A stretch of 64,000 nt of DNA. Source: Sodiomyces alkalinus F11. Its lineage: Eukaryota > Ascomycota > Sordariomycetes > Glomerellales > Plectosphaerellaceae. Shown piece after piece: positions 1 to 64,000 of this stretch. The notes below the pieces were generated by a model that was given only the letters and a program-made list of their open reading frames with translations, searched no databases and was not told the DNA's origin. Position numbers and translations under genes: made by a program. The stretch spans positions 1,085,246 to 1,149,245 of the forward strand of contig NW_021167087.1 of assembly GCF_003711515.1 (NCBI RefSeq). Direction: 5' to 3'. Each line of letters opens with the position of its first letter. Position 1 is the first letter of the stretch.

Positions 1-339
1 TCCCGTTTCCCGTTTCCCGCCTAGTTCCACTTTGTAATGACAACGTACAGTGCACTCTCTCCGTCTCGAGCTGCTCGCGGCCAGCGCACTCATTATGGTA
101 TGCCCCGACCTTTTACTTGACCCGGCCTGCCCCTGCCTCACATTGACCCATACCCACGGCCCACGGCCCAAGGCCCATGGACGCTTCATCGTGAACCCCT
201 GCCCAGAACGGGGAGGCGTAGCAACATGCTGGGTAGGCCAAGAATAGTAGAGCCTCATACTACTACTCCTCCGTACCGACTCTGCGACAGCCATGACACG
301 GCTGCACCTTGTTTAAAATCATGCTGTTTCCTCCCCATG

Positions 340-545
340 TTCTTTTGCTTCTCTCTCTTCTTTTCATCTCTTTCACAAGTTTGCCAGTTGGACCACGAGT
401 TTTCTCTCATTTTTCGTTTCTTTTCTTCTTCTTTTCATTTCTTTCTCTTCTTTGATTCTCTCCTCACCCGTTCATTCCATCTTTCGACGACAATAGGCTA
501 GTCCTACACTCTTTTCCAGCGCCAGTCGCCTTTTATATATCATTT
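340..545 (+). promoter_or_regulatory. CT-rich tract and TATA-like box upstream of the cupredoxin gene
   Basis: Pyrimidine-rich stretches (TTCTTTTGCTTCTCTC and similar) run from about 340 to 480, followed by TTTTATATATCA near 531. CT-rich tracts upstream of the start are usual in filamentous-fungus promoters. No gene is recognised in 1-675. Confidence 0.4.
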
Positions 546-675
546 TATCACTTTTGATTCAGGTTCTCTGGCAGACCTTCACTTTCCTGGTTCTATTTTC
601 CTGACTTGGACACCGCGTCTTTTCAAATCGTCCTTCGTTCGAATAAGATAGACACACATTCGCATCACCGTCAAG

Positions 676-1572
676 ATGCTCTACTCATCAGCTATCATGG
701 CCGTTGCCGCCCTTGCCGGCTTCGCTCAGGCTCAGAGTACGTGCCAAACTCCCCTTTTCTTCTTCTTCCTCCTCTTCTCCTCTCATGCTCATGCTCACAC
801 TCCTCAGTCGTCGATGTCATCCCCGTCAAAGTCGGCTCCAACAACGGCACCTTCCGCTTCTACCCCGAAAAGATCACCGCCCCCGAGGGCAGCGTCGTCC
901 AGTTCCAGTTCATCGCCGGCAACCACACCGTCACCCAGTCCAACTTCGACAACCCCTGCACCCCGCTGGGCCTGGTCAACCCCGAGGCCGTCGGCATCCG
1001 CTCCGGCTTCCAGCCCGTCCAGGCCTCCGCCAACATGGGCCAGCTGCCCGTCTTCAACGTCTGGATCAACGACACCAGGCCTATTTGGCTGTACTGCGCC
1101 CAGGGTGCCCACTGCCAGAATGGCATGTCCATGGTGATTAATGAGAAGTGAGTTTTTCTTCTTTTCCTTTTCTTCTTTTTCTTCTTCTTTCTTCTTGCTT
1201 TTTTCTTTCATCATTCCTTTCCTCGCCAAAGTCGACTCAACTTGCTAACAAGACCGCCCCTACAGCACCCAAGCCAACGAGACTCGCTCGCTCGAGAACT
1301 ACAAGGCCCTGGCTGCCTCCCTCGCCGGTGGCGCCGGTGGTAACGCCGGCCAACCCGGCGCTGGCAACGGCGCTGGAAACGGCGGCAGCACTGGTGGTGA
1401 CGCTGGTGCTGGCGGTGACGCTGATGCTGGTGCTGACGGCACCGACAACAACAACCCCGGCCAAGGCGGCGCCGAGCAGGGCGACGTCCCCGACGTCCCC
1501 GCTGCTGCTTATTCCCTCGCCGTCCCCACCACACTGCTGCTCGCTCTCGGAACCGCTTTCCTGCTTGTCTAA
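676..1572 (+). CDS. Secreted cupredoxin, probably GPI-anchored
   Basis: Three exons are inferred: 676-736, 808-1147 and 1266-1572, with introns GTACGT..CAG and GTGAGT..CAG, giving 235 residues. Residues 1-20 are a signal peptide ending AQA. Residues 21-135 form a plastocyanin-like fold with a full type-1 copper set: His60 (in AGNHTV), then Cys117, His122 and Met127 spaced C-x4-H-x4-M. A Gly/Ala/Asn/Asp-rich linker follows, and the last about 20 residues are hydrophobic, ending LLLALGTAFLLV, as expected of a GPI-attachment signal. This matches the fungal 'extracellular serine-rich / cupredoxin' proteins, although the linker here is rich in glycine and asparagine rather than serine. It probably sits at the cell wall or plasma membrane and may bind copper; its substrate is unknown. 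It ends 426 bp before the convergent MAPR-like gene. Confidence 0.9.
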
Positions 1573-1998
1573 GACCTTTCTCTATTCTGCCCCGGGGAAG
1601 AAGTGTTAGAAAAAGAAGAGAGAGAGAGAGAGAGAGAAAGAGTTCGAGTTTGTCAGTTGGCCTTATTTTTGTTCAATCACGGGATTAATACCATTCTTCC
1701 CCCACATAGGGGAAACGGCGTTCGTGTCACGGGCTGTTTTTTTTTTGCCTCCATGCACAGGAGGACGGACTTGTCGGCTTGGGTGGCCGAGGCCGAGGCC
1801 GACGGGATAACCATGGGCTGCGCTCTTGGCATGAGCTTTCTATTCGCATGTTGCCAAAAGACGCATACGTTGTATACCAAGTCAGAAATATACCAGGAAT
1901 TTGAAGATCCCCTACGTACCATGTTAAAGTGACCACATCATATTTTCCATACTACTACCTGACATCATTCCAGTTCGAAAAGAACGACCCCCTTCTAA
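1573..1998. other. Convergent 3' region between cupredoxin and MAPR-like genes
   Basis: This holds the two 3' untranslated regions. An AG-repeat tract (about 25 bp of GAGAGA) lies at 1615-1640. Open frames here show no family resemblance and are not called. Confidence 0.5.
1615..1640. repeat. (GA)n microsatellite
   Basis: An uninterrupted run of GA dinucleotides in the 3' UTR of the cupredoxin gene. Confidence 0.85.
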
Positions 1999-3073
1999 TT
2001 ATAACTCCCCCCTCTGCTTCGCCCCCTCCCGCTCCCTCTTCTCCCGTTCCTTCTGTTCCCGCTTCTCCCTCCTCCTCTCCTCCTTGCGACGCTTCTCCTC
2101 CTCCTCCTCGCCAGGAAGCTTCCGCCTCTTCCGGGAACGGAGCACCCTGTCACACAACGGCGGCGGCGTAGACCTCTCCAGCCAATCGTCGGGGAGCACG
2201 ACGCGGCCGACGTACATGTAAGCCTCGTGATCGGCAAAGAAGTCGACCCAGTGCTTCAGCGCGCCGTGGACGCGCTGGAGCGCCGCCTCGCGTTCCCGCT
2301 CGCGCATGGCCGCCAGCTCGTCGGGCGTCCAGTGGGCGTCAGTCGCCGGGTCGTCGAGCGGGAGGAACATCTCCTCGGCGCCGCGCAGGTCCGGCGTGCG
2401 GTCGGTGCCGAAGCAACCCGTCACGTAGGCCCGGGAGGCGTCGATGCCGGCGAATTTGGAGTAGGAGCCCCCCGGCCCGTAGACGCGCGGGTTGGAGGAG
2501 ACGTCGTAGATGGTGTGGTTGATGGCGAGGTAGATGGGTTTCGTCGGGTCGGAGCCGTCGTAGAGGGCGAGCTCGGCCGGGGTGAGCTCGAGTGGGCCGG
2601 TCTATGGGTGGGAAGACCATGTCAGTTTCAGGTACAGGAAGAAGCAGACGCCGGAGAAGACGCCGGAGAAGACGCGGGAGGAAGACACAACAGATTAGGA
2701 TGGGGGAACGTACCACAAGAGTCTTCCAGTACCCTAACCGAAGGTAACGAGGCTTGTTGTCGAAGCCCCAGGTCCAACTCTCGCCTCCGCTGACGAGGTA
2801 GCTGAGGCCACAGCTGGCGAGAAGGAGAAACGAGAGCACCCGGAGGATGTCAAGCCAGGGGCTATAGGGCTCGTCGTCTTCCTCAGCATCACTGGACTTG
2901 GACCTCTTCTTGCCCTTGGATTTTGGCTTTTGCCTTGGATCCGCATCTTGCGTCTCGGATGCGGGGACGTTGCCGGTCAGTTGGGATCGGACTTTCTCGG
3001 CGGGGGTACCCGCGAAGAGGTTATCTTCGTCTCCGCTTAGCTCGTCGTCTTTTTTTGACTCGGCGTCGGCCAT
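1999..3073 (-). CDS. Membrane-anchored cytochrome b5-like heme/steroid-binding (MAPR family) protein
   Basis: Two exons on the minus strand: 3073-2714 and 2601-1999, intron GTACGT..ATAG, giving 320 residues. Residues 1-72 are charged and acidic/lysine-rich, about 74-94 are one membrane segment (WLDILRVLSFLLLASCGLSYL), and residues 121-220 match the MAPR fold: ELALYDGSDPTKPIYLAING-type core, YDVSSNPRVYGPGGSY and FAGIDASRAYVTGCF. The C-terminus (about 270-320) is a highly basic/acidic KRRK-EEEE helix. The family (PGRMC1/Dap1, neuferricin) binds heme and in yeasts supports P450 enzymes of sterol synthesis; the partner here is inferred only. It would be an ER- or nuclear-envelope protein with the b5-like domain after the anchor. 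The start is the first ATG of the frame and divergent transcription with the next gene fits. Confidence 0.88.
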
Positions 3074-3730
3074 GGTGGGCTACTAAGGAGATTCTCGCGG
3101 TGCAGCAGAGTGCAATGTGCCGTGTTTTGTTGTCGTTGGTCCAAAGTTGTCCTTTGTCCTTTGTCCTTTTGACAGTGTCGCTTACGTGGATCGACCCGAA
3201 ATGCTCGAGTACGAAGTCATCGTATTCCGTGGGCGTGAAACGGTTGACGGATGCACGCCGTCCGAGTTGGCGAACTTCCACGTTCGATCGCTTCGGGGCC
3301 TGTTCGGGATTCATGCAAGGCGGAGCCAAGGGAGCTTTGACCACTATACGACAATCGCTTATCTAATCAAGTCGAGTGTACCTTAGTTGCCGTGACAACC
3401 AGCTCTCCACCGACCTGTAGGTAGTACATAGTACATCCAGGGCTCGAATAAACAGTGAATCAAGTCAACACAACGGCAATTCACCGTCTGTTGCCGCCCG
3501 CGATTCATCTCCACTGTCGACCACCTCAACCGTCCATTATGGTACCCTGCTAGGACCAAGGTCTACTATCAGACTAACAGTCGAGAAGTCACTTTTTAAT
3601 TTGTTCGTCAAGCACTTAGGGCAGCTGCATCACCCCAAGACGAAGACGAAGAACATATCGTCTCAGCCGCAGCCATTACCAGCAAACAAACAACATCACC
3701 ACCCACACAATATCCACCGAGACCACAACA
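3074..3730. promoter_or_regulatory. Shared divergent promoter region
   Basis: The 657 bp between the start codons of the MAPR-like gene (minus) and the coiled-coil gene (plus) must hold both promoters. No clear TATA box or known operator was recognised. Short frames in it have no recognisable product. Confidence 0.5.
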
Positions 3731-5749
3731 ATGGCATCCCAGCCCAGCCTACCAGGCTCACCAAAGTCTGGGGGCCCTCTCAATCCAATATCACCAGGCC
3801 GGGCCAACCACCAACGCGAACCGACCTTCATGAGCTCCCTGCGAAGCGAGTTGCGCGACAGCTCCGTCCACGATAAGATCAGCCAATTCAACACCCTCGC
3901 CACTCAGTCCAAGACTCTCGAGCGGAAGACCGCCGATGCCGCCCTCAAGCGCGCCATGCTGGGCCGGGAAGAAGCCGAGTCCGAGATGCGTCGCTACCGA
4001 GAGGAGAACAAGGTCCTTCGCACACAGCTCGACAAGGCGAAGGACCGCGAACACAGAGTCAGCGAACGACTCGAAGCTGTCATGGTATGCACCCCCAATT
4101 CCCATGTGGTATTTTGGTCTTTACAAGGTCGAAGCCAGGGTGGAAGGGAAACGAAGGCAGGAAAAAACATACCCTTTGCTAACCATTTGCCATCTTCGGC
4201 CCCCCCAACCGTGTAGGAGCAATACGGCCGTGCCAAAGAAACCTACGCACATACCAAAGCCGCCTTCGAAAAAGAAATCAAAGCCGCCCGGAAGAAGATT
4301 TTCAAAAACGACGCCACCATCATAAAGCTCCAGGAAGAGGTCAAGGCCGCCCGCGACGGATGGCGAACGGCCTCCGACCACCTCGACGAAGAGAAGGCCC
4401 GGAGCAAGAAACGCGAACAAGAAGCCTTCGAAGCCCGGTACCACATGGTCGCCCTCGAAGAACGGCTCGGCGAAGCCCTCGAGCGCATCAAGGTGCTCGA
4501 GCAGGAGCGCGACGCGCTCAAGACCCTCGCCCAGGAAGAAGAAGTCGCCCGCATCGCCGCCGAGGGCCGCATCCCGCTCCCCCCAACCCAGAACCAGGAC
4601 GACGAGTTTGCGTCCCCTCGTAAGAAGAGGCAGCGCGTCTCGCTCTCGTCTGCCGAAGTGCTGTCCTCGGCCGCCGGCGAGGAGGAGATGGAGGAGCTCA
4701 GGCGCCAGATGCACTGGGAGCGCCGGCGGGCGGAACGGGCCCATGCGTTTATTGATTTCCTGCAGGCGGAGTGCCACTTGCGTACCTGCCCGGCTGCTAA
4801 GCATGCGAGACAAAAGCGCCAGTCTCTTCGGTCGCCGCATCGCGTTCTGGTCTCGCCTCGGGAGATTGTGAACCAGAATTACGAGATGGCTCTTGATCTG
4901 GCGCCGGCATACACGATATCTCCACGGTTTGCATCGAATCATCCTCACGATGCCGAGGAGGCAGAACAGACCGAACAGACCGAACAAACCGGAAACACCG
5001 AACCAACCGAATCCGTCTGCAACAAGCCCACGCTACCGAGTCTGAAGAGGCCCAGGGAGGAACCCAGACGGAGCACCATCTTCTGCCCCGAAGAGGGCAT
5101 TTTCCGCACCGTCTCGCAGGAGGAGGCGGAGGCCATGCAATCGGCCACCCAGAAGAGCAGCGGGGACGACGACCAGAGCGAGGGCCCTCCGACACCGGCA
5201 GACCCCGAACAAGAGAGGATGTACGCTCGCACCCCGTCCGTCGAACCCCCTTCATTCGCCCTGCTCGCCCAGGAGCGCATCTCCCTCGCCTCCCTCCTCA
5301 ACGCACCACACGGCATCACCGCCCGCTCTTCTCCCGTCCCAGAGAGGACGACACCGCCGTCTCCCCAAGGCGACCCGGCGCCGGCGGCACCAGTGTACGG
5401 GACCGAGACGACCACCACGACGGTGCCCCTCCGCGACGATAGCGTCGTCGGGCCCGCGGCGCGGTTCCAGCGCTCCCGCACCCCGTCGAGCGACTGCCAC
5501 GAGTCCTTTGACGTCAACAACCCGGCCATGACGCCTACGATTTCGCGCGAGGAGGCCCTGGCCCGGATCCGCGAGAGGAGGGGTCGTGCGCGCAGCGCGG
5601 CGCAGGGGGGCGTGACGCCGCGACGGCTGGGGACGCAGAGCGCGGCGGGGGAGAGGCGTGATTTGAGCGCGCCTACCGGGGCTGCTTCGTCTGCTTCTGT
5701 GCCGAGGGCGATCAGCCGAGCGGCTGGGCGCGTGAGGAACGTGCGATAG
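3731..5749 (+). CDS. Long coiled-coil protein (fungal 'M protein repeat'-like)
   Basis: Two exons: 3731-4084 and 4217-5749 (intron GTATGC..GTGTAG, phase 0), giving 628 residues. The N-terminus is Ser/Pro-rich (SLPGSPKSGGPLNPISPGRA). Residues about 40-250 are a near-continuous heptad-rich coiled coil joined exactly across the intron (RVSERLEAVM/EQYGRAKETY). A basic cluster SPRKKRQRV near residue 255 could be a nuclear signal. A second helical block (MEELRRQMHWERRRAERAHAF) ends in a Cys-containing AECHLRTCP segment. The C-terminal 300 residues are disordered, with TEQTEQTEQT repeats and a conserved-looking SREEALARIRERRGRARS near the end. Similar proteins are labelled M protein repeat protein in other ascomycetes, a recollection I cannot check. 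The function is not known to me; a scaffold role is only a guess. Confidence 0.82.
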
Positions 5750-7039
5750 AGCTGGGAGACAAGACGGTTCCCACAAGCGACGTCGCGTGGCGTTGACCAT
5801 GGACGAAAGGGGGGGGGCGCTCTCTGGTAATGCGCAACTGGCTCTGGGACACCCGGTATATACTTCTTGCGTGTATATGGCTCAGAGCGTAATGGGCTCT
5901 CTTGACATTGGCATGGCGTTACTACAGTGGGAAACGGGGGGTCGGCGGCCAACTGGACATTCGTAGCATAGCGTTGACGTGCTTCGGATTCCCCGGGCTA
6001 CCACTCATTTCCACGGAAAAGGGCGTTTGTTATTTTATTTCTAGTAATGATTCTCCGAGTTACGTCGCTATAGAGATAGGTCTACTCTACGAGGTTGGCA
6101 TCGGGCTTAGTCTGCAGTATATAATCGACATTTCCCATCAGCAAGACGACTTGCCCGTGTCTCTTGGAATGGTAAAGCATACTCTTCATTTCCCTTTGGA
6201 GTGGTCACCCTTGAGATCAGAGCGACATCAGGGCCAACATGCATCATATCCTTGAAGAGACGTGGTATGAGAAGCTCATTCCGTTCTGGCCCTCTCGACA
6301 GAGTTTCCCTCCGACTCAGTCTTGTTGTCCTGCCGGTTACCAATACGGCCTCATGTCCGGTCATGTTATATGACGTCCGTCTCCTTATATCATGTCTTCT
6401 CTTCACTTTGACAGGGCCATACTCCTGCTGCTGCATACTAAGCGGATCATAATGTTTTTTCTTCTTTTTGTTCTGTGAGAACAGGACCTGTTGCTCTCGC
6501 ATACACACCGCACAATATCTTCGCTTCTTCACCCCTTATTGGTCTCTGCCGATTTCCGTACGTAGGCTCAATCATCGTTACCAACGCCGCCGGTACAGAC
6601 GAACATTGCTCACAATGTGTCCATCACCAAGTCAAGGTTCTCCAGAGTCGTCCTTTCATCGACTACTCAAGCCCCATCATCAAGCTTCAAGATAGCAGTG
6701 GTTATGGCTCAGAGCTGGCCTCTCTGTCTCTGTTCACTTGAACAGTATAAAAGAGAGCTGTTCTCCGACTCTGCTGGTCAGCCCACGGCGCTATTTGGAG
6801 CACCATGAAGCTAGAAGGCTCTGCAGAAGGGCCAAGGTCGTTGATCGAAACTCAACAATTATGCTTGCCTTGCTTTGTTGCAGAGAGACAATCCAAGGTT
6901 CTGGCTCAGGCCACGAATGCCACTCTGCTGATAGGCTCTGGTCCATGAGAATTGCAGAATCCCATCGGTATTCCGGATTGGTGGACTGGCAAACCCCCTC
7001 CGGAGGCGAAGCCCGTGCAAACGTCGCTGCCAAGACCGT
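5750..7039. other. Intergenic, no recognisable gene
   Basis: Open frames of up to about 140 codons exist on both strands, but none shows a known domain, a convincing intron structure or a coding-like composition. A lineage-specific gene cannot be excluded. Confidence 0.4.
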
Positions 7040-7661
7040 TCAAAAGTCCAGAAGCAACTGCGCCGCAATCTTCTCCAAGTCGTCAACCTGTTCGCAGAAC
7101 GTCCCATTAGTAAAGACATCTTCTTCACCCATCCCCATCCCCATCCCCGTCGGGCACTCGAGCAACCGGGCGTCGACACCGAGGGTATTTCATTCTTCTT
7201 ACCTCCAGAAAAGCCCCCTCCCGCTCGTGAATACACCGCGCAATAGCCTCCCTCACAAACACATCCACATACTTCGCCGCCGCCTGGCTCGCGTCCGCCG
7301 TCATCCGCGTGCCCTCCCGCCGGAACATCTCCTGCAGCAATCTTGTCACCAACGCCGGCGGCACCACCTTCTCCGGCGGCTCTTCGTCTTCATCGTTCCC
7401 CCCCGCGCCGCGACCGCTCATCGCCGTATCGTCTACGTCGTAGCTGTCGCTGTCCAGGACCTCTACGGCGTCGTCGCTGTCCGGGTCGGCGTCGGCGATT
7501 CTGCTTCGATCTGCTTCCTCGTCAGATGACAGGAAGGGATCTGCGGGCCGGGATGGTTGGGCTCCTCGACGGGACGTTGCCGCGGATGATGCGCCTCCGG
7601 TGGCGGACTTGGGAGGGTGACCGCGCTTTGCTGTGTCGGTTGTGGCAGGAGGTCGCGGCAT
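7040..7661 (-). CDS. Centromere protein X / Mhf2-like histone-fold protein
   Basis: Two exons on the minus strand: 7661-7203 and 7087-7040 (intron GTAAGA..CAG), giving 168 residues. The C-terminal about 75 residues match CENP-X/MHF2: VPPALVTRLLQEMF, KYVDVFVREAIARC, and after the intron VDDLEKIAAQLLLDF, which is the family's typical end. The last 15 residues exist only if the intron is removed, which supports the model. CENP-X pairs with CENP-S as a histone-fold dimer that works with FANCM-type helicases at stalled forks and in the kinetochore CENP-T-S-X complex. The family is about 80 residues in human and yeast; here a disordered, acidic 80-90 residue N-terminal extension (SSDEEADRSR, DSDSYDVDD) is added. 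The frame stays open upstream to 7889, but ATG 7661 begins the MPRPPATTD segment and is preferred. Confidence 0.88.
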
Positions 7662-8524
7662 GGTAGGAGTGAAAGCACTGAAAGGGCTGGTGCCCTGGGG
7701 CGGGTAAGGAGAAGAAAATGCCGTATGGATGATTTGCAGTGCACTTCTACGGCTTGGGAAGTAGAGGAACACGAGGATGAATTCCCAGAAGTTGCTAAAG
7801 GCTGAAAGGAAGGATGTCGTATCGCTACAATCAGTTCCTGTAACCGTACTTTGACGCGTTTCCCATGCGGTGGGGCAGGGAATCGCCATGCCAATTGCAG
7901 CGAGCGCGAAGTCACATGACTCAATGAACAGCTTTAATTAAACCAGATCAATTTTCCGCATTTTTCTGCATCGTCATCAACCGATACTGCAAGTCTTCGC
8001 AAACCCGAGGGGCGATACTGCAAGTCTTCGCAAACCCGAGGGGCGATACTGCAAGTCTTCGCAAACCCGAGGGGAATATCTTATGCTAATAGGTCCAAGA
8101 CAAGTCCTGCAAGCACATCAACTTGAAAATGAAACATCACAAGATCATCACGAGAAAGGCAAGAGGAAAAGTAAGATCTGGTCATGAATTACAAATCAGG
8201 AAATCGCGTTCGGATGTATAATTACAGCGGATCGGGCGCAAGCAAAGCAGGGTCGGGAATGAAAACGCCTTGCCAGATGCCAGTCTAACCGCAAAGTGAA
8301 CCGTGTCGTCAGGGTTGGGGTAGCTTCTCCTGCCAACTTCCCAATTCTCCAAACACAACACGCGCCACCAGTTTTTGTTTGTTCCCACACGTCTATCCTC
8401 CCCGCCCAATAAAAGGCAACATGTCCCTGCAGGATCTAGCACTGGCTCACGCAAGCAGCGCCAGAGTTGGGGACGGTTGATCGAGTTTACCACCCAGAGA
8501 GAGGCTTAGGTTAGGGTTCGCCGT
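7662..8524. other. Intergenic with a three-copy minisatellite
   Basis: Upstream region of the CENP-X gene and 3' region of the ADP/ATP carrier gene. It holds the perfect tandem repeat at 7982-8074. A minus frame of 103 codons at 8182-8493 lies in the carrier's 3' flank and has no family resemblance. Confidence 0.5.
7982..8074. repeat. Perfect 31-bp tandem repeat, 3 copies
   Basis: Units 7982-8012, 8013-8043 and 8044-8074 are identical; each begins CGATACTGCAAG and ends ACCCGAGGGG. The unit is not a multiple of three and lies in no recognised gene. Confidence 0.95.
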
Positions 8525-10027
8525 TTAAGCGCCCTTGAAGGCCTTGCCGAAGAGGAGGACCTGGAGCTGGTCGTAGATGGACAGAACACCAGCACCGGCG
8601 ACACCACGGAGGATGTTGGCACCGGCACCCTTGAAGAGGGACTTGACGCCCTCCTTGGCGACGATCTGACGACCGGCATCGAAGGCACCCTTGTAGTGGA
8701 CGGCGGTACCCGAGGTCATCATCATGCGACGACGGATGGTGTCAAGAGGGTAAGAGGCGATGCCGGCACCAGTGGTGACGCACCAACCGAGAGCGAAGGA
8801 GGCGAGGAAGTTGCCCTCAAGGGGACCGACGAGGACGACGGGCTTGATGGAGTCGTACATGCCGAAGTAGAGACCACGGTAGACGATGATACCGGCGACG
8901 GAGGGCATGAAACCACGGTAGAGACCGGCAATACCGTCGGAGGCGAGGGTCTTGCGGTAGACATCGACGAGACCGTTGAACTGACGGTCACCACCGGACT
9001 TGGCGTTCTTGGCATCGTTGGCCAGACGGGTACGGGCGTAGTCGAGGGAGTAGACGAAGAGGAGCGAAGTGGCACCAGCAGCCTGCACGTAGGGTTCGGG
9101 TTAGTCAACCGGCTGCGATTTTGACTTTTTCCTTTTCGTCTTTCCATTGTTGGGAAAAGGAGGGGAGCAGAGTGAACAAGGAGGGGAGGAGAGTGAACAT
9201 ACACCACCGGAGGCAAGGTTACCGGCCATCCACAGACCATAGCCATCCTTCTCCTTCTTGTAGCCGAACATCTTCTTGAACTTGTCACGGAAGGCGAAGT
9301 TCAGGGCCTGGGTGGGGAAGTAACGGATGACGTTGGCAGTGTTGCCACGCCACAGGGACATGACACCCTCATCGGCGGCAGTGCGGCGGAAGCAGTCGGC
9401 GATGCCGGCGTACTTGCGGTCGAGACGACCGGTCTTAAGCATCTCATCCTGGTTCTGGATGAGGAGCTTGATACGCTCGATGGGGGCGGCAGCAGTCTTG
9501 GAGACAGCGGCGGAGACACCACCCATGAGGAAGTCGGCAACGAAGGGCTAAAAAAAAAACAGTCATTAGTGTCGTGTTTCCCGGGACGAGTTATCCTTCT
9601 TTCGTCCAATTCCATCCCAATCTGCTTGCGGGCCTTTCAATTGAACTCGGATGAGATGGGGCGAGAAGAGATGAATTGAATGCGAGCCCGAGCAGTGATT
9701 GCCCCAGGCAGTCGCACGCAACCGTCTGCCACCCCACACATGGCATCCAGCTGTACTGCACCAAACTTTACTCCCTCTAGTCAACCACGGCATTGATGAT
9801 GCCATTGATCCGGACGAAGAGCAGAAGAAAAGCGATGCGCGACAGCTGAAATGAGAGTAATTGATGCATGATGGGATATTTCCCCGACGATGCTCACCAC
9901 GCGCAGCCTTGCGGATGCGAGTGCGCGGGCATTTGTCCGGCTAGATCGGGCGAAAGGAGCGAACAGAAAAGGGAGAGCGTGGGAAAATACATACCGGCAT
10001 GCCCATGACCTTCTGCTGTTCGGCCAT
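8525..10027 (-). CDS. Mitochondrial ADP/ATP carrier
   Basis: Three exons on the minus strand: 10027-9995, 9547-9203 and 9082-8525, with introns GTATGT..TTTAG (447 bp) and GTATGT..CAG (120 bp), giving 311 residues. It is a three-repeat SLC25 carrier of the inner mitochondrial membrane that exchanges cytosolic ADP for matrix ATP. The adenine-nucleotide-carrier signature RRRMMM is present at about residues 243-248 ([12 protein letters not shown]), and each repeat carries a Px[DE]xx[KR] motif: [21 protein letters not shown] and YPLDTIRRR. The first exon codes only [11 protein letters not shown]; exon 2 starts [20 protein letters not shown] exactly at a TTTTTTTAG acceptor. The length is typical of fungal carriers. 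Codon use is strongly C-ending, as in highly expressed genes. Usual symbols differ among fungi (aac, anc, pet9), so none is assigned. Confidence 0.96.
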
Positions 10028-12192
10028 TGTGACGGGAGGTTTGGGGTATCAAGAAGAAGAACAGGTGAAGCAGACAAGACAAAAAAGGGATGAGAGGAGA
10101 GTGTCTCGATGGTATTTCGAGGAGTGGATGAGAGAGGGAAAAAAAAAAAGAAGGGAGAAGTTTCAACGAGTTGAAGGATGAGATTGGGAAGGGGTAAATT
10201 TTTTCTCTGGCAGCACGCGGCTTTTTGAGCGATTCTTCCCGGCTACTGGGTACGTACCTGGGGCTCCATGTCCACTTTATCCCATAGTGAGGACCACCAA
10301 CCCCCATTTTTGCCCCTGCCCCGGCAACCCCGTTCGCCTCAGGCCGCCATTTTCATTGGCGCTCATTCGCGGCAGCAAGGGAAATCCGACCCGGTTCAGC
10401 CCGACCGAGACTGGCCTCCTTTTGTGCCATGGCCTTCGTTCCCAAGGACCATGTCGAAATCTCTATCCGTAAGGTAATCACTAAGGTAGCTCCTTACCTT
10501 ATCATTAGGCACATGAGGTCACAGCTTGCCAATTGGGCTGGCGGCATCGGTTTCCAATACGATGTATTTTACTCGGGTACAATGATTACCATCCATGGTT
10601 TTTCTTGTCGAGTCCGATCTATTTCAACGTTCTGTTCTTCATGGTGTTCTTGATGGTTCTGTTTTCCTTCTTCTTCTTCATGTTCTTTTTGTCCCGCTCC
10701 CTGCCCGGTGATGAAAGATCCATCCCTACTGTGGTCCGTGGGGAGCCGCTCATTGAGACTGGACCTAACAAGGTACGCAAAACCTTTTTATCTCATCTCC
10801 GTTTCGTAGAAGTATCTTGCACAGGGACTCGGCCCTGTGATCGACATCATGGCCTGAACCTCGAACCTCGTATCAAATCGTGATCAAGACTACTGCGACG
10901 CATCAGAGGTCGAGACCAAGGCTACGGAAGACGTAGCCAACTTGTGGCTTTTTTGGTCTCTCGAGCTGCCATTTCCGTACTCCCGCCTGTGGGTATTGGC
11001 GAAATGCCCTGTCTGAATCACTCGCTATGTCTTGACCGGTTCGGTGATACCCCGATTGAGATTGCAACAGCCGAGCGCTCCCAAGCGACAATTTTTTCTT
11101 CTGCCGAGTCAAGAGGCTTCACAGCGGGTCCAGAAAAGCATCGATGGATCCATATTAATCCGCCCGACTCAAGCTCTGGCGCTGTGCTTGAATGCAAACA
11201 TGACATCCATCGGCACGGCCAATAAAAAGTCCAGCGGGTCTTGTTCGGGTTTCGGGCGAAAGGTTTTCAGGACATGGACATTGGAGACCGTGAAACTTGG
11301 AAACGTCGGCTTTGGGGTAACTATAAGCCGGGCATTTGCTGTCCTTGGATACTGTCGTGAGAAAGGCATCATAACATCACGGGAAAAAGACATTGAGGCT
11401 TTTGCAGACCGGGTTCTACTTGCTGGCTTTCAACCACCGATTCGTTTCGTTTTCTTGTTCATAGGGCAGTCGTGTGGAGTCCATCCTCCGTTTTCACCTC
11501 GCATGATTCGTGTGACGAAGCAATTGACGAAGCGTTCGAATCTCTTGCGCTTGCAATACAGGTTAATATTTGGTGATTGCCGCCTGTAGCCGCCCGAGGA
11601 GTCCGGGGCGTTGCAGCATGCGAGAAGATCGAAAGCTCGGTTCCCCAACTCTCAATTCGCTCGACAGTGGTAGGTTACGAAATTCAGCTACAGTCCAAAG
11701 CACACTCCGTACAAGTCCAACAGCGCGGAGATATTGGTCCTGTCGCAAGTTGCAAACAACAAACGCTCTGGCGTGAGGAACGAGAACATGAGTCGGGGAA
11801 AAAGAGACCAAGCTTATGAATCCAAGTAAATGGACGCGGATAGCAATCAGCCTGAAGCCAGGTCTGGCTTGATTCTGTCTATCTGCAGCAGACGACGAAA
11901 GTGGTCTGTGAAGTGTCTTGTGTCGAGCAACGCCCCGCTTGAGAGACGACCCATCGCCCAAATTCCACCTCAGCGGGATGCGATAGAAAGAGCGTCACTA
12001 GGAACGGCGAAGGAGACGGGGGCATATGGGTTAACCGAATTCCGATTTCCTGTGCTACACCGAGCAGAAAGCCCTCTATTACGGGGCAGTGATGATATCA
12101 ACCCATTGCAACCCAGGCCAGCCTTTTATGCCCCCTTTTAACGACGCGAAAGCAGAGTTATTCATGACCATCGCAGAGAGTATGGTATTCGT
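10028..12192. other. 2.2 kb intergenic region, no recognisable gene
   Basis: Contains the 5' region of the carrier gene and the 3' region of eS25. Several frames of 70-185 codons exist, the longest on + at 11032-11589, but none contains a domain I recognise. Their codon use is neutral, unlike the strong C-ending bias of neighbouring genes. TTACCTTA/TAAGGTA inverted words occur near 10463-10510. No tRNA cloverleaf was found. Confidence 0.4.
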
Positions 12193-12740
12193 TTAATCAT
12201 CGGTACCGCCAACAGCCCGAGCTATCATCCCAGTCAGTCTTCATCCTTGTCCCACAACTCCCTCCAACGAGGTGCAACAAATCGCCCAAGACGGCACACC
12301 GGCAGCAGGCGAGGAACGTACTGTAGATCTTCAGCTTGCTGTGCTGTACCACGGGCTTGATGAGGCCCTTCTCCTCGAGATCCTTGAGGCAGCTCCGCGC
12401 GAGCGAACCGTTGATCTTCATGCGGTCGACGAGGGTGGCGACGGTGACGAGGCGGTACGACTGGACATCCTTGTGGAGCTTCTCGGAGGTGGTCTTGTCG
12501 AGGATGACGGCGTGCTGGGCCTTGTCCTTGACCTTGCCCTTGGACCTAATTCTGGAGTGAGTCTTTCGATCGCGAGACGGCCGTCGTGGAGTGGGGGGGT
12601 TTCAAGTCTGCAGAATTACATACCACTATGACGATAAGTTAGCACTCAATCATTCATGAAGAGACCATGCATGAAGCCGGGGGGGGGGCACATTGACGAA
12701 CCTTCTTCTTCTGCTTCTTAGCTCCGGCAGCGGGCGCCAT
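12193..12740 (-). CDS. rps25: Small-subunit ribosomal protein eS25
   Basis: Four exons on the minus strand: 12740-12702, 12625-12624, 12545-12322 and 12221-12193, giving 97 residues. Exon 1 codes MAPAAGAKKQKKK, exon 3 SKGKVKDKAQHAVILDK through HSKLKIY, and exon 4 ends RAVGGTDD. eS25 carries a near-universal KKKWSKGKV stretch. The Trp codon can only be built from a two-base exon TG at 12625-12624 plus the first G of exon 3; joining exon 1 straight to exon 3 shifts the frame. Both flanking introns are of normal size (76 and 78 bp) and have GT..AG ends (GTTCGT..CATAG and GTATGT..AATTAG); the first has a GCTAAC branch site. The protein is a component of the 40S head. The gene is head to head with uS7. 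Confidence 0.93.
12624..12625 (-). other. rps25: Candidate 2-nt micro-exon (TG) of eS25
   Basis: On the minus strand the sequence reads GCTAACTTATCGTCATAG, then TG, then GTATGT. The acceptor ends at 12626 and the next donor starts at 12623. With TG included, the codon at the exon junction is TGG (Trp), conserved in eS25. See exon model in the gene entry. Confidence 0.8.
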
Positions 12741-13202
12741 TTTTGCTGATGTCTGGTGTCGTCGGGGGGTGTATTGACTTGGTCGGACACTGGAAAGAGA
12801 GGGTCGACAAAAAAGTGTCGTAGGAGTCGCTTCACTGTGGTGAGGTCGATTTGATGGGTTGGGGTCGGGGGAGGGGAGGGCTGGCTGGGCTGTCCGTACC
12901 ACAGGGCAGGTAACCCTAACCGAAATGGTGGGGGGGCGGACGATTTTCCCACGTGATTGGTTAGCCCTCCACTGCACCAAAAGAGCAAATGGAAAAAAAT
13001 TGCTCCTATGGTAGGCGAGGGAAGAATCCGCTTTTTGCTCTACCGGATTGGACCTTGGACTCTGACCCGCAAACCTCACCACACGAAATCACCGGCCAAA
13101 TTTCTCTACCTTAATTCTCTTTCCCCCCCCTTCCCCTTCGACGAGCACGACGAACGACAACGCAGTTTCACCCAGCTTCCGAACTGCATAATAACCGGCA
13201 CC
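12741..13202. promoter_or_regulatory. Bidirectional ribosomal-protein promoter with telobox
   Basis: The 462 bp between the start codons of eS25 (minus) and uS7 (plus) is shared by both genes. TAACCCTAAC at 12911-12920 is a telobox, the TTAGGG-like site bound by Tbf1-type factors. Such sites are known in ribosomal-protein promoters of many ascomycetes. G-runs (about 12934-12940) and C-runs (13126-13133) flank it. Confidence 0.7.
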
Positions 13203-14141
13203 ATGTCTGACGGCGGCGAGATCGAGGTCGAGAGCGTCCAGTACGACGTCCTCCCCAAGGACGTTGTCAAGGAGGTCGGCAACATCAAGCTCTTCAACAA
13301 GTGGGACTACGATGTCGAGGTCCGCGATATCTCTCTAACGTGAGCTTTTTCTTCTCCCCTGCTACGCGCTGGAAGGAACGAAGAATCTGGGCGAGGGTTT
13401 CCTCGATCAATTGGGGGGAGTCGGGATATATCGCTTCAACGGGAATTGAGGGCTGACCGCTGGGACCTCGTTGATGCACAGTGACTACATCTCCCTCCGG
13501 AACCCCGTCTACATCACCCACTCGGCCGGTCGCTATGCCACCAAGCGCTTCCGCAAGGCCAACTGCCCCATCATTGAGCGCCTGACCAACTCGCTCATGA
13601 TGCACGGCCGCAACAACGGCAAGAAGCTCATGGCTGTCCGCATTGTCGCCCACGCCTTTGAGATTGTACGTCCTTCAGCGCTGCTTCCCTGGCAATTTCT
13701 TTTGTTCTTGGGCGAGGCAGAAACAGAACTGGGCGAGGGAAAAGCGGGAGAATCAAGTTCAGAGAGAGGGAGAGAGAGGAACGTTGGAACCTGGAAGGAT
13801 GACGCAGCTCACACATGGTACAGATCCACCTCATGACCGACCAGAACCCCATCCAGGTCGCCGTCGACGCCATCGTCAACTGCGGTCCCCGTGAAGACTC
13901 CACCCGTATCGGTTCCGCCGGCACTGTCCGTCGCCAGGCCGTCGACGTCTCCCCCCTGCGCCGCGTCAATCAGGCCATCGCGCTCCTGACCACCGGCGCC
14001 CGCGAGGCCTCTTTCCGCAACATCAAGAGCATCGCCGAGTGCCTTGCCGAGGAGCTGATCAACGCCGCCAAGGGCAGCAGCAACTCGTACGCCATCAAGA
14101 AGAAGGACGAGCTGGAGCGTGTCGCCAAGTCCAACCGGTAA
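13203..14141 (+). CDS. rps5: Small-subunit ribosomal protein uS7 (S5)
   Basis: Three exons: 13203-13339, 13482-13665 and 13824-14141, with introns GTGAGC..CAG and GTACGT..CAG, giving 212 residues. Typical uS7 stretches are seen: [40 protein letters not shown] and a C-terminal [14 protein letters not shown]. The protein lies in the 40S head next to the E site and contacts mRNA and tRNA. The length and end match other fungal S5 proteins. The CACC preceding ATG at 13203 gives a good start context. It is divergently arranged with eS25, so both may be co-regulated. Confidence 0.97.
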
Positions 14142-14913
14142 ACGCGTTTCACTCGGGAAGGCTGGGGATCCGACGGGGAACGCGACACGCTTCGAACCAG
14201 AATGTCCCAAAATGGGAAAAAGGTGTATCGTCGTGTGCTTTTTTTTTCGTTGGTTCTGGGGGATGGCAGATACAGGGAGGGTCCAAGAAAAAAATCACCC
14301 AAGGGGTTCGGAGAGGTGGGATTGCGTATTGAGACAACTACGGAAAAGAGGCGTGGGATTTGTTTTTGACACAGGCATCCTTGCAAACGGCGGCGGCATA
14401 GGAACGGACGGCGCCCCCGCCTTTGCTGCGTTTGTGCGTTAAAGGTGACACTTTGGGAACGCGGCTACGGCATCTTGTCTCTTACGGCTCTAGGTGGTTT
14501 CTCCCAATATATGCCAGGCTCGGTTATGAGCACCATGACTGATTCCACTGTATGCTGTGATTCTGGGCCCTGGCGGGCTTCGAGTTTGGTCTTATTTTTT
14601 ATTGTTGCTGGGTTCTTCGCGATGGAGCGTAGGGATCAGGTTCTTGGTCTAATGTTCAGTCGCATAAACATCATGAGAATGTGAGTTTACCACTTGATAT
14701 CTGACGAAGCCATGATGATTCCCTACCTGAGAAGATGGTTAAGGTACACTGCCGTCATCTAAAAAAAAGGGGGGGTGAACGTGAGGTCTATAGTCTATCC
14801 TCCACCAGCAAGATCCGGCCCGTCTGTAGAACGCTCGGCCCAAGGGATGACAAGGGTGACTGTAGGGGTGCAGGAAAAGAAAAGCAAAGGAAAAAAAAAA
14901 ACCCCCCTTTTCC
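14142..14913. other. Convergent intergenic region
   Basis: The 3' regions of uS7 and the acetyltransferase gene. Homopolymer A, G and C runs occur at 14761-14775 and 14890-14908. No gene recognised. Confidence 0.45.
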
Positions 14914-15771
14914 CTACTCCCCTTTCTTGAGATTCAGCCGCATAAACATTCCGACGTGCCAGATACCTTCCTCCATCCAGCGACCCATGCCCTCGTCGAC
15001 GCGGAAACCGCAACGTTCCCAGAGCGGGACCACGGCCTCCTGAGCGTGGACGCAGACCAGGCCGTCCCAGTAGGGCGCCGCGCCGTCACAGCGGCTGGAG
15101 ACGCCGTAGCTCGCGAGCTCGGCGGCCCCGGCGTTAAAGTAGTCCGGGTGGGCGCGGAGCCACGAGAGGGCCTGGCGGACGAGCAGCTTGGAGAGGGCGT
15201 TGCCGCGGTAGTCGGGCAGGACGGCGAGGCGGCCCAGCTTGACGTAGACCTCGCGGCCGTCGTGGAGGTCGGTGGCGCGGTCGCGGCGCAGCATGAGGGG
15301 AATGCGGTCCGTGTAGAGGCTGTGGCCCTTGATGGTCGGGCCGGTCTTCTTTTCCTCGGGGATGATGGTTTCGCCGTCGTCGGCGACGCGGCCGGTCAGG
15401 ACCCCGTTCCAGTAGACACCGTTGGGGGCGGGGTGGGGCTCGTGCGGGAACGGGACGACGCGGATGGTGCCGACGGGGACGGAGCGGGTGCTGCGGCGGC
15501 GGGGCTGGATGATGTTGCCCTGGTCGTCGAGGCGCTCTTCTTGGACGACCTCGCTGACGGAGGCGTGTACGACCCAGTGGCAGGAGCGGGGGTCGTCCTG
15601 GTCGAATTCGTTCTCGGGGGGCACTTTCTGCTCGTCGACGAAGACGGCGTTGCGGACTTGCATGGCGTCGATGAAGCATTTGGGGACGTTGTGCGGCTGG
15701 CGGTCTGCAGGCTGGCCCGGAACGTAATCCAGCCGGGCGGGCTCTTGCATGGTTATGAAGGGAGTGCCCAT
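14914..15771 (-). CDS. GNAT-family N-acetyltransferase
   Basis: A single-exon frame of 285 residues. The N-terminal half has MQVRNAVFVDEQKVPPENEFD, a pattern seen in ElaA/YjcF-like GNATs (Arg-x-x-Val-Phe-Val-x-Glu-Gln). A variable insert with RPRRRSTRS follows, then GTIRVVPFP (strand beta4). At about residues 177-205 lies acetyl-CoA motif A, KLGRLAVLPDYRGNALSKLL, with the pyrophosphate-binding R-G-N-A loop. PLWERCGFRVDEG is the usual GNAT C-terminal strand. It should transfer acetyl from acetyl-CoA to an amine; the substrate cannot be told. It overlaps dense frames on the other strand that are shadows of its GC-rich codons. Confidence 0.85.
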   Translation of the reverse strand: MGTPFITMQEPARLDYVPGQPADRQPHNVPKCFIDAMQVRNAVFVDEQKVPPENEFDQDDPRSCHWVVHASVSEVVQEERLDDQGNIIQPRRRSTRSVPVGTIRVVPFPHEPHPAPNGVYWNGVLTGRVADDGETIIPEEKKTGPTIKGHSLYTDRIPLMLRRDRATDLHDGREVYVKLGRLAVLPDYRGNALSKLLVRQALSWLRAHPDYFNAGAAELASYGVSSRCDGAAPYWDGLVCVHAQEAVVPLWERCGFRVDEGMGRWMEEGIWHVGMFMRLNLKKGE

Positions 15772-16964
15772 CTTGAAGTGTTATCGGATAGTCAGAAGTG
15801 TTTTCTTTTTTTTTTTTCGTTTTGGTTGGCAAAGGAACAGTAAAGAAGTAGATATTCCCAGGAGAGGGTTGAGGTGGTTGTCGGGGTCAAAGGGGGAGAA
15901 GATGGGTTTCCTCTGCTCGATCTGGGGAGGGCAAAAAGAAGAAGGAGAACAGGAAGAACCCCCTCTGAATAAGAAGAAAGGCGTGCTTCTGCTTCAGAGG
16001 TTGAATTCCTAGTTTGTGGTTGTTTTGTGGTGCGAAGTGGGAGTAAATGGCTGAAGCCCTGGAGATATTTAGGCAAACACGAAATGTGTGGAATATGGCG
16101 CCTTTCACACAACGACTCGTCTTCACGTTCACCTGACCAAGGACCTATTAAATATGGCAGCCGCAAGTCCTTTATAAAGCGGAAGGCACAGTTTGTTATT
16201 CATCGGAACAATTAACGGATTCATGGGCTTAGTCGTAGCCAGCCGGGGAGTCGCTAGTACAGGCACCGTAGACCGTGTTGTTAGGGGGCGAGTCGGTCAT
16301 CTTTCGAATGGTGGCCCTGGCCTTCTCTTCTGTCTTTAGGCAGATATTTTAAACGGTGTCTTGATGATTTCCTATTGATTTACTCACACGACGACCATGG
16401 TCATAAAGCCTAGAGTCACAAGGAACTAATTGAGTAAGACAATAATACTAACTTGAGCTGGGATGAACGACGTGAATACCTTTATGAGTTCCTGACTGCC
16501 GGTACTCTGTACAAGAAGGGAATGAAGGTATAAAAAGCTCTGTACCTACGAATACTTGGTATTTATTGTGTTGATGCTGACAAAGAGCAACTTTAAAGCC
16601 AGCCGTACCTGAACCATTATTGAATAGCGGCTCGTGACTTTTCCGACAGTCAGTGTGAGGGGATCCATCGAATGCCAATGGTCACGTCTATTGCTGTTGG
16701 GCAGTACACGTACTTATGAAACTCACTCCCCTCTGTACCTTACGTATGACATATAGGAGCATATGGGTGTCACGCTGACATCACATCAGTTATGTACCGT
16801 CATACATCATTAGGGGAGCCTTTTCTCCCTGGATGGTCCAAGGGAACTTGAAGAGCAGCCAGTCGAGTAAACCATCATGAGGTGTCCCCAACTGTCAGAC
16901 ATCTTTCGTCTCAGATGGCATGACATGAAGTTGCTCTATCCCTAAACATCAAAACAAACCCAAG
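15772..16964. other. Divergent intergenic region, no recognisable gene
   Basis: Lies between the starts of the acetyltransferase (minus) and the hydrolase (plus). A poly-T run of about 13 bases is at 15806-15819. Frames up to about 120 codons show no domains. Confidence 0.45.
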
Positions 16965-18152
16965 ATGAAACACCTTACCCTCGATCCATCGAAGCGGATT
17001 CCCCTGCTCCGGGAGGACGCGAAAGGCGGACTAGTTCAGGAACGCAAGCCGCCGGAACCCAAGAGCATCAAGGGACGGTACGGACCGGCAAGCGGCAGTG
17101 GAGCCGAGGACGCGAGCGTCTTCTTCATCGGCACGGCGACGACGATCCTCGAATGGCAGGGGATTCGCATCTTGACGGATCCCAACTTCCTCCACGCGGG
17201 CGACCATGTCCATCTCGGCCCCGGGGTCACGGCCGAGAGACTGACTAACCCGGCAGTTGACTTGCATGACCTCCCCCCACTCGACGTCATCCTGCTGTCC
17301 CACTACCACGCCGACCACTTCGACCAGCTGGTGGAGAAGTCGCTGCACCGGGACTTTCCCATCATCACCACGCCTCACGCCAAGGGGTGTCTGACCTCGT
17401 CGGAGTATAAGACGGAGGACGACGGGGGCCCGTTCCGGGCAATCCACGCGCTGGATGCCTTTGCTAGCATGATGCTCGATATTCCCGACGGGCAAGGACC
17501 TAATGAGGGAGAGGAAACATCGGAAGGGAACGAGAACCGGGGTGAGAAAGGAGAAAAGAAGAAGCGGAAAACGCGCATCAAAATCACGGGGATGCCCGGA
17601 AAACACGTCCCGCCCGGACCGCTCTCGATTGTCAACGACCTCCTAGGCGCGGTTCCGCCCACCAACGGATGGATGTTGGAGCTCGGCTACGGCCCCGGGG
17701 AGAAAGGCGGGGAGGAGGAGGGGGAGGAGGAGGAGGGGGAAGAGCAAGAGAGCGAGGACGACACGGCGAAGACGGGCTACCGGATCTACATCTCGGGCGA
17801 CACGCTTTTCGTGGACGAGCTGAAGAAGATCCCCGAGTGGCTAAAGCAGCAGCGCGTCGACCTGATGCTCCTGCACCTGGGCGGCACCACCATCCCGAGC
17901 CCCAAGATGCCGCTGCTGATGGTGACGATGGATGCCGAGCAAGGCCTGCGACTGATGCGGCTCGTGGACCCGGATGTCACCATCCCGATCCACTACGACG
18001 ACTACGACATGTTCCTCACGCCGTTGGACGATTTCAAGAAGGTCATCGAGGAGGGGAAGCTGGAGGACAAAGTCGTGTATCTGGATCGGGGGGAGCAGTT
18101 TCGGTTCAAGGTGCGGGGTGGCCTCTCAGCATCGCCCAGTAGTGTCCTGTAA
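16965..18152 (+). CDS. Metallo-beta-lactamase-fold hydrolase
   Basis: A single-exon frame of 395 residues. The metal site is complete: His113-x-His115-x-Asp117-His118 (SHYHADHFD), His138 (TTPHAKG), Asp279 (ISGDTLF) and His343 (PIHYDDYD). The start FFIGTATTILEWQGIRILTD is the first beta hairpin of the fold seen in UlaG/NAPE-PLD-like 'Zn-dependent hydrolases'. Two inserts are unusual: a Lys/Glu-rich stretch at about residues 183-205 and a run of about 20 Gly/Glu at 245-265. No signal peptide or membrane segment is seen, so it is probably cytosolic. The substrate is unknown. It ends 57 bp from the end of the convergent kinase-like frame. Confidence 0.88.
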   Translation: MKHLTLDPSKRIPLLREDAKGGLVQERKPPEPKSIKGRYGPASGSGAEDASVFFIGTATTILEWQGIRILTDPNFLHAGDHVHLGPGVTAERLTNPAVDLHDLPPLDVILLSHYHADHFDQLVEKSLHRDFPIITTPHAKGCLTSSEYKTEDDGGPFRAIHALDAFASMMLDIPDGQGPNEGEETSEGNENRGEKGEKKKRKTRIKITGMPGKHVPPGPLSIVNDLLGAVPPTNGWMLELGYGPGEKGGEEEGEEEEGEEQESEDDTAKTGYRIYISGDTLFVDELKKIPEWLKQQRVDLMLLHLGGTTIPSPKMPLLMVTMDAEQGLRLMRLVDPDVTIPIHYDDYDMFLTPLDDFKKVIEEGKLEDKVVYLDRGEQFRFKVRGGLSASPSSVL

Positions 18153-18208
18153 CAATTAATAATCCCGCGTGGATGAATTGCCTTGCTATGCTGTGGAATG
18201 TGAGCGAG

Positions 18209-18964
18209 TTAATGGATTTGCAAACGAGACAAAAAAAAAGACACAATACCTTTGAGATCTCTCACGAGACTGTCGCATCCGCTGTATCGACCGTGCCAGC
18301 ACTTCTCGATAATGCGTCCCAAGTCGCCCAGATGTGTGATGTCGGGAAACGTCTTGCTGGCGAACAAGAGCCGGATGTCCCCTCCATCGCGTCCTTGATA
18401 CGGTTCCTGCCCCGTCATAATCTCGTAGACGAGGGATCCGAACGCGAAGATATCCCCCTTGACCGATGTGTTCGACTCGGGACATTGATAGCTGGCTGGG
18501 CTTGCAACGAGGAGAGGCGATCCGTCGAGCGATGATCCCGCAAAGTCGGCTACTTTGGCATTCCACCCGGCGTCCAGCAGGACGTTCGCGCTGGTGAGAT
18601 CCCCGTGGATGATGCCGGCATCATGGAGGAAGCGCAAGGCCTCGGCGACCTGTATAATCCAGCGGAGCCGCGTAGTATCGGGGCCGCCTCCTCTTTCTCT
18701 CTCGTCGCTGCATGACTTGAGCTGGAGATGGGGAGCGAATTCAAGGCGGATTCCATTTTCCACGACGCCATGGTAGCGAAGGAGTCCATCGTGGCCTCCC
18801 CGTTCGGTGAGCCGTTCGTAGATGCGTCGTTCGAGCTCGACGTATTGAGAGGACTCTTCTTCATTGAAGGGTTTTTTGATCACTGTGTTCGACGATGCAT
18901 CGAGGACAACAAGGCCGGTGCTGCCGTAGCTGACAAGGTCTTTATACCCGAATCCGGTTCGACG
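18209..18964 (-). CDS. Protein-kinase-like protein, 5' end unresolved
   Basis: An open minus frame from 18964 to a stop at 18209. It contains a Gly-loop-like SYGSTGLVVL, TVIKKP (catalytic Lys), RLTERGGHDGLLRYHG, the catalytic loop HGDLTSANVLLD, VADFAGSSLDGSP in place of DFG, and GDIFAFGSLVYEIMTG (APE-to-F helix region). This pattern fits a family of small fungal kinase-like proteins in which the DFG is DFA. An in-frame TGA lies just upstream (18967-18965), and no ATG begins the frame before the Gly-loop, so the first exon is missing from this model or the gene is frameshifted. The 3' end may be spliced as well: AAAG/GTATTG..CACAG at 18249-18191 would end the protein at 18186. The partner or substrate is unknown. 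Confidence 0.7.
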   Translation of the reverse strand, partial: RRTGFGYKDLVSYGSTGLVVLDASSNTVIKKPFNEEESSQYVELERRIYERLTERGGHDGLLRYHGVVENGIRLEFAPHLQLKSCSDERERGGGPDTTRLRWIIQVAEALRFLHDAGIIHGDLTSANVLLDAGWNAKVADFAGSSLDGSPLLVASPASYQCPESNTSVKGDIFAFGSLVYEIMTGQEPYQGRDGGDIRLLFASKTFPDITHLGDLGRIIEKCWHGRYSGCDSLVRDLKGIVSFFLSRLQIH

Positions 18965-18967
18965 TCA

Positions 18968-19911
18968 TTTCGAGATGGACGGTGGTTCATGCATGCTCTG
19001 TAACGGGAGATGGCGCAATTGTCTTCAGCGGAGATGGGGTTGCAGAGGACGCTATTAGACGGGATTTATATTCACTATGTATTATTCGGTGCTAACTGAG
19101 GGCCCGTGGTGTCAGTAATGAGGATCAGAGATGAACTCTGCTGAGGGAGACATACATACCTAGGTACCTACCTTAGGTAAGGTAGACGGGGTACAACATA
19201 AGGTACCTTACCTTACCTTAGCCAGTGTTGTCGATCGTGAAGCACGCTAGCAGGCACGTACCTTATGCAACGCGGGCCGGACGTGCAGGCGCATCCAGAC
19301 TCAGGTTGGCATATTCGTAGAGGAGAACGATACGGAGAAGTCGCGTCGCAAGTGTAAGAATATGGCTGACTTGTCGAAAACGCGACAGCCCCTTTTTAAC
19401 CATAAGGTAGGTAGCCTTCATTCGTGAGACACGACCAATACACGTGATATCCTGTGGCACATAAGACGCGACAAGTCGAGTTATTAATAGACATTACATA
19501 ACACGAAACAATTCACTTAATTTCCATTAGTATTTAATATTGAATTACTTGGTCAAGTTGTCACACAATAAACTGCAGATAAATAAGACGAGAAAAAATT
19601 AGCCATAATTAAAATCATAGCTAAATAGTGTTGTATAAGGTACATTAGTATCATGTATCACGGCGTTATACGGTCTCTGCAATAAGGGACATCTACCACT
19701 GTCTTGAGACAGGTAGCATGGGCTGAACCACCCAGCATCAGACACTCTGGACGGACCACTTTTCGCGGCATAGCGTACAGACACGAGAAGACAATAACTG
19801 AACAAACTTGAACGAAACAAATTCCCACATCATATTCTTTTATGACAAGTAACCAGTAACCACGACCCCTCCTTTTCTTCTATCATTATCTTTTCAGCCG
19901 CTGGTTGCCCC
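18968..19911. other. Intergenic with TAAGG/CCTTA-rich stretch
   Basis: From about 19155 to 19265 the sequence is built of ACCTTA, TAAGGT and GGTACC words, partly palindromic. An AT-rich stretch follows at 19480-19620. No gene is recognised. Any upstream exon of the kinase-like gene should be sought at the left edge of this stretch. Confidence 0.45.
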
Positions 19912-20301
19912 TTACTCCGCCTTGGGAAGCTCAACACTGCGCTCCTCGCCATCCACGCTACCCGAGTTGACCTTCTTCCCCGTCTTCGCAATCGTCTGCA
20001 GGACCTTTTCGTACCCGAGCTCGGGGCCAGCGACGACGGTAGCGGTCTGGCTTTCGAGGGAGACTTCGTAGCTTTGGACGCCTGTGTTTCGCATTGCAAA
20101 AATAATTAATGTTGGTTGCGCCACACGATGCGCCTCGTACTGTAGAACAAGGAACAAGTACAATAAAAGAAAAAGAAAGGAAAGGGGTGAGAAAATAGGA
20201 AAACCGTTACCTTCTAGCTTCTTGAGCACGCGGTCAACGGCGCCGGAGCAGCCGCCGCAGCTCATGCTGACGTTGAACTTGTAGGTATGCTCGGCCGACA
20301 T
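19912..20301 (-). CDS. Atx1-like copper metallochaperone
   Basis: Two exons on the minus strand: 20301-20211 and 20081-19912 (intron GTAACG..CACAG, phase 1), giving 86 residues. The heavy-metal-associated (HMA) fold has its copper motif MSCGGC with Cys15 and Cys18, followed by SGAVDRVLKKLEG, and after the intron VQSYEVSLESQTATV and a C-terminal KTGKKV (the loop lysine typical of Atx1). Atx1 carries Cu(I) from the plasma membrane to the Ccc2-type ATPase in the secretory pathway. The C-terminus has an extra charged tail of about 16 residues (SVDGEERSVELPKAE). It is the last clear host gene before the transposon block. Confidence 0.93.
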   Translation of the reverse strand: MSAEHTYKFNVSMSCGGCSGAVDRVLKKLEGNGFPIFSPLSFLFLLLYLFLVLQYEAHRVAQPTLIIFAMRNTGVQSYEVSLESQTATVVAGPELGYEKVLQTIAKTGKKVNSGSVDGEERSVELPKAE

Positions 20302-20853
20302 CGTTACGGAGGGATATGCGCGGTGCGGGGTACTTTGGCGGGGTTGTTGTCGCGGAGATTGGTACTGGGGATGGAAGGGCGCAAGGCGGAACGATGCTTC
20401 AGGAGACGAGAGAGATGTGTCAATAGAAAGAAAATGTAATGAAATTAAGATCGAGGGAAAACTGGATAGAGGGACGTTTGAGGTGTTTTTGCGCTCCTGG
20501 TGGTCTCTATTATAGTATATTATAGTAATTTACCTGGTACGGAGTAGTACGGAATTCGTGTGTCGCTGCCAGAGGCCGGTTTCTGATTTGTCAGAACAAT
20601 CGGGTCAAGGTACCGCGGAATTATCCGTGTCTTATTCTTCTAGACTTAAGGGTATAAGTCAAGGGCGCTATTTATACTACGCTATAGGTACGGTGAGGCC
20701 CGCGCTAAGTACCCGAGGTCGCCGACTATATCCTGGGGTTATACCTAACAACCTCCTTAATATAACCCTTTGTTAGGTAGAAGTCTAGCAAGCTATAGCG
20801 TGTAATATAATTCCTTAAATTCTCCATTATATACAGAGCTATAGCCCGTATAC
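20302..20853. other. Transition from euchromatin to RIP-mutated DNA
   Basis: The Atx1 upstream region is ordinary up to about 20500. TATAGTATATTATAG follows, and from about 20620 CpA and TpG become rare and TpA frequent. No transposon domain was recognised in this stretch. Confidence 0.6.
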
Positions 20854-21540
20854 TATCGCATAGACATAGAACCACGACGTAGTTCCTAGGGGATCTATGC
20901 CTAACTAAGGGCTTCGGACCCCGGAAATCAGGATATACTATGAGTAGATACCGGGAAAGACTAGATAGGGTGCAAGTAATATAGTACCTATAGACAGAGT
21001 CTGCACTACCTAAATTAAGAGATAAGAGACTTTTATAGACATAGCTTATTATAATATATATATACGAGATTTCTGCTTTACTAGAATTATTACTTTAATT
21101 ATTATATAGGTGCTATTTAATATACGATAGTTATAAGCCCGGATTATAACGTCTAAACGATAGATATTAATAGGGCTACCCTATTCTACTATAAAAGAGT
21201 AATCACGTTTTTTTAAGCACTCTTTAAATAATCACTCTTAAATAACTACTATTAACCTAATTAAAGTAATTAAGCTATTAATTAATCTACCTACCTATCT
21301 ATTAATTAACCGATTAACCGACCTATAAGTAAGTAAGATATCTTCTAACGTAGCTAATATCGAATAGAAAGCAGCCGCTACTATTCTTATTAACTAAAGA
21401 GATTAGTATTATAGGAGCGCGCTATACACGGTAAATCTACTACCTACTAGGATAACTATCTTAATCTAAAGCTAAATAATAAGAAAGTAGATACTTACCT
21501 ACTATTTAAGCCTATACCAGCTAATATACCTAAATATAAA
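20854..21540 (+). mobile_element. Copia family C relic: LTR plus leader (C0)
   Basis: 20854-21129 (276 bp) aligns along its length with the C1 LTRs, starting TATCG and ending CGATA. It is followed, as in C1, by GTTATAAGCCCGG and a leader that matches 38222-38400 (AGCGCGCTATACACGGTAAAT). The similarity ends at about 21540, and no matching 3' LTR was seen. It is the most decayed C copy, with many more changes than C1. Confidence 0.8.
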
Positions 21541-22092
21541 GCTAATAAAGAACTAAGTAGTATTATAGATTAGTATTATAGAGGATCGGAGATACGATCG
21601 GACCGCCGAGTACTCGGCGAGACTAGATTACTATATTAGTATAGAGGAGAAAAAGGAGAACTTTCCTCCTTAAGTTAAAGTCTTTATAAAATACGACTAT
21701 TAAGTTATAATAGTATAATCCGTTACGGTGTATCTTTTCTCTAGTATTATAGCCTATTCCTTAATAAATTCTTTGACTTCTATACCTATAAGGTTACCAG
21801 GCCGAAAGTACTACTAAAACGGACTTTACGAAGCACTACTAATACCAAGCGGGCGGATACGGGCGTATAATAAGAAAAGTCTATTTAAGGCACCGAAGAA
21901 GAGTATTAGGACTAATAGGATAATAATAATAATGATATAGCCTTATTATTATCCTTTAGTTCGTTATAAACGTATATATTATCCGTGGATAGTCGTCCAC
22001 GGTATATATTAGACTAAAAACGTACCGCTACACTAAAAGAGAATTCTCCACTTATATAGGTACTTCTGGTCTCTTATATAGTATAAAAGTAT
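21541..22092. other. RIP-mutated sequence, unclassified
   Basis: TpA-rich with no readable frame. It may be the continuation of the C0 relic, but I could not align it to C1. The right end is cut by the MITE. Confidence 0.4.
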
Positions 22093-22345
22093 TACCGTAA
22101 AAACCCACTAATTTCGGGATAGGCACTAATCTGCTTACGTTAAAATACCCACTACTCCGCATAGCCTAAATGCACCGGAAATTATATATCTCGATAACCC
22201 TTAATTCACAACACTACTAGATCCGTATTAATAATTCACTACCCCATAAAATTATCTTATTTCATTGGTTAATTTGAAATAAGGTTACGTTAGTAGGGTG
22301 CCCAGTCCTTAGTGCCAATCCCGAAATTAGTGGGTTTTTACGGTA
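22093..22345. mobile_element. MITE with 35-bp terminal inverted repeats, TA target
   Basis: CCGTAAAAACCCACTAAT at 22095 is mirrored at 22343; the 35-bp arms 22095-22129 and 22309-22343 differ at one position. TA dinucleotides flank both ends (22093-22094 and 22344-22345). The total is 253 bp with no coding capacity. A TA target and short inverted repeats suggest mobilisation by a Tc1/mariner-type transposase. Unlike its surroundings it keeps CpA and TpG. Confidence 0.88.
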
Positions 22346-22879
22346 CCTCGATAAGGTGGCTAAGGGAATCTACGGCAAATTATAGGGGGCACTATAATAA
22401 CTTCTAAAAATAGTAATAAAAGGCTTCTAGGTCCACCCTAATAGTAGGAATAGCTATACCTAGTAATAGTATATATAATAATAATTATATAGGTACGTAA
22501 ATATTCCCTTAATAGTAGTTAAGTAAATAGGGCGTATAAAATTATTCTACCGTATAGCTCTATACAATCTTACGTAATATTATAAATCTATTCGCACTTA
22601 GAAACGTATTTATACATACTTATATAACTATAGCCAGCTCTACGTAATAAGTAATAATAGCGGCTAGTAATAACTCTATTTACCTTATTTTAAAAATCAA
22701 TTATATAGTGGTGTTCACGAATAACTATAACTTAGCGGCTTACCCTACTTACGATAAGCCTTAACCTAGTTCTGTATAGTTAAAGCGCGAAACCTTACCT
22801 ACTTAGTCGGATTCGTCTATAATTAACCTTACGGACGTAACGCCGCCGCGTAAACGAAAGGAAAAAGATATCCTGCTAC
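22346..22879. other. RIP-mutated sequence, unclassified
   Basis: Continuation of the pre-MITE sequence, TpA-rich, no readable frame and no recognised motif. Confidence 0.4.
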
Positions 22880-23090
22880 TAACCGCACTTTAAATTCCGG
22901 GTACGGAAGCCCGCGCTCTGGTTTACGCACTCCGGCACGGCGAAACGGTCGGTCGTATTGCTGTGCGGGGCTCTTCAGTGGATGGGAAGCCAGAGAACAG
23001 AACTGATAACGCTTGATAGATAGCTAGGCTAGAACAACAATCGACGTGTTTTATCTATTATGTACTTTGTGCGCTCGAGCTCCTAGGATT
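22880..23090. other. Island of non-RIPed sequence
   Basis: CpA and TpG return here (for example CTTCAGTGGATGGGAAGCCAGAG), while both sides are depleted. No protein or RNA family is recognised in it. Confidence 0.5.
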
Positions 23091-23378
23091 ATCCTACCCC
23101 GTCTAAATAGTACCGTGTATTATACCTATAGTGCGGTAGTATCGCCATTAATGCCTATAGCCTATATACATACGCTAGCTGCTATTTGTCTGCCTTTTAA
23201 AGGCTCGCTCGACGTGGGGCGGGGCACCTTGTATATTGCCGCGCGAGATGTCCGAGTACGGGCATTGGCTGTCTGCAGGGCATTAGCTATAGGCACCCAG
23301 AGGTTACTATTAGAACCGCGCGTCGCTTACCCCGCTGTAAATCCAGGGCACGGGGTGTTAGCTGTAATAGCTGGCTGC

Positions 23379-23445
23379 TATCGCACGTTAAATAGCGCTT
23401 AAAATAGTAAACCTAATAGAATAGAAATCTCGTATATATATAGAG
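23379..23445 (-). mobile_element. Copia family C LTR fragment
   Basis: TATCGCACGTTAAATAGC at 23379 and AGAAATCTCGTATATATA near 23424 match the reverse-orientation LTR at 44677-44735. The fragment then runs into GACTACTTATTCCGACTAGG, the inverse of a stretch near 44480-44510. Confidence 0.65.
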
Positions 23446-23483
23446 ACTACTTATTCCGACTAGGATTATTCCGGCTAGGGTCC

Positions 23484-24002
23484 TACTAATAGCACCTGAT
23501 AGTAGCCGTTACGGGCGCCGTATATACGTATATATCCTATAGTTAATTAACGATACGGTCGCGCCCGTTTAAGTAATAATATTATCGGTCGGCTTATTTA
23601 ATTAACGATACGGTCGCGCCCGTTTAATTAACGATATTATTAGTCGGCTTGTTTAATTAACGATCTCGTCAGTCGGCTCGTTTGATTAACTATATCGTCC
23701 TTATCACCTACGACGAAGATCTAGATTTAACCGAGTTACCTCCTACCGAAGTAAGCTATAATTAACACCGTCTTCGCCCTTTATATTATCTATAACGCCG
23801 ACGCCGACTATATATTAAATAAACGAGCCGACTAATAATATCGTTAATTAAACGACCGATAATATCGTTAATTAAATAACGCTACGATATCGTTAATTAA
23901 ATAACGCTACGATATCGTTAATTAAACATAGGTATATAGGTTATATAGAGGTATATAGGTATAAACGGAGCTAGTAGCAGCTGCTATTAGGTGCTATTAG
24001 TA
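23484..24002. mobile_element. Foldback element with palindromic internal arrays
   Basis: Outer arms 23484-23506 and 23980-24002 are inverted repeats (TACTAATAGCACCT...). Inside, the left half has direct repeats of TTAATTAACGATA with CGGTCGCGCCCG at about 23540-23690. The right half has the inverse, GATATCGTTAATTAA, four times at about 23838-23926. No coding frame is present. Confidence 0.65.
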
Positions 24003-24199
24003 ATGCCCTATCTTACTATCAATATAATAGTCTTTGAAATAAGTATCGTTAAGCCGAAAGTGCCCCTAAGGTGCCGTATTATCGATAAAATCAATTCTGA
24101 TATCGGATTCGGACTCTACGCCCTTAAAAGCACTGGAGACCGATATCGTAGCGAGACCGTAGAGGGCGCGGTGAGTTATATACTATAGGACGGCCTATA

Positions 24200-27100
24200 G
24201 GGCTAACCGAACGCGATACCGGTATACTACTATAAAGCGCCTAGAATACGACGACTAGAACTAACCCGGGGCGTATAGCCCCGGGAGAGCCCTAAAAATC
24301 CTAGGCACCGAGCGGGCGTACTAAAGGCGTACTATATAAACTATATACTTAATTTTCCGGACTACTAGCTAATAGGGTAAACGCCGATAAGGTGCTAAAG
24401 CTAGTATAGAAGATCCTTTAAATATAATACTATAAGACTATTATAGGGAAGCCGCTACGTTAATAACCCGGTAGCGATATACCCCCCCTTATAACTAAAG
24501 GGCTTACTAACATGATCTAATAAGCGATTAAGGGTATACTAACAGAATTACTTAGAGTAGTAGGACCTAAAACCTATGCTTAGGTAGTAGAGAGTACGCC
24601 CGCGTAGCGCTAATATATTAAGATAATACCGGTAAAAGTTATACTTACCCGATACGCCTAAGAACTAATAGTCCGATATAAAGACGCTAAGACTAACCTT
24701 AAAAGCCGAACCCTATAAGAGATTATTAAGGCGGTTAATTAAGTTACCCGCCGTGTAAATATAATAGCCGCGCGATAACTCCTAAACGGTAATATAATTC
24801 TTACGTTTAAGTATAGGAATAAATAGTAGATAGCGAACGCGAATAATTAGGTTAAAGGCGTATTCGGTATAGGAGCCACGATATATAAGAAAACGTATTA
24901 AGTTATAGTAAAAGGAATACTAATAGCGTAGCTACTAACTTATAACCCCGACACGGTGTTATAAGAACTTCGGCTATAGAATAACGTGGCGATTACCCGG
25001 ATTAAGGCCAGGAAACCCAGGAATAATATAGCGCGGATAGCGCTACTAACTATTAAGGTCGCCCGCCCTAAGGACACGGAGTGACTAGTAAACAAGGGAG
25101 TCTTTTTTAATTACGGATACTATGATAGTAAACCCTATAACCCCGAGATCTCTCTATAACGGTGCTTTAAGTACCTTAACTTCGGATATAAAGTAGGTTA
25201 GTGCTAGGCGATAAAAGCGCTATACGGGTATTACGGCGGCGTAGAGTTAGCGTACTAAGGGGGCTTCGCAGTGTACGAAGCTAAGATAAACCCGAAGAAA
25301 AGGCGTTATACCGCCTATAAGGGGCCGTACGCGGTATTCGACGATAAATACCTAAGTAAAGTAAAAGAAAGGGCGGGGACTAAGGAGGTATATACTAATA
25401 GGGTAAAGGGATTCGACCTTAGCTAACTCGAGAAATATAGGGCGGAGAGGGAGTATAGCGTTTTCACGGCGTTATTAGATATAATAGTAATCCTCGAACC
25501 GCCTAAGAAAAAAAGAGAATAAAAAGGACGCCCCCTAGGGTCGCGGAATATCCTCCTTAAATCGCGTACCGCCTTCTTTACGCCTACTTAGGATAATAAT
25601 ATTATAAGGTTCCTCGCCTTTAATATTACCTTCTAGCCTTTATAAAGCCTTACCTCCTACCCCCGGGCTATACTTAAGGCCTAATTATAAAGCGAAGCGA
25701 GCGCGGCGTAGCCGCCTAAGATAAATAATTAGAATCGCTTAGTAGAATGTAGGGGGATAGCGGGATAAAGTATAATAGGCGCTTTATAACTATAGCGGGT
25801 ATAATATAATAGCGGTAATAAAGCCCGGGTTAGATAAAAGGAAGAACCTGATTTACCCGAGGGGATATAATTATAGGATAGTATAACGGAGTAAGCACGC
25901 CTTACTCTATATATATAAGCGGTATAAGGCCGCTACATTTATATAGTATATAGGTAAGGATTAGGCCTAGACTATAATTGGAGTTAGGATATAATATTAG
26001 GAGACGAATATATAGGTAGTATACTTACTATACTATAAGGGAGGAGAGTAGGAGACCCTAATATATAATCTTATAGTAGAACCGGAGCGGTAGTATACTA
26101 TCCTAGTAAAAGACTTTAACCTAAAGAACCCCCTTTAGAACGGGTATAATAGATATAAAAGATAATCGAAAGACTTTATTACGCTTACGCACTAATAGTA
26201 ACTCGACCTTATAACCCTAAAAGGATATATTATTAGGACCTTAGCCGATACTAATCGATAGTATAGTATACTAGACCTTACCTAGGTTTTAGCGGACCTT
26301 ATATACGTATACTAGGGGGATAAACTAGACCTAATAGGCTTAGACTATATAGCCTAGGTAATTAATATTTACACGGCGTAACCGCGTTAGCGTATCGCTA
26401 GTAAAGGATAAAGGTAAAGGAAATTAGACTAGAAAGCGGCCTAGAGATAGGCCTAAAGGCTAGACTATAGAGAAATACCCTTTACCCCGGAAGTAATCGA
26501 TTGGGTAGTAAACCAGATACTATAGGACCTTACTAGTATCGCAGACGCTACGGCGCCGCGCCGTAAGCTAGCCGCTTTCTGCGATAGGCTATTATAGTGG
26601 ATATAGAAGATAGTAGAGGCGAATAAGGAGGTAATAAGGCTAACACGGCGCTATTACGGGCGGAGGTCACGCGGTAGGTAGAATAAACTTAAGGAGGCAG
26701 AAAAATATCGCGATATTCTAATTAGAATAAAAAAGCGGAAGAGCTAGCACGGCGCTATCGATATAATAATAGTAGACTAGAAAAGCTTTGAGGTATTATA
26801 ATACTAGGCCTAGACGGTAAGCTACTTACCCTGAGACCTCTTATCTATCCCGCCCGTATAGCGTAGCGCGGGCGAACCGGTCACGATAATATATAACAGG
26901 AACGCGATAATCCTTATAAAGAAGTTTTTCCCCCTACTATACCCTATAGAAAACGGGTATATTAGCGGCGCACCGAGGATAGCGGTAATACTACTTATAT
27001 AAGAGGTCACGGAAGAGGAAGTCTAGTAGGTTATATAATAAATAGTAAAGTAAAAGGTACCTAGGGAGGATAGCCTACTAAACGGATTCCTACTCGCTTA

Positions 27101-29060
27101 TAGCTAACTACTTTATAGGCGACTAGTATAACTTTTCTCCGCGAGTCTTAAGGCCGTATATTTCCCGTAATAATACTATACCGTAGAAGTAATAGTACTT
27201 AAGAAACTAGGTAAACCGAAGGAAGCTTATACGATAGCCTTAGGGTAGCGACCGATATTACTCCTTAGCGTAATAAGGAAGGCCCTTAAGAAAATAATAG
27301 TAAGGAGAATCGCGATTATAGCGGAGGAGTACCGACTCCTCCTTATTAGATAAATAGGTAATCGTAGATACTGCGATATAACGATAGCGGTTAGGGCTAT
27401 TATAAAAGGAGTATACGCCGTGTAGGAGCGCGGCGGGGCTATAGTATAATTAAAGCTTAATATCTAGGGCGCCTTTAATATAGTACTATACTAAAAACTC
27501 CTTAAAGTCCTCGCCTAGTATAGTTTCCCGGATTAGGTTACGAAATAGACTTAGTTATACCTTATAGCACGCACGGCGCGCCTACGCTTTAACGGCGATA
27601 TAGCGTATTAAGTAGAATTCTAGGCGGGAGTCCCCTAAGGATCCCCCCTCTCCCCGATCCTCTATATACTATTTATTAGGACGTTTTACTAAGAATTAAT
27701 CTAGATACCGCGGGTTATAGTAATCGGCTTTACCGATAACACGAATATTATAGCCTTTAAATATAATAAGGCCGTATTACGGGCGTACCTTAAACGGGTA
27801 TAGTAAGTCTACTAAAGCTAGTTACGGAGGAGCGGACTACGATTTAAGCCACGGAAGTATAAGCTCCTTTACTTTACGAGAAACTAAGAACCGCTACCGC
27901 TCCTACTACGCCTTAAGGGTTCACCGGCGCCGTAAGTTAGAGAGATAAAGGTCCTAGGGGTTATCCTTAACTAGAAGCTTATATTCTGTCCTTATATTAG
28001 AAAACTTAAAAGCTAAACTTCTTACCTAGAAATACGCCCTTACGTGCCTTATAGCGTTAGTATAAGACTATTATATTAGGGACACGCGTAAACTATATTA
28101 CATAGTAGTCCGGAGCGCTATACTATACACGGCCCCGGCCTTCTACACGATAATAAGAAAAAGGGAGAAGCCGAGCGGAGTTCTTAAAGGATTAGCTAAT
28201 AAGTAGGCGTAATACCTACGTATTATTACTGGCGCGTATTAGGCTACTACTATAAAGGTAGTTAAGATAAAGGCGGGGGTCCCCCCCCTTAACTTATACT
28301 ATAACGCCCTAACTGTATAAGCAGTACTACGGGTAAAGGATACCTAAATAGAGTAAGCGATACTTTAAGTGCGATAAGTAGCCGAAGCGGCTATATAACT
28401 TAGAAGACGCAGGGGAGGGGTTAGGCCTTACCTAAGGTCTTAGGGGGTATAAAGGTAGGAGGTTAAGTCCTAGCTTCTCGGGAGGGAACTAGCCTAACGC
28501 TTTTAAGAGGAATAGGCGTACCGGTAAAAGCGTACCTTACCACGCTAATATAATAGTATAGCCGTAGCGTGGATACCTTAATTCGACTATGCGGTGCTTA
28601 GAAAGTATAAAGGCCTTATAAAATTATAAAGTTCTATCCTTACTTGGATTTAAACAGAGAAAATAGGCCTTTATTGCTTTCATTTTATAAGAGGTATACC
28701 GGAAACGGCGATACCGCGTTACCGGTACGCCGATAAAGGGCCGGAGATAGCGGAATATATCGCGTTATAGTGCTAAGATATATTAGGGGAGATATAAAAG
28801 CGCCTTATAGCCGATACGGGCGCGCGTTTACTAATAAAATAGGACTAACTCCTAGCGCTCCGGAGTAAGGAGACCGCGGGGAAGGTTACGAAGTGGTTCC
28901 TATAAACCGGGCGCCTCCCGGACTTCTAACTAGTATAATAACTAGAAACGGAGGCGTAGTAAAGCCCCTATAGCGCTAAAACCTCCGGTAAAAATACGGG
29001 AGGTAAAGATAACTATAAAGAGAGGTAAAGATAACTACGAAGGGAATAAGTAGAGAGAGA
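24200..29060 (+). mobile_element. LINE (Tad1-like non-LTR retrotransposon), RIP-inactivated
   Basis: The ends are approximate. ORF1 (about 24240-25300) reads through with only TAA/TAG stops. It ends in a gag CCHC knuckle at 25162-25204, where Tyr has replaced a Cys and the His (frame R-C-F-K-Y-L-N-F-G-Y-K-V-G). ORF2 carries APE-endonuclease traces: DFNLKNPL at about 26111 and LDYIA (from SDH) at 26341. RT motifs follow: GVP-stop-GSPLSPILY at 27627-27665 and FTDN, from FADD, at 27729-27740. A C-terminal ETAIP/AEYIALQC-type zinc-binding end lies near 28690-28775. An ORF1 knuckle plus APE-type ORF2 is the Tad1/I layout usual in ascomycetes. No target duplication was found. Confidence 0.78.
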
Positions 29061-30626
29061 GTAAGATATTTATTAATAGCCGCTATATAACCGCGCTACG
29101 GGCGCGCTATATTTACTCCTTATTTATATACTTATCGGACTTATTATTATTATTATTAGAGCTAATCGCTCTATTATCTATTAGGATAACTTTATCCTTA
29201 CCTTTACTCTTATCCTTAATAGCTAAGACTATAGGGTCTCCCGATAAAGGGATAGAGATACCCTATAATACGCGTTAATAGCGGGGTTAGCGCGGGGTCG
29301 GCGCGGGGTAACTTATAAGATAAGCGAGGATAAGCTCTAATATCTCGCTATTACGAGTATAGCTACTACTATAACTCTATAGGGGCGTAGCGGCGGGGGC
29401 GGCGATTATACTAATACTATTAGCCCGGCGGAGGGCGGTATAGTATGCCCGAAAGGCGTGAGTCTAGTAGGTAGCCGCCTACTAATACTTCTGGATATTC
29501 TATAATAGGATTAGTAATAAGAATATAGCGTATACGGTTTAATAGAGAAGGGGAAAACCTATAAAAGGAGTCGAGGCGGCGCGGGCGGCGGCGGCGGCGG
29601 CGATAAGGACGGTAGTAGCGTTATTATAGGGGGGGGGGACCTAATAGGAGGATTAAAGGAGTAAAGGCGTAATAAGGGCGTAGCGGGGATAAACCGGGGC
29701 GTAGTAGCTACTACTACGATTACTATTAATATATTTAATATAACGGACGCTAGCTTCTAAGTCGGGTTAGTAAATACGGTATAGAGCGGGGGCGCCGCGG
29801 GGGCGTAGCGGGAACACGATAGGACTATATACTAGGAGGGTTCTAGTAGGGTATAGCCTAGTAGTCTTATACTAGGGATATAATATATAAAGTATAGGGC
29901 GATAAGCGGATAATAGGGGTAGCGACGGACTATACCGGGTTGGAATATAAAGCGGGGGCGTAAAACGGGCGCGACGATAATAGAGCAGGGAATTTATAGT
30001 AGAAGGCTAGGGGGTAACCGGCCTTTTACCCTTATAGGCGCTAGTACCGGCTCCCCCTTTAGTGATAGAGGTCTTATTACTGGGTATTTAGAGGGGTAGG
30101 AGAGTTAGACCGAGGCGGGCGCTATAGAAGTGGAGCGGGGGCGGCGTGAGGATAGCGTGACCTAGGACCCTATTAGATCCCCCACTATATAGCCGAATAG
30201 CACCGGGGATCCTATACGGGAATTCTAGGGCTATACCTATATCGCACCGACCACGTAAAACTTACCTTAAGAATAATAGCTTAAAGGAGGAAAAGAGGAA
30301 AGGAGGAAAAGAGGAAAGGAGGAAAAAAGAGGAAAAGAGGGAGGGTTATAAGAAAAAGGAGCGGTAGATTAGCCCTATAAGCCACTACGCCTTCTAGGGA
30401 ATAGTAGCCACGCCCGGTCTATACTATAACGCCTACCCCGGAGAGCCTACGTAGCGCGAGTAAGGGAGGTATATAACTAAATAATGGCCACTATAAATAG
30501 CAGGTATATAAAGGAGGTTTTAGAATAAATAATAAATAAAGGAAGGAGTAAAAGGGGGGGGGGGTAGGCGTGCCCCCCCCCCCTATAGAAGGGAGGGAGG
30601 GTATAAAAGGTGCCGCGGCGAGGGAA
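29061..30626. other. RIP-mutated, G-rich sequence, unclassified
   Basis: No readable protein. It contains a purine tract of GGAGGAAAAGA units (30282-30346) and a G11-N8-C11 hairpin (30554-30583). It may be the 3' part of the LINE or a separate element. Confidence 0.4.
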
Positions 30627-30631
30627 GAATA

Positions 30632-30915
30632 TATCGTATAGGCAGGACCACGATATAGTCTATAGGGGATCTAGGGGGGATCTACTCTATAACTAAGGGC
30701 TCCGGATATCGGGGATTTCGGGTATTAGGATATAATAAGGGTGGATACCGGAAAAGACTGGATAGGATCTAAATAATATAGTACCTATAATAGAGTCTTT
30801 ACCACCTAAATTAAAGGTATAAAAGACTCTCCTGGATATAACTTAATATAATACACACACACGAGATTTCTGCTTTACTAAGTTAATTATTTAAGTATCT
30901 ATTTAACGTGCGATA
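30632..30915 (+). repeat. Copia C1 5' LTR
   Basis: 284 bp, same length as the 3' LTR, preceded by GAATA. Confidence 0.92.
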
Positions 30916-31108
30916 GTTATAAGCCCGGTTTATAATATCTAAACAATAGATATTAATAAGACTACCCCTATTCTACTATAAAGAAGTAATTACGTCTATA
31001 TAAGCACTCTTAAATAACTACTATCGACCTAATTAGAGTAATTAAAAGATTAATTAACCTACCTATTAATTAACTAACCGATAAACGATAATCTAGTAAA
31101 GATATCTT

Positions 31109-31588
31109 TATTACGACCTGGGTTCCTGGACACTAAGTCTAGGATCCCTAGTTAGGGTTGTCCTGAGTTTGTGTTCACGAGGTAAGTGGAGGTTGTAAGC
31201 TGAGCGTAAGTCTCTCGTAACTTCTCGTAAGCGGTCGTAAGGTAAGTCTACCTCTTCACTATAATACTTAAGGAGGTTTCCAATAAAGACTTAGATTAAA
31301 CACTATCTTATTCTCTGGTAGAAGCAAGACCTAGGACACTCTAGTATATATATCTAGCTATTTATATTCCCCTAGGTAAACTCTCCTCCTCTATTCACGA
31401 TAGCCCGAGTAAACTTAAGGCCGAGTTCACTTCCCTCCAGGTGAATATCCTGCTTAGTTCACGGCTGCCTTGGTGAGTAACCCTTATCCTATCACATGAC
31501 CTGTATATATAGTATATATATGCCTTCTAATAACATTATTCCCCTTATATAGTTAGCCTTCTTAATAACCTATTCTTTGGCCATAGTA
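31109..31588 (-). repeat. Gypsy A1 3' LTR (left)
   Basis: 480 bp. Shares its R-U5 half with A2 LTRs, whereas the U3 half is different. Confidence 0.9.
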
Positions 31589-31697
31589 TTATCCCCCTCC
31601 TTTATAACGTTATCCTAACGTTTCCTTTTCCTTCTTGTTATCCTAGTAAGTCCTCCGAGTTTTCTTTCTTCCTCTATATCTCCTGCTTCTAATTACT

Positions 31698-32346
31698 ATA
31701 ACGCGAGTAGAGAAAACTCCTTTAGCGAAGTCGCGTTCGACTGAAAATTATTCCCTGGTCTTAGCGCTTATCTCCGAGTAAGGTTACGAGGTCGTCCCTT
31801 ATACTCGTTACTTCGATAACTTCTTTAGTTATTTTATCCTTAACGATATCGGTCGTTATTCCACTTATTACCTCGCCGGTTATTCTTACGATTCTTCCCG
31901 GGTCCCTATATCGTCGAGTAAGACGTCCCGCGACCCTTATCTTCCCTTTACTTATAGCCCTAGTCGGCCGTATCCACGAGGAGCTTCGCCGTCTTAAGCG
32001 ATAAAAGAAGTAGGCAGAAAAGGCCCTACTTACTCGCCGTCGTTAACTCGAAAAAGAGGTAGATAAGGCCCTTGCTCGGCTCCTGCGTCTAAGAAAGATA
32101 CGCCGTAGTCTACGTAAACGGGGTGTCGAAATAGTGCGGATGGATTTAGTAAACCTCGAGGAACTAGAGGAATCCGAACGTCGTGAAAAAGCTCGCCTCG
32201 AGGAGCTCCGGCGGGTAGAGTCCGAAGTTATAGTGGCGACTTAATCTGCTAACGTTACCGTCGAGATTAATTAGGATACGGTGTTAGGTAACGTGGCTCC
32301 TTCCGGTACTAGTGCAGAAGTTATTAGCAGTTCGTTAAGTTCTTAA
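31698..32346 (+). pseudogene. Antisense coiled-coil gene of Gypsy A1, RIP-broken
   Basis: Opposite strand to the element's pol. Two exons, 31698-31917 and 31964-32346, around a 46-bp GTAAGA..CCTAG intron (phase 1), totalling 603 nt or 200 codons before the stop. The presumed start ATG is now ATA (a TpG-to-TpA change). Conserved blocks are ALISE-x-GYEVVPYTRY, SYDSSRVPISS (exon 1), GRIHEELRRLKR, ALARLLRLRKIRR and RKRGVEIVRMDL (exon 2), then IN-stop-D where the stop stands for a Trp. Internal stops are all TAA/TAG, as RIP makes from CAA, CAG or TGG. The basic, Leu/Arg-rich C-terminal half should form a helix or coiled coil. Function unknown. Its 3' end meets or slightly overlaps the pol end, tail to tail. 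Confidence 0.8.
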
Positions 32347-32349
32347 TTA

Positions 32350-35300
32350 GTTCCTATATATTTTCTTCGTGTCTATAGTTTTTCCACTTAATAAAATATT
32401 CTATGCCGTCTAGTGTCTCTTAGTAGTCGAGGATTCGTTCGACTTTATATTCTTTGTTATTTTCAATTTCGATAAGGTCTTTCGTTTACGATCCCTATAA
32501 TACTAGTTCTAATAATAAGACGTGAAAGACTAGGTGTATTTTTATACTCTCGGGTAATAAAAGATAGTAGTTAGTATCCGAGATTTTCTTTGAAATTTTA
32601 AAAGGTCTGATCTTCTTAAAGTCTAATTTATCGCTTAGTCGTTTAGTCTTAATATTTCGTCGTATAAGGTAGACGCTATCCCCCTTTTTAAAGGTTAGTC
32701 CCTTTAACCTTACTCTGTTAGCGTATTTTTTCATTCTGGTTCTAACTATCTCTAGGTCTTATCGTAACTAGTCGTGGATTTCCTTAATTTCTTCGACTCT
32801 CTTAGTTACTCTAGGCGCTTCTTACGCTTCTCTTAGTTCTCTATAAGCTATAGGTATAAATCCGTAGTTCGCGTAGAATAGTATAATCTTACTAGATTGG
32901 CTTAGTATACTATTATATATAAATTATACTAGTAGTAGTAGTTTAACCTAGTTATCCTGCTTATAGTTAATATAGTATCTAAGATACTATTCGAGGGTTT
33001 AGTTTATCCTTTCTATTTATCTATCGGTCTATAAGTAGAATACTATTAATAGTTAATAGTCTATTTATAGTTACGCGACTAAAGATTTCTAAAATTTACT
33101 AGTAAATAGCTTATTTTAGTCCGTGATTAGTTATTTCGGTATCCCGTGGTTTCCTATAATATATCTTAGGAAAGTGTATACGAGTTATTCGGTAGTAGTT
33201 ATAGTATCGAAGAGTAGAAAGTATACGGACTTAGTTAATCGGTCTACGATTACTTATACGCTATTATACTTTTTCTTAGTAGTTAGATCTCTTAACTTAG
33301 ATAACTCTATAATAAAGTCTATAAAGACTAACTCCTATACCGCTTCTAGAATTAGTAGTGGTTATAGTAGTCTATAAGGCTTATATCTTAATCCTTTCGC
33401 TTTATTATATACTTCGCACTTTTTAATATAGTCTTATACTTATTATTTAGTTCCTTAATATCCGTAATATTATCGTAGTCGTTAATACGTCTTAGTTACT
33501 CCCTAATAACCGTGCGCTAGTAGATTATACGCTTATCGAATAATATCTTAGTTAATTCTTTCAATCGGTATAAGTTCCCGGAACTTATTAATTAATTTCT
33601 TATCCTACTATTAGAGTATAGCGTATTACTCTTTGTTTACTTATTCTAGTAGCTATTAGCGGCTTAGTATATCTACTCTTCCGTTTTCTAATCCTTTTCG
33701 ATACTAGATCTCGAAGTTAAATTCTAATAAGAATTCTGCCTATTTAATTTATCGTTTATTTAGTACTTTACTTATAGTATAATAGGTTAGGTTCTTATAA
33801 TTAGTATAGACCTTAATAGGGTACTCTATCCCGGATAGGTACGGTCTATATTCCTTAAATACTTCGATAATCGCTATTAACTCTTTATCATGGATCTAGT
33901 AGTTAAGTTCTAGCCCGTGGAGTTTCTTCGGGAAGAAGGCTACCGGATATAGGCGTCCTCCCTCGTCTCTTTATCCTAGCTATCCTCCTAAAGCGTAGTC
34001 GGAGGCGTCGGCCTCTATGTCGTATAGCTTTATAGGGTCTAGTATTTATAGTATTAGTCTACTAAGGACTCTTTTTCTAATTTCCTATAAGGCTACTTCG
34101 GCCTTATCAGTCTATTCGAATTTCTAATCTTTCTTAGTTATTCCTCTTAAGGGCGTTACGATCTTTCCGTAATCCTTCATAAATCGTCGGTAGAAGTTAG
34201 CGAAGCCTAAAAACGCTTAAATATCGCGAATACTCATAGGCGTAGGCTATTCTATAACAGCTTAGACTTTCGATTCTTCTATAAAGATCTCTCCTAGTTT
34301 AATAGTGAATCCGAGGAAGTTAACTTCTTTCTTATAGAATTAACTCTTCTTAGGTTTAACTAGTAGCTTCGCTTCCTAGAGCTTACCTAGAATCTTATAA
34401 ACGTGTTCTTTATATTCTTCGAGGGTCTTTAAGAAGATAAGGATATTATCGAGGTATATAACCACGAAGTCGTTTAAGTACTTTTATAGTATATCGTTAA
34501 TTATAGATTAAAAGGTTATTAATACGTTAGTTAATCTAAAAGGTATAATAAGATACTCGAAGTATCCTTTTTATATCTAAAACGTAGTTTTTTATTCTTC
34601 TCCCTCCCTTATTCTAATAAGGTTATAAGCTCCTTTTAGGTCAAGTACTATAAACTATTACGCTCTCTATAAATAATCTTATAACTCGCTAATAAATAAT
34701 AAAAGGTAGCGATTTTTAATAGTAATATTATTAAGCTATTAGTAATTTATATAAAGTCGTAGTTTACTATTCTTCTTTAGTATAAATAGGATAGGGTATC
34801 CTGCTAGTAACGTTAAAGGTTTAATATATCCTTTCTAAAGATATTCTCGGATATACTTATATAAGGTATCTTTCTCCTTTTAGTTAAGGCTATAGATCTT
34901 ATAGAACTTAGGGTTAGTTCCTGGCTTTAACGGGATTTTATAATCGTAGTGCCTATATTTAGGAAAACCGGTTTCTAACTCTTCTCGGAACAGTTTCTCG
35001 TATTACTAGTATTCCTCGGGTATATATATTAACCGTTTATTATCTTTTCGAGCTATTTTAATAAATACGAGTATAAGTTTTTATTCTTATTTTACTTATT
35101 ACTTAGTCTAGTCTCGGCTAAACCCTATCTTTCGTGGCGTCTTTTCCTGCTTTGCTCGTTTCTTTCGTTTCTTCGTTTTCTTTCCGTGTATACCCGTTAA
35201 GGGTCTTTCTCCGGGGTCGTTTAAGAGATCGTTTCTCGATCTCTCCTTAGTGACTAACTCCTACTAAAGGTGGCTAAGTCTCTAGTCTATATAAGGTTTC

Positions 35301-37650
35301 TATTCTTATAGCCACGGGATTCCGAGTAGTATATCTTATTTCCCTATATCGGTTATATTAAAGGTTATCGTTCCTTATTTTCCCTGGATAACGACTTAGA
35401 GTAATACCGTCTCCTTATCGACGATACTATTACTATAAAATATAGCTTATCCCTTTACGTTTCGTATTTTATACTCGTTTTATAGTTACTTTCGTTACCA
35501 CGGTATTCCTTACTCGTTAAGGAATCTTAGAGACACGTAGTTCCCTTATACTCCGCTATCGATTATTACGCGCGTGTCGATATTATAAATCCGGATATCA
35601 GTGTATAGATAATCCCTAACCCCTATAAAGTAAATCTTAAAGGCTTCTCGTATATACTCCTTATACGGAAGTGCTTTTAGTTTTTTATTATATCGTAAGG
35701 TCGGTTCCTCTCGAATCGTTCTCTTAGCTATTAGTAGTCGGGTCCGTTAATTAATACGTTACGCTCCCTGGCTCGTTCTTCTAATATTACGTTCTAGATT
35801 TATTATCGTAGGCCTCTATTATACCGTTCGTATTTATAGCCTTTTAATACCTATAACGTCCGCTATTCCCTAGCCTTTAATTCGTAGTGTATTTTATAAG
35901 CGTCCTTAGTATATATCGAATAAGGTATATTACCCGTAATATACCTCGTAAGTCGGGTTCGATTTAGCTATAGGATTATTAGTCCGTTCTAGTAGTATTA
36001 TTAGGTAATAATCTATCCTATCTTTTCTTATACTATCCTAATCGTAGTTCTAGTATATTCTCTCTTCCTAGGCTAGAAGTTATTTACGTGCTTCTAGTAC
36101 TCGTAGAGATTATATCCGTTAAGAGCATAGTTTACCTATTATACTTATAGGTGCTAGCTATATCCCGGTTCTAGCTATAAATAATCGTTAATCTTTAAAC
36201 TATAGTTTAGATACTATCGCTATTATCGGGTAGTTAATCCTTCGCGGATCTCTTATTATTCCTATCGATACTTTTTATACTATTCTTCCGTAAGTCGCTA
36301 TAATACTTCTTCGGTATTATCGCTATCCTAGCTCTCCTTTACTACGCGTACTAGTATACCGATATAGTTCTTATTATCCGTAGGTGGTTCTTCGCTACTA
36401 TATTATACTAGCTAAGATATCCTTATAGTTAGCTTATCTTATCTATTCACCCACTCCTAGGTTCTTTTAGTCCTCTATACCTAGTCCTATACCTATAATC
36501 CTAGTAAAGCGTCTATATCTTCGTTATCTTTAAGCGCTTTATTTATCTAGTTATTATCTTCTTTATTATATACTCCTAATATAACTACTAAGGTTTATTA
36601 AGGTCGCTTAGGGTACTATCCTGTATTATCTTTACTAGACTTATATATAGTATAGTTATCGTTAAAGCAGGTTATCCACGAGAGTAAAGCGTAAAGTACT
36701 TCGGGCTATACTTCTATTACGTTAGTCTCTCTTACTTCTTATTCTCGCTTTAGTTAATAATATTCTCAGGCGAAGTGTTCTTTTTTATTATAATTATAGC
36801 AGGTTATTTCCTTCTTTTATCGAATACCCTTTTAAGTGTCTTTCTAATAGTTAGTATTATTAATTTCTATAGGTCCTTTATAGTGCCCCCACGAAGTGTT
36901 TCCTTATCGTTATCTAGGATTCGGTTATCTTCGATTAGTATTAGCTTTATATAAAGGCGGGTTATTCTTTTTCCGTTCTTACCTTTTTTCTTAGTTTCTA
37001 TTATCGATTTCCACGGCTATAGCCGTATACGTCGCGAAGTCGTCGGGTCTCTTTATCTTATACAGGTTATTCTTAACTTCTTCCTTAAGGCCTTAGTAGT
37101 AGGCTACTATTAAGGGTTCGTTATCCTAGTTAAGGTATAAGATAATCTACTAGAATTTAGCCGTATAGTCGGAAGCTAATCCTCTCTGCTTAAGCCCTTC
37201 GAGCTATTAAATAGCGGCTCGCGCTTTATCAGGATCTCTAAAGACCCCCTTTAGCTTCTTTTCGAACTAGCCGTAACTACTAAAGATTCTTTAAGTATCC
37301 GAGTCTTAGTCCTTAACGTTATCGTTTTCTAGGAAATCTTAATAGAATAGTTTAAACTAGTTAGTTACGTTTCCCCGAAAGTATAAGGCTATATAGACGA
37401 CCTTATATTTATTATTAACCAGAGTATTAGAATAATAATAAAGGTAGGCCCTAGCCTACATTAAGAATCGTCGAAGTTATCCTTATATACTATCGAATAG
37501 TTCCGGTTCAGGGAATTTAAATGTCCTGGCTCTCCCTCTAGCCTAAAGCTATTCTTAAAGAGTGTTATTTTCGTTCGTAAGTTATGTGACTGCTTCTCGG
37601 AGCTTAGCCATAGACCTGGCTAGCTCTTAATTATTCGAAGCCGGACCTAC
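32350..37650 (-). pseudogene. gag-pol of Gypsy A1, RIP-broken
   Basis: Boundaries are approximate. A CCHC knuckle (C-Y-N-Y-N-K-K-E-H-F-A) lies near 36790. The RT active site YLDN, from YLDD, is at 34445-34456. An integrase C-terminal segment (LTFKKGDSVYLIRRNIKTKR) remains open at 32495-32734, and a chromodomain (RILDY, EYFIKWKNY) follows at about 32352-32455. Many stops, all TAA/TAG. Confidence 0.85.
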
Positions 37651-37743
37651 GGTAGTCGATCCGGTAAGCGTTTAAGGTGCTATTATTCTAGACAGGTTAA
37701 CGCTTAGTTCGTAAGGTCTACTTACTAAACGGAGTGTTTAAAA

Positions 37744-38223
37744 TATTATGACCTAGGTTCCTAGATACTAAGTCTAGGATCCCTAGTTAGGGTTATCGTG
37801 AGTTTATGTTTATAAGGTAAATAGAGGTTATAAGCTAAGCGTAAGTCTCTCGTAACTTCTTATAGGCGGTTATAAGGTAAGTCTACCTCTTTACTATAAT
37901 ACTTAAGGAGGTTTCTAATAAAGACTTAGATTAAACATTATCTTATTCTCTGGTAGAAGCAAGACCTAGGACACTCTAGTATACATATCTAGCTATTTAT
38001 ATTCCCCTGGGTGAACTCTCCTCCTCTATTCACGATAGCCCCAGTGAACTTAAGGCCGAGTTCACTTCCCTCCAGGTGAACATCCTGCTTAGTTCACGGC
38101 TACCTTAGTGAATAATCCTTATCCTATCACGTGACCTGCATATATAGTACATATATACCTTCTAATAACATTATTCCCCTTATACAGTTAGCCTTCTTAA
38201 TAATCCATTCTTTGGCCGTAATA
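37744..38223 (-). repeat. Gypsy A1 5' LTR (right)
   Basis: 480 bp; less RIPed than the left copy. Its U3 contains seven GTGAAC/GTTCAC-type words at 38011-38113 and a CACGTG at 38128. Confidence 0.92.
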
Positions 38224-38434
38224 ATCTTCTAATGTATCTAACGCCGAATAAAAGGCGGCCGCTACTACCCTCGTTAATTAAAGGGATTAGGTAGTTTAGG
38301 AGCGCGCCATACACGGTAAATCGCCCTCCTACTAGGATAACTACCTTAATCCAAAGCTAAGCGATAAGGAGGCTAATGCCTATCTCCTCCTTATATCTAT
38401 ACCCCGTAACGTTCGTAAATATAAAGCCCTCGCC

Positions 38435-41400
38435 GTGGACTCTAACACGGAAGAGGCCACAGCTACTACCGTTACGGCTACTCCGTCTTCTACTATCACG
38501 CTAAAGGGCGATAAGGCCACGGATACTATAAAAGCCACGGCTACTATAGCCGCTACCACGGCTACTAGTAAGAAGAAGACGGCCGCCCGCCGTAAGGCCA
38601 CGGCTATAGCCGTAACGAAAGAGCCCCCGACCAGGACGCCCACGTCTATCGATAACCTCTTTAAAAAGGGGCGTACGCGCTACCTATAAGATCGCCGCGT
38701 ATACCGCGAGCAAAAGGCAGACTATAATGCGTAGTAGGAAGAGTTTAACGAGGTACGCTCCTATATCGAAGGGACCGTTTACACTACGTTATATAACCTC
38801 CTCGTATAGCTATAGGATAATACCGTAAATAACCTATAGGCCTGGATTACTCTCCTGCACGCGGACGCAGGACCGATACCTATAGACCTCCGTGAGAAAG
38901 CCCTAGTCCTATACCGACGATATACCATGCCTATAAAGGCTATACCTAAAGATATAGACGGCTAGGTTATAAGCTAGAAAACAGCCATAATACACTATAA
39001 ATATATAGGCGTTTTAGAGCTATTAAGCACGGACCACTAAGCAGAAAACGCCGTAAAAGCTATTAGACCTATCGACTAGGAATAGAGTAATAACTACCTA
39101 GTAAATAACTACGATAAGATTACGGAAAATAAGCTAACGATTAACGACTTCGTAAAGGCTTTAAGGGCGGTTCTTAGTAATATAAAGAGCCTATAATCCT
39201 CCGTTATAAAGCCTAGAGTTAGGAGAGGCACCTTTAATACCCTTAGGAACCTCCCCGATACTAAGGATACTACTACTACTAATAATAAAGATAATAAAAA
39301 GCGTCCTTATAGCGATATATCCTTAAAGGCTATCCCTCCCGTAATAAAGAGGCCCTATAACATATACGAAAACACCTATACTACCGCCGCCTATTAGTAC
39401 GTAAGGCCGGATATACGCTCTTACACCTAGCGTGGCCGTGAAGATATTATAAAGGTCGCGGAAAAGAAGATACGTATTTATAGTTTTAAAAGCCGCGTTG
39501 ATACCGCGATATGGAAAAGGCGGGAAGCAGTAGCTACCACCGCTAATAATATAGAGGAAGTCTAGGAAGATTAACTCTATAATACTACGCCTACTACTAC
39601 TATAGTTTATAAAGACCTGTCCGTCACCGCGACGGGGAGATTAGGAGCCCCCCTAACCTAGGGGGTAGCGTGTCATCGTACGATAACACTATTAAGATTA
39701 TAATAAGAATGGGGGATATCCCTTTCTATTAACTAAGCCAGAGCGCTATTATACTACACGATCCTAGACTCAGGATCGTTAATCTATATCTTTAATAATT
39801 AAGGCCGTTTTACGGCTATTAGACTACCTACGGTTAATTTATTAACGCTTTAGGTGGGTACTTATAAGGCTTATCCTCGGATACGGAGACGTTAAGCTAC
39901 GTGTATAATCTCTAGCGGGCATAAAAAGGCTATTATACCTCCGTAACATTATATACTATAAAGAATTTATCACTAATATCGTCTCGGAACGCTAGCTACG
40001 CCTATAAGGTTACCGCTAGGATACTGTAAACGATACTATTATTAGCTCCGCCGATAACCGGCCTATCTATAAGCTTCTAGATATCCACGGCCAGTATATA
40101 ATTAAGCGCGCGGAAGCCACGGCCGCTACCGCGTTCGCGGTCTTAGTAAGGCACCCCCGCGATAACCCGTATAGAAGATTACGATAACCGTGGTAACCGT
40201 AGAAGACCACGGTATAATAGTGGTATAAACGCCTCGGCTATTATAGCACCGATACTCTTATAAAGATCGTCGACGCTATTTAGGGGGTAAAGATAAAGGG
40301 ACTACGTATAACGGACTATAACGCGTATAGATAGTCGTAAATACCTACGTAGATCCGGCGGATACTATCCCTTTACCCGTTAAAGCCCGGAGAGGCCCTA
40401 GCTATTAATTTTCACGATCTAGAAAAGGCGGAGTAGTTAGCGGGCGGACTATATAAGTCTATTATATTTGTTATAGACGTGTATATAGGTTATACGTGGG
40501 ATTACTACCTATAGAAGAAAGACTAAGGCTCTATCCTACACGCTCTAAAGAACGTTTTTACCCTACTTAAAACCTAATTCGACGTTAGGCCACGCGTTCT
40601 ACGGGCCGATTCTAAGATATTTTAGGACCTAGAAGTCGTTACTTTCCTCACTACTAAGGGGGTAAAAGGCTAGCCGTCGGCACTATATTTATAGCATTAA
40701 AACGGCGTTATAGAACGGATTAAAGGTATTATTAAAAGAAGGGCGAGGGCTATAAGGATTAAAGCTAATCTGCCTATATCTATCTAGCCTAAGATCTTTA
40801 AAACTATTATATATCTATATAATAAAACGCTATAATATATTAATAACTAGAAGACACTATACGAAGGCCTACGCGGCCGTTAGCCTAACCTTACGCACCT
40901 ATAAGCTTACAGCTATAAAGCCTTTATAAAAACGCGCGATACCTAAGCTAAAAGAAACCGCCTATAAAGGCTAAAACCGAAGGCATAGATCGGTTATTAT
41001 ATCGGATACTAATCCTCGAATAGCTTCCGTATTTAGCTACCACACCTAACGGATATTATCACTATAAGAGATATAGTCTTTAACGAAGATAAGATATTTA
41101 ACGACAGGATTAAAACGCTATAAGCTATAGCTTCCCCCGAGGAAATCGGGGAACACCTATAATCTATCCGTATCACCTAATCTAATAAGACCGCGAATAG
41201 GCTACTATTAAGAGGTATAGCTGTAGACGTATTAGATCTCGAGTCGGAAGACTCTAACGCCACTGCTATTACTACAGGTAAAAGCGAGGCCGTCGCTATT
41301 ACTATAAAAGATGCTACTACCATTACTATAGACAAGGTTTTAAATCTATAGCCTAATATCTAGGCTATAGATTTAGAACCTCGTAACTTTAACGCCACCG

Positions 41401-43640
41401 CTATTACTACGGGAGAGGCTATTACTATTACTATAGACTATATCACCGCTATTACTACGGACACTGCTATTACTACGGGAGAGGCCACCGCTATTACTAT
41501 GGGCTAGGAAGACGCCACCGCTATTATTATAGGAGAGGCCACCGCTATTACTACGGATACTTCACGGTTTACCACTATAAGGTTTAAACCGTTTCCCACG
41601 CCTTTAATATCCCCTAAAGATCCTGCGCGCGCGTTCCTTATAGCGTTAGCGGTGGTCAGGGGCGCTAAGGTGGAAGAACACGATAACCACTAACAGATAG
41701 CTATAGGTGCCCCTAAGGGGTGCCCGTCGGCTATACTCCTGTCGGCCGCGCGCCTATTACCCGCGCGCCTAGCTATCGCGAGAACTATCGTAAGTCTATA
41801 CACGACTAAGAAGGTCTAGAACGATAACGCCTAAAAGGCGTTCTTTAACGCTAGCAGGACTTATAACCCGATACGCATAAGGAAGTAAGCCATTAACGAT
41901 AATAACGTCGGTGCTATAGATTCCCCTTACACCTACTAGCCGCTATCACTATCGTATATAACCCGCGAGGATCTCCCGCCTCTACTAAACCACCACTGCG
42001 ATATACGACTCTATCCGTTATAGGAGCGGTAGTTATAGGCTAAGGGGGAACACCTTAAAGGGCACCGATAAATAGGCTACTAGTAGGAGGTAGGTAGTAA
42101 TTAGGCTAATAAGTAATAAGTCCTCGCCGATAGATAGGTATACACCTATAAATTTAATAGGGAGGGCACCCTCCTTAAATATAAGGCACGTCTTATAGTT
42201 TGAGGGGATTAATAAAAACGGTTAGAGACTAAAGATAACTACGCCGTAACGCTAGCCTCGCGGTCCTTCTATATACTAATAGCGATCGCCGCCCGGTTTA
42301 ACCTGGAGATAAGGCAGTTCGACGCTATTAACGCGTTTGTTAACGCTAGCCTTAAGGAAAAGGTATTTATAAAGATACCGTAAGGCTATAAAGTACTAGG
42401 CAAGGTCCTACTACTACGGAAAGCCCTCTTCGGCTTAAGGGTATCGCCACTACTATAGTAAGAGGAATTTAGCGGTACGCTATAGAGGATAGGATTCACG
42501 GCCGTGCCTAATAACCCCTATATTATACTCCGCGACGGTTTAATCCTATTCTTCTACGTTAACGATATCGGACTTATCTACTATAGAGATTATAAGACGG
42601 ACGCCGATAACCTCAAGGCCGCCCTTAAATAAAGCTATAGGTTATTAGGAGGCGAAAAAATCCATTAGTTCCTGGGAATTAAGGTCCTATGGGATAAAGC
42701 CACCCGAAAGTTATAGCTATTATAATCCTCCTACGTAAAGAAGATCGCGGCTCAATACTACGTAGATATACTCTACCGAAAACCACTAAAGGCCCCGTTA
42801 TTAACGATAAAGCCGCTAATACCCCGCGACAGCACACACGCGTTAATTCCCGAGGTCTATTAGTATCAGAGTATAATCGGTTCTATCCTATACGCCGCTA
42901 TCGTGATAAGACCCGATATCGCGTTCGCCTATTTAAAGCTTTCCTAATTTAACGTTAACCACTTCTCTAACTATCTTAAAAAGGCTTAATAAATGCTATT
43001 ATTCCTATACTATATAAAACACTACTACCTAGAATTCGGCGGGGATAGGCTCTTCCTAATAGTAAGCGACGCGTTCTTTAAGGATAATCTAGACCGTAAG
43101 AGTTCGTAAGGATATACGATAAAGCTCTTCGGTGGCACCGTTAACTAAAAAGCGGGTAAATAACCGACGGTCACGACGTTATTAACAGAATCGGAACTAC
43201 TTACTCTTATAGAAGTCGCTAAAGAGACGTTATTCGTTAGTCGGATATTAAGGGATTTAGAGCTTCGGTTAAACTAATAATAACTATAGCTATACTACGA
43301 TAATTAGCAGACTATTAACCTTGTTAATAAGAAGGCATAACGCCTGCGCATAAGGCTACGGCACGTCGATATTCGTAATCAGTAGGCACGTTAGTCAGTA
43401 TAGCAGGGCCTCTTTAAGGTCACGTACGTTAACACGAAGGAGATAATCGCGGACCGTTTAACGAAGGCACTACCGGAGGCAGGAATTAAAAGACTATAGT
43501 AATAGCTTAATTTAACGGATTAAAAGGACCGTATCGAGTAGTCTAAACGACTATATAAAGAGATTAAACGCGCTAAAGCGGCCGTAACGAAGGCCCCTGA
43601 GGGCGTAGCAGATCCGATAGATATAAATCTAATTAATCAG
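38435..43640 (+). pseudogene. gag-pol of Copia C1, RIP-broken
   Basis: Begins with an Ala/Thr-rich segment (about 38435-38690, still open). The aspartic protease motif DSGS is at 39767-39778. The pre-integrase zinc site W-x-K-R-L-G-x at 40221-40241 has both His turned to Tyr. RT YVND, from YVDD, is at 42555-42566, and RNase H traces (SDAFFKDN) are near 43075. An Ala/Thr/Ile repeat array sits between integrase and RT (41255-41575). Stops are TAA/TAG throughout. Confidence 0.85.
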
Positions 43641-43839
43641 ATCTGGCTAATCAGAATCAAGGAACCAATTAAGATAGAATGAAATTAAACGGTTAAATAG
43701 GGCGGATTTAGATCCCTTTTACGAGGGCGTTTTCCCTTAACTATTAATTTTACGATAGAAAAGTTAAGAGCGTTTAGTTTAAACCGAAGCCTCTAATTAG
43801 TTAGTTAACCTAGGAAGACCCACCTTAACTAAGAGGGTA

Positions 43840-44123
43840 TATCGTATAGGCAGGACCACGATATAGTCTATAAGGGATCCAGGGGGGATCCACTCTATAA
43901 CTAAGGGCTCCGGATATCGGGGACTTCGGGTATCAGGATATAATAAGGGTGGATACCGGAAAAGACCGGATAGGATCCAAATGATATAGTACCCATAATA
44001 GAGTCTTCACCACCTAAATTAAGGGTATAAGAGACTCTCCTAGATATAACTTAATATAATATACACACACGAGATTTCTACTCTACTAAGTTAATCATTC
44101 AAGTGCCTATTTAACGTGCGATA
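43840..44123 (+). repeat. Copia C1 3' LTR
   Basis: 284 bp, preceded by a short purine tract (AAGAGGG) and followed by the target duplication GAATA. Confidence 0.92.
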
Positions 44124-44128
44124 GAATA

Positions 44129-44519
44129 ACCTCGCCGGATCCGGAATAAAGAAAAGGATAGCGGCGAGGGACCGTGGCGATAGCGTACTAAGGGCGCGTG
44201 CGACCGATACGACACCTACTAAACTAACTAGCCGACCCCCGTTAGCTATTAGCCCGGAGGTAAGATCCGGTTTTCGAATAGCGATAAAAACGGGGCCGTG
44301 GAGTAATACCGTAGCGGCCATATATAGTAGACCTACCTATATAATAAGAGCGTAGGGGTTTTTATCTATTAACGGTTTCCCCTCGAGAATTAGAGAAGGA
44401 CTATTACCCAGGTGGCTAGCCTAGCTTAGCTAAGCGAGAGCAGAGTAATAAATAATAATAATAATAGTAACGCCCTAGTCAGGATAAATAAATGCCCTAG
44501 TCGGAATAAGTAGTCCCTA
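44129..44519. other. Gap between Copia copies, partly non-repetitive
   Basis: 44130-44330 is GC-richer and lacks the dense TpA pattern; a minus frame of 76 codons crosses from here into the C1 LTR, with no recognisable domain. 44440-44519 has ATA repeats and words shared (inverted) with 23445-23480. Confidence 0.45.
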
Positions 44520-44676
44520 TATATATTAAATTAAGTTATATCTATATAAGTCTCTTATACTCTTAAATTAGGTAGTAAAGACTCTGTTATAGGTACTATA
44601 TTATTTAGATCCTATCCGGTCTTTTCCGGTATCCGTCTTTATTATATCCTAATGCCCGAGGTCCGAAGCCCTTACT
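44520..44676 (-). mobile_element. Truncated Copia family C LTR
   Basis: Matches the middle and right part of the reverse-orientation LTR, then stops at GAAGCCCTTAC where the C2 LTR begins. C2 seems to have inserted into this older LTR. Confidence 0.7.
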
Positions 44677-44951
44677 TATCGCACGTTAAATAGCACTTGG
44701 ATACTTAACTTAGTAGAGCAGAAATCTCGTGTATATGTATTATATTAAGTTATATCTGTGTAAGTCTCTTATGCCCTTTAATTTAGATAGTAAAGACTCT
44801 GTTATGGGTATTATGTTATTTAGATCCTATCCGGTCTTTTCCGGTATCCGCCCCTGTTATATCCTGATACCCGAGGCTCGAAGCCCTTAGTCCGGGAGTG
44901 GATCCCCCCTAGATCCCCTATAGACCACGTCGTGGTCCTGTCTATACGATA
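44677..44951 (-). repeat. Copia C2 3' LTR
   Basis: 275 bp, starts TATCGCACG and ends TACGATA. It aligns with C1 LTRs in reverse. Confidence 0.88.
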
Positions 44952-46037
44952 TACCCCCTTAGTTAAGGTGGGTCTTCCCAGGTTAACTAACTAGTTAGAG
45001 GCTTCGGTTTAAACTAAACACTCTTAGCTTTTCCATCGTAAAATTAATAGTTAAGGACAAAAAACGCCCTCGTAAAAGGAATCTAAATCCGACCTATTTA
45101 ACTATTTAATTTAATTCTATCTTCATTAGTTCCTTGATCCTGATTAGCTGGATCTGCTTAATCAGATCTATATTTATTAGATCTGCTACGCCCTTAGGGC
45201 CCTTCGTCGTCGCTACGACCGCGGCTCTAGCGCGTTTAATCTCTTCGTGTAGTTACTTCGACTACTCGATACGATGCTTTTAATCCGTTAAATTAAGCTA
45301 TTACTATAGTCTTTTAATCCCCGCCTCCGGTAATGCCTTCGTTAAACCGTCCGCGATTATCTCCTTTATATTAACGTATATAACCTTAAAGAGACCTTAT
45401 TATACTAACTGGCGCGCCTACTAGTTATATATATCGATATGCCGTAGCCTTATCCGTAGACGTTATACCTTTTGATTAACGAGGTTAATAGTCTATTAAT
45501 TATCGTAGTGTAGCTATAGTTACTATTAGTCTAACCGAAGCTCTAAATCCCTTAATATCCGGCTAACGAATAACGTCTCTTTAGCGGCCTCTATAAGAAT
45601 AAGTAGTTCCGATTCTATTAACGACGTCGTCACTATTAGTTACTTACCCGCCTTCTAGTTAACGGTGCCGCCGAAGAGCTTTATCGTATATCATTATAAG
45701 CTCTTATAGTCTGGATTATCCTTAAAGGACGCGTCGCTTACTATTAGGAAGAGCCTATCCCCGCCGAATTCTAGGTAGTAGTATCTTATATAGTATAAGA
45801 ATAGTAGCACTTATTAAGCCCTTTTAAGGTGGTTAGAGGAGGGGTTAATATTATATTAGGAAAGCTTTAAATAGGCAAACACGATATTAGGTCTTATTAT
45901 AATAGCGGTATATAGAATAGAACCGATTATACCCTAGTACTAGCGGACCTCGGGAATTAACGCGCGTATGCCGTCGCGGGGTATTAGCGGCTCTATCATT
46001 AATAATAGGACCTTTAGTGGTTTTTGGCAGAGTATAT
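44677..46037 (-). mobile_element. Copia retrotransposon C2, 3' part (split by Gypsy A2)
   Basis: Reverse-strand copy of family C. The 275-bp 3' LTR 44677-44951 is followed by sequence that is the reverse complement of the 3' end of C1 (RNase H end and tail). The copy breaks at 46037 and resumes at 62596 beyond Gypsy A2; TATAT at 46033-46037 and 62596-62600 is the duplicated target. Confidence 0.92.
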
Positions 46038-46518
46038 TATTACGGCCAATAGGCCTAATATACACTAGCACGAGGGATATACTAGTATACAGCGTACTAG
46101 GACGTAACTAGAGGATGACTCAGTATAATATCACGTGTTAAGTTACGTGATAGATAACCAAGGAAGGTATACTAGTACGGATAGATTACTAGGATTACTA
46201 GTAATTACTTAGCGAAGGAAGTGATCTAGTATAATCCCAGGCTAGGGGATTACTAGGGCGTTCGTGATCTCGCGGGTATATATACTAGAGCATCCTAGGT
46301 CTTACTTCTACTAGAGAAGAAGGCAGTATTTAATCTAAGTCTTTATTAGAAACCTCCTTAAGTATCATAGTGAAGAGGTAGACTTACCTTACGACCGCTA
46401 ACGACAGAACGAGAGAACTACGCTTAGCTTATAACCTCCTCTTACCTCGTAAATATAAACTCACGATAACCCTAACTAGGGATCCTAGACTTAGTATCCA
46501 GGAACCCAGGTCGTAATA
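46038..46518 (+). repeat. Gypsy A2 5' LTR
   Basis: 481 bp, starts TATTACGG and ends GTAATA (RIPed TG..CA). TATATATACTAGAG near 46270 is a TATA-like box. Confidence 0.92.
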
Positions 46519-46599
46519 TTTTAAACACTCCGTTCAGTAAGTAGACCTTACGAACTAAGCGTTAACCTGTCTAGGATAATAGCACCTTAAGCGCCTACT

Positions 46600-49500
46600 G
46601 GATCGACTACCGCAGGACCGGCTTCGAATAATTAAAAGCTAGCTAGGTCTATAGCTAAGCTCCGAGAAGTAATCACGTAACTTAGGGACGAAAATAACAC
46701 TCTTCAGGAATAGCTTTAGGCTAAAGGAAGAGCCAGGATATTTAAATTCCCTGAACCGGAACCATTCGATAGTATACGAGGATAACTTCGACGATTCTTA
46801 ATGCAGGCCAGGGCCTATCTTCGTTATTATTCTAATACTCTAGTTAATAACGAAGATAAGGTTATCTACACGGCCTTATACCTTCGAGGAAACGTAGTTA
46901 ACTAATTTAAACTATTCTATCGAGATTTCCTAGAAAACGATAACGTTAAGGACCGAGGCTCGGAAACTTAAAGAATCTTTAGTAGTTATGGCTAGTTCGA
47001 AAAAAAGCTAAAAGGGGTCTTTAGAGATTCTAATAAAGCGCGAGCCGCTATTTAATAGCTTAAAGGGCTTAAGTAGAGGGGATTAGCTTCCGACTACACG
47101 GCTAAATTCTAGTGGATTATCTCACACCTTAACTAGGATAACGAACCCTTAATAGTAGCCTACTACTAAGGCCTTAAGGAAGAAGTTAAGGATAACCTAT
47201 ATAAGATAAAAAGACCCGACGACTTCGCGACGTATACGGCTATAGCCGTGGAAATCAATAATAAAAACTAGGAAAGAAGGCAGGAACGGAAAAAGAATAA
47301 CCCGCCTTTATATAAAGCTAACACTAGTCGAAGATAAATAAATCCTAGATAACGATAAAGAAACACTTCGTGGGGGCATTATAAAGGACCTATAGAAATT
47401 AATAATACTAACTATCGGAAAAACACTTAAAAGGGTATTCGATAAAAGAAGGAAGTAACCATACTATAATTAAAATAAGAAAGGACACTTCGCCCGAAAG
47501 AACTATTAACTAAAGCTAGAATGAGAGGTAAAAGAGACTAATATAGTAGAGGTATAGCCTAAGATACCCTACGCTTTACTCTTATAGGTAATATACTTTA
47601 ATAATAACTATACTATATATAAGTCTAGTAAGGATAATACCGGATAGTACCCTAAGCGACCTTAATAAACCTTAGTAGTTATATTAGGAGGATATAATAA
47701 GGAAGATAACGACTAGATAAATAGGGTGCTTAAAGAGAATAAAGATATAGACGCTTTACTAGGACTATAGGTATAGGACTAGGTATAGAGGACTAATAGA
47801 ACCTAGGAGTGGGTAAATAGATAAGATAAGCTAACTATAAGGATATCTTAGCTAGTATAATATAGTCGCGAAGAACTACCTACGGATAATAAGAACTATA
47901 TCGGTATACTAGTACGCGTAGTAGAGTAAAGCCAGGATAGCGATAATACCGAAGAAGCACTATAACGACTCACGGAAGAATAGTATAAAGAATATCGATA
48001 GGAATTATAAGAAATTCGTGAAGGACTAACTACCCGATAATAGCGATAGTATCCGAACTATAGTTTAAAGATTAACGATTATTTATAGCTAGAACTAGGA
48101 TATAGCTAGCACCTATAAGTATAATAGGTAAACTATACTCTTAACAGATATAATCTCTACGAGTACTAGAAGCACGTAAATAACTTCTAGCCTAGGAAGA
48201 GAGAATATACTAGAACTACGATTAGGATAGTATAAGAAAAGATAGGATAGATTATTACCTAATAATACTACTAGAACGGACTAATAATCCTATAGCTAAA
48301 TCGAACCCGACTTACGGGGTATATTACGGGTAATATACCTTATTCGATATATACTAGAGACGCTTATAAAATACACTACGAATTAAAGGCTAGGGAATAG
48401 CGGACGCTATAGGTATTAAAAGGCTAGAAATACGAACGGTATAATAAAGGCCTACGATGATAAATCTAGAATATAATATTAGAAGAACGAGCTAGGGAGC
48501 GTAACGTATTAATCGACGGACCCGACTACTAACGGCTAAGAGAAAGATTCGAGAGAAACTAACCTTATAATATAATAAAAAACTAGGAGTACTTCCGTAT
48601 AAGGAGTGTATACGAGAAGCCTTTAAGATTTACTCTATAGGGGTCAGGGATTACCTATACACCGATATCCGGATTCACGATATCGACACGCGCGTAATAA
48701 TCGATAGCGGAGTATAAGGGAATTATATATCTCTAAGATTCCTTAACGAATAAGGAATACCGTGGTAACGAAAGTAACTATAAGACGAGTACGAAATACG
48801 AAACATAGAGGGATAAGCTATATCTTATAGTAACGGTATCGTCGATAAGGAGACGGTACTACTCTAAGTTATTATCTAGGGGAAAAAAGAAACGATAACC
48901 TTCGATATAACCGATATAGGGAAGCGAGATATACTACTCGGAATCCCGTGGCTATAAGAATAGAACCCTTGTATAGACTAAAGACTTAGCTACCTTTAGT
49001 GGGAGTTAGTTATTAAGGAGAGATCTAGAAACGATCTCTTAAATGACCTCGGAGAAAGACCCTTAACGGGTATACACGGAAAAAGACCCTTTACGGGCAT
49101 ACACGGAAAGAAAACGAAGAAACGAAAGAAATAAGCAAAGCAGGAAAAAACGCCACGAAAGATAGTGTTTAGCCGGGACTAGACTAAGTAATAAGTAAAA
49201 CGAGAATAGAAACTCGTACTCGTATTTATTAAAATAGCTTAAAAAGATAACGAACGGTTAGTATATATACCCGAGGAATACTAATAATATAAGAAACTCT
49301 TCCGGGAAGAGTTAGAAACCGGTTTACCTAAATATAGGTATTACGATTATGAAATCCCGTTAAAGCTAGGAACTAACCCTAAGTTCTATAAGATTTATAG
49401 CCTTAATTAGAAGGAGAGAGACGCTTTACACGAGTATATTCGAGAATATCTTTAAAAAGGATATATTAAACCTTTAATATTACTAGTAGGATACCCTATC

Positions 49501-51988
49501 CTATTTATACTAAAAAAGAATAGTAAACCACGACTTTATATAGATTACTGATAGCTTAACGATATTACTATTAAACATCGCTACCCTTTACTACTTATTA
49601 GCGAATTACGAGATCGCTTATAAGGAGTGTAATAGTTTATAGTACTCGACCTAAAAGGAGCTTATAACCTTATTAGAATTAAGGAGGGAGAAGAATAGAA
49701 AATAGCGTTCCGAATATAAGAAGGATACTTCGAGTATCTTATTATACCCTTTAGATTAACTAACACGCTAGTAACCTTCTAATCTATAATTAATAATATA
49801 CTACGAGAGTACCTAAACGACTTCGTGGTTATATACCTCGATAATATCCTTATCTTCTCGAAGACCCTCGAATAATATAAAGAATATATTTATAAGATTC
49901 TAGGTAAGCTCTAGGAAGCGAAGCTACTAGTTAAGCCTAAGAAGAGTTAGTTCTATAAGAAAGAAGTTAACTTCCTCGGATTTACTATTAAGCTAGGAGA
50001 GATCTATATAAAAGAATCGAAAGTCTAAGCCGTTATAGAATAGCCTATGCCTATAAGCATTCGCGATATTTAAGCGTTTTTAGGCTTCGCTAACTTCTAC
50101 CGATAATTTATAAAGGATTACGGAAAGATCGTAACGCCCTTAATAAGAATAACTAAGAAAGATCTGAAATTCGAATAGACTAATAAGGCCGAAGCAGCCT
50201 TATAGGAAATTAGAAAAAGAATCCTTAGCAGACTAATACTACGAATACTAAACTCTATAAAGCTATACGAAATAAAGACTAACGCCTCCGACTACGCTTT
50301 AGGAGGATAGCTAGGATAAAGAGATAAGGAAGGACGCCTATATCCGGTAGCCTTCTTCTCGAAAAAACTCCACGGACTAAAACTTAACTACTAGATCTAT
50401 AATAAAGAGTTAATAGCGATTATCGAAGTATTTAAGAAATATAGACCGTACCTATCCGGGATAGAGTACCCTATTAAGGTCTACACTAATTATAAGAACC
50501 TAACTTATTTTACTATAAGTAAAGTACTAAATAAACAATAAATTAGATAGGCAGAATTCTTATTAGAATTTAACTTCGAGATCTAGTATCGAAAAGATTA
50601 GAAAACAGAAGAGTAGATATACTAAGTTGCTAATAGCTACTAGAATAAGTAAACGAAGAGTACTACGCTATACTCTAATAGCAGGATAAGAAATTAATTA
50701 ATAAGTTCCGGGAACTTATACCGATCGAAAGAATTAACTAAGATATTATTCAATAAGCGTATAATCTACTAGCGTATAATTATTAGGGAGTAACTAAGAC
50801 GTATTAACGACTTCGATAATACTACGGATATTAAGAAACTAAATACTAAGTATAAGACTATATTAAAAAGTGCGAAGTATATAATAAAGCGAAAGGATTA
50901 AGGTATAAGCCTTATAGACTACTATAACCACTACTAATTCTAGAAGCGGTATAGGAGTTAGTATCTATAGACCTTATTACGGGATTACCTAAGTTAAAAG
51001 ATCTAACTATAGCAAAAGAGTATAATAGTATATAGGTAATTATAGACCGATTAACTAAGTATACGTACTTCTTACTATTTAATACTATAACTATTACCGA
51101 ATAACTTATATACACTTTCCTAAGATATATTATAGGAAACTATAAAATACCGAAATAACTAGTCACGGATTAAGATAAACTATTTACTAATAAATTTTTA
51201 AAATCTTTAGTCGCGTAACTAGGGATAGACTACCGACTATTAATAGCATTTTCCTATAGACTAACGGATAAACGGAAAGAATAAACTAAACCCTCGAATA
51301 GTATCTTAGATACTACGTTAACTATAAGCAGGATAACTAGGTTAAACTACTACCGCTAGTATAATTTATATATAATAGTATACTAAGCGAATCTAGTAAG
51401 ATTATACTATTTTACGCGAACTACGGATTCACACCTATAGCTTATAGAGAACTAAGAGAAGCGTAAGAAGCGCCTAGAGTAACTAAGAGAGTCGAAGAAA
51501 TCAAGGAAATCCACGACTAGCTACGATAAGACCTAGAGATAGTTAGAACTAGAATAAAAGAATATGCCGATAAAGTAAGGTTAAAAGGACTAACCTTTAA
51601 AAAGGGGGATAGCGTCTACCTTATACGATAAAACATTAAGACTAAACGACTAAGCGATAATTTAGACTTTAAGAAGATCGGACCTTTTAAAATTTTAAAG
51701 AAAATCTCGGATACTATCTACTACCTTTTATTACCCGAGACCATAAAAATATACCCAGTCTTTCACGTGTCATTATTAGAACCAGCACCACAGGGATTAT
51801 AAACGAAAGACCTTATCGAAATCGAAAATAACGAAGAATACGAAGTCGAACGAATCCTCGATTACCGAGAGACGCTAGACGGCATAGAATATTTTATTAG
51901 ATGGAAAAACTATAGACACGAAGAAAACACATAGGAACCTAAAGAAAACCTGATCCATTATAAGCAACTCCTAAAGCAATACCGATAA
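46600..51988 (+). pseudogene. gag-pol of Gypsy A2, RIP-broken
   Basis: Ends approximate. Gag (FKFPEPEPFDS, then a GLKEEVKDNL retrotransposon-gag segment) is followed by a knuckle N-x-N-K-K-G-H-F-A near 47465, protease DSG at 48702-48710, RT YLDN at 49834-49845, an integrase with KKCEVY (HHCC remnant) near 50865, and a chromodomain (YEVERILDYRETLDG and YFIRWKNY) at about 51838-51960. The chromodomain marks it as a chromovirus; such domains bind methylated histone tails and steer integration. All stops are TAA/TAG. Confidence 0.87.
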
Positions 51989-51995
51989 AACACTA

Positions 51996-52595
51996 TTAGG
52001 ACCCAGAACCAGACGCCGCGGCCTGCGTAAGATTAATATCCGAAAAATCACCTATATCCTACGTCAGAATTAGATTCTAGTCAATCACGTTAATAGCACC
52101 GGCCGCTTACGTATCGACTACCGCTTCAGACTTCTTATAATCCGCCGCCTCTAAAGCGTCAAGGGACTTAAGGCCACGGGCCACTATAATCACACCCTTA
52201 GAACGAAAGGACTCCCTCTAGCGACGGATTCGGGCCAAGCGGGCCAGAGACTCAAAAGCCTCCTTCTAGGCCTTCTCTAACGCGCGATAAGCAGATAGGA
52301 GGGAGGCCTTGGTCACCTCCTCCTCCGTCTTAAGGCGCTCTATTTCCTTGTTAATACGCGTTACTAAAAGGGTGATTAGCGAGGAGAGTAACTCGGAAGA
52401 ATAGGAAAGGCACCCACGAGAAGATAGAGGAACCCCCGAGCTATCGTACGATTAACCACGACGGACGTATTCCTAATAACGAGAAATGTTTTCGATTATA
52501 AGACACCGAAAACCTTTTAACTCGTAAAAGAAATAAGGCATAACTTCCACTCTAGAGAGTTCGATAGTGCGCGACAGCTTAAGTCGATACTGCAT
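51996..52595 (-). pseudogene. Antisense coiled-coil gene of Gypsy A2, RIP-broken
   Basis: Minus strand, two exons 52595-52418 and 52363-51996 around a 54-bp GTGGGT..TTTTAG intron (phase 1, GCTAAT branch-like site), 546 nt or 181 codons plus stop. ATG at 52595 starts MQYRLKLSRT. Seven internal stops, all TAA/TAG. Shared blocks with the A1 and B copies: SYDSSGVPLSS at the exon end, TRINKEIERLK after the intron, SLARLARIRR, RSKGVIIVARGL, and I-D-stop-N where the stop stands for Trp. Its stop codon lies 8 bp from the first stop after the pol chromodomain, so the two genes are tail to tail. Because 54 is a multiple of three, this copy reads through even unspliced. Function unknown. Confidence 0.83.
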
Positions 52596-52740
52596 CTTAC
52601 AGGAAGGCTGCGATTTCTGGATACGGCCGGATATAGTAATTAGCTATAGGAAAAGAAAAAAGAACCTTAGGGGTGATAAACCTAGGACAGGCGACCTATT
52701 TATACGACCGCTAGGATAGCGCTTAGAAAAGGGGAGGTAA

Positions 52741-53138
52741 TATTACGGCCAACAAGCCTAACATACACCAGCACAAGGGATACACTAGTATATAGCGTAC
52801 CAGGACGTAACCAGAGGATAACTCAGGATAATATCACCTGTTAAGTCACGTGATGGATAACTAAGGAAGGTAGACTGGTACGGATGGATCACTAGGATCA
52901 CCAGTGATCACTTAGCTAAGGAAGTGATCCAGTATAATCCTAGGCCAGTGGATCACCAGGGCGTTCGTGATCTCGCGGGTATATATACTAGAGTATCCTA
53001 GGTCTTGCTTCTACTAGAGAAGAAGGCAGTATTTAATCTAAGTCTTTATTAGAAACCTCCTTAAGTATCACAGTGAAGAGGCAGACTTACCTTACGACCG
53101 CCAACGACAGAACAAGAGAACTACGCTCAGCTTACAAC
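52741..53138 (+). repeat. Gypsy A2 3' LTR, first part
   Basis: 398 bp, cut by Gypsy B at the duplicated ACAAC (53134-53138). Little RIPed: it keeps CpA where the 5' LTR has TpA. U3 has GTGATC/GATCAC words at 52887-52972 and CACGTG at about 52847. Confidence 0.92.
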
Positions 53139-53674
53139 TGTTACGGCCGGCCGCCTAACATGGACCAACCCCATGGGTACACTGGTGTATATTCCACGGG
53201 ACGGCCCTAGACGGGGAACAGCACAGGGTGACTCGGGGAGTCACGTGCTAAGTCACGTGTCACCAGGTACAGAGGTACTTAGTATACCGTCCGGAACGGA
53301 CCAGGGTCGGTCACTCCGATAAAGTGACTAATAAGTGATCGGTCACGACAGAATTACCTGGGCATAGCGACCACGCAAGGAACAGTCACTACTAGTAAGG
53401 AGGCACTATCACTATATAAACCAGAGTATCCTAGGTCTTACTTTTATTAAAGAATAAGACATCGATTAATCTAAGTCTTTACCTAGACTATTAGTCTACG
53501 CCTGACTTTACCTTATAAAGAAGACGCCTAGTCTTTATAACGTAATTACGACTAAACACTACGAACGATAGTTACTACTCTTTAGTTAATATCCTCTTCT
53601 TATTTTAAACTAAAACCTCGATACTAGTCCCCTATCGTCTGCTATACTATAGAGGACTAGAAGCCGTCGTAATA
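53139..53674 (+). repeat. Gypsy B 5' LTR
   Basis: 536 bp. The first about 200 bp are hardly RIPed, unlike the same part of the 3' LTR. Eight GTGAC/GTCAC words occur at 53228-53390, with two CACGTG. Confidence 0.92.
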
Positions 53675-53719
53675 TTTTGATCGATTCTGTTCGGTAAGCT
53701 GACCTTAATAGCTAATAAG

Positions 53720-56700
53720 TAGTACGCCCGAAGCAGAAGCTACTTCGCCTAAGGAAGAAGAAGTCACTTTATCTGAAGAAGAATTATCGTCTGAAGAATC
53801 CAGTTCCTCCGACGAAGAGGAAGGACCAGAATAAACTTAACAAGACGACGAAGTAGCCAGCAATCACTCTTCTAATATATCGAATAATAATAACCGTACC
53901 ACGAACGCTATAAGCACCGCGACGCCTACTACTACTACTAGAGGAAGTAACGACCTTTAGCAGATTCGCGATATAATCACTCAGCTTCAGGGGGAGAATA
54001 CGACCCTAAGAGCTTAGCTAAACTATCCTAGAATCGGGGCTAAGTATAGATACCCTATACCCCCTAAGTATAACGGGACTTAAGGATAGCTTTAGAGCTT
54101 TATTACTTAGCTTAGAGGCTATCTCCTATTCTACTAGGATAGTATCCGTATAGAAGAAACTAAGGTACTCTATACCGCGGCACTCCTTATAGGAGATACG
54201 CACGAATAGTTCGAGTCTATCTATAAAGACTACCTAGAGAATATAGGAATAGAGATCCTAAGGAAGCCCGGGACTACGGTAATCTTCGAGAACTTTAATG
54301 TATTCGTCGAGAGACTTAACGCTATCTTCGGCTAGCCCGATAAGGAAAGAGTCGCGGCCGAACGACTAAGCTAATTACGTTAGACTAAGTCCGCTACGGA
54401 CTATACTATAAGGTTTTAGTAAATCTCGTTAAAGCTTAGCTACCCGGATAAGCCCCTTATAGATCGGTACTACTAAGGACTTAAGGAAAAAGTAAAAGAC
54501 GAACTATACTAATTAGACCGACCTAAGATATTTAGCGAATACACCGCGATAGTAATTCGTATCGATAACCGGAACTATAAATAACGCTATTAGAAGAAGT
54601 ATTAAATAAGCGTTCTATTCTACACGGCTAATTCGAAGAAGAAATAATTACACCCACGCTAGTTCGGAAACACCTTATATAAATACTATAATGGACTTAT
54701 AGAGCTCGATAATATTAACCGACAGAGCGATAAGCAGGGCAAAAGAGACATAATAAAAGTCAAGTATTATAACTATAATAGGCCAGGTTACTACGCACGC
54801 GACTATTATAAGCCTAAGAAAGAATAACCGTAACGATAAGTAAATACGATCAAGAAAAAAGGACCTAAGAAGGAAATCAACGCTATTAGATACCTGGAAA
54901 TTTATAGGGACGAAATACTACACGTTAACCTCTATTAGGCAACCTACTACGATAACTATTATCTAGTATACTAATTAGGGAAAGACGGAGCTAGGTACTA
55001 CCCTAAAAGACCCTAGAAGATACTCGCTATAGTATCTAGTAATGAGTACGATAACGACTATAGCCTTAAGATCCCCGACTAGGATAAGGATAAACTAGCT
55101 TTATGAACTATCGCAGAAATCCTTTAAAAATACGGATAGACGAAAGAAGAAGCTAAGAGATAGAAGCAGATCTTAGAAATCCAGGAGGAAGAAGATCGTG
55201 CCCGAAAGAGAATCGCTAAGCTCGAAGAATAAGATTAGGAAACGGAGTCCGACAGAATCCCGGATAATAACACGAACTTCTAGTATTAACCTATAGAAAT
55301 AGCCGACCTAGTCGAGGAAGAAGCTATCTAGCTACGGGTACTCGACTAGCTCGCGGAAGAACTACTAGGATAAACCCACTAAGTCTGTTTTACTAAACCG
55401 GACCTTAGTAAAGCCTACTATATAGTACCGATAAATACTAGCGGGGGATAATAACAAGCTACACGTTAGCGACCTTACTACGCTTAGGAGGACCGAGATA
55501 CTCTTACCGACCGGGTAATAAGCCTACGAGGATCGGATAATCGACTACCTAGGTATAGTTACTATAAGTACCGGTTAGACGAATATAATACTATTAGCTA
55601 CGTAATACACGTTTCTAAGAAAATCCGATAACTAGGATAAGACTAAGAAGCTTAGGAATCACGCTTCTAGGCCCTCGACGAACGCCTATAACGGATAGAA
55701 TAACTTTTAATCTAGTACGGGTTCTTGGATAAGGAAATATCCCTCGAATACTAAGCTAAACGGGTAAAAAACTAGGAGTATACTATCGCTAGGAGTATAC
55801 GAGAGGCACTTAACAGATATACTCTATAACACGTAGTAGTATAGGGCACTATTACGTTAGAATACGACTTAACGAATACGAGATAAACGCACTATTAGAT
55901 ATAGGCGTAGCAGGAAACTTTATCTTACTAGTAGCCGTGAGAAAGTTCTTTATTCCCTGGGTTAGGAAATACCTAGAAGAGGAGTATAAGATTACTCCGT
56001 ATACGGGAAAGAACTAGTCCCACGAAGAAGTTATTATTAACTAGGAGACTATACACCTTTAGGTTAAAATCCAGAATAAGACTAGAATAATAAAGTTCGA
56101 TGTATACGATATAGGTTATAAGGATATTATCCTTAGTGAACTATAGTTTAACGAATAGAATCCCGATATAGACTAGAAGCTTGGCTAGCTCTGGTGGAGA
56201 TTAGAGAGTAAGTAGGAGACTATGAAGGAAACCTTACCCGATCCCGATATCCGTCGAAAATAGCAGAAAGACTTACCGACGAAAGAGCCTTAGGGAGACT
56301 TAGATAACCGCTAGAAATCAGGGACTAAGGCGAAGGAAGTACGAAAGACTTTAAGATAGCAGCGACGGCATAACCACTAACGCGTAACTAATATTATTAA
56401 AGGAATCTACTAGATCGTCTAAGCAGAAAAAGGACTAATAATAAGCGATCACGATAAACTCGCTAAGGTATTACCGGAATACCGTAAATACAGAAAGCTA
56501 TTTGCCGAAAATCTAGAGACCGGGTTACCGAAACACCGGCACTATAATCACGAGATACCCCTGAAAGAAGGGACACACCTAAAATTCTTTCTAATTTACG
56601 GGCTGAACTAGAAGGAATTAGATACCTTAGAAGAATATCTCGAAGAGATACTAGTAAAAGGCTATATTAGAGTATCCTAATTACCGGCAGGATACCCGAT

Positions 56701-59190
56701 CCTATTTATACTAAAGAAAAACGGTAAACTACGACTATATATCGATTATCGATAACTTAACGATATAACTATTAAGAACCGCTACCCACTACCTCTTATC
56801 TCAGAAATACAAGATTAGCTAGTTAGAGCGTAATAGTTTACGGCACTCGACTTAAAAGGAGCCTATAACTTAATTAGGATTAAGGAAGGAGAAGAGTAGA
56901 AGATAGCGTTTTGGACGAAGCGAGGATATTTCGAGTACCTTATTATGCCTTTTAGACTAATAAATACGCCGGTATTATTCTGAACACTTATTAACGACGT
57001 CCTAAGGAAGTATCTGGACTATTTTATTATAGTATACCTAGATAATATCCTAATCTTCTCTAAGACACTTAAAGAACACCGATAACACGTTCACACGATC
57101 CTATAACTTCTATAAGACGCCGACCTATTAGTCGAACCAGAGAAAGTCTAATTCCACACGTAAGAAGTTAACTTTTTAGGTTATACGATACGACTTAACG
57201 AGATCTGTATAGATAAGGCGAAAATCTAATACGTCTCTAAGTAGCTATAACCCTAAAATATTCGTGATATTTAGTCCTTTCTCGGACTTATAAACTACTA
57301 TCGACGATTTATTAAGGACTATAGTAAGATTATTATCCCCTTAACTAAAGTAACTAAAAAGGGACTTAACTTCGAATAGAACGAAAGAATAGAAGAAGCA
57401 TTCTAAGCTCTTAAAGGAAGGGTTACTAACGAACCTATCTTAGTAATGCCAGACCCCGATAAAGAATACGAACTCGAAATAAACGTATCTAACTAGGCTC
57501 TAGGAGTATAACTCGGATAGCGCGACGTAGAAGGAAGACTATACCCTATAGCCTTTATATCTAAGAAACTCAGTGGACTAGAACTTAACTATTAAATCCA
57601 CGATAAAGAGCTAATAGCTATTATTAAAGCCTTTAAAGAATAGAGACCGTATCTATTAGGGATAAGACACCCGGTATAAGTCTACACGGATTATAAGAAC
57701 CTCGCGTAATTCACTATTACTAAGGTTCTTAATAAACGATAAATCCGATAGGCAGAATTCCTAGCCGAGTTTAACTTCTATATTCAGTATATAAAAAGGA
57801 GCGAAAATAGTCGTGTAGACGCACTTAGCCGACTAGGGATACCTGACGAATCACCTAAACCGTAAGCTATACTCTAATAGGAAGGAGAAGCTCTTACTCT
57901 AAAGGATAAAGAGGTAAATAGTATTAATCGGATAACCGATACTATACTTAAAGAAGTATACGCCTCGCCGATATATAGATATTAAGGAGTTTATAAAATA
58001 TACCACCGATTACGATAATAATACGGCTACACAGGAACTAAAGAATAAGTCAGGGACTTTATTCGTAACTATAATATTTACCAGAAAGCAAAGAGTAGCC
58101 AATATAAACCTTACGGACTACTAAAGCCATTACTAGTAGCAGACGGACTATAGAAATCGATTATAATAGACTTCGTGACAGGGTTTCTAGTATCTAAAGA
58201 TCCAGTAATAGGAACCGCCTATAATAGTATATTCGTGATCGTCGACCGATTCACGAAATACACTCTTTATATTCTATATATTAAAAACACTATAGCAGAA
58301 GAACTAGTAAGTATCTTTATCGACCGCCTAATCAGGGATCACGGCGCACCGAACGAGATTATCACGGACAGAGATAAGCTCTTTACTAGTAACTTCTAGA
58401 AAGCAGTTATAAGCCAGCTAGGAACAAAATATAAGTATTCGATAGCGTTTCACCCTATAACGGACGGATAAACCGAAATCATAAACTAAGTCCTAGAATA
58501 ATACCTACGATACTACGTAGGGTACGAATAAGATAATTAGGTGTAATACCTGCCACTTATATAGTTTATATATAATAGCTCGTTAAACGAGTTAATAAAG
58601 AAAATACCGTTCGAAGCAAATTACGGATACACCCCGATAGTATTTAGAAAACCTTTAGAAGGACTAGACGCACTAAGAGCGATAAAAACAGTTAAAAGCA
58701 TAAAAAAACTACATAAAGAACTACGAACCGACCTATAGATAGTTAGAACACGAATAAGCAGATACGCGAATTAATCGAGGATTAAGGGACTAACCCTTTT
58801 AAGGGGGGACCGCGTCTACCTTATCCGTAAAAACTTCAGAATATAACGACTAAGCGATAAATTGGATTTTAAAAAATTAGGACCGTTTAAAATCCTAGAG
58901 AAAAAATCAGATACGAACTATATTCTATTACTACCTCCGATAATAAGGATATATAATAATTTCTATATCTCACTACTTAAACTAGCACCGAAAAACGTAA
59001 AAATAATATAAGACACGATCGTGGTCGATACTAGCGACGTGTATAAAGCAGAACGAATCCTTGACCACTAAGAGACGCTAGATAGCACCGAATATTATAT
59101 AAAATAGAAAAACTACGATCACGGCGATAATATATAGGAACTAAAAGGTAACCTGATTAATTATAAGTAACTCCTAAAGTAGTACTAATA
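53720..59190 (+). pseudogene. gag-pol of Gypsy B, RIP-broken
   Basis: Ends approximate. A gag knuckle (Y-Y-N-Y-N-R-P-G-Y-Y-A-R-D-Y, all Cys and His now Tyr) is at about 54760-54802. A protease remnant LLDIGVAGNF lies near 55895. RT YLDN is at 57035-57046 with FSKTLKEH following. The integrase core is still open at 58175-58399 (FVIVDRFTKY and ITDRDKLFTSNF, giving two of the three DDE acids). A chromodomain remnant (ERILDH, EYYIK-stop-KNY) sits at about 59040-59160. Confidence 0.87.
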
Positions 59191-60283
59191 GAATACTATT
59201 AGGACCCAGGACTAGACGCCGCGGTCTATATAAAATTAATATCCGAAAGTTTACCTATATCCTGCGCTATTACCTAATTCTAATTAATTATATTAATAGC
59301 ACCGGTAGCTTATATAGTAGCCACCGCCTCTGACTCGACCCGACGGGCCTCTTCCTCCTCCTTCTCCACCTTCTTAAGCTCCTCTATATCGGTAAGGTCC
59401 TTACGAACTATTTCTACCCCCTTCTTCCGTAGTAAGCGACGAGTTCGGCGAAGGCGGGATAAGCGGGCGAGCGCCTCGTGGAGTATCTCCTCGGTCCGCT
59501 CCTCCTCTTATTCGAGGCGCTTTAGCTCCTCGTTTATACGACCCGCTAGGAAGATAAGGGGGTAAGTAAACGGAGACTAAGCGGGAAGGCGAGGGCAGGA
59601 GCGTACTAAAGGATATTAGGATTCTAGCACTATTATAAGAACGACCTAAGCGGAAACACGCGTAATAGCGAGCGATATCGTCTAGGATAAAGCACGGTAC
59701 GTTCTTAGAGGCATAACGGGTATAAGGGACGACCTCGTAGCCTTAATCAGCGATAAGGGCGGAAACGGTCGATCGGTTTTTAGCGGAACGAGATTTAGGA
59801 CGAGACGACTTCTAGACACGGTCGGGTATAATAGTTAGTAATAAAGAAGAAGAAAAACCTAAGGAACACTAACTAGGGAAAAGCGACCTACTTATACGAC
59901 CGCTAGGATAGCGCTTAGAAGGAGGGAGGTAATATTACGGCCGGCCGCCTAATATAGACTAACCCTATAGGTATACTGGTATATATCCCACGGGACGGCC
60001 CTAGACGGGGAATAGTATAGGGTAACTCGGGGAGTCACGTGCTAAGTCACGTGTTACTAGGTACAGAGGTACTTAGTATACCGTCCGGAACGGACCAGGG
60101 TTAGTCACTCCGACGAAGTGACTAGTAAGTAATCGGTCACGACAGAATCACCTAGGCATAGCGACCACGTAAGGAATAGTCATTACTAGTAAGGAGGCAC
60201 TATCACTATATAAACCAGAGTATCCTAGGTCTTACTTCTATTAGAGAATAAGATATCGATTAATCTAAGTCTTTACCTAGACT
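58255..60283. repeat. First copy of the 2.03-kb duplicated assembly segment
   Basis: Matches 60294-62322 with a constant offset of 2039 and no difference in any part I compared. It holds the integrase end, chromodomain, antisense gene and the first 351 bp of the 3' LTR. Confidence 0.92.
59199..59829 (-). pseudogene. Antisense coiled-coil gene of Gypsy B, RIP-broken
   Basis: Minus strand, two exons 59829-59607 and 59545-59199 around a 61-bp GTACGC..CCTAG intron (phase 1; CTTAC branch-like site), 570 nt or 189 codons plus stop. The presumed ATG is ATA. Blocks shared with A1: KSRS, ALIAD-x-GYEVVPYTRY, SYNSARILISF, GRINEELKRLE, ALARLSRLRRTRR, RKKGVEIVRKDL. Its stop is the same TCC-TAA as in A2. 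An identical copy at 61238-61868 belongs to the duplicated assembly segment. Confidence 0.82.
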
Positions 60284-60293
60284 NNNNNNNNNN
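60284..60293. other. Scaffold gap of 10 N
   Basis: Ten N between ...TTTACCTAGACT and GAAATACACTC. The base after the gap restarts 2039 bp upstream in the same element. Confidence 1.
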
Positions 60294-62322
60294 GAAATAC
60301 ACTCTTTATATTCTATATATTAAAAACACTATAGCAGAAGAACTAGTAAGTATCTTTATCGACCGCCTAATCAGGGATCACGGCGCACCGAACGAGATTA
60401 TCACGGACAGAGATAAGCTCTTTACTAGTAACTTCTAGAAAGCAGTTATAAGCCAGCTAGGAACAAAATATAAGTATTCGATAGCGTTTCACCCTATAAC
60501 GGACGGATAAACCGAAATCATAAACTAAGTCCTAGAATAATACCTACGATACTACGTAGGGTACGAATAAGATAATTAGGTGTAATACCTGCCACTTATA
60601 TAGTTTATATATAATAGCTCGTTAAACGAGTTAATAAAGAAAATACCGTTCGAAGCAAATTACGGATACACCCCGATAGTATTTAGAAAACCTTTAGAAG
60701 GACTAGACGCACTAAGAGCGATAAAAACAGTTAAAAGCATAAAAAAACTACATAAAGAACTACGAACCGACCTATAGATAGTTAGAACACGAATAAGCAG
60801 ATACGCGAATTAATCGAGGATTAAGGGACTAACCCTTTTAAGGGGGGACCGCGTCTACCTTATCCGTAAAAACTTCAGAATATAACGACTAAGCGATAAA
60901 TTGGATTTTAAAAAATTAGGACCGTTTAAAATCCTAGAGAAAAAATCAGATACGAACTATATTCTATTACTACCTCCGATAATAAGGATATATAATAATT
61001 TCTATATCTCACTACTTAAACTAGCACCGAAAAACGTAAAAATAATATAAGACACGATCGTGGTCGATACTAGCGACGTGTATAAAGCAGAACGAATCCT
61101 TGACCACTAAGAGACGCTAGATAGCACCGAATATTATATAAAATAGAAAAACTACGATCACGGCGATAATATATAGGAACTAAAAGGTAACCTGATTAAT
61201 TATAAGTAACTCCTAAAGTAGTACTAATAGAATACTATTAGGACCCAGGACTAGACGCCGCGGTCTATATAAAATTAATATCCGAAAGTTTACCTATATC
61301 CTGCGCTATTACCTAATTCTAATTAATTATATTAATAGCACCGGTAGCTTATATAGTAGCCACCGCCTCTGACTCGACCCGACGGGCCTCTTCCTCCTCC
61401 TTCTCCACCTTCTTAAGCTCCTCTATATCGGTAAGGTCCTTACGAACTATTTCTACCCCCTTCTTCCGTAGTAAGCGACGAGTTCGGCGAAGGCGGGATA
61501 AGCGGGCGAGCGCCTCGTGGAGTATCTCCTCGGTCCGCTCCTCCTCTTATTCGAGGCGCTTTAGCTCCTCGTTTATACGACCCGCTAGGAAGATAAGGGG
61601 GTAAGTAAACGGAGACTAAGCGGGAAGGCGAGGGCAGGAGCGTACTAAAGGATATTAGGATTCTAGCACTATTATAAGAACGACCTAAGCGGAAACACGC
61701 GTAATAGCGAGCGATATCGTCTAGGATAAAGCACGGTACGTTCTTAGAGGCATAACGGGTATAAGGGACGACCTCGTAGCCTTAATCAGCGATAAGGGCG
61801 GAAACGGTCGATCGGTTTTTAGCGGAACGAGATTTAGGACGAGACGACTTCTAGACACGGTCGGGTATAATAGTTAGTAATAAAGAAGAAGAAAAACCTA
61901 AGGAACACTAACTAGGGAAAAGCGACCTACTTATACGACCGCTAGGATAGCGCTTAGAAGGAGGGAGGTAATATTACGGCCGGCCGCCTAATATAGACTA
62001 ACCCTATAGGTATACTGGTATATATCCCACGGGACGGCCCTAGACGGGGAATAGTATAGGGTAACTCGGGGAGTCACGTGCTAAGTCACGTGTTACTAGG
62101 TACAGAGGTACTTAGTATACCGTCCGGAACGGACCAGGGTTAGTCACTCCGACGAAGTGACTAGTAAGTAATCGGTCACGACAGAATCACCTAGGCATAG
62201 CGACCACGTAAGGAATAGTCATTACTAGTAAGGAGGCACTATCACTATATAAACCAGAGTATCCTAGGTCTTACTTCTATTAGAGAATAAGATATCGATT
62301 AATCTAAGTCTTTACCTAGACT
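60294..62322. repeat. Second copy of the 2.03-kb duplicated assembly segment
   Basis: Begins exactly after the N run and ends exactly where the first copy is cut by it. The copy contains a second set of the chromodomain, antisense gene (61238-61868) and 3' LTR start. Confidence 0.92.
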
Positions 62323-62507
62323 ATTAGTCTACGCCTGACTCTACCTTATAAAGAAGACGCCTAGTCTTTACGACGCAACTACGACTAGACACTACGAACG
62401 ATAGTTACTGCTCTTTAGTTAACATCCTCTTCTTATTTTAAACTAAAACCTCGACGCCAGTCCCCTATCGTCCGCTATACTATAGAGGATCGGAAGCCGT
62501 CGTAACA
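61972..62507 (+). repeat. Gypsy B 3' LTR
   Basis: 536 bp, same length as the 5' LTR; starts TATTACGG and ends TCGTAACA. A partial duplicate is at 59933-60283. Confidence 0.92.
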
Positions 62508-62512
62508 ACAAC

Positions 62513-62595
62513 CTCCTCTTACCTCGTGAACACAAACTCACGACAACCCTAACTAGGGATCCTAGACTTAGTATCCAGGAACCCAGGTCGTAACA
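62513..62595 (+). repeat. Gypsy A2 3' LTR, second part
   Basis: 83 bp that complete the LTR started at 52741; almost free of RIP changes (CTCGTGAACACAAACTCACGACAAC). Confidence 0.93.
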
Positions 62596-64000
62596 TATAT
62601 CTACGTAGTATTTAACCGCGATCTTTTCCACGTAGGAGGATTATAATAGCTATAACCTACGGGTGGCTCTGTCTCTTAGGACCTTAATTCCTAGGAACTA
62701 ACGGATTTCTTCGCCTCCTAATAACCTATAGCTTTATTTAAGGGCGGCCTTAAGGTCGTCGGTGTTAGTCTTATAGTCTTTATAGTATATAAGTCCGATA
62801 TCGTTAACGTAGAAGAATAGGATTAAACCGTCGCGGATTATAATATAGGGGTTATTAGGTATAGCCGTGAATCCTATCCTCTATAGTATACCGCTAGATT
62901 CCTTTTACTATAGTAGTGGCGATACCCTTAAGCCGAAGAGGGCTTTCCATAGTAGTAGTACCTTACCTGGTACTTTATAGCCTTACGGTATCTTTATAAA
63001 TACCTTTTCTTTAAGACTAGCGTTAACGAACGCGTTTATAGCGTCGAACTGCCTTATTTCTAGGTTAAATCAGGCGGCGATTACTATTAGTATATGGAAG
63101 GACCGCGAGGCTAGTATTACGGTGTAGTTATCTTTAGTCTTTAACCGTTTTTATTAATCCCCTCGGATTATAAGGCGTGTCTTATACTTAAGGAGGGTGC
63201 CCTCCTTCTTAAATTTATAGGTGTATACTTACTTATAGGCGAGGACTTAATACTTATTAACCTAATTACTACTTACCTCCCGCTAATAGCCTATCTATCA
63301 GTACCCCTTAAGGTATTCCCCCTTAGCCTATAACCACCGCTCCCGTAATAGGTGGACGCGTATATCGCGGTGGTGGTTTAGTAAAGGCGGGAGATCCTCG
63401 CGGGTTAGGTGTAATAGCGATAGCGGCTAGGAGGTATAAGGGGACTCTATAGCACCGACGTTATCGTTAATAGCTTACTTCCTCGTGCGTATAGGGTTAT
63501 AAGTCCTTCTAGCATTAAAGAACGCCTTCTAGGCGTTATTATTCTACACCTTCTTAGTCTTATAGATACTTACGATAGATAGGCGCGCGGGTAATAGGCG
63601 CGTAGCCGATAAATACCCCCTAAGGATATCCCTAGCTATCCGTTAATAGTTATTATATTCTTCTATCTTAACGCTCCTGATTACCGCTAACGTTATAAGG
63701 AACGCGCGCGCGGGATCTTCCGGGAATTTTAAAGGCGTGGGAAACGGTTTAAACCTCGTAGTAGTAAACTATAAAGTGTTCGTAGTAATAGCAGTAGCCT
63801 CTCCCGTAATAATAGCGGTAGTATAGTCTTCTTCTATAGTAATAGTAGTATCCGTAGTAATAGCGGTGCCCGTAGTAATAGCGGTGATATAGTCTATAAT
63901 AATAGTAATAATCTCTCCCGTAGTAATAGCGGTAACGTTAGAGTCTTCCGACTTAAGATCTAATACGTTTACGGCTATACCCCTTAATAGTAGCCTATTC
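62596..64000 (-). mobile_element. Copia retrotransposon C2, 5' part, continues past the window
   Basis: Resumes the reverse-strand Copia at CTACGTAGTATTTAACCG, the complement of 42720-42765 in C1. RT YVND lies at 62800-62811. The Ala/Thr/Ile repeat array (complement of 41255-41575) is at about 63775-63945. The 5' end and its LTR are outside the window. Confidence 0.92.

What the first reader, a model, noticed from the sequence alone, without database searches (positions are those of the whole stretch)
51996..52595. Antisense, intron-containing coiled-coil gene shared by three chromovirus copies of different families
Seen: between the chromodomain and the 3' LTR, Gypsy A1, A2 and B each carry on the opposite strand a frame broken only by TAA/TAG. 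In each, one GT..AG intron (46, 54 and 61 bp at 31918-31963, 52417-52364 and 59606-59546) lies in phase 1. Removing it makes the lengths 603, 546 and 570 nt, all multiples of three, and aligns the junctions with no gap: SYDSSRVPISS/I-GRIHEEL, SYDSSGVPLSS/L-TRINKEI and SYNSARILISF/T-GRINEEL. DNA identity is low while the protein pattern holds, so selection on protein is inferred. An antisense intron is not removed from the sense genomic RNA, so it survives transposition. Its role is unknown. I recall fungal hypothetical proteins with similar Arg/Leu-rich helices and an IDW end, but cannot verify it, so novelty is uncertain.
Basis: partly seen in the sequence, partly recalled or inferred. Interest (0 to 1): 0.88.

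Follow-up and report, generated by a model that had tools for sequence, protein, structure and literature searches.

The report
Antisense zinc-cluster gene in fungal retrotransposons
Jumping genes of a fungus carry, on the strand opposite to their main genes, a real intron-containing gene that looks like a miniature gene-control protein, and this gene is swapped between elements together with the promoter next to it.

Summary
Between chromodomain and 3' LTR of A1, A2 and B (and a tandem copy of B) lies an antisense gene with one phase-1 intron. It is real: 62 of 63 distinct genomic copies keep the intron, 83 of 85 loci show it convergent with the chromodomain, transversion-only omega is 0.14-0.69 in ten chosen pairs, and relatives occur in Corynascus and Clonostachys.

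This is the layout of a miniature Gal4-type (Zn2Cys6) factor. Structure matches point there, weakly.

A1 and A2 are not different families: pol is ~91% identical, but their antisense genes and U3s do not align. Over 62 loci, 9 gene types ride on 3 pol types, and no U3 type is shared between gene types: a gene-plus-promoter cassette. Most U3 types share a paired CACGTG site.

Best reading: an antisense-encoded transcription regulator of the element. The kind has precedent (brtn in Boty; HBZ). DNA binding, target and expression are unshown.

The parts
51996..52634 (-). A2 antisense gene (start homologue ATA at 52634; terminal TAA at 51998-51996)
   Evidence: open but for RIP-type stops; aligned with relatives P0001 and L023
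52418..52634 (-). A2 exon 1, with six-position C/Y zinc-cluster motif starting at 52535
52364..52417 (-). A2 intron, 54 nt, phase 1
51996..52363 (-). A2 exon 2: long helix and tail
   Evidence: helix and low-confidence tail predicted for relatives P0012 and P0001
31698..32346 (+). A1 antisense gene (exon 1 31698-31917, intron 31918-31963, exon 2 31964-32346)
   Evidence: C/Y motif at 31800
59199..59829 (-). B antisense gene (exon 1 59829-59607, intron 59606-59546, exon 2 59545-59199)
   Evidence: C/Y motif at 59724
61238..61868 (-). second copy of the B antisense gene in a tandem duplication (coordinates = B + 2039)
   Evidence: C/Y motif at 61763; 59500-60283 and 61539-62322 identical
51839..51988 (+). 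end of A2 pol: chromodomain, stop at 51986-51988, seven bases from the antisense stop (convergent genes)
   Evidence: PF00385 E 4e-14, 52.7 bits
46035..46435 (+). A2 5' LTR
   Evidence: 90.3% identical to 52738-53138
52738..53138 (+). A2 3' LTR; begins 104 nt upstream of the antisense start
   Evidence: U3/R boundary inferred near 52,960-53,020 from the mosaic break and a TATA-like stretch at 52980-52987
51936..53015 (.). exchanged cassette in A2: antisense gene + PPT + U3, matching elements with another pol type, while pol and R-U5 match A1 (edges to within a 60-nt bin)
31109..31588 (-). A1 3' LTR (110 nt from the antisense start)
59935..60283 (+). B 3' LTR (106 nt from the antisense start)
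53242..53259 (.). paired CACGTG-N6-CACGTG site in the B 5' LTR U3
   Evidence: read; the class of sites:
52835..52852 (.). degenerate paired site CACCTG-N6-CACGTG in the A2 3' LTR U3
   Evidence: read

Best explanation
These chromoviruses carry an antisense accessory gene whose protein is a miniature zinc-cluster transcription regulator: basic N-terminus, Cys6 cluster resembling the Zn2Cys6 (Gal4-type) domain, a long dimer-forming helix, and an acidic tail usually holding Asp-Trp. It is most likely transcribed from a promoter in the 3' LTR running against the element (its start lies 104-110 nt from the LTR edge), spliced, made as a dimer, and sent back to the nucleus. There it binds DNA, most likely in the element's own U3, and sets LTR transcription. 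The gene sits against the U3, so the two travel as one cassette that replaces its counterpart on other pol backbones by template switching during reverse transcription.

SHOWN: coding gene, conserved intron position, purifying selection, Cys6 motif, cassette exchange with breaks near the pol end and near the expected U3/R border.
INFERRED: splicing, zinc binding, dimerisation, DNA binding, the U3 as target, the antisense LTR promoter, template switching.
UNKNOWN: activation or repression.
For: Gene: 62 of 63 distinct copies keep a GT..YAG intron at the same place, 49 of 62 not a multiple of three. 83 of 85 loci have the motif convergent with a chromodomain at the expected distance (some places were fetched twice). 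Transversion-only omega 0.14-0.69 in ten pairs chosen from 45, binomial p <= 0.027 in 10 of 10; transversions most frequent at the third codon position in 42 of all 45 pairs.

Cluster: strict spacing in 73 of 85 loci, 83 of 85 with X6-7 in the last gap. In 15 related proteins five Cys are invariant and the sixth is Cys in 14. PF00172 Zn_clus is the Pfam family matched by most of them (8 of 15 at E <= 10, best E 0.00059).

AlphaFold model of P0012: pLDDT 88-93 over residues 31-60 and 79 over 61-70, then a helix 69-163. The six Foldseek PDB matches are Pho7 and Leu3 DNA-binding domains, which I know as Zn2Cys6. Realignment adds Hap1, Ppr1, Gal4 and 1cld.

Tail net charge -2 to -6 in 11 of 11 proteins looked at.

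Cassette: adjusted mutual information gene-U3 0.87 against gene-pol 0.25. Mantel gene-U3 rho 0.44, p 0.004; gene-pol rho 0.02, p 0.41. A2 break points and a second mosaic, L021.

Against: The basic residues of classical Zn2Cys6 recognition (recalled) are sparse in the window's own types. CGG/CCG triplets are not enriched in U3. The one strong U3 motif (paired CACGTG) is of the kind I recall for host bHLH factors, is shared by most types, and its spacer does not track the gene type.

Gene-U3 co-travel is expected from adjacency alone, so it does not prove that the protein acts on U3. In the selection counts one of 45 pairs had more transversions at the first codon position than the third and two were ties.
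Confidence: 0.6

Rival explanations
1. The protein is a real accessory factor but not a DNA-binding regulator: for example a copy-number control protein that disturbs Gag assembly, or a suppressor of host silencing, with a zinc fold used for protein or RNA contacts.
For: Zn_clus and fold scores are weak, and the basic residues of the first loop are sparse in several types.
Against: The cluster-helix-acidic tail order is that of Gal4-type factors (known layout, recalled); the seven Foldseek matches of the two models are Pho7 and Leu3 DNA-binding domains.
Confidence: 0.2
2. The antisense RNA itself is the regulator (dsRNA/RNAi or interference with sense transcription), and the protein is secondary.
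For: Antisense RNA regulation is discussed as possible for other LTR elements (passages of PMC7264820).
Against: Purifying selection at the protein level and a conserved intron and Cys6 pattern.
Confidence: 0.1
3. The gene and U3 co-travel only because they are neighbours; the diversity of cassettes is neutral or driven by escape from host silencing, and the paired CACGTG is read by a host bHLH factor with no part for the antisense protein.
For: Template switching moves the 3' end of the RNA as one piece; the paired site is found in 11 of 15 U3 types and its spacer is not type-specific.
Against: Does not explain why the gene is kept under selection.
Confidence: 0.3
4. A chance open frame opposite other coding sequence.
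For: Only the broken state of the window copies.
Against: Each sense frame carries stops in five of five copies checked; codon-position transversion bias; relatives in other fungi.
Confidence: 0.01

Closest known systems
brtn, antisense gene of Boty-like elements of Botrytis cinerea (Zhao et al. 2011, Virology; not held, known here only from passages of PMC7264820, PMC8365987, PMC4227169 and PMC5987419)
   Same: Antisense gene between pol and 3' LTR of a fungal element whose gag-pol includes a chromodomain.
   Different: Homology could not be tested (no BRTN sequence at hand). In the passages read, no zinc cluster, intron or exchange with U3 is mentioned.
HBZ of HTLV-1 (recalled; an antisense HTLV promoter in the 3' LTR is mentioned in a passage of PMC7264820)
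   Same: Antisense gene read from the 3' LTR of a retroelement, encoding a dimer-forming DNA-binding-type regulator (HBZ side recalled).
   Different: HBZ is a bZIP protein (recalled); this is a Cys6 cluster with another helix. No homology claimed.
Antisense aORF-3R genes of plant LTR elements (Grande gene23, RIRE2, Retand ORF4, PvRetro13; PMC7264820 passages)
   Same: Position and orientation; nuclear location reported for gene23.
   Different: Different hosts; that review says no clear similarities to other proteins have been described, apart from an SMC domain (PvRetro13) and a transposase 28 domain (Retand).
Zn2Cys6 (Gal4-type) fungal transcription factors, PF00172
   Same: Six-Cys spacing, short helix after each CXXC in the model, following coiled-coil-like helix, acidic tail.
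   Different: Sub-threshold profile score where shown; about 200 residues with no middle region (recalled feature of the large factors); encoded by a retrotransposon on the antisense strand.
Immunity regions of lambdoid phages (recalled)
   Same: A regulator gene plus adjacent promoter swapped as a unit between otherwise near-identical elements.
   Different: Only a likeness of arrangement; no immunity shown; the shared paired site argues against private operators.

Membership tests
Zn2Cys6 binuclear cluster proteins (PF00172) | Six cysteines spaced CX2CX6CX5-12CX2CX6-8C (spacing rule recalled) | tested here: met
   Of 15 relatives 13 have X6 in the first gap, P0003 has X7 and P0014 X8; second gap X8-10; last gap X6-7. 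RIP copies show C or Y at the six places, but the scan itself asked for C or Y
Zn2Cys6 binuclear cluster proteins (PF00172) | Profile score above the Pfam curated cut-off | tested here: inconclusive
   P0012 17.9 bits against 21, P0010 12.5, P0013 12.4; 8 of 15 members match at E <= 10, best E 0.00059, bits not shown; L069, P0001 and P0002 no Zn_clus match
Zn2Cys6 binuclear cluster proteins (PF00172) | Cluster fold | tested here: inconclusive
   confident local models, nearest solved structures for this part are Zn2Cys6, scores weak
Zn2Cys6 binuclear cluster proteins (PF00172) | Zinc and DNA binding | not testable with these tools
   needs protein
Antisense accessory genes of LTR retrotransposons (aORF-3R) | Coding frame between pol and 3' LTR, antisense to gag-pol, present in most copies | tested here: met
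   most loci were fetched by similarity to the gene or its flank, so the share of all elements with the gene was not measured
brtn of Boty elements | Sequence homology to BRTN | not testable with these tools
Chromoviruses (Ty3/Gypsy with chromodomain) | RT and C-terminal chromodomain in pol | tested here: met
   PF00078 47.1 bits, PF00385 52.7 bits (A2 pieces); a third piece, meant for integrase, gave no match at E <= 0.01

The most novel reading that the evidence does not exclude
Fungal chromoviruses carry an exchangeable regulator-plus-promoter cassette: an antisense-encoded zinc-cluster factor and the U3 that it reads. It is swapped between pol backbones by template switching, and its types keep element lineages from regulating each other, a retrotransposon counterpart of phage immunity regions and of HBZ.
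Probability: 0.15. Interest if true: 0.92.

Novelty: new variant of a known kind. Interest (0 to 1): 0.74.

Why it matters
Antisense accessory genes of LTR elements have been noted for years without a function; the plant review read in passages here says their roles are not yet determined. A recognisable domain layout, a large set of natural variants under selection, open relatives in other fungi and a paired U3 site make the question directly testable by ordinary DNA-binding and reporter assays. If confirmed, a fungal retrotransposon would be shown to code for its own transcription factor on the antisense strand, by the same arrangement as a human retrovirus, and to trade it together with its promoter.

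Full report
WHAT IS THERE. The window (64 kb of a 43.4-Mb, 22-contig genome) turns after 20 kb from GC 50-63% to GC 32-45%, a block of RIP-damaged Gypsy elements. A fourth copy lies in a tandem duplicate of the end of B. In A2 pol ends with a stop at 51986-51988 and the antisense gene at 51998-51996, so the two genes are convergent, seven bases apart. The start codon homologues lie at 31698, 52634 and 59829, that is 110, 104 and 106 nt from the edge of the 3' LTR. They read ATA in all three; ATG is a RIP target (its complement holds CpA), and the ATG is kept in the little-damaged copy L023 and in relatives.

IT IS A GENE. (a) Copies: 95 places in the genome match 87 residues of exon 2 at E <= 0.01. 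83 of 85 fetched loci (some places fetched twice) show the motif convergent with a chromodomain at the expected distance; L029 and L073 do not. (b) Intron: 62 of 63 distinct copies show GT..YAG at the same place, 46-70 nt, 13 of 62 a multiple of three, and 56 of 62 with a branch-like CTNAY; L053 is the exception. The finder asked for GT, YAG and an exon 2 start pattern; without it, GT stands at this one offset in 59 of 63 copies, plus 4 at the shifted offset of one type, while the next most frequent other offset has 26. (c) Stops: 220 TAG, 120 TAA, 2 TGA. (d) Selection: RIP makes only transitions, so transversions were counted alone. In 42 of 45 pairs among ten copies they were most frequent at the third codon position; two pairs tied and one had more at the first. 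In ten pairs chosen from these, the transversion-only omega was 0.14-0.69, with binomial p <= 0.027 in all ten; chi-square by codon position gave p > 0.05 in two. The pairs are not independent. (e) Relatives: 33 proteins at E <= 0.01 with a four-row profile, two of them members of the profile, among 7997 scored candidates. Named ones come from Corynascus similis (Sordariales), Thermothelomyces thermophilus and Bionectria ochroleuca / Clonostachys rosea (Hypocreales). P0001 carries a 17-residue insert at the junction, read as a translated intron, and P0009, P0012, P0014 and P0015 read the spliced junction, which means either cDNA-derived contigs or intron loss; I could not tell.

THE CASSETTE. 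A1 and A2 are about 91% identical along pol (80-96% by bin, transversions 0-3%), unalignable across most of the antisense gene and U3 (transversions 0.24-0.33), and again 85-88% identical in R-U5. Elements with the A2 gene type on another pol show the mirror image: A2 matches L002 closely only from about 51,936 to about 53,015. The 5' break lies about 50 bp before the pol stop; the 3' break falls within about 35 nt of a TATA-like stretch at 52980-52987, where the U3/R border is expected. A second mosaic, L021, changes partner between the pol end and about 75 nt beyond it. Over 62 typed loci there are 3 pol types, 9 gene types and 15 U3 types. Pol type 1 carries 4 gene types and pol type 2 carries 7. 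Gene types 4, 5 and 8 sit on two pol types each (pol type 3 is one locus). No U3 type is shared by two gene types. Adjusted mutual information is 0.87 for gene-U3, 0.25 for gene-pol and 0.27 for pol-U3. On 17 representatives, Mantel rho is 0.44 (p 0.004) for gene-U3, 0.18 (p 0.15) for pol-U3 and 0.02 (p 0.41) for gene-pol. Of 1891 pairs, 794 have near-identical pol with different genes, and 37 have different pol with near-identical genes, 25 of these through one locus. Five further LTRs match several types over one ~263-nt part at 93-98%, but over their whole length their best listed match is one type (94%, 90%, 87%, 81% and 82%; five targets listed each). A single template switch with intermolecular first strand transfer would make such mosaics (known retroviral mechanism, inferred here). 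Adjacency explains co-travel; it does not explain why deeply diverged genes under selection are kept on near-identical pol backbones.

A SHARED U3 SITE. The U3 types, though hard to align, carry CACGTG pairs exactly 12 nt apart: 24 CACGTG against 0.3 expected in one copy per type (for each type the copy with most CACGTG was taken); 11 of 15 U3 types show the pair, one of them with a CACGTA half. Genome-wide, TCACGTGN6CACGTGA occurs 88 times against 0 for the reversed control. Of the 50 sites listed, 14 lie beside an antisense gene, 26 at 5' LTR distance and 10 elsewhere, in zones that make up 0.8% of these contigs; 5 of those 10 were examined and all 5 match known LTRs, solo or 5'. The spacer does not follow the gene type and CGG is not enriched, so what binds there (the antisense protein or a host bHLH factor) is open.

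MECHANISM. Committed reading: an antisense promoter in the 3' LTR makes a spliced mRNA; the protein dimerises by its helix, binds DNA by the zinc cluster and regulates LTR transcription. Likelihoods: coding gene 0.97; zinc cluster of the Zn2Cys6 kind 0.8; nuclear DNA-binding regulator 0.6; own U3 as main target 0.4; activation rather than repression 0.55.

WHAT IS KNOWN. [quoted passage not shown] the 2011 paper itself is not held). HBZ of HTLV-1 is the nearest in arrangement (recalled). Whether brtn is homologous could not be tested. The ten paper searches, of which I saw listings and the passages named, showed no zinc cluster or cassette exchange for such a gene; that library lacks most subscription journals. 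I therefore file this as a new variant of a known kind.

Noticed in passing
window 58255-62332: Tandem duplication of about 2039 bp of the end of element B (antisense gene and LTR included); the pieces compared (58255-58554 and 59500-60283 with their copies) are 100% identical in a RIP-damaged block, so it postdates RIP or is an assembly artefact.
   Followed up: partly
U3 of LTRs genome-wide; window 53242-53259 and 52835-52852: Paired CACGTG-N6-CACGTG site at fixed 12-nt spacing shared by most of the otherwise hardly alignable U3 types.
   Followed up: yes
P0009, P0012, P0014, P0015: Relatives that read the spliced junction without intron: cDNA contigs or intron loss.
   Followed up: no
G000:C2:6235923 (L023) and G000:C1:3976198 (L069): Little-damaged copies: L069 is the one of 95 rows without a stop inside the match, L023 has one stop over the whole spliced frame.
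   Followed up: partly
P0006, P0007, P0016, P0018: Source names (SbcCD ATPase subunit, maltooligosyltrehalose synthase, aminopeptidase, resolvase) look spurious for this family.
   Followed up: no
window 42766-46037: Several inverted and direct repeats packed together between A1 and A2 (an 820-nt inverted pair, 86% complementary).
   Followed up: no
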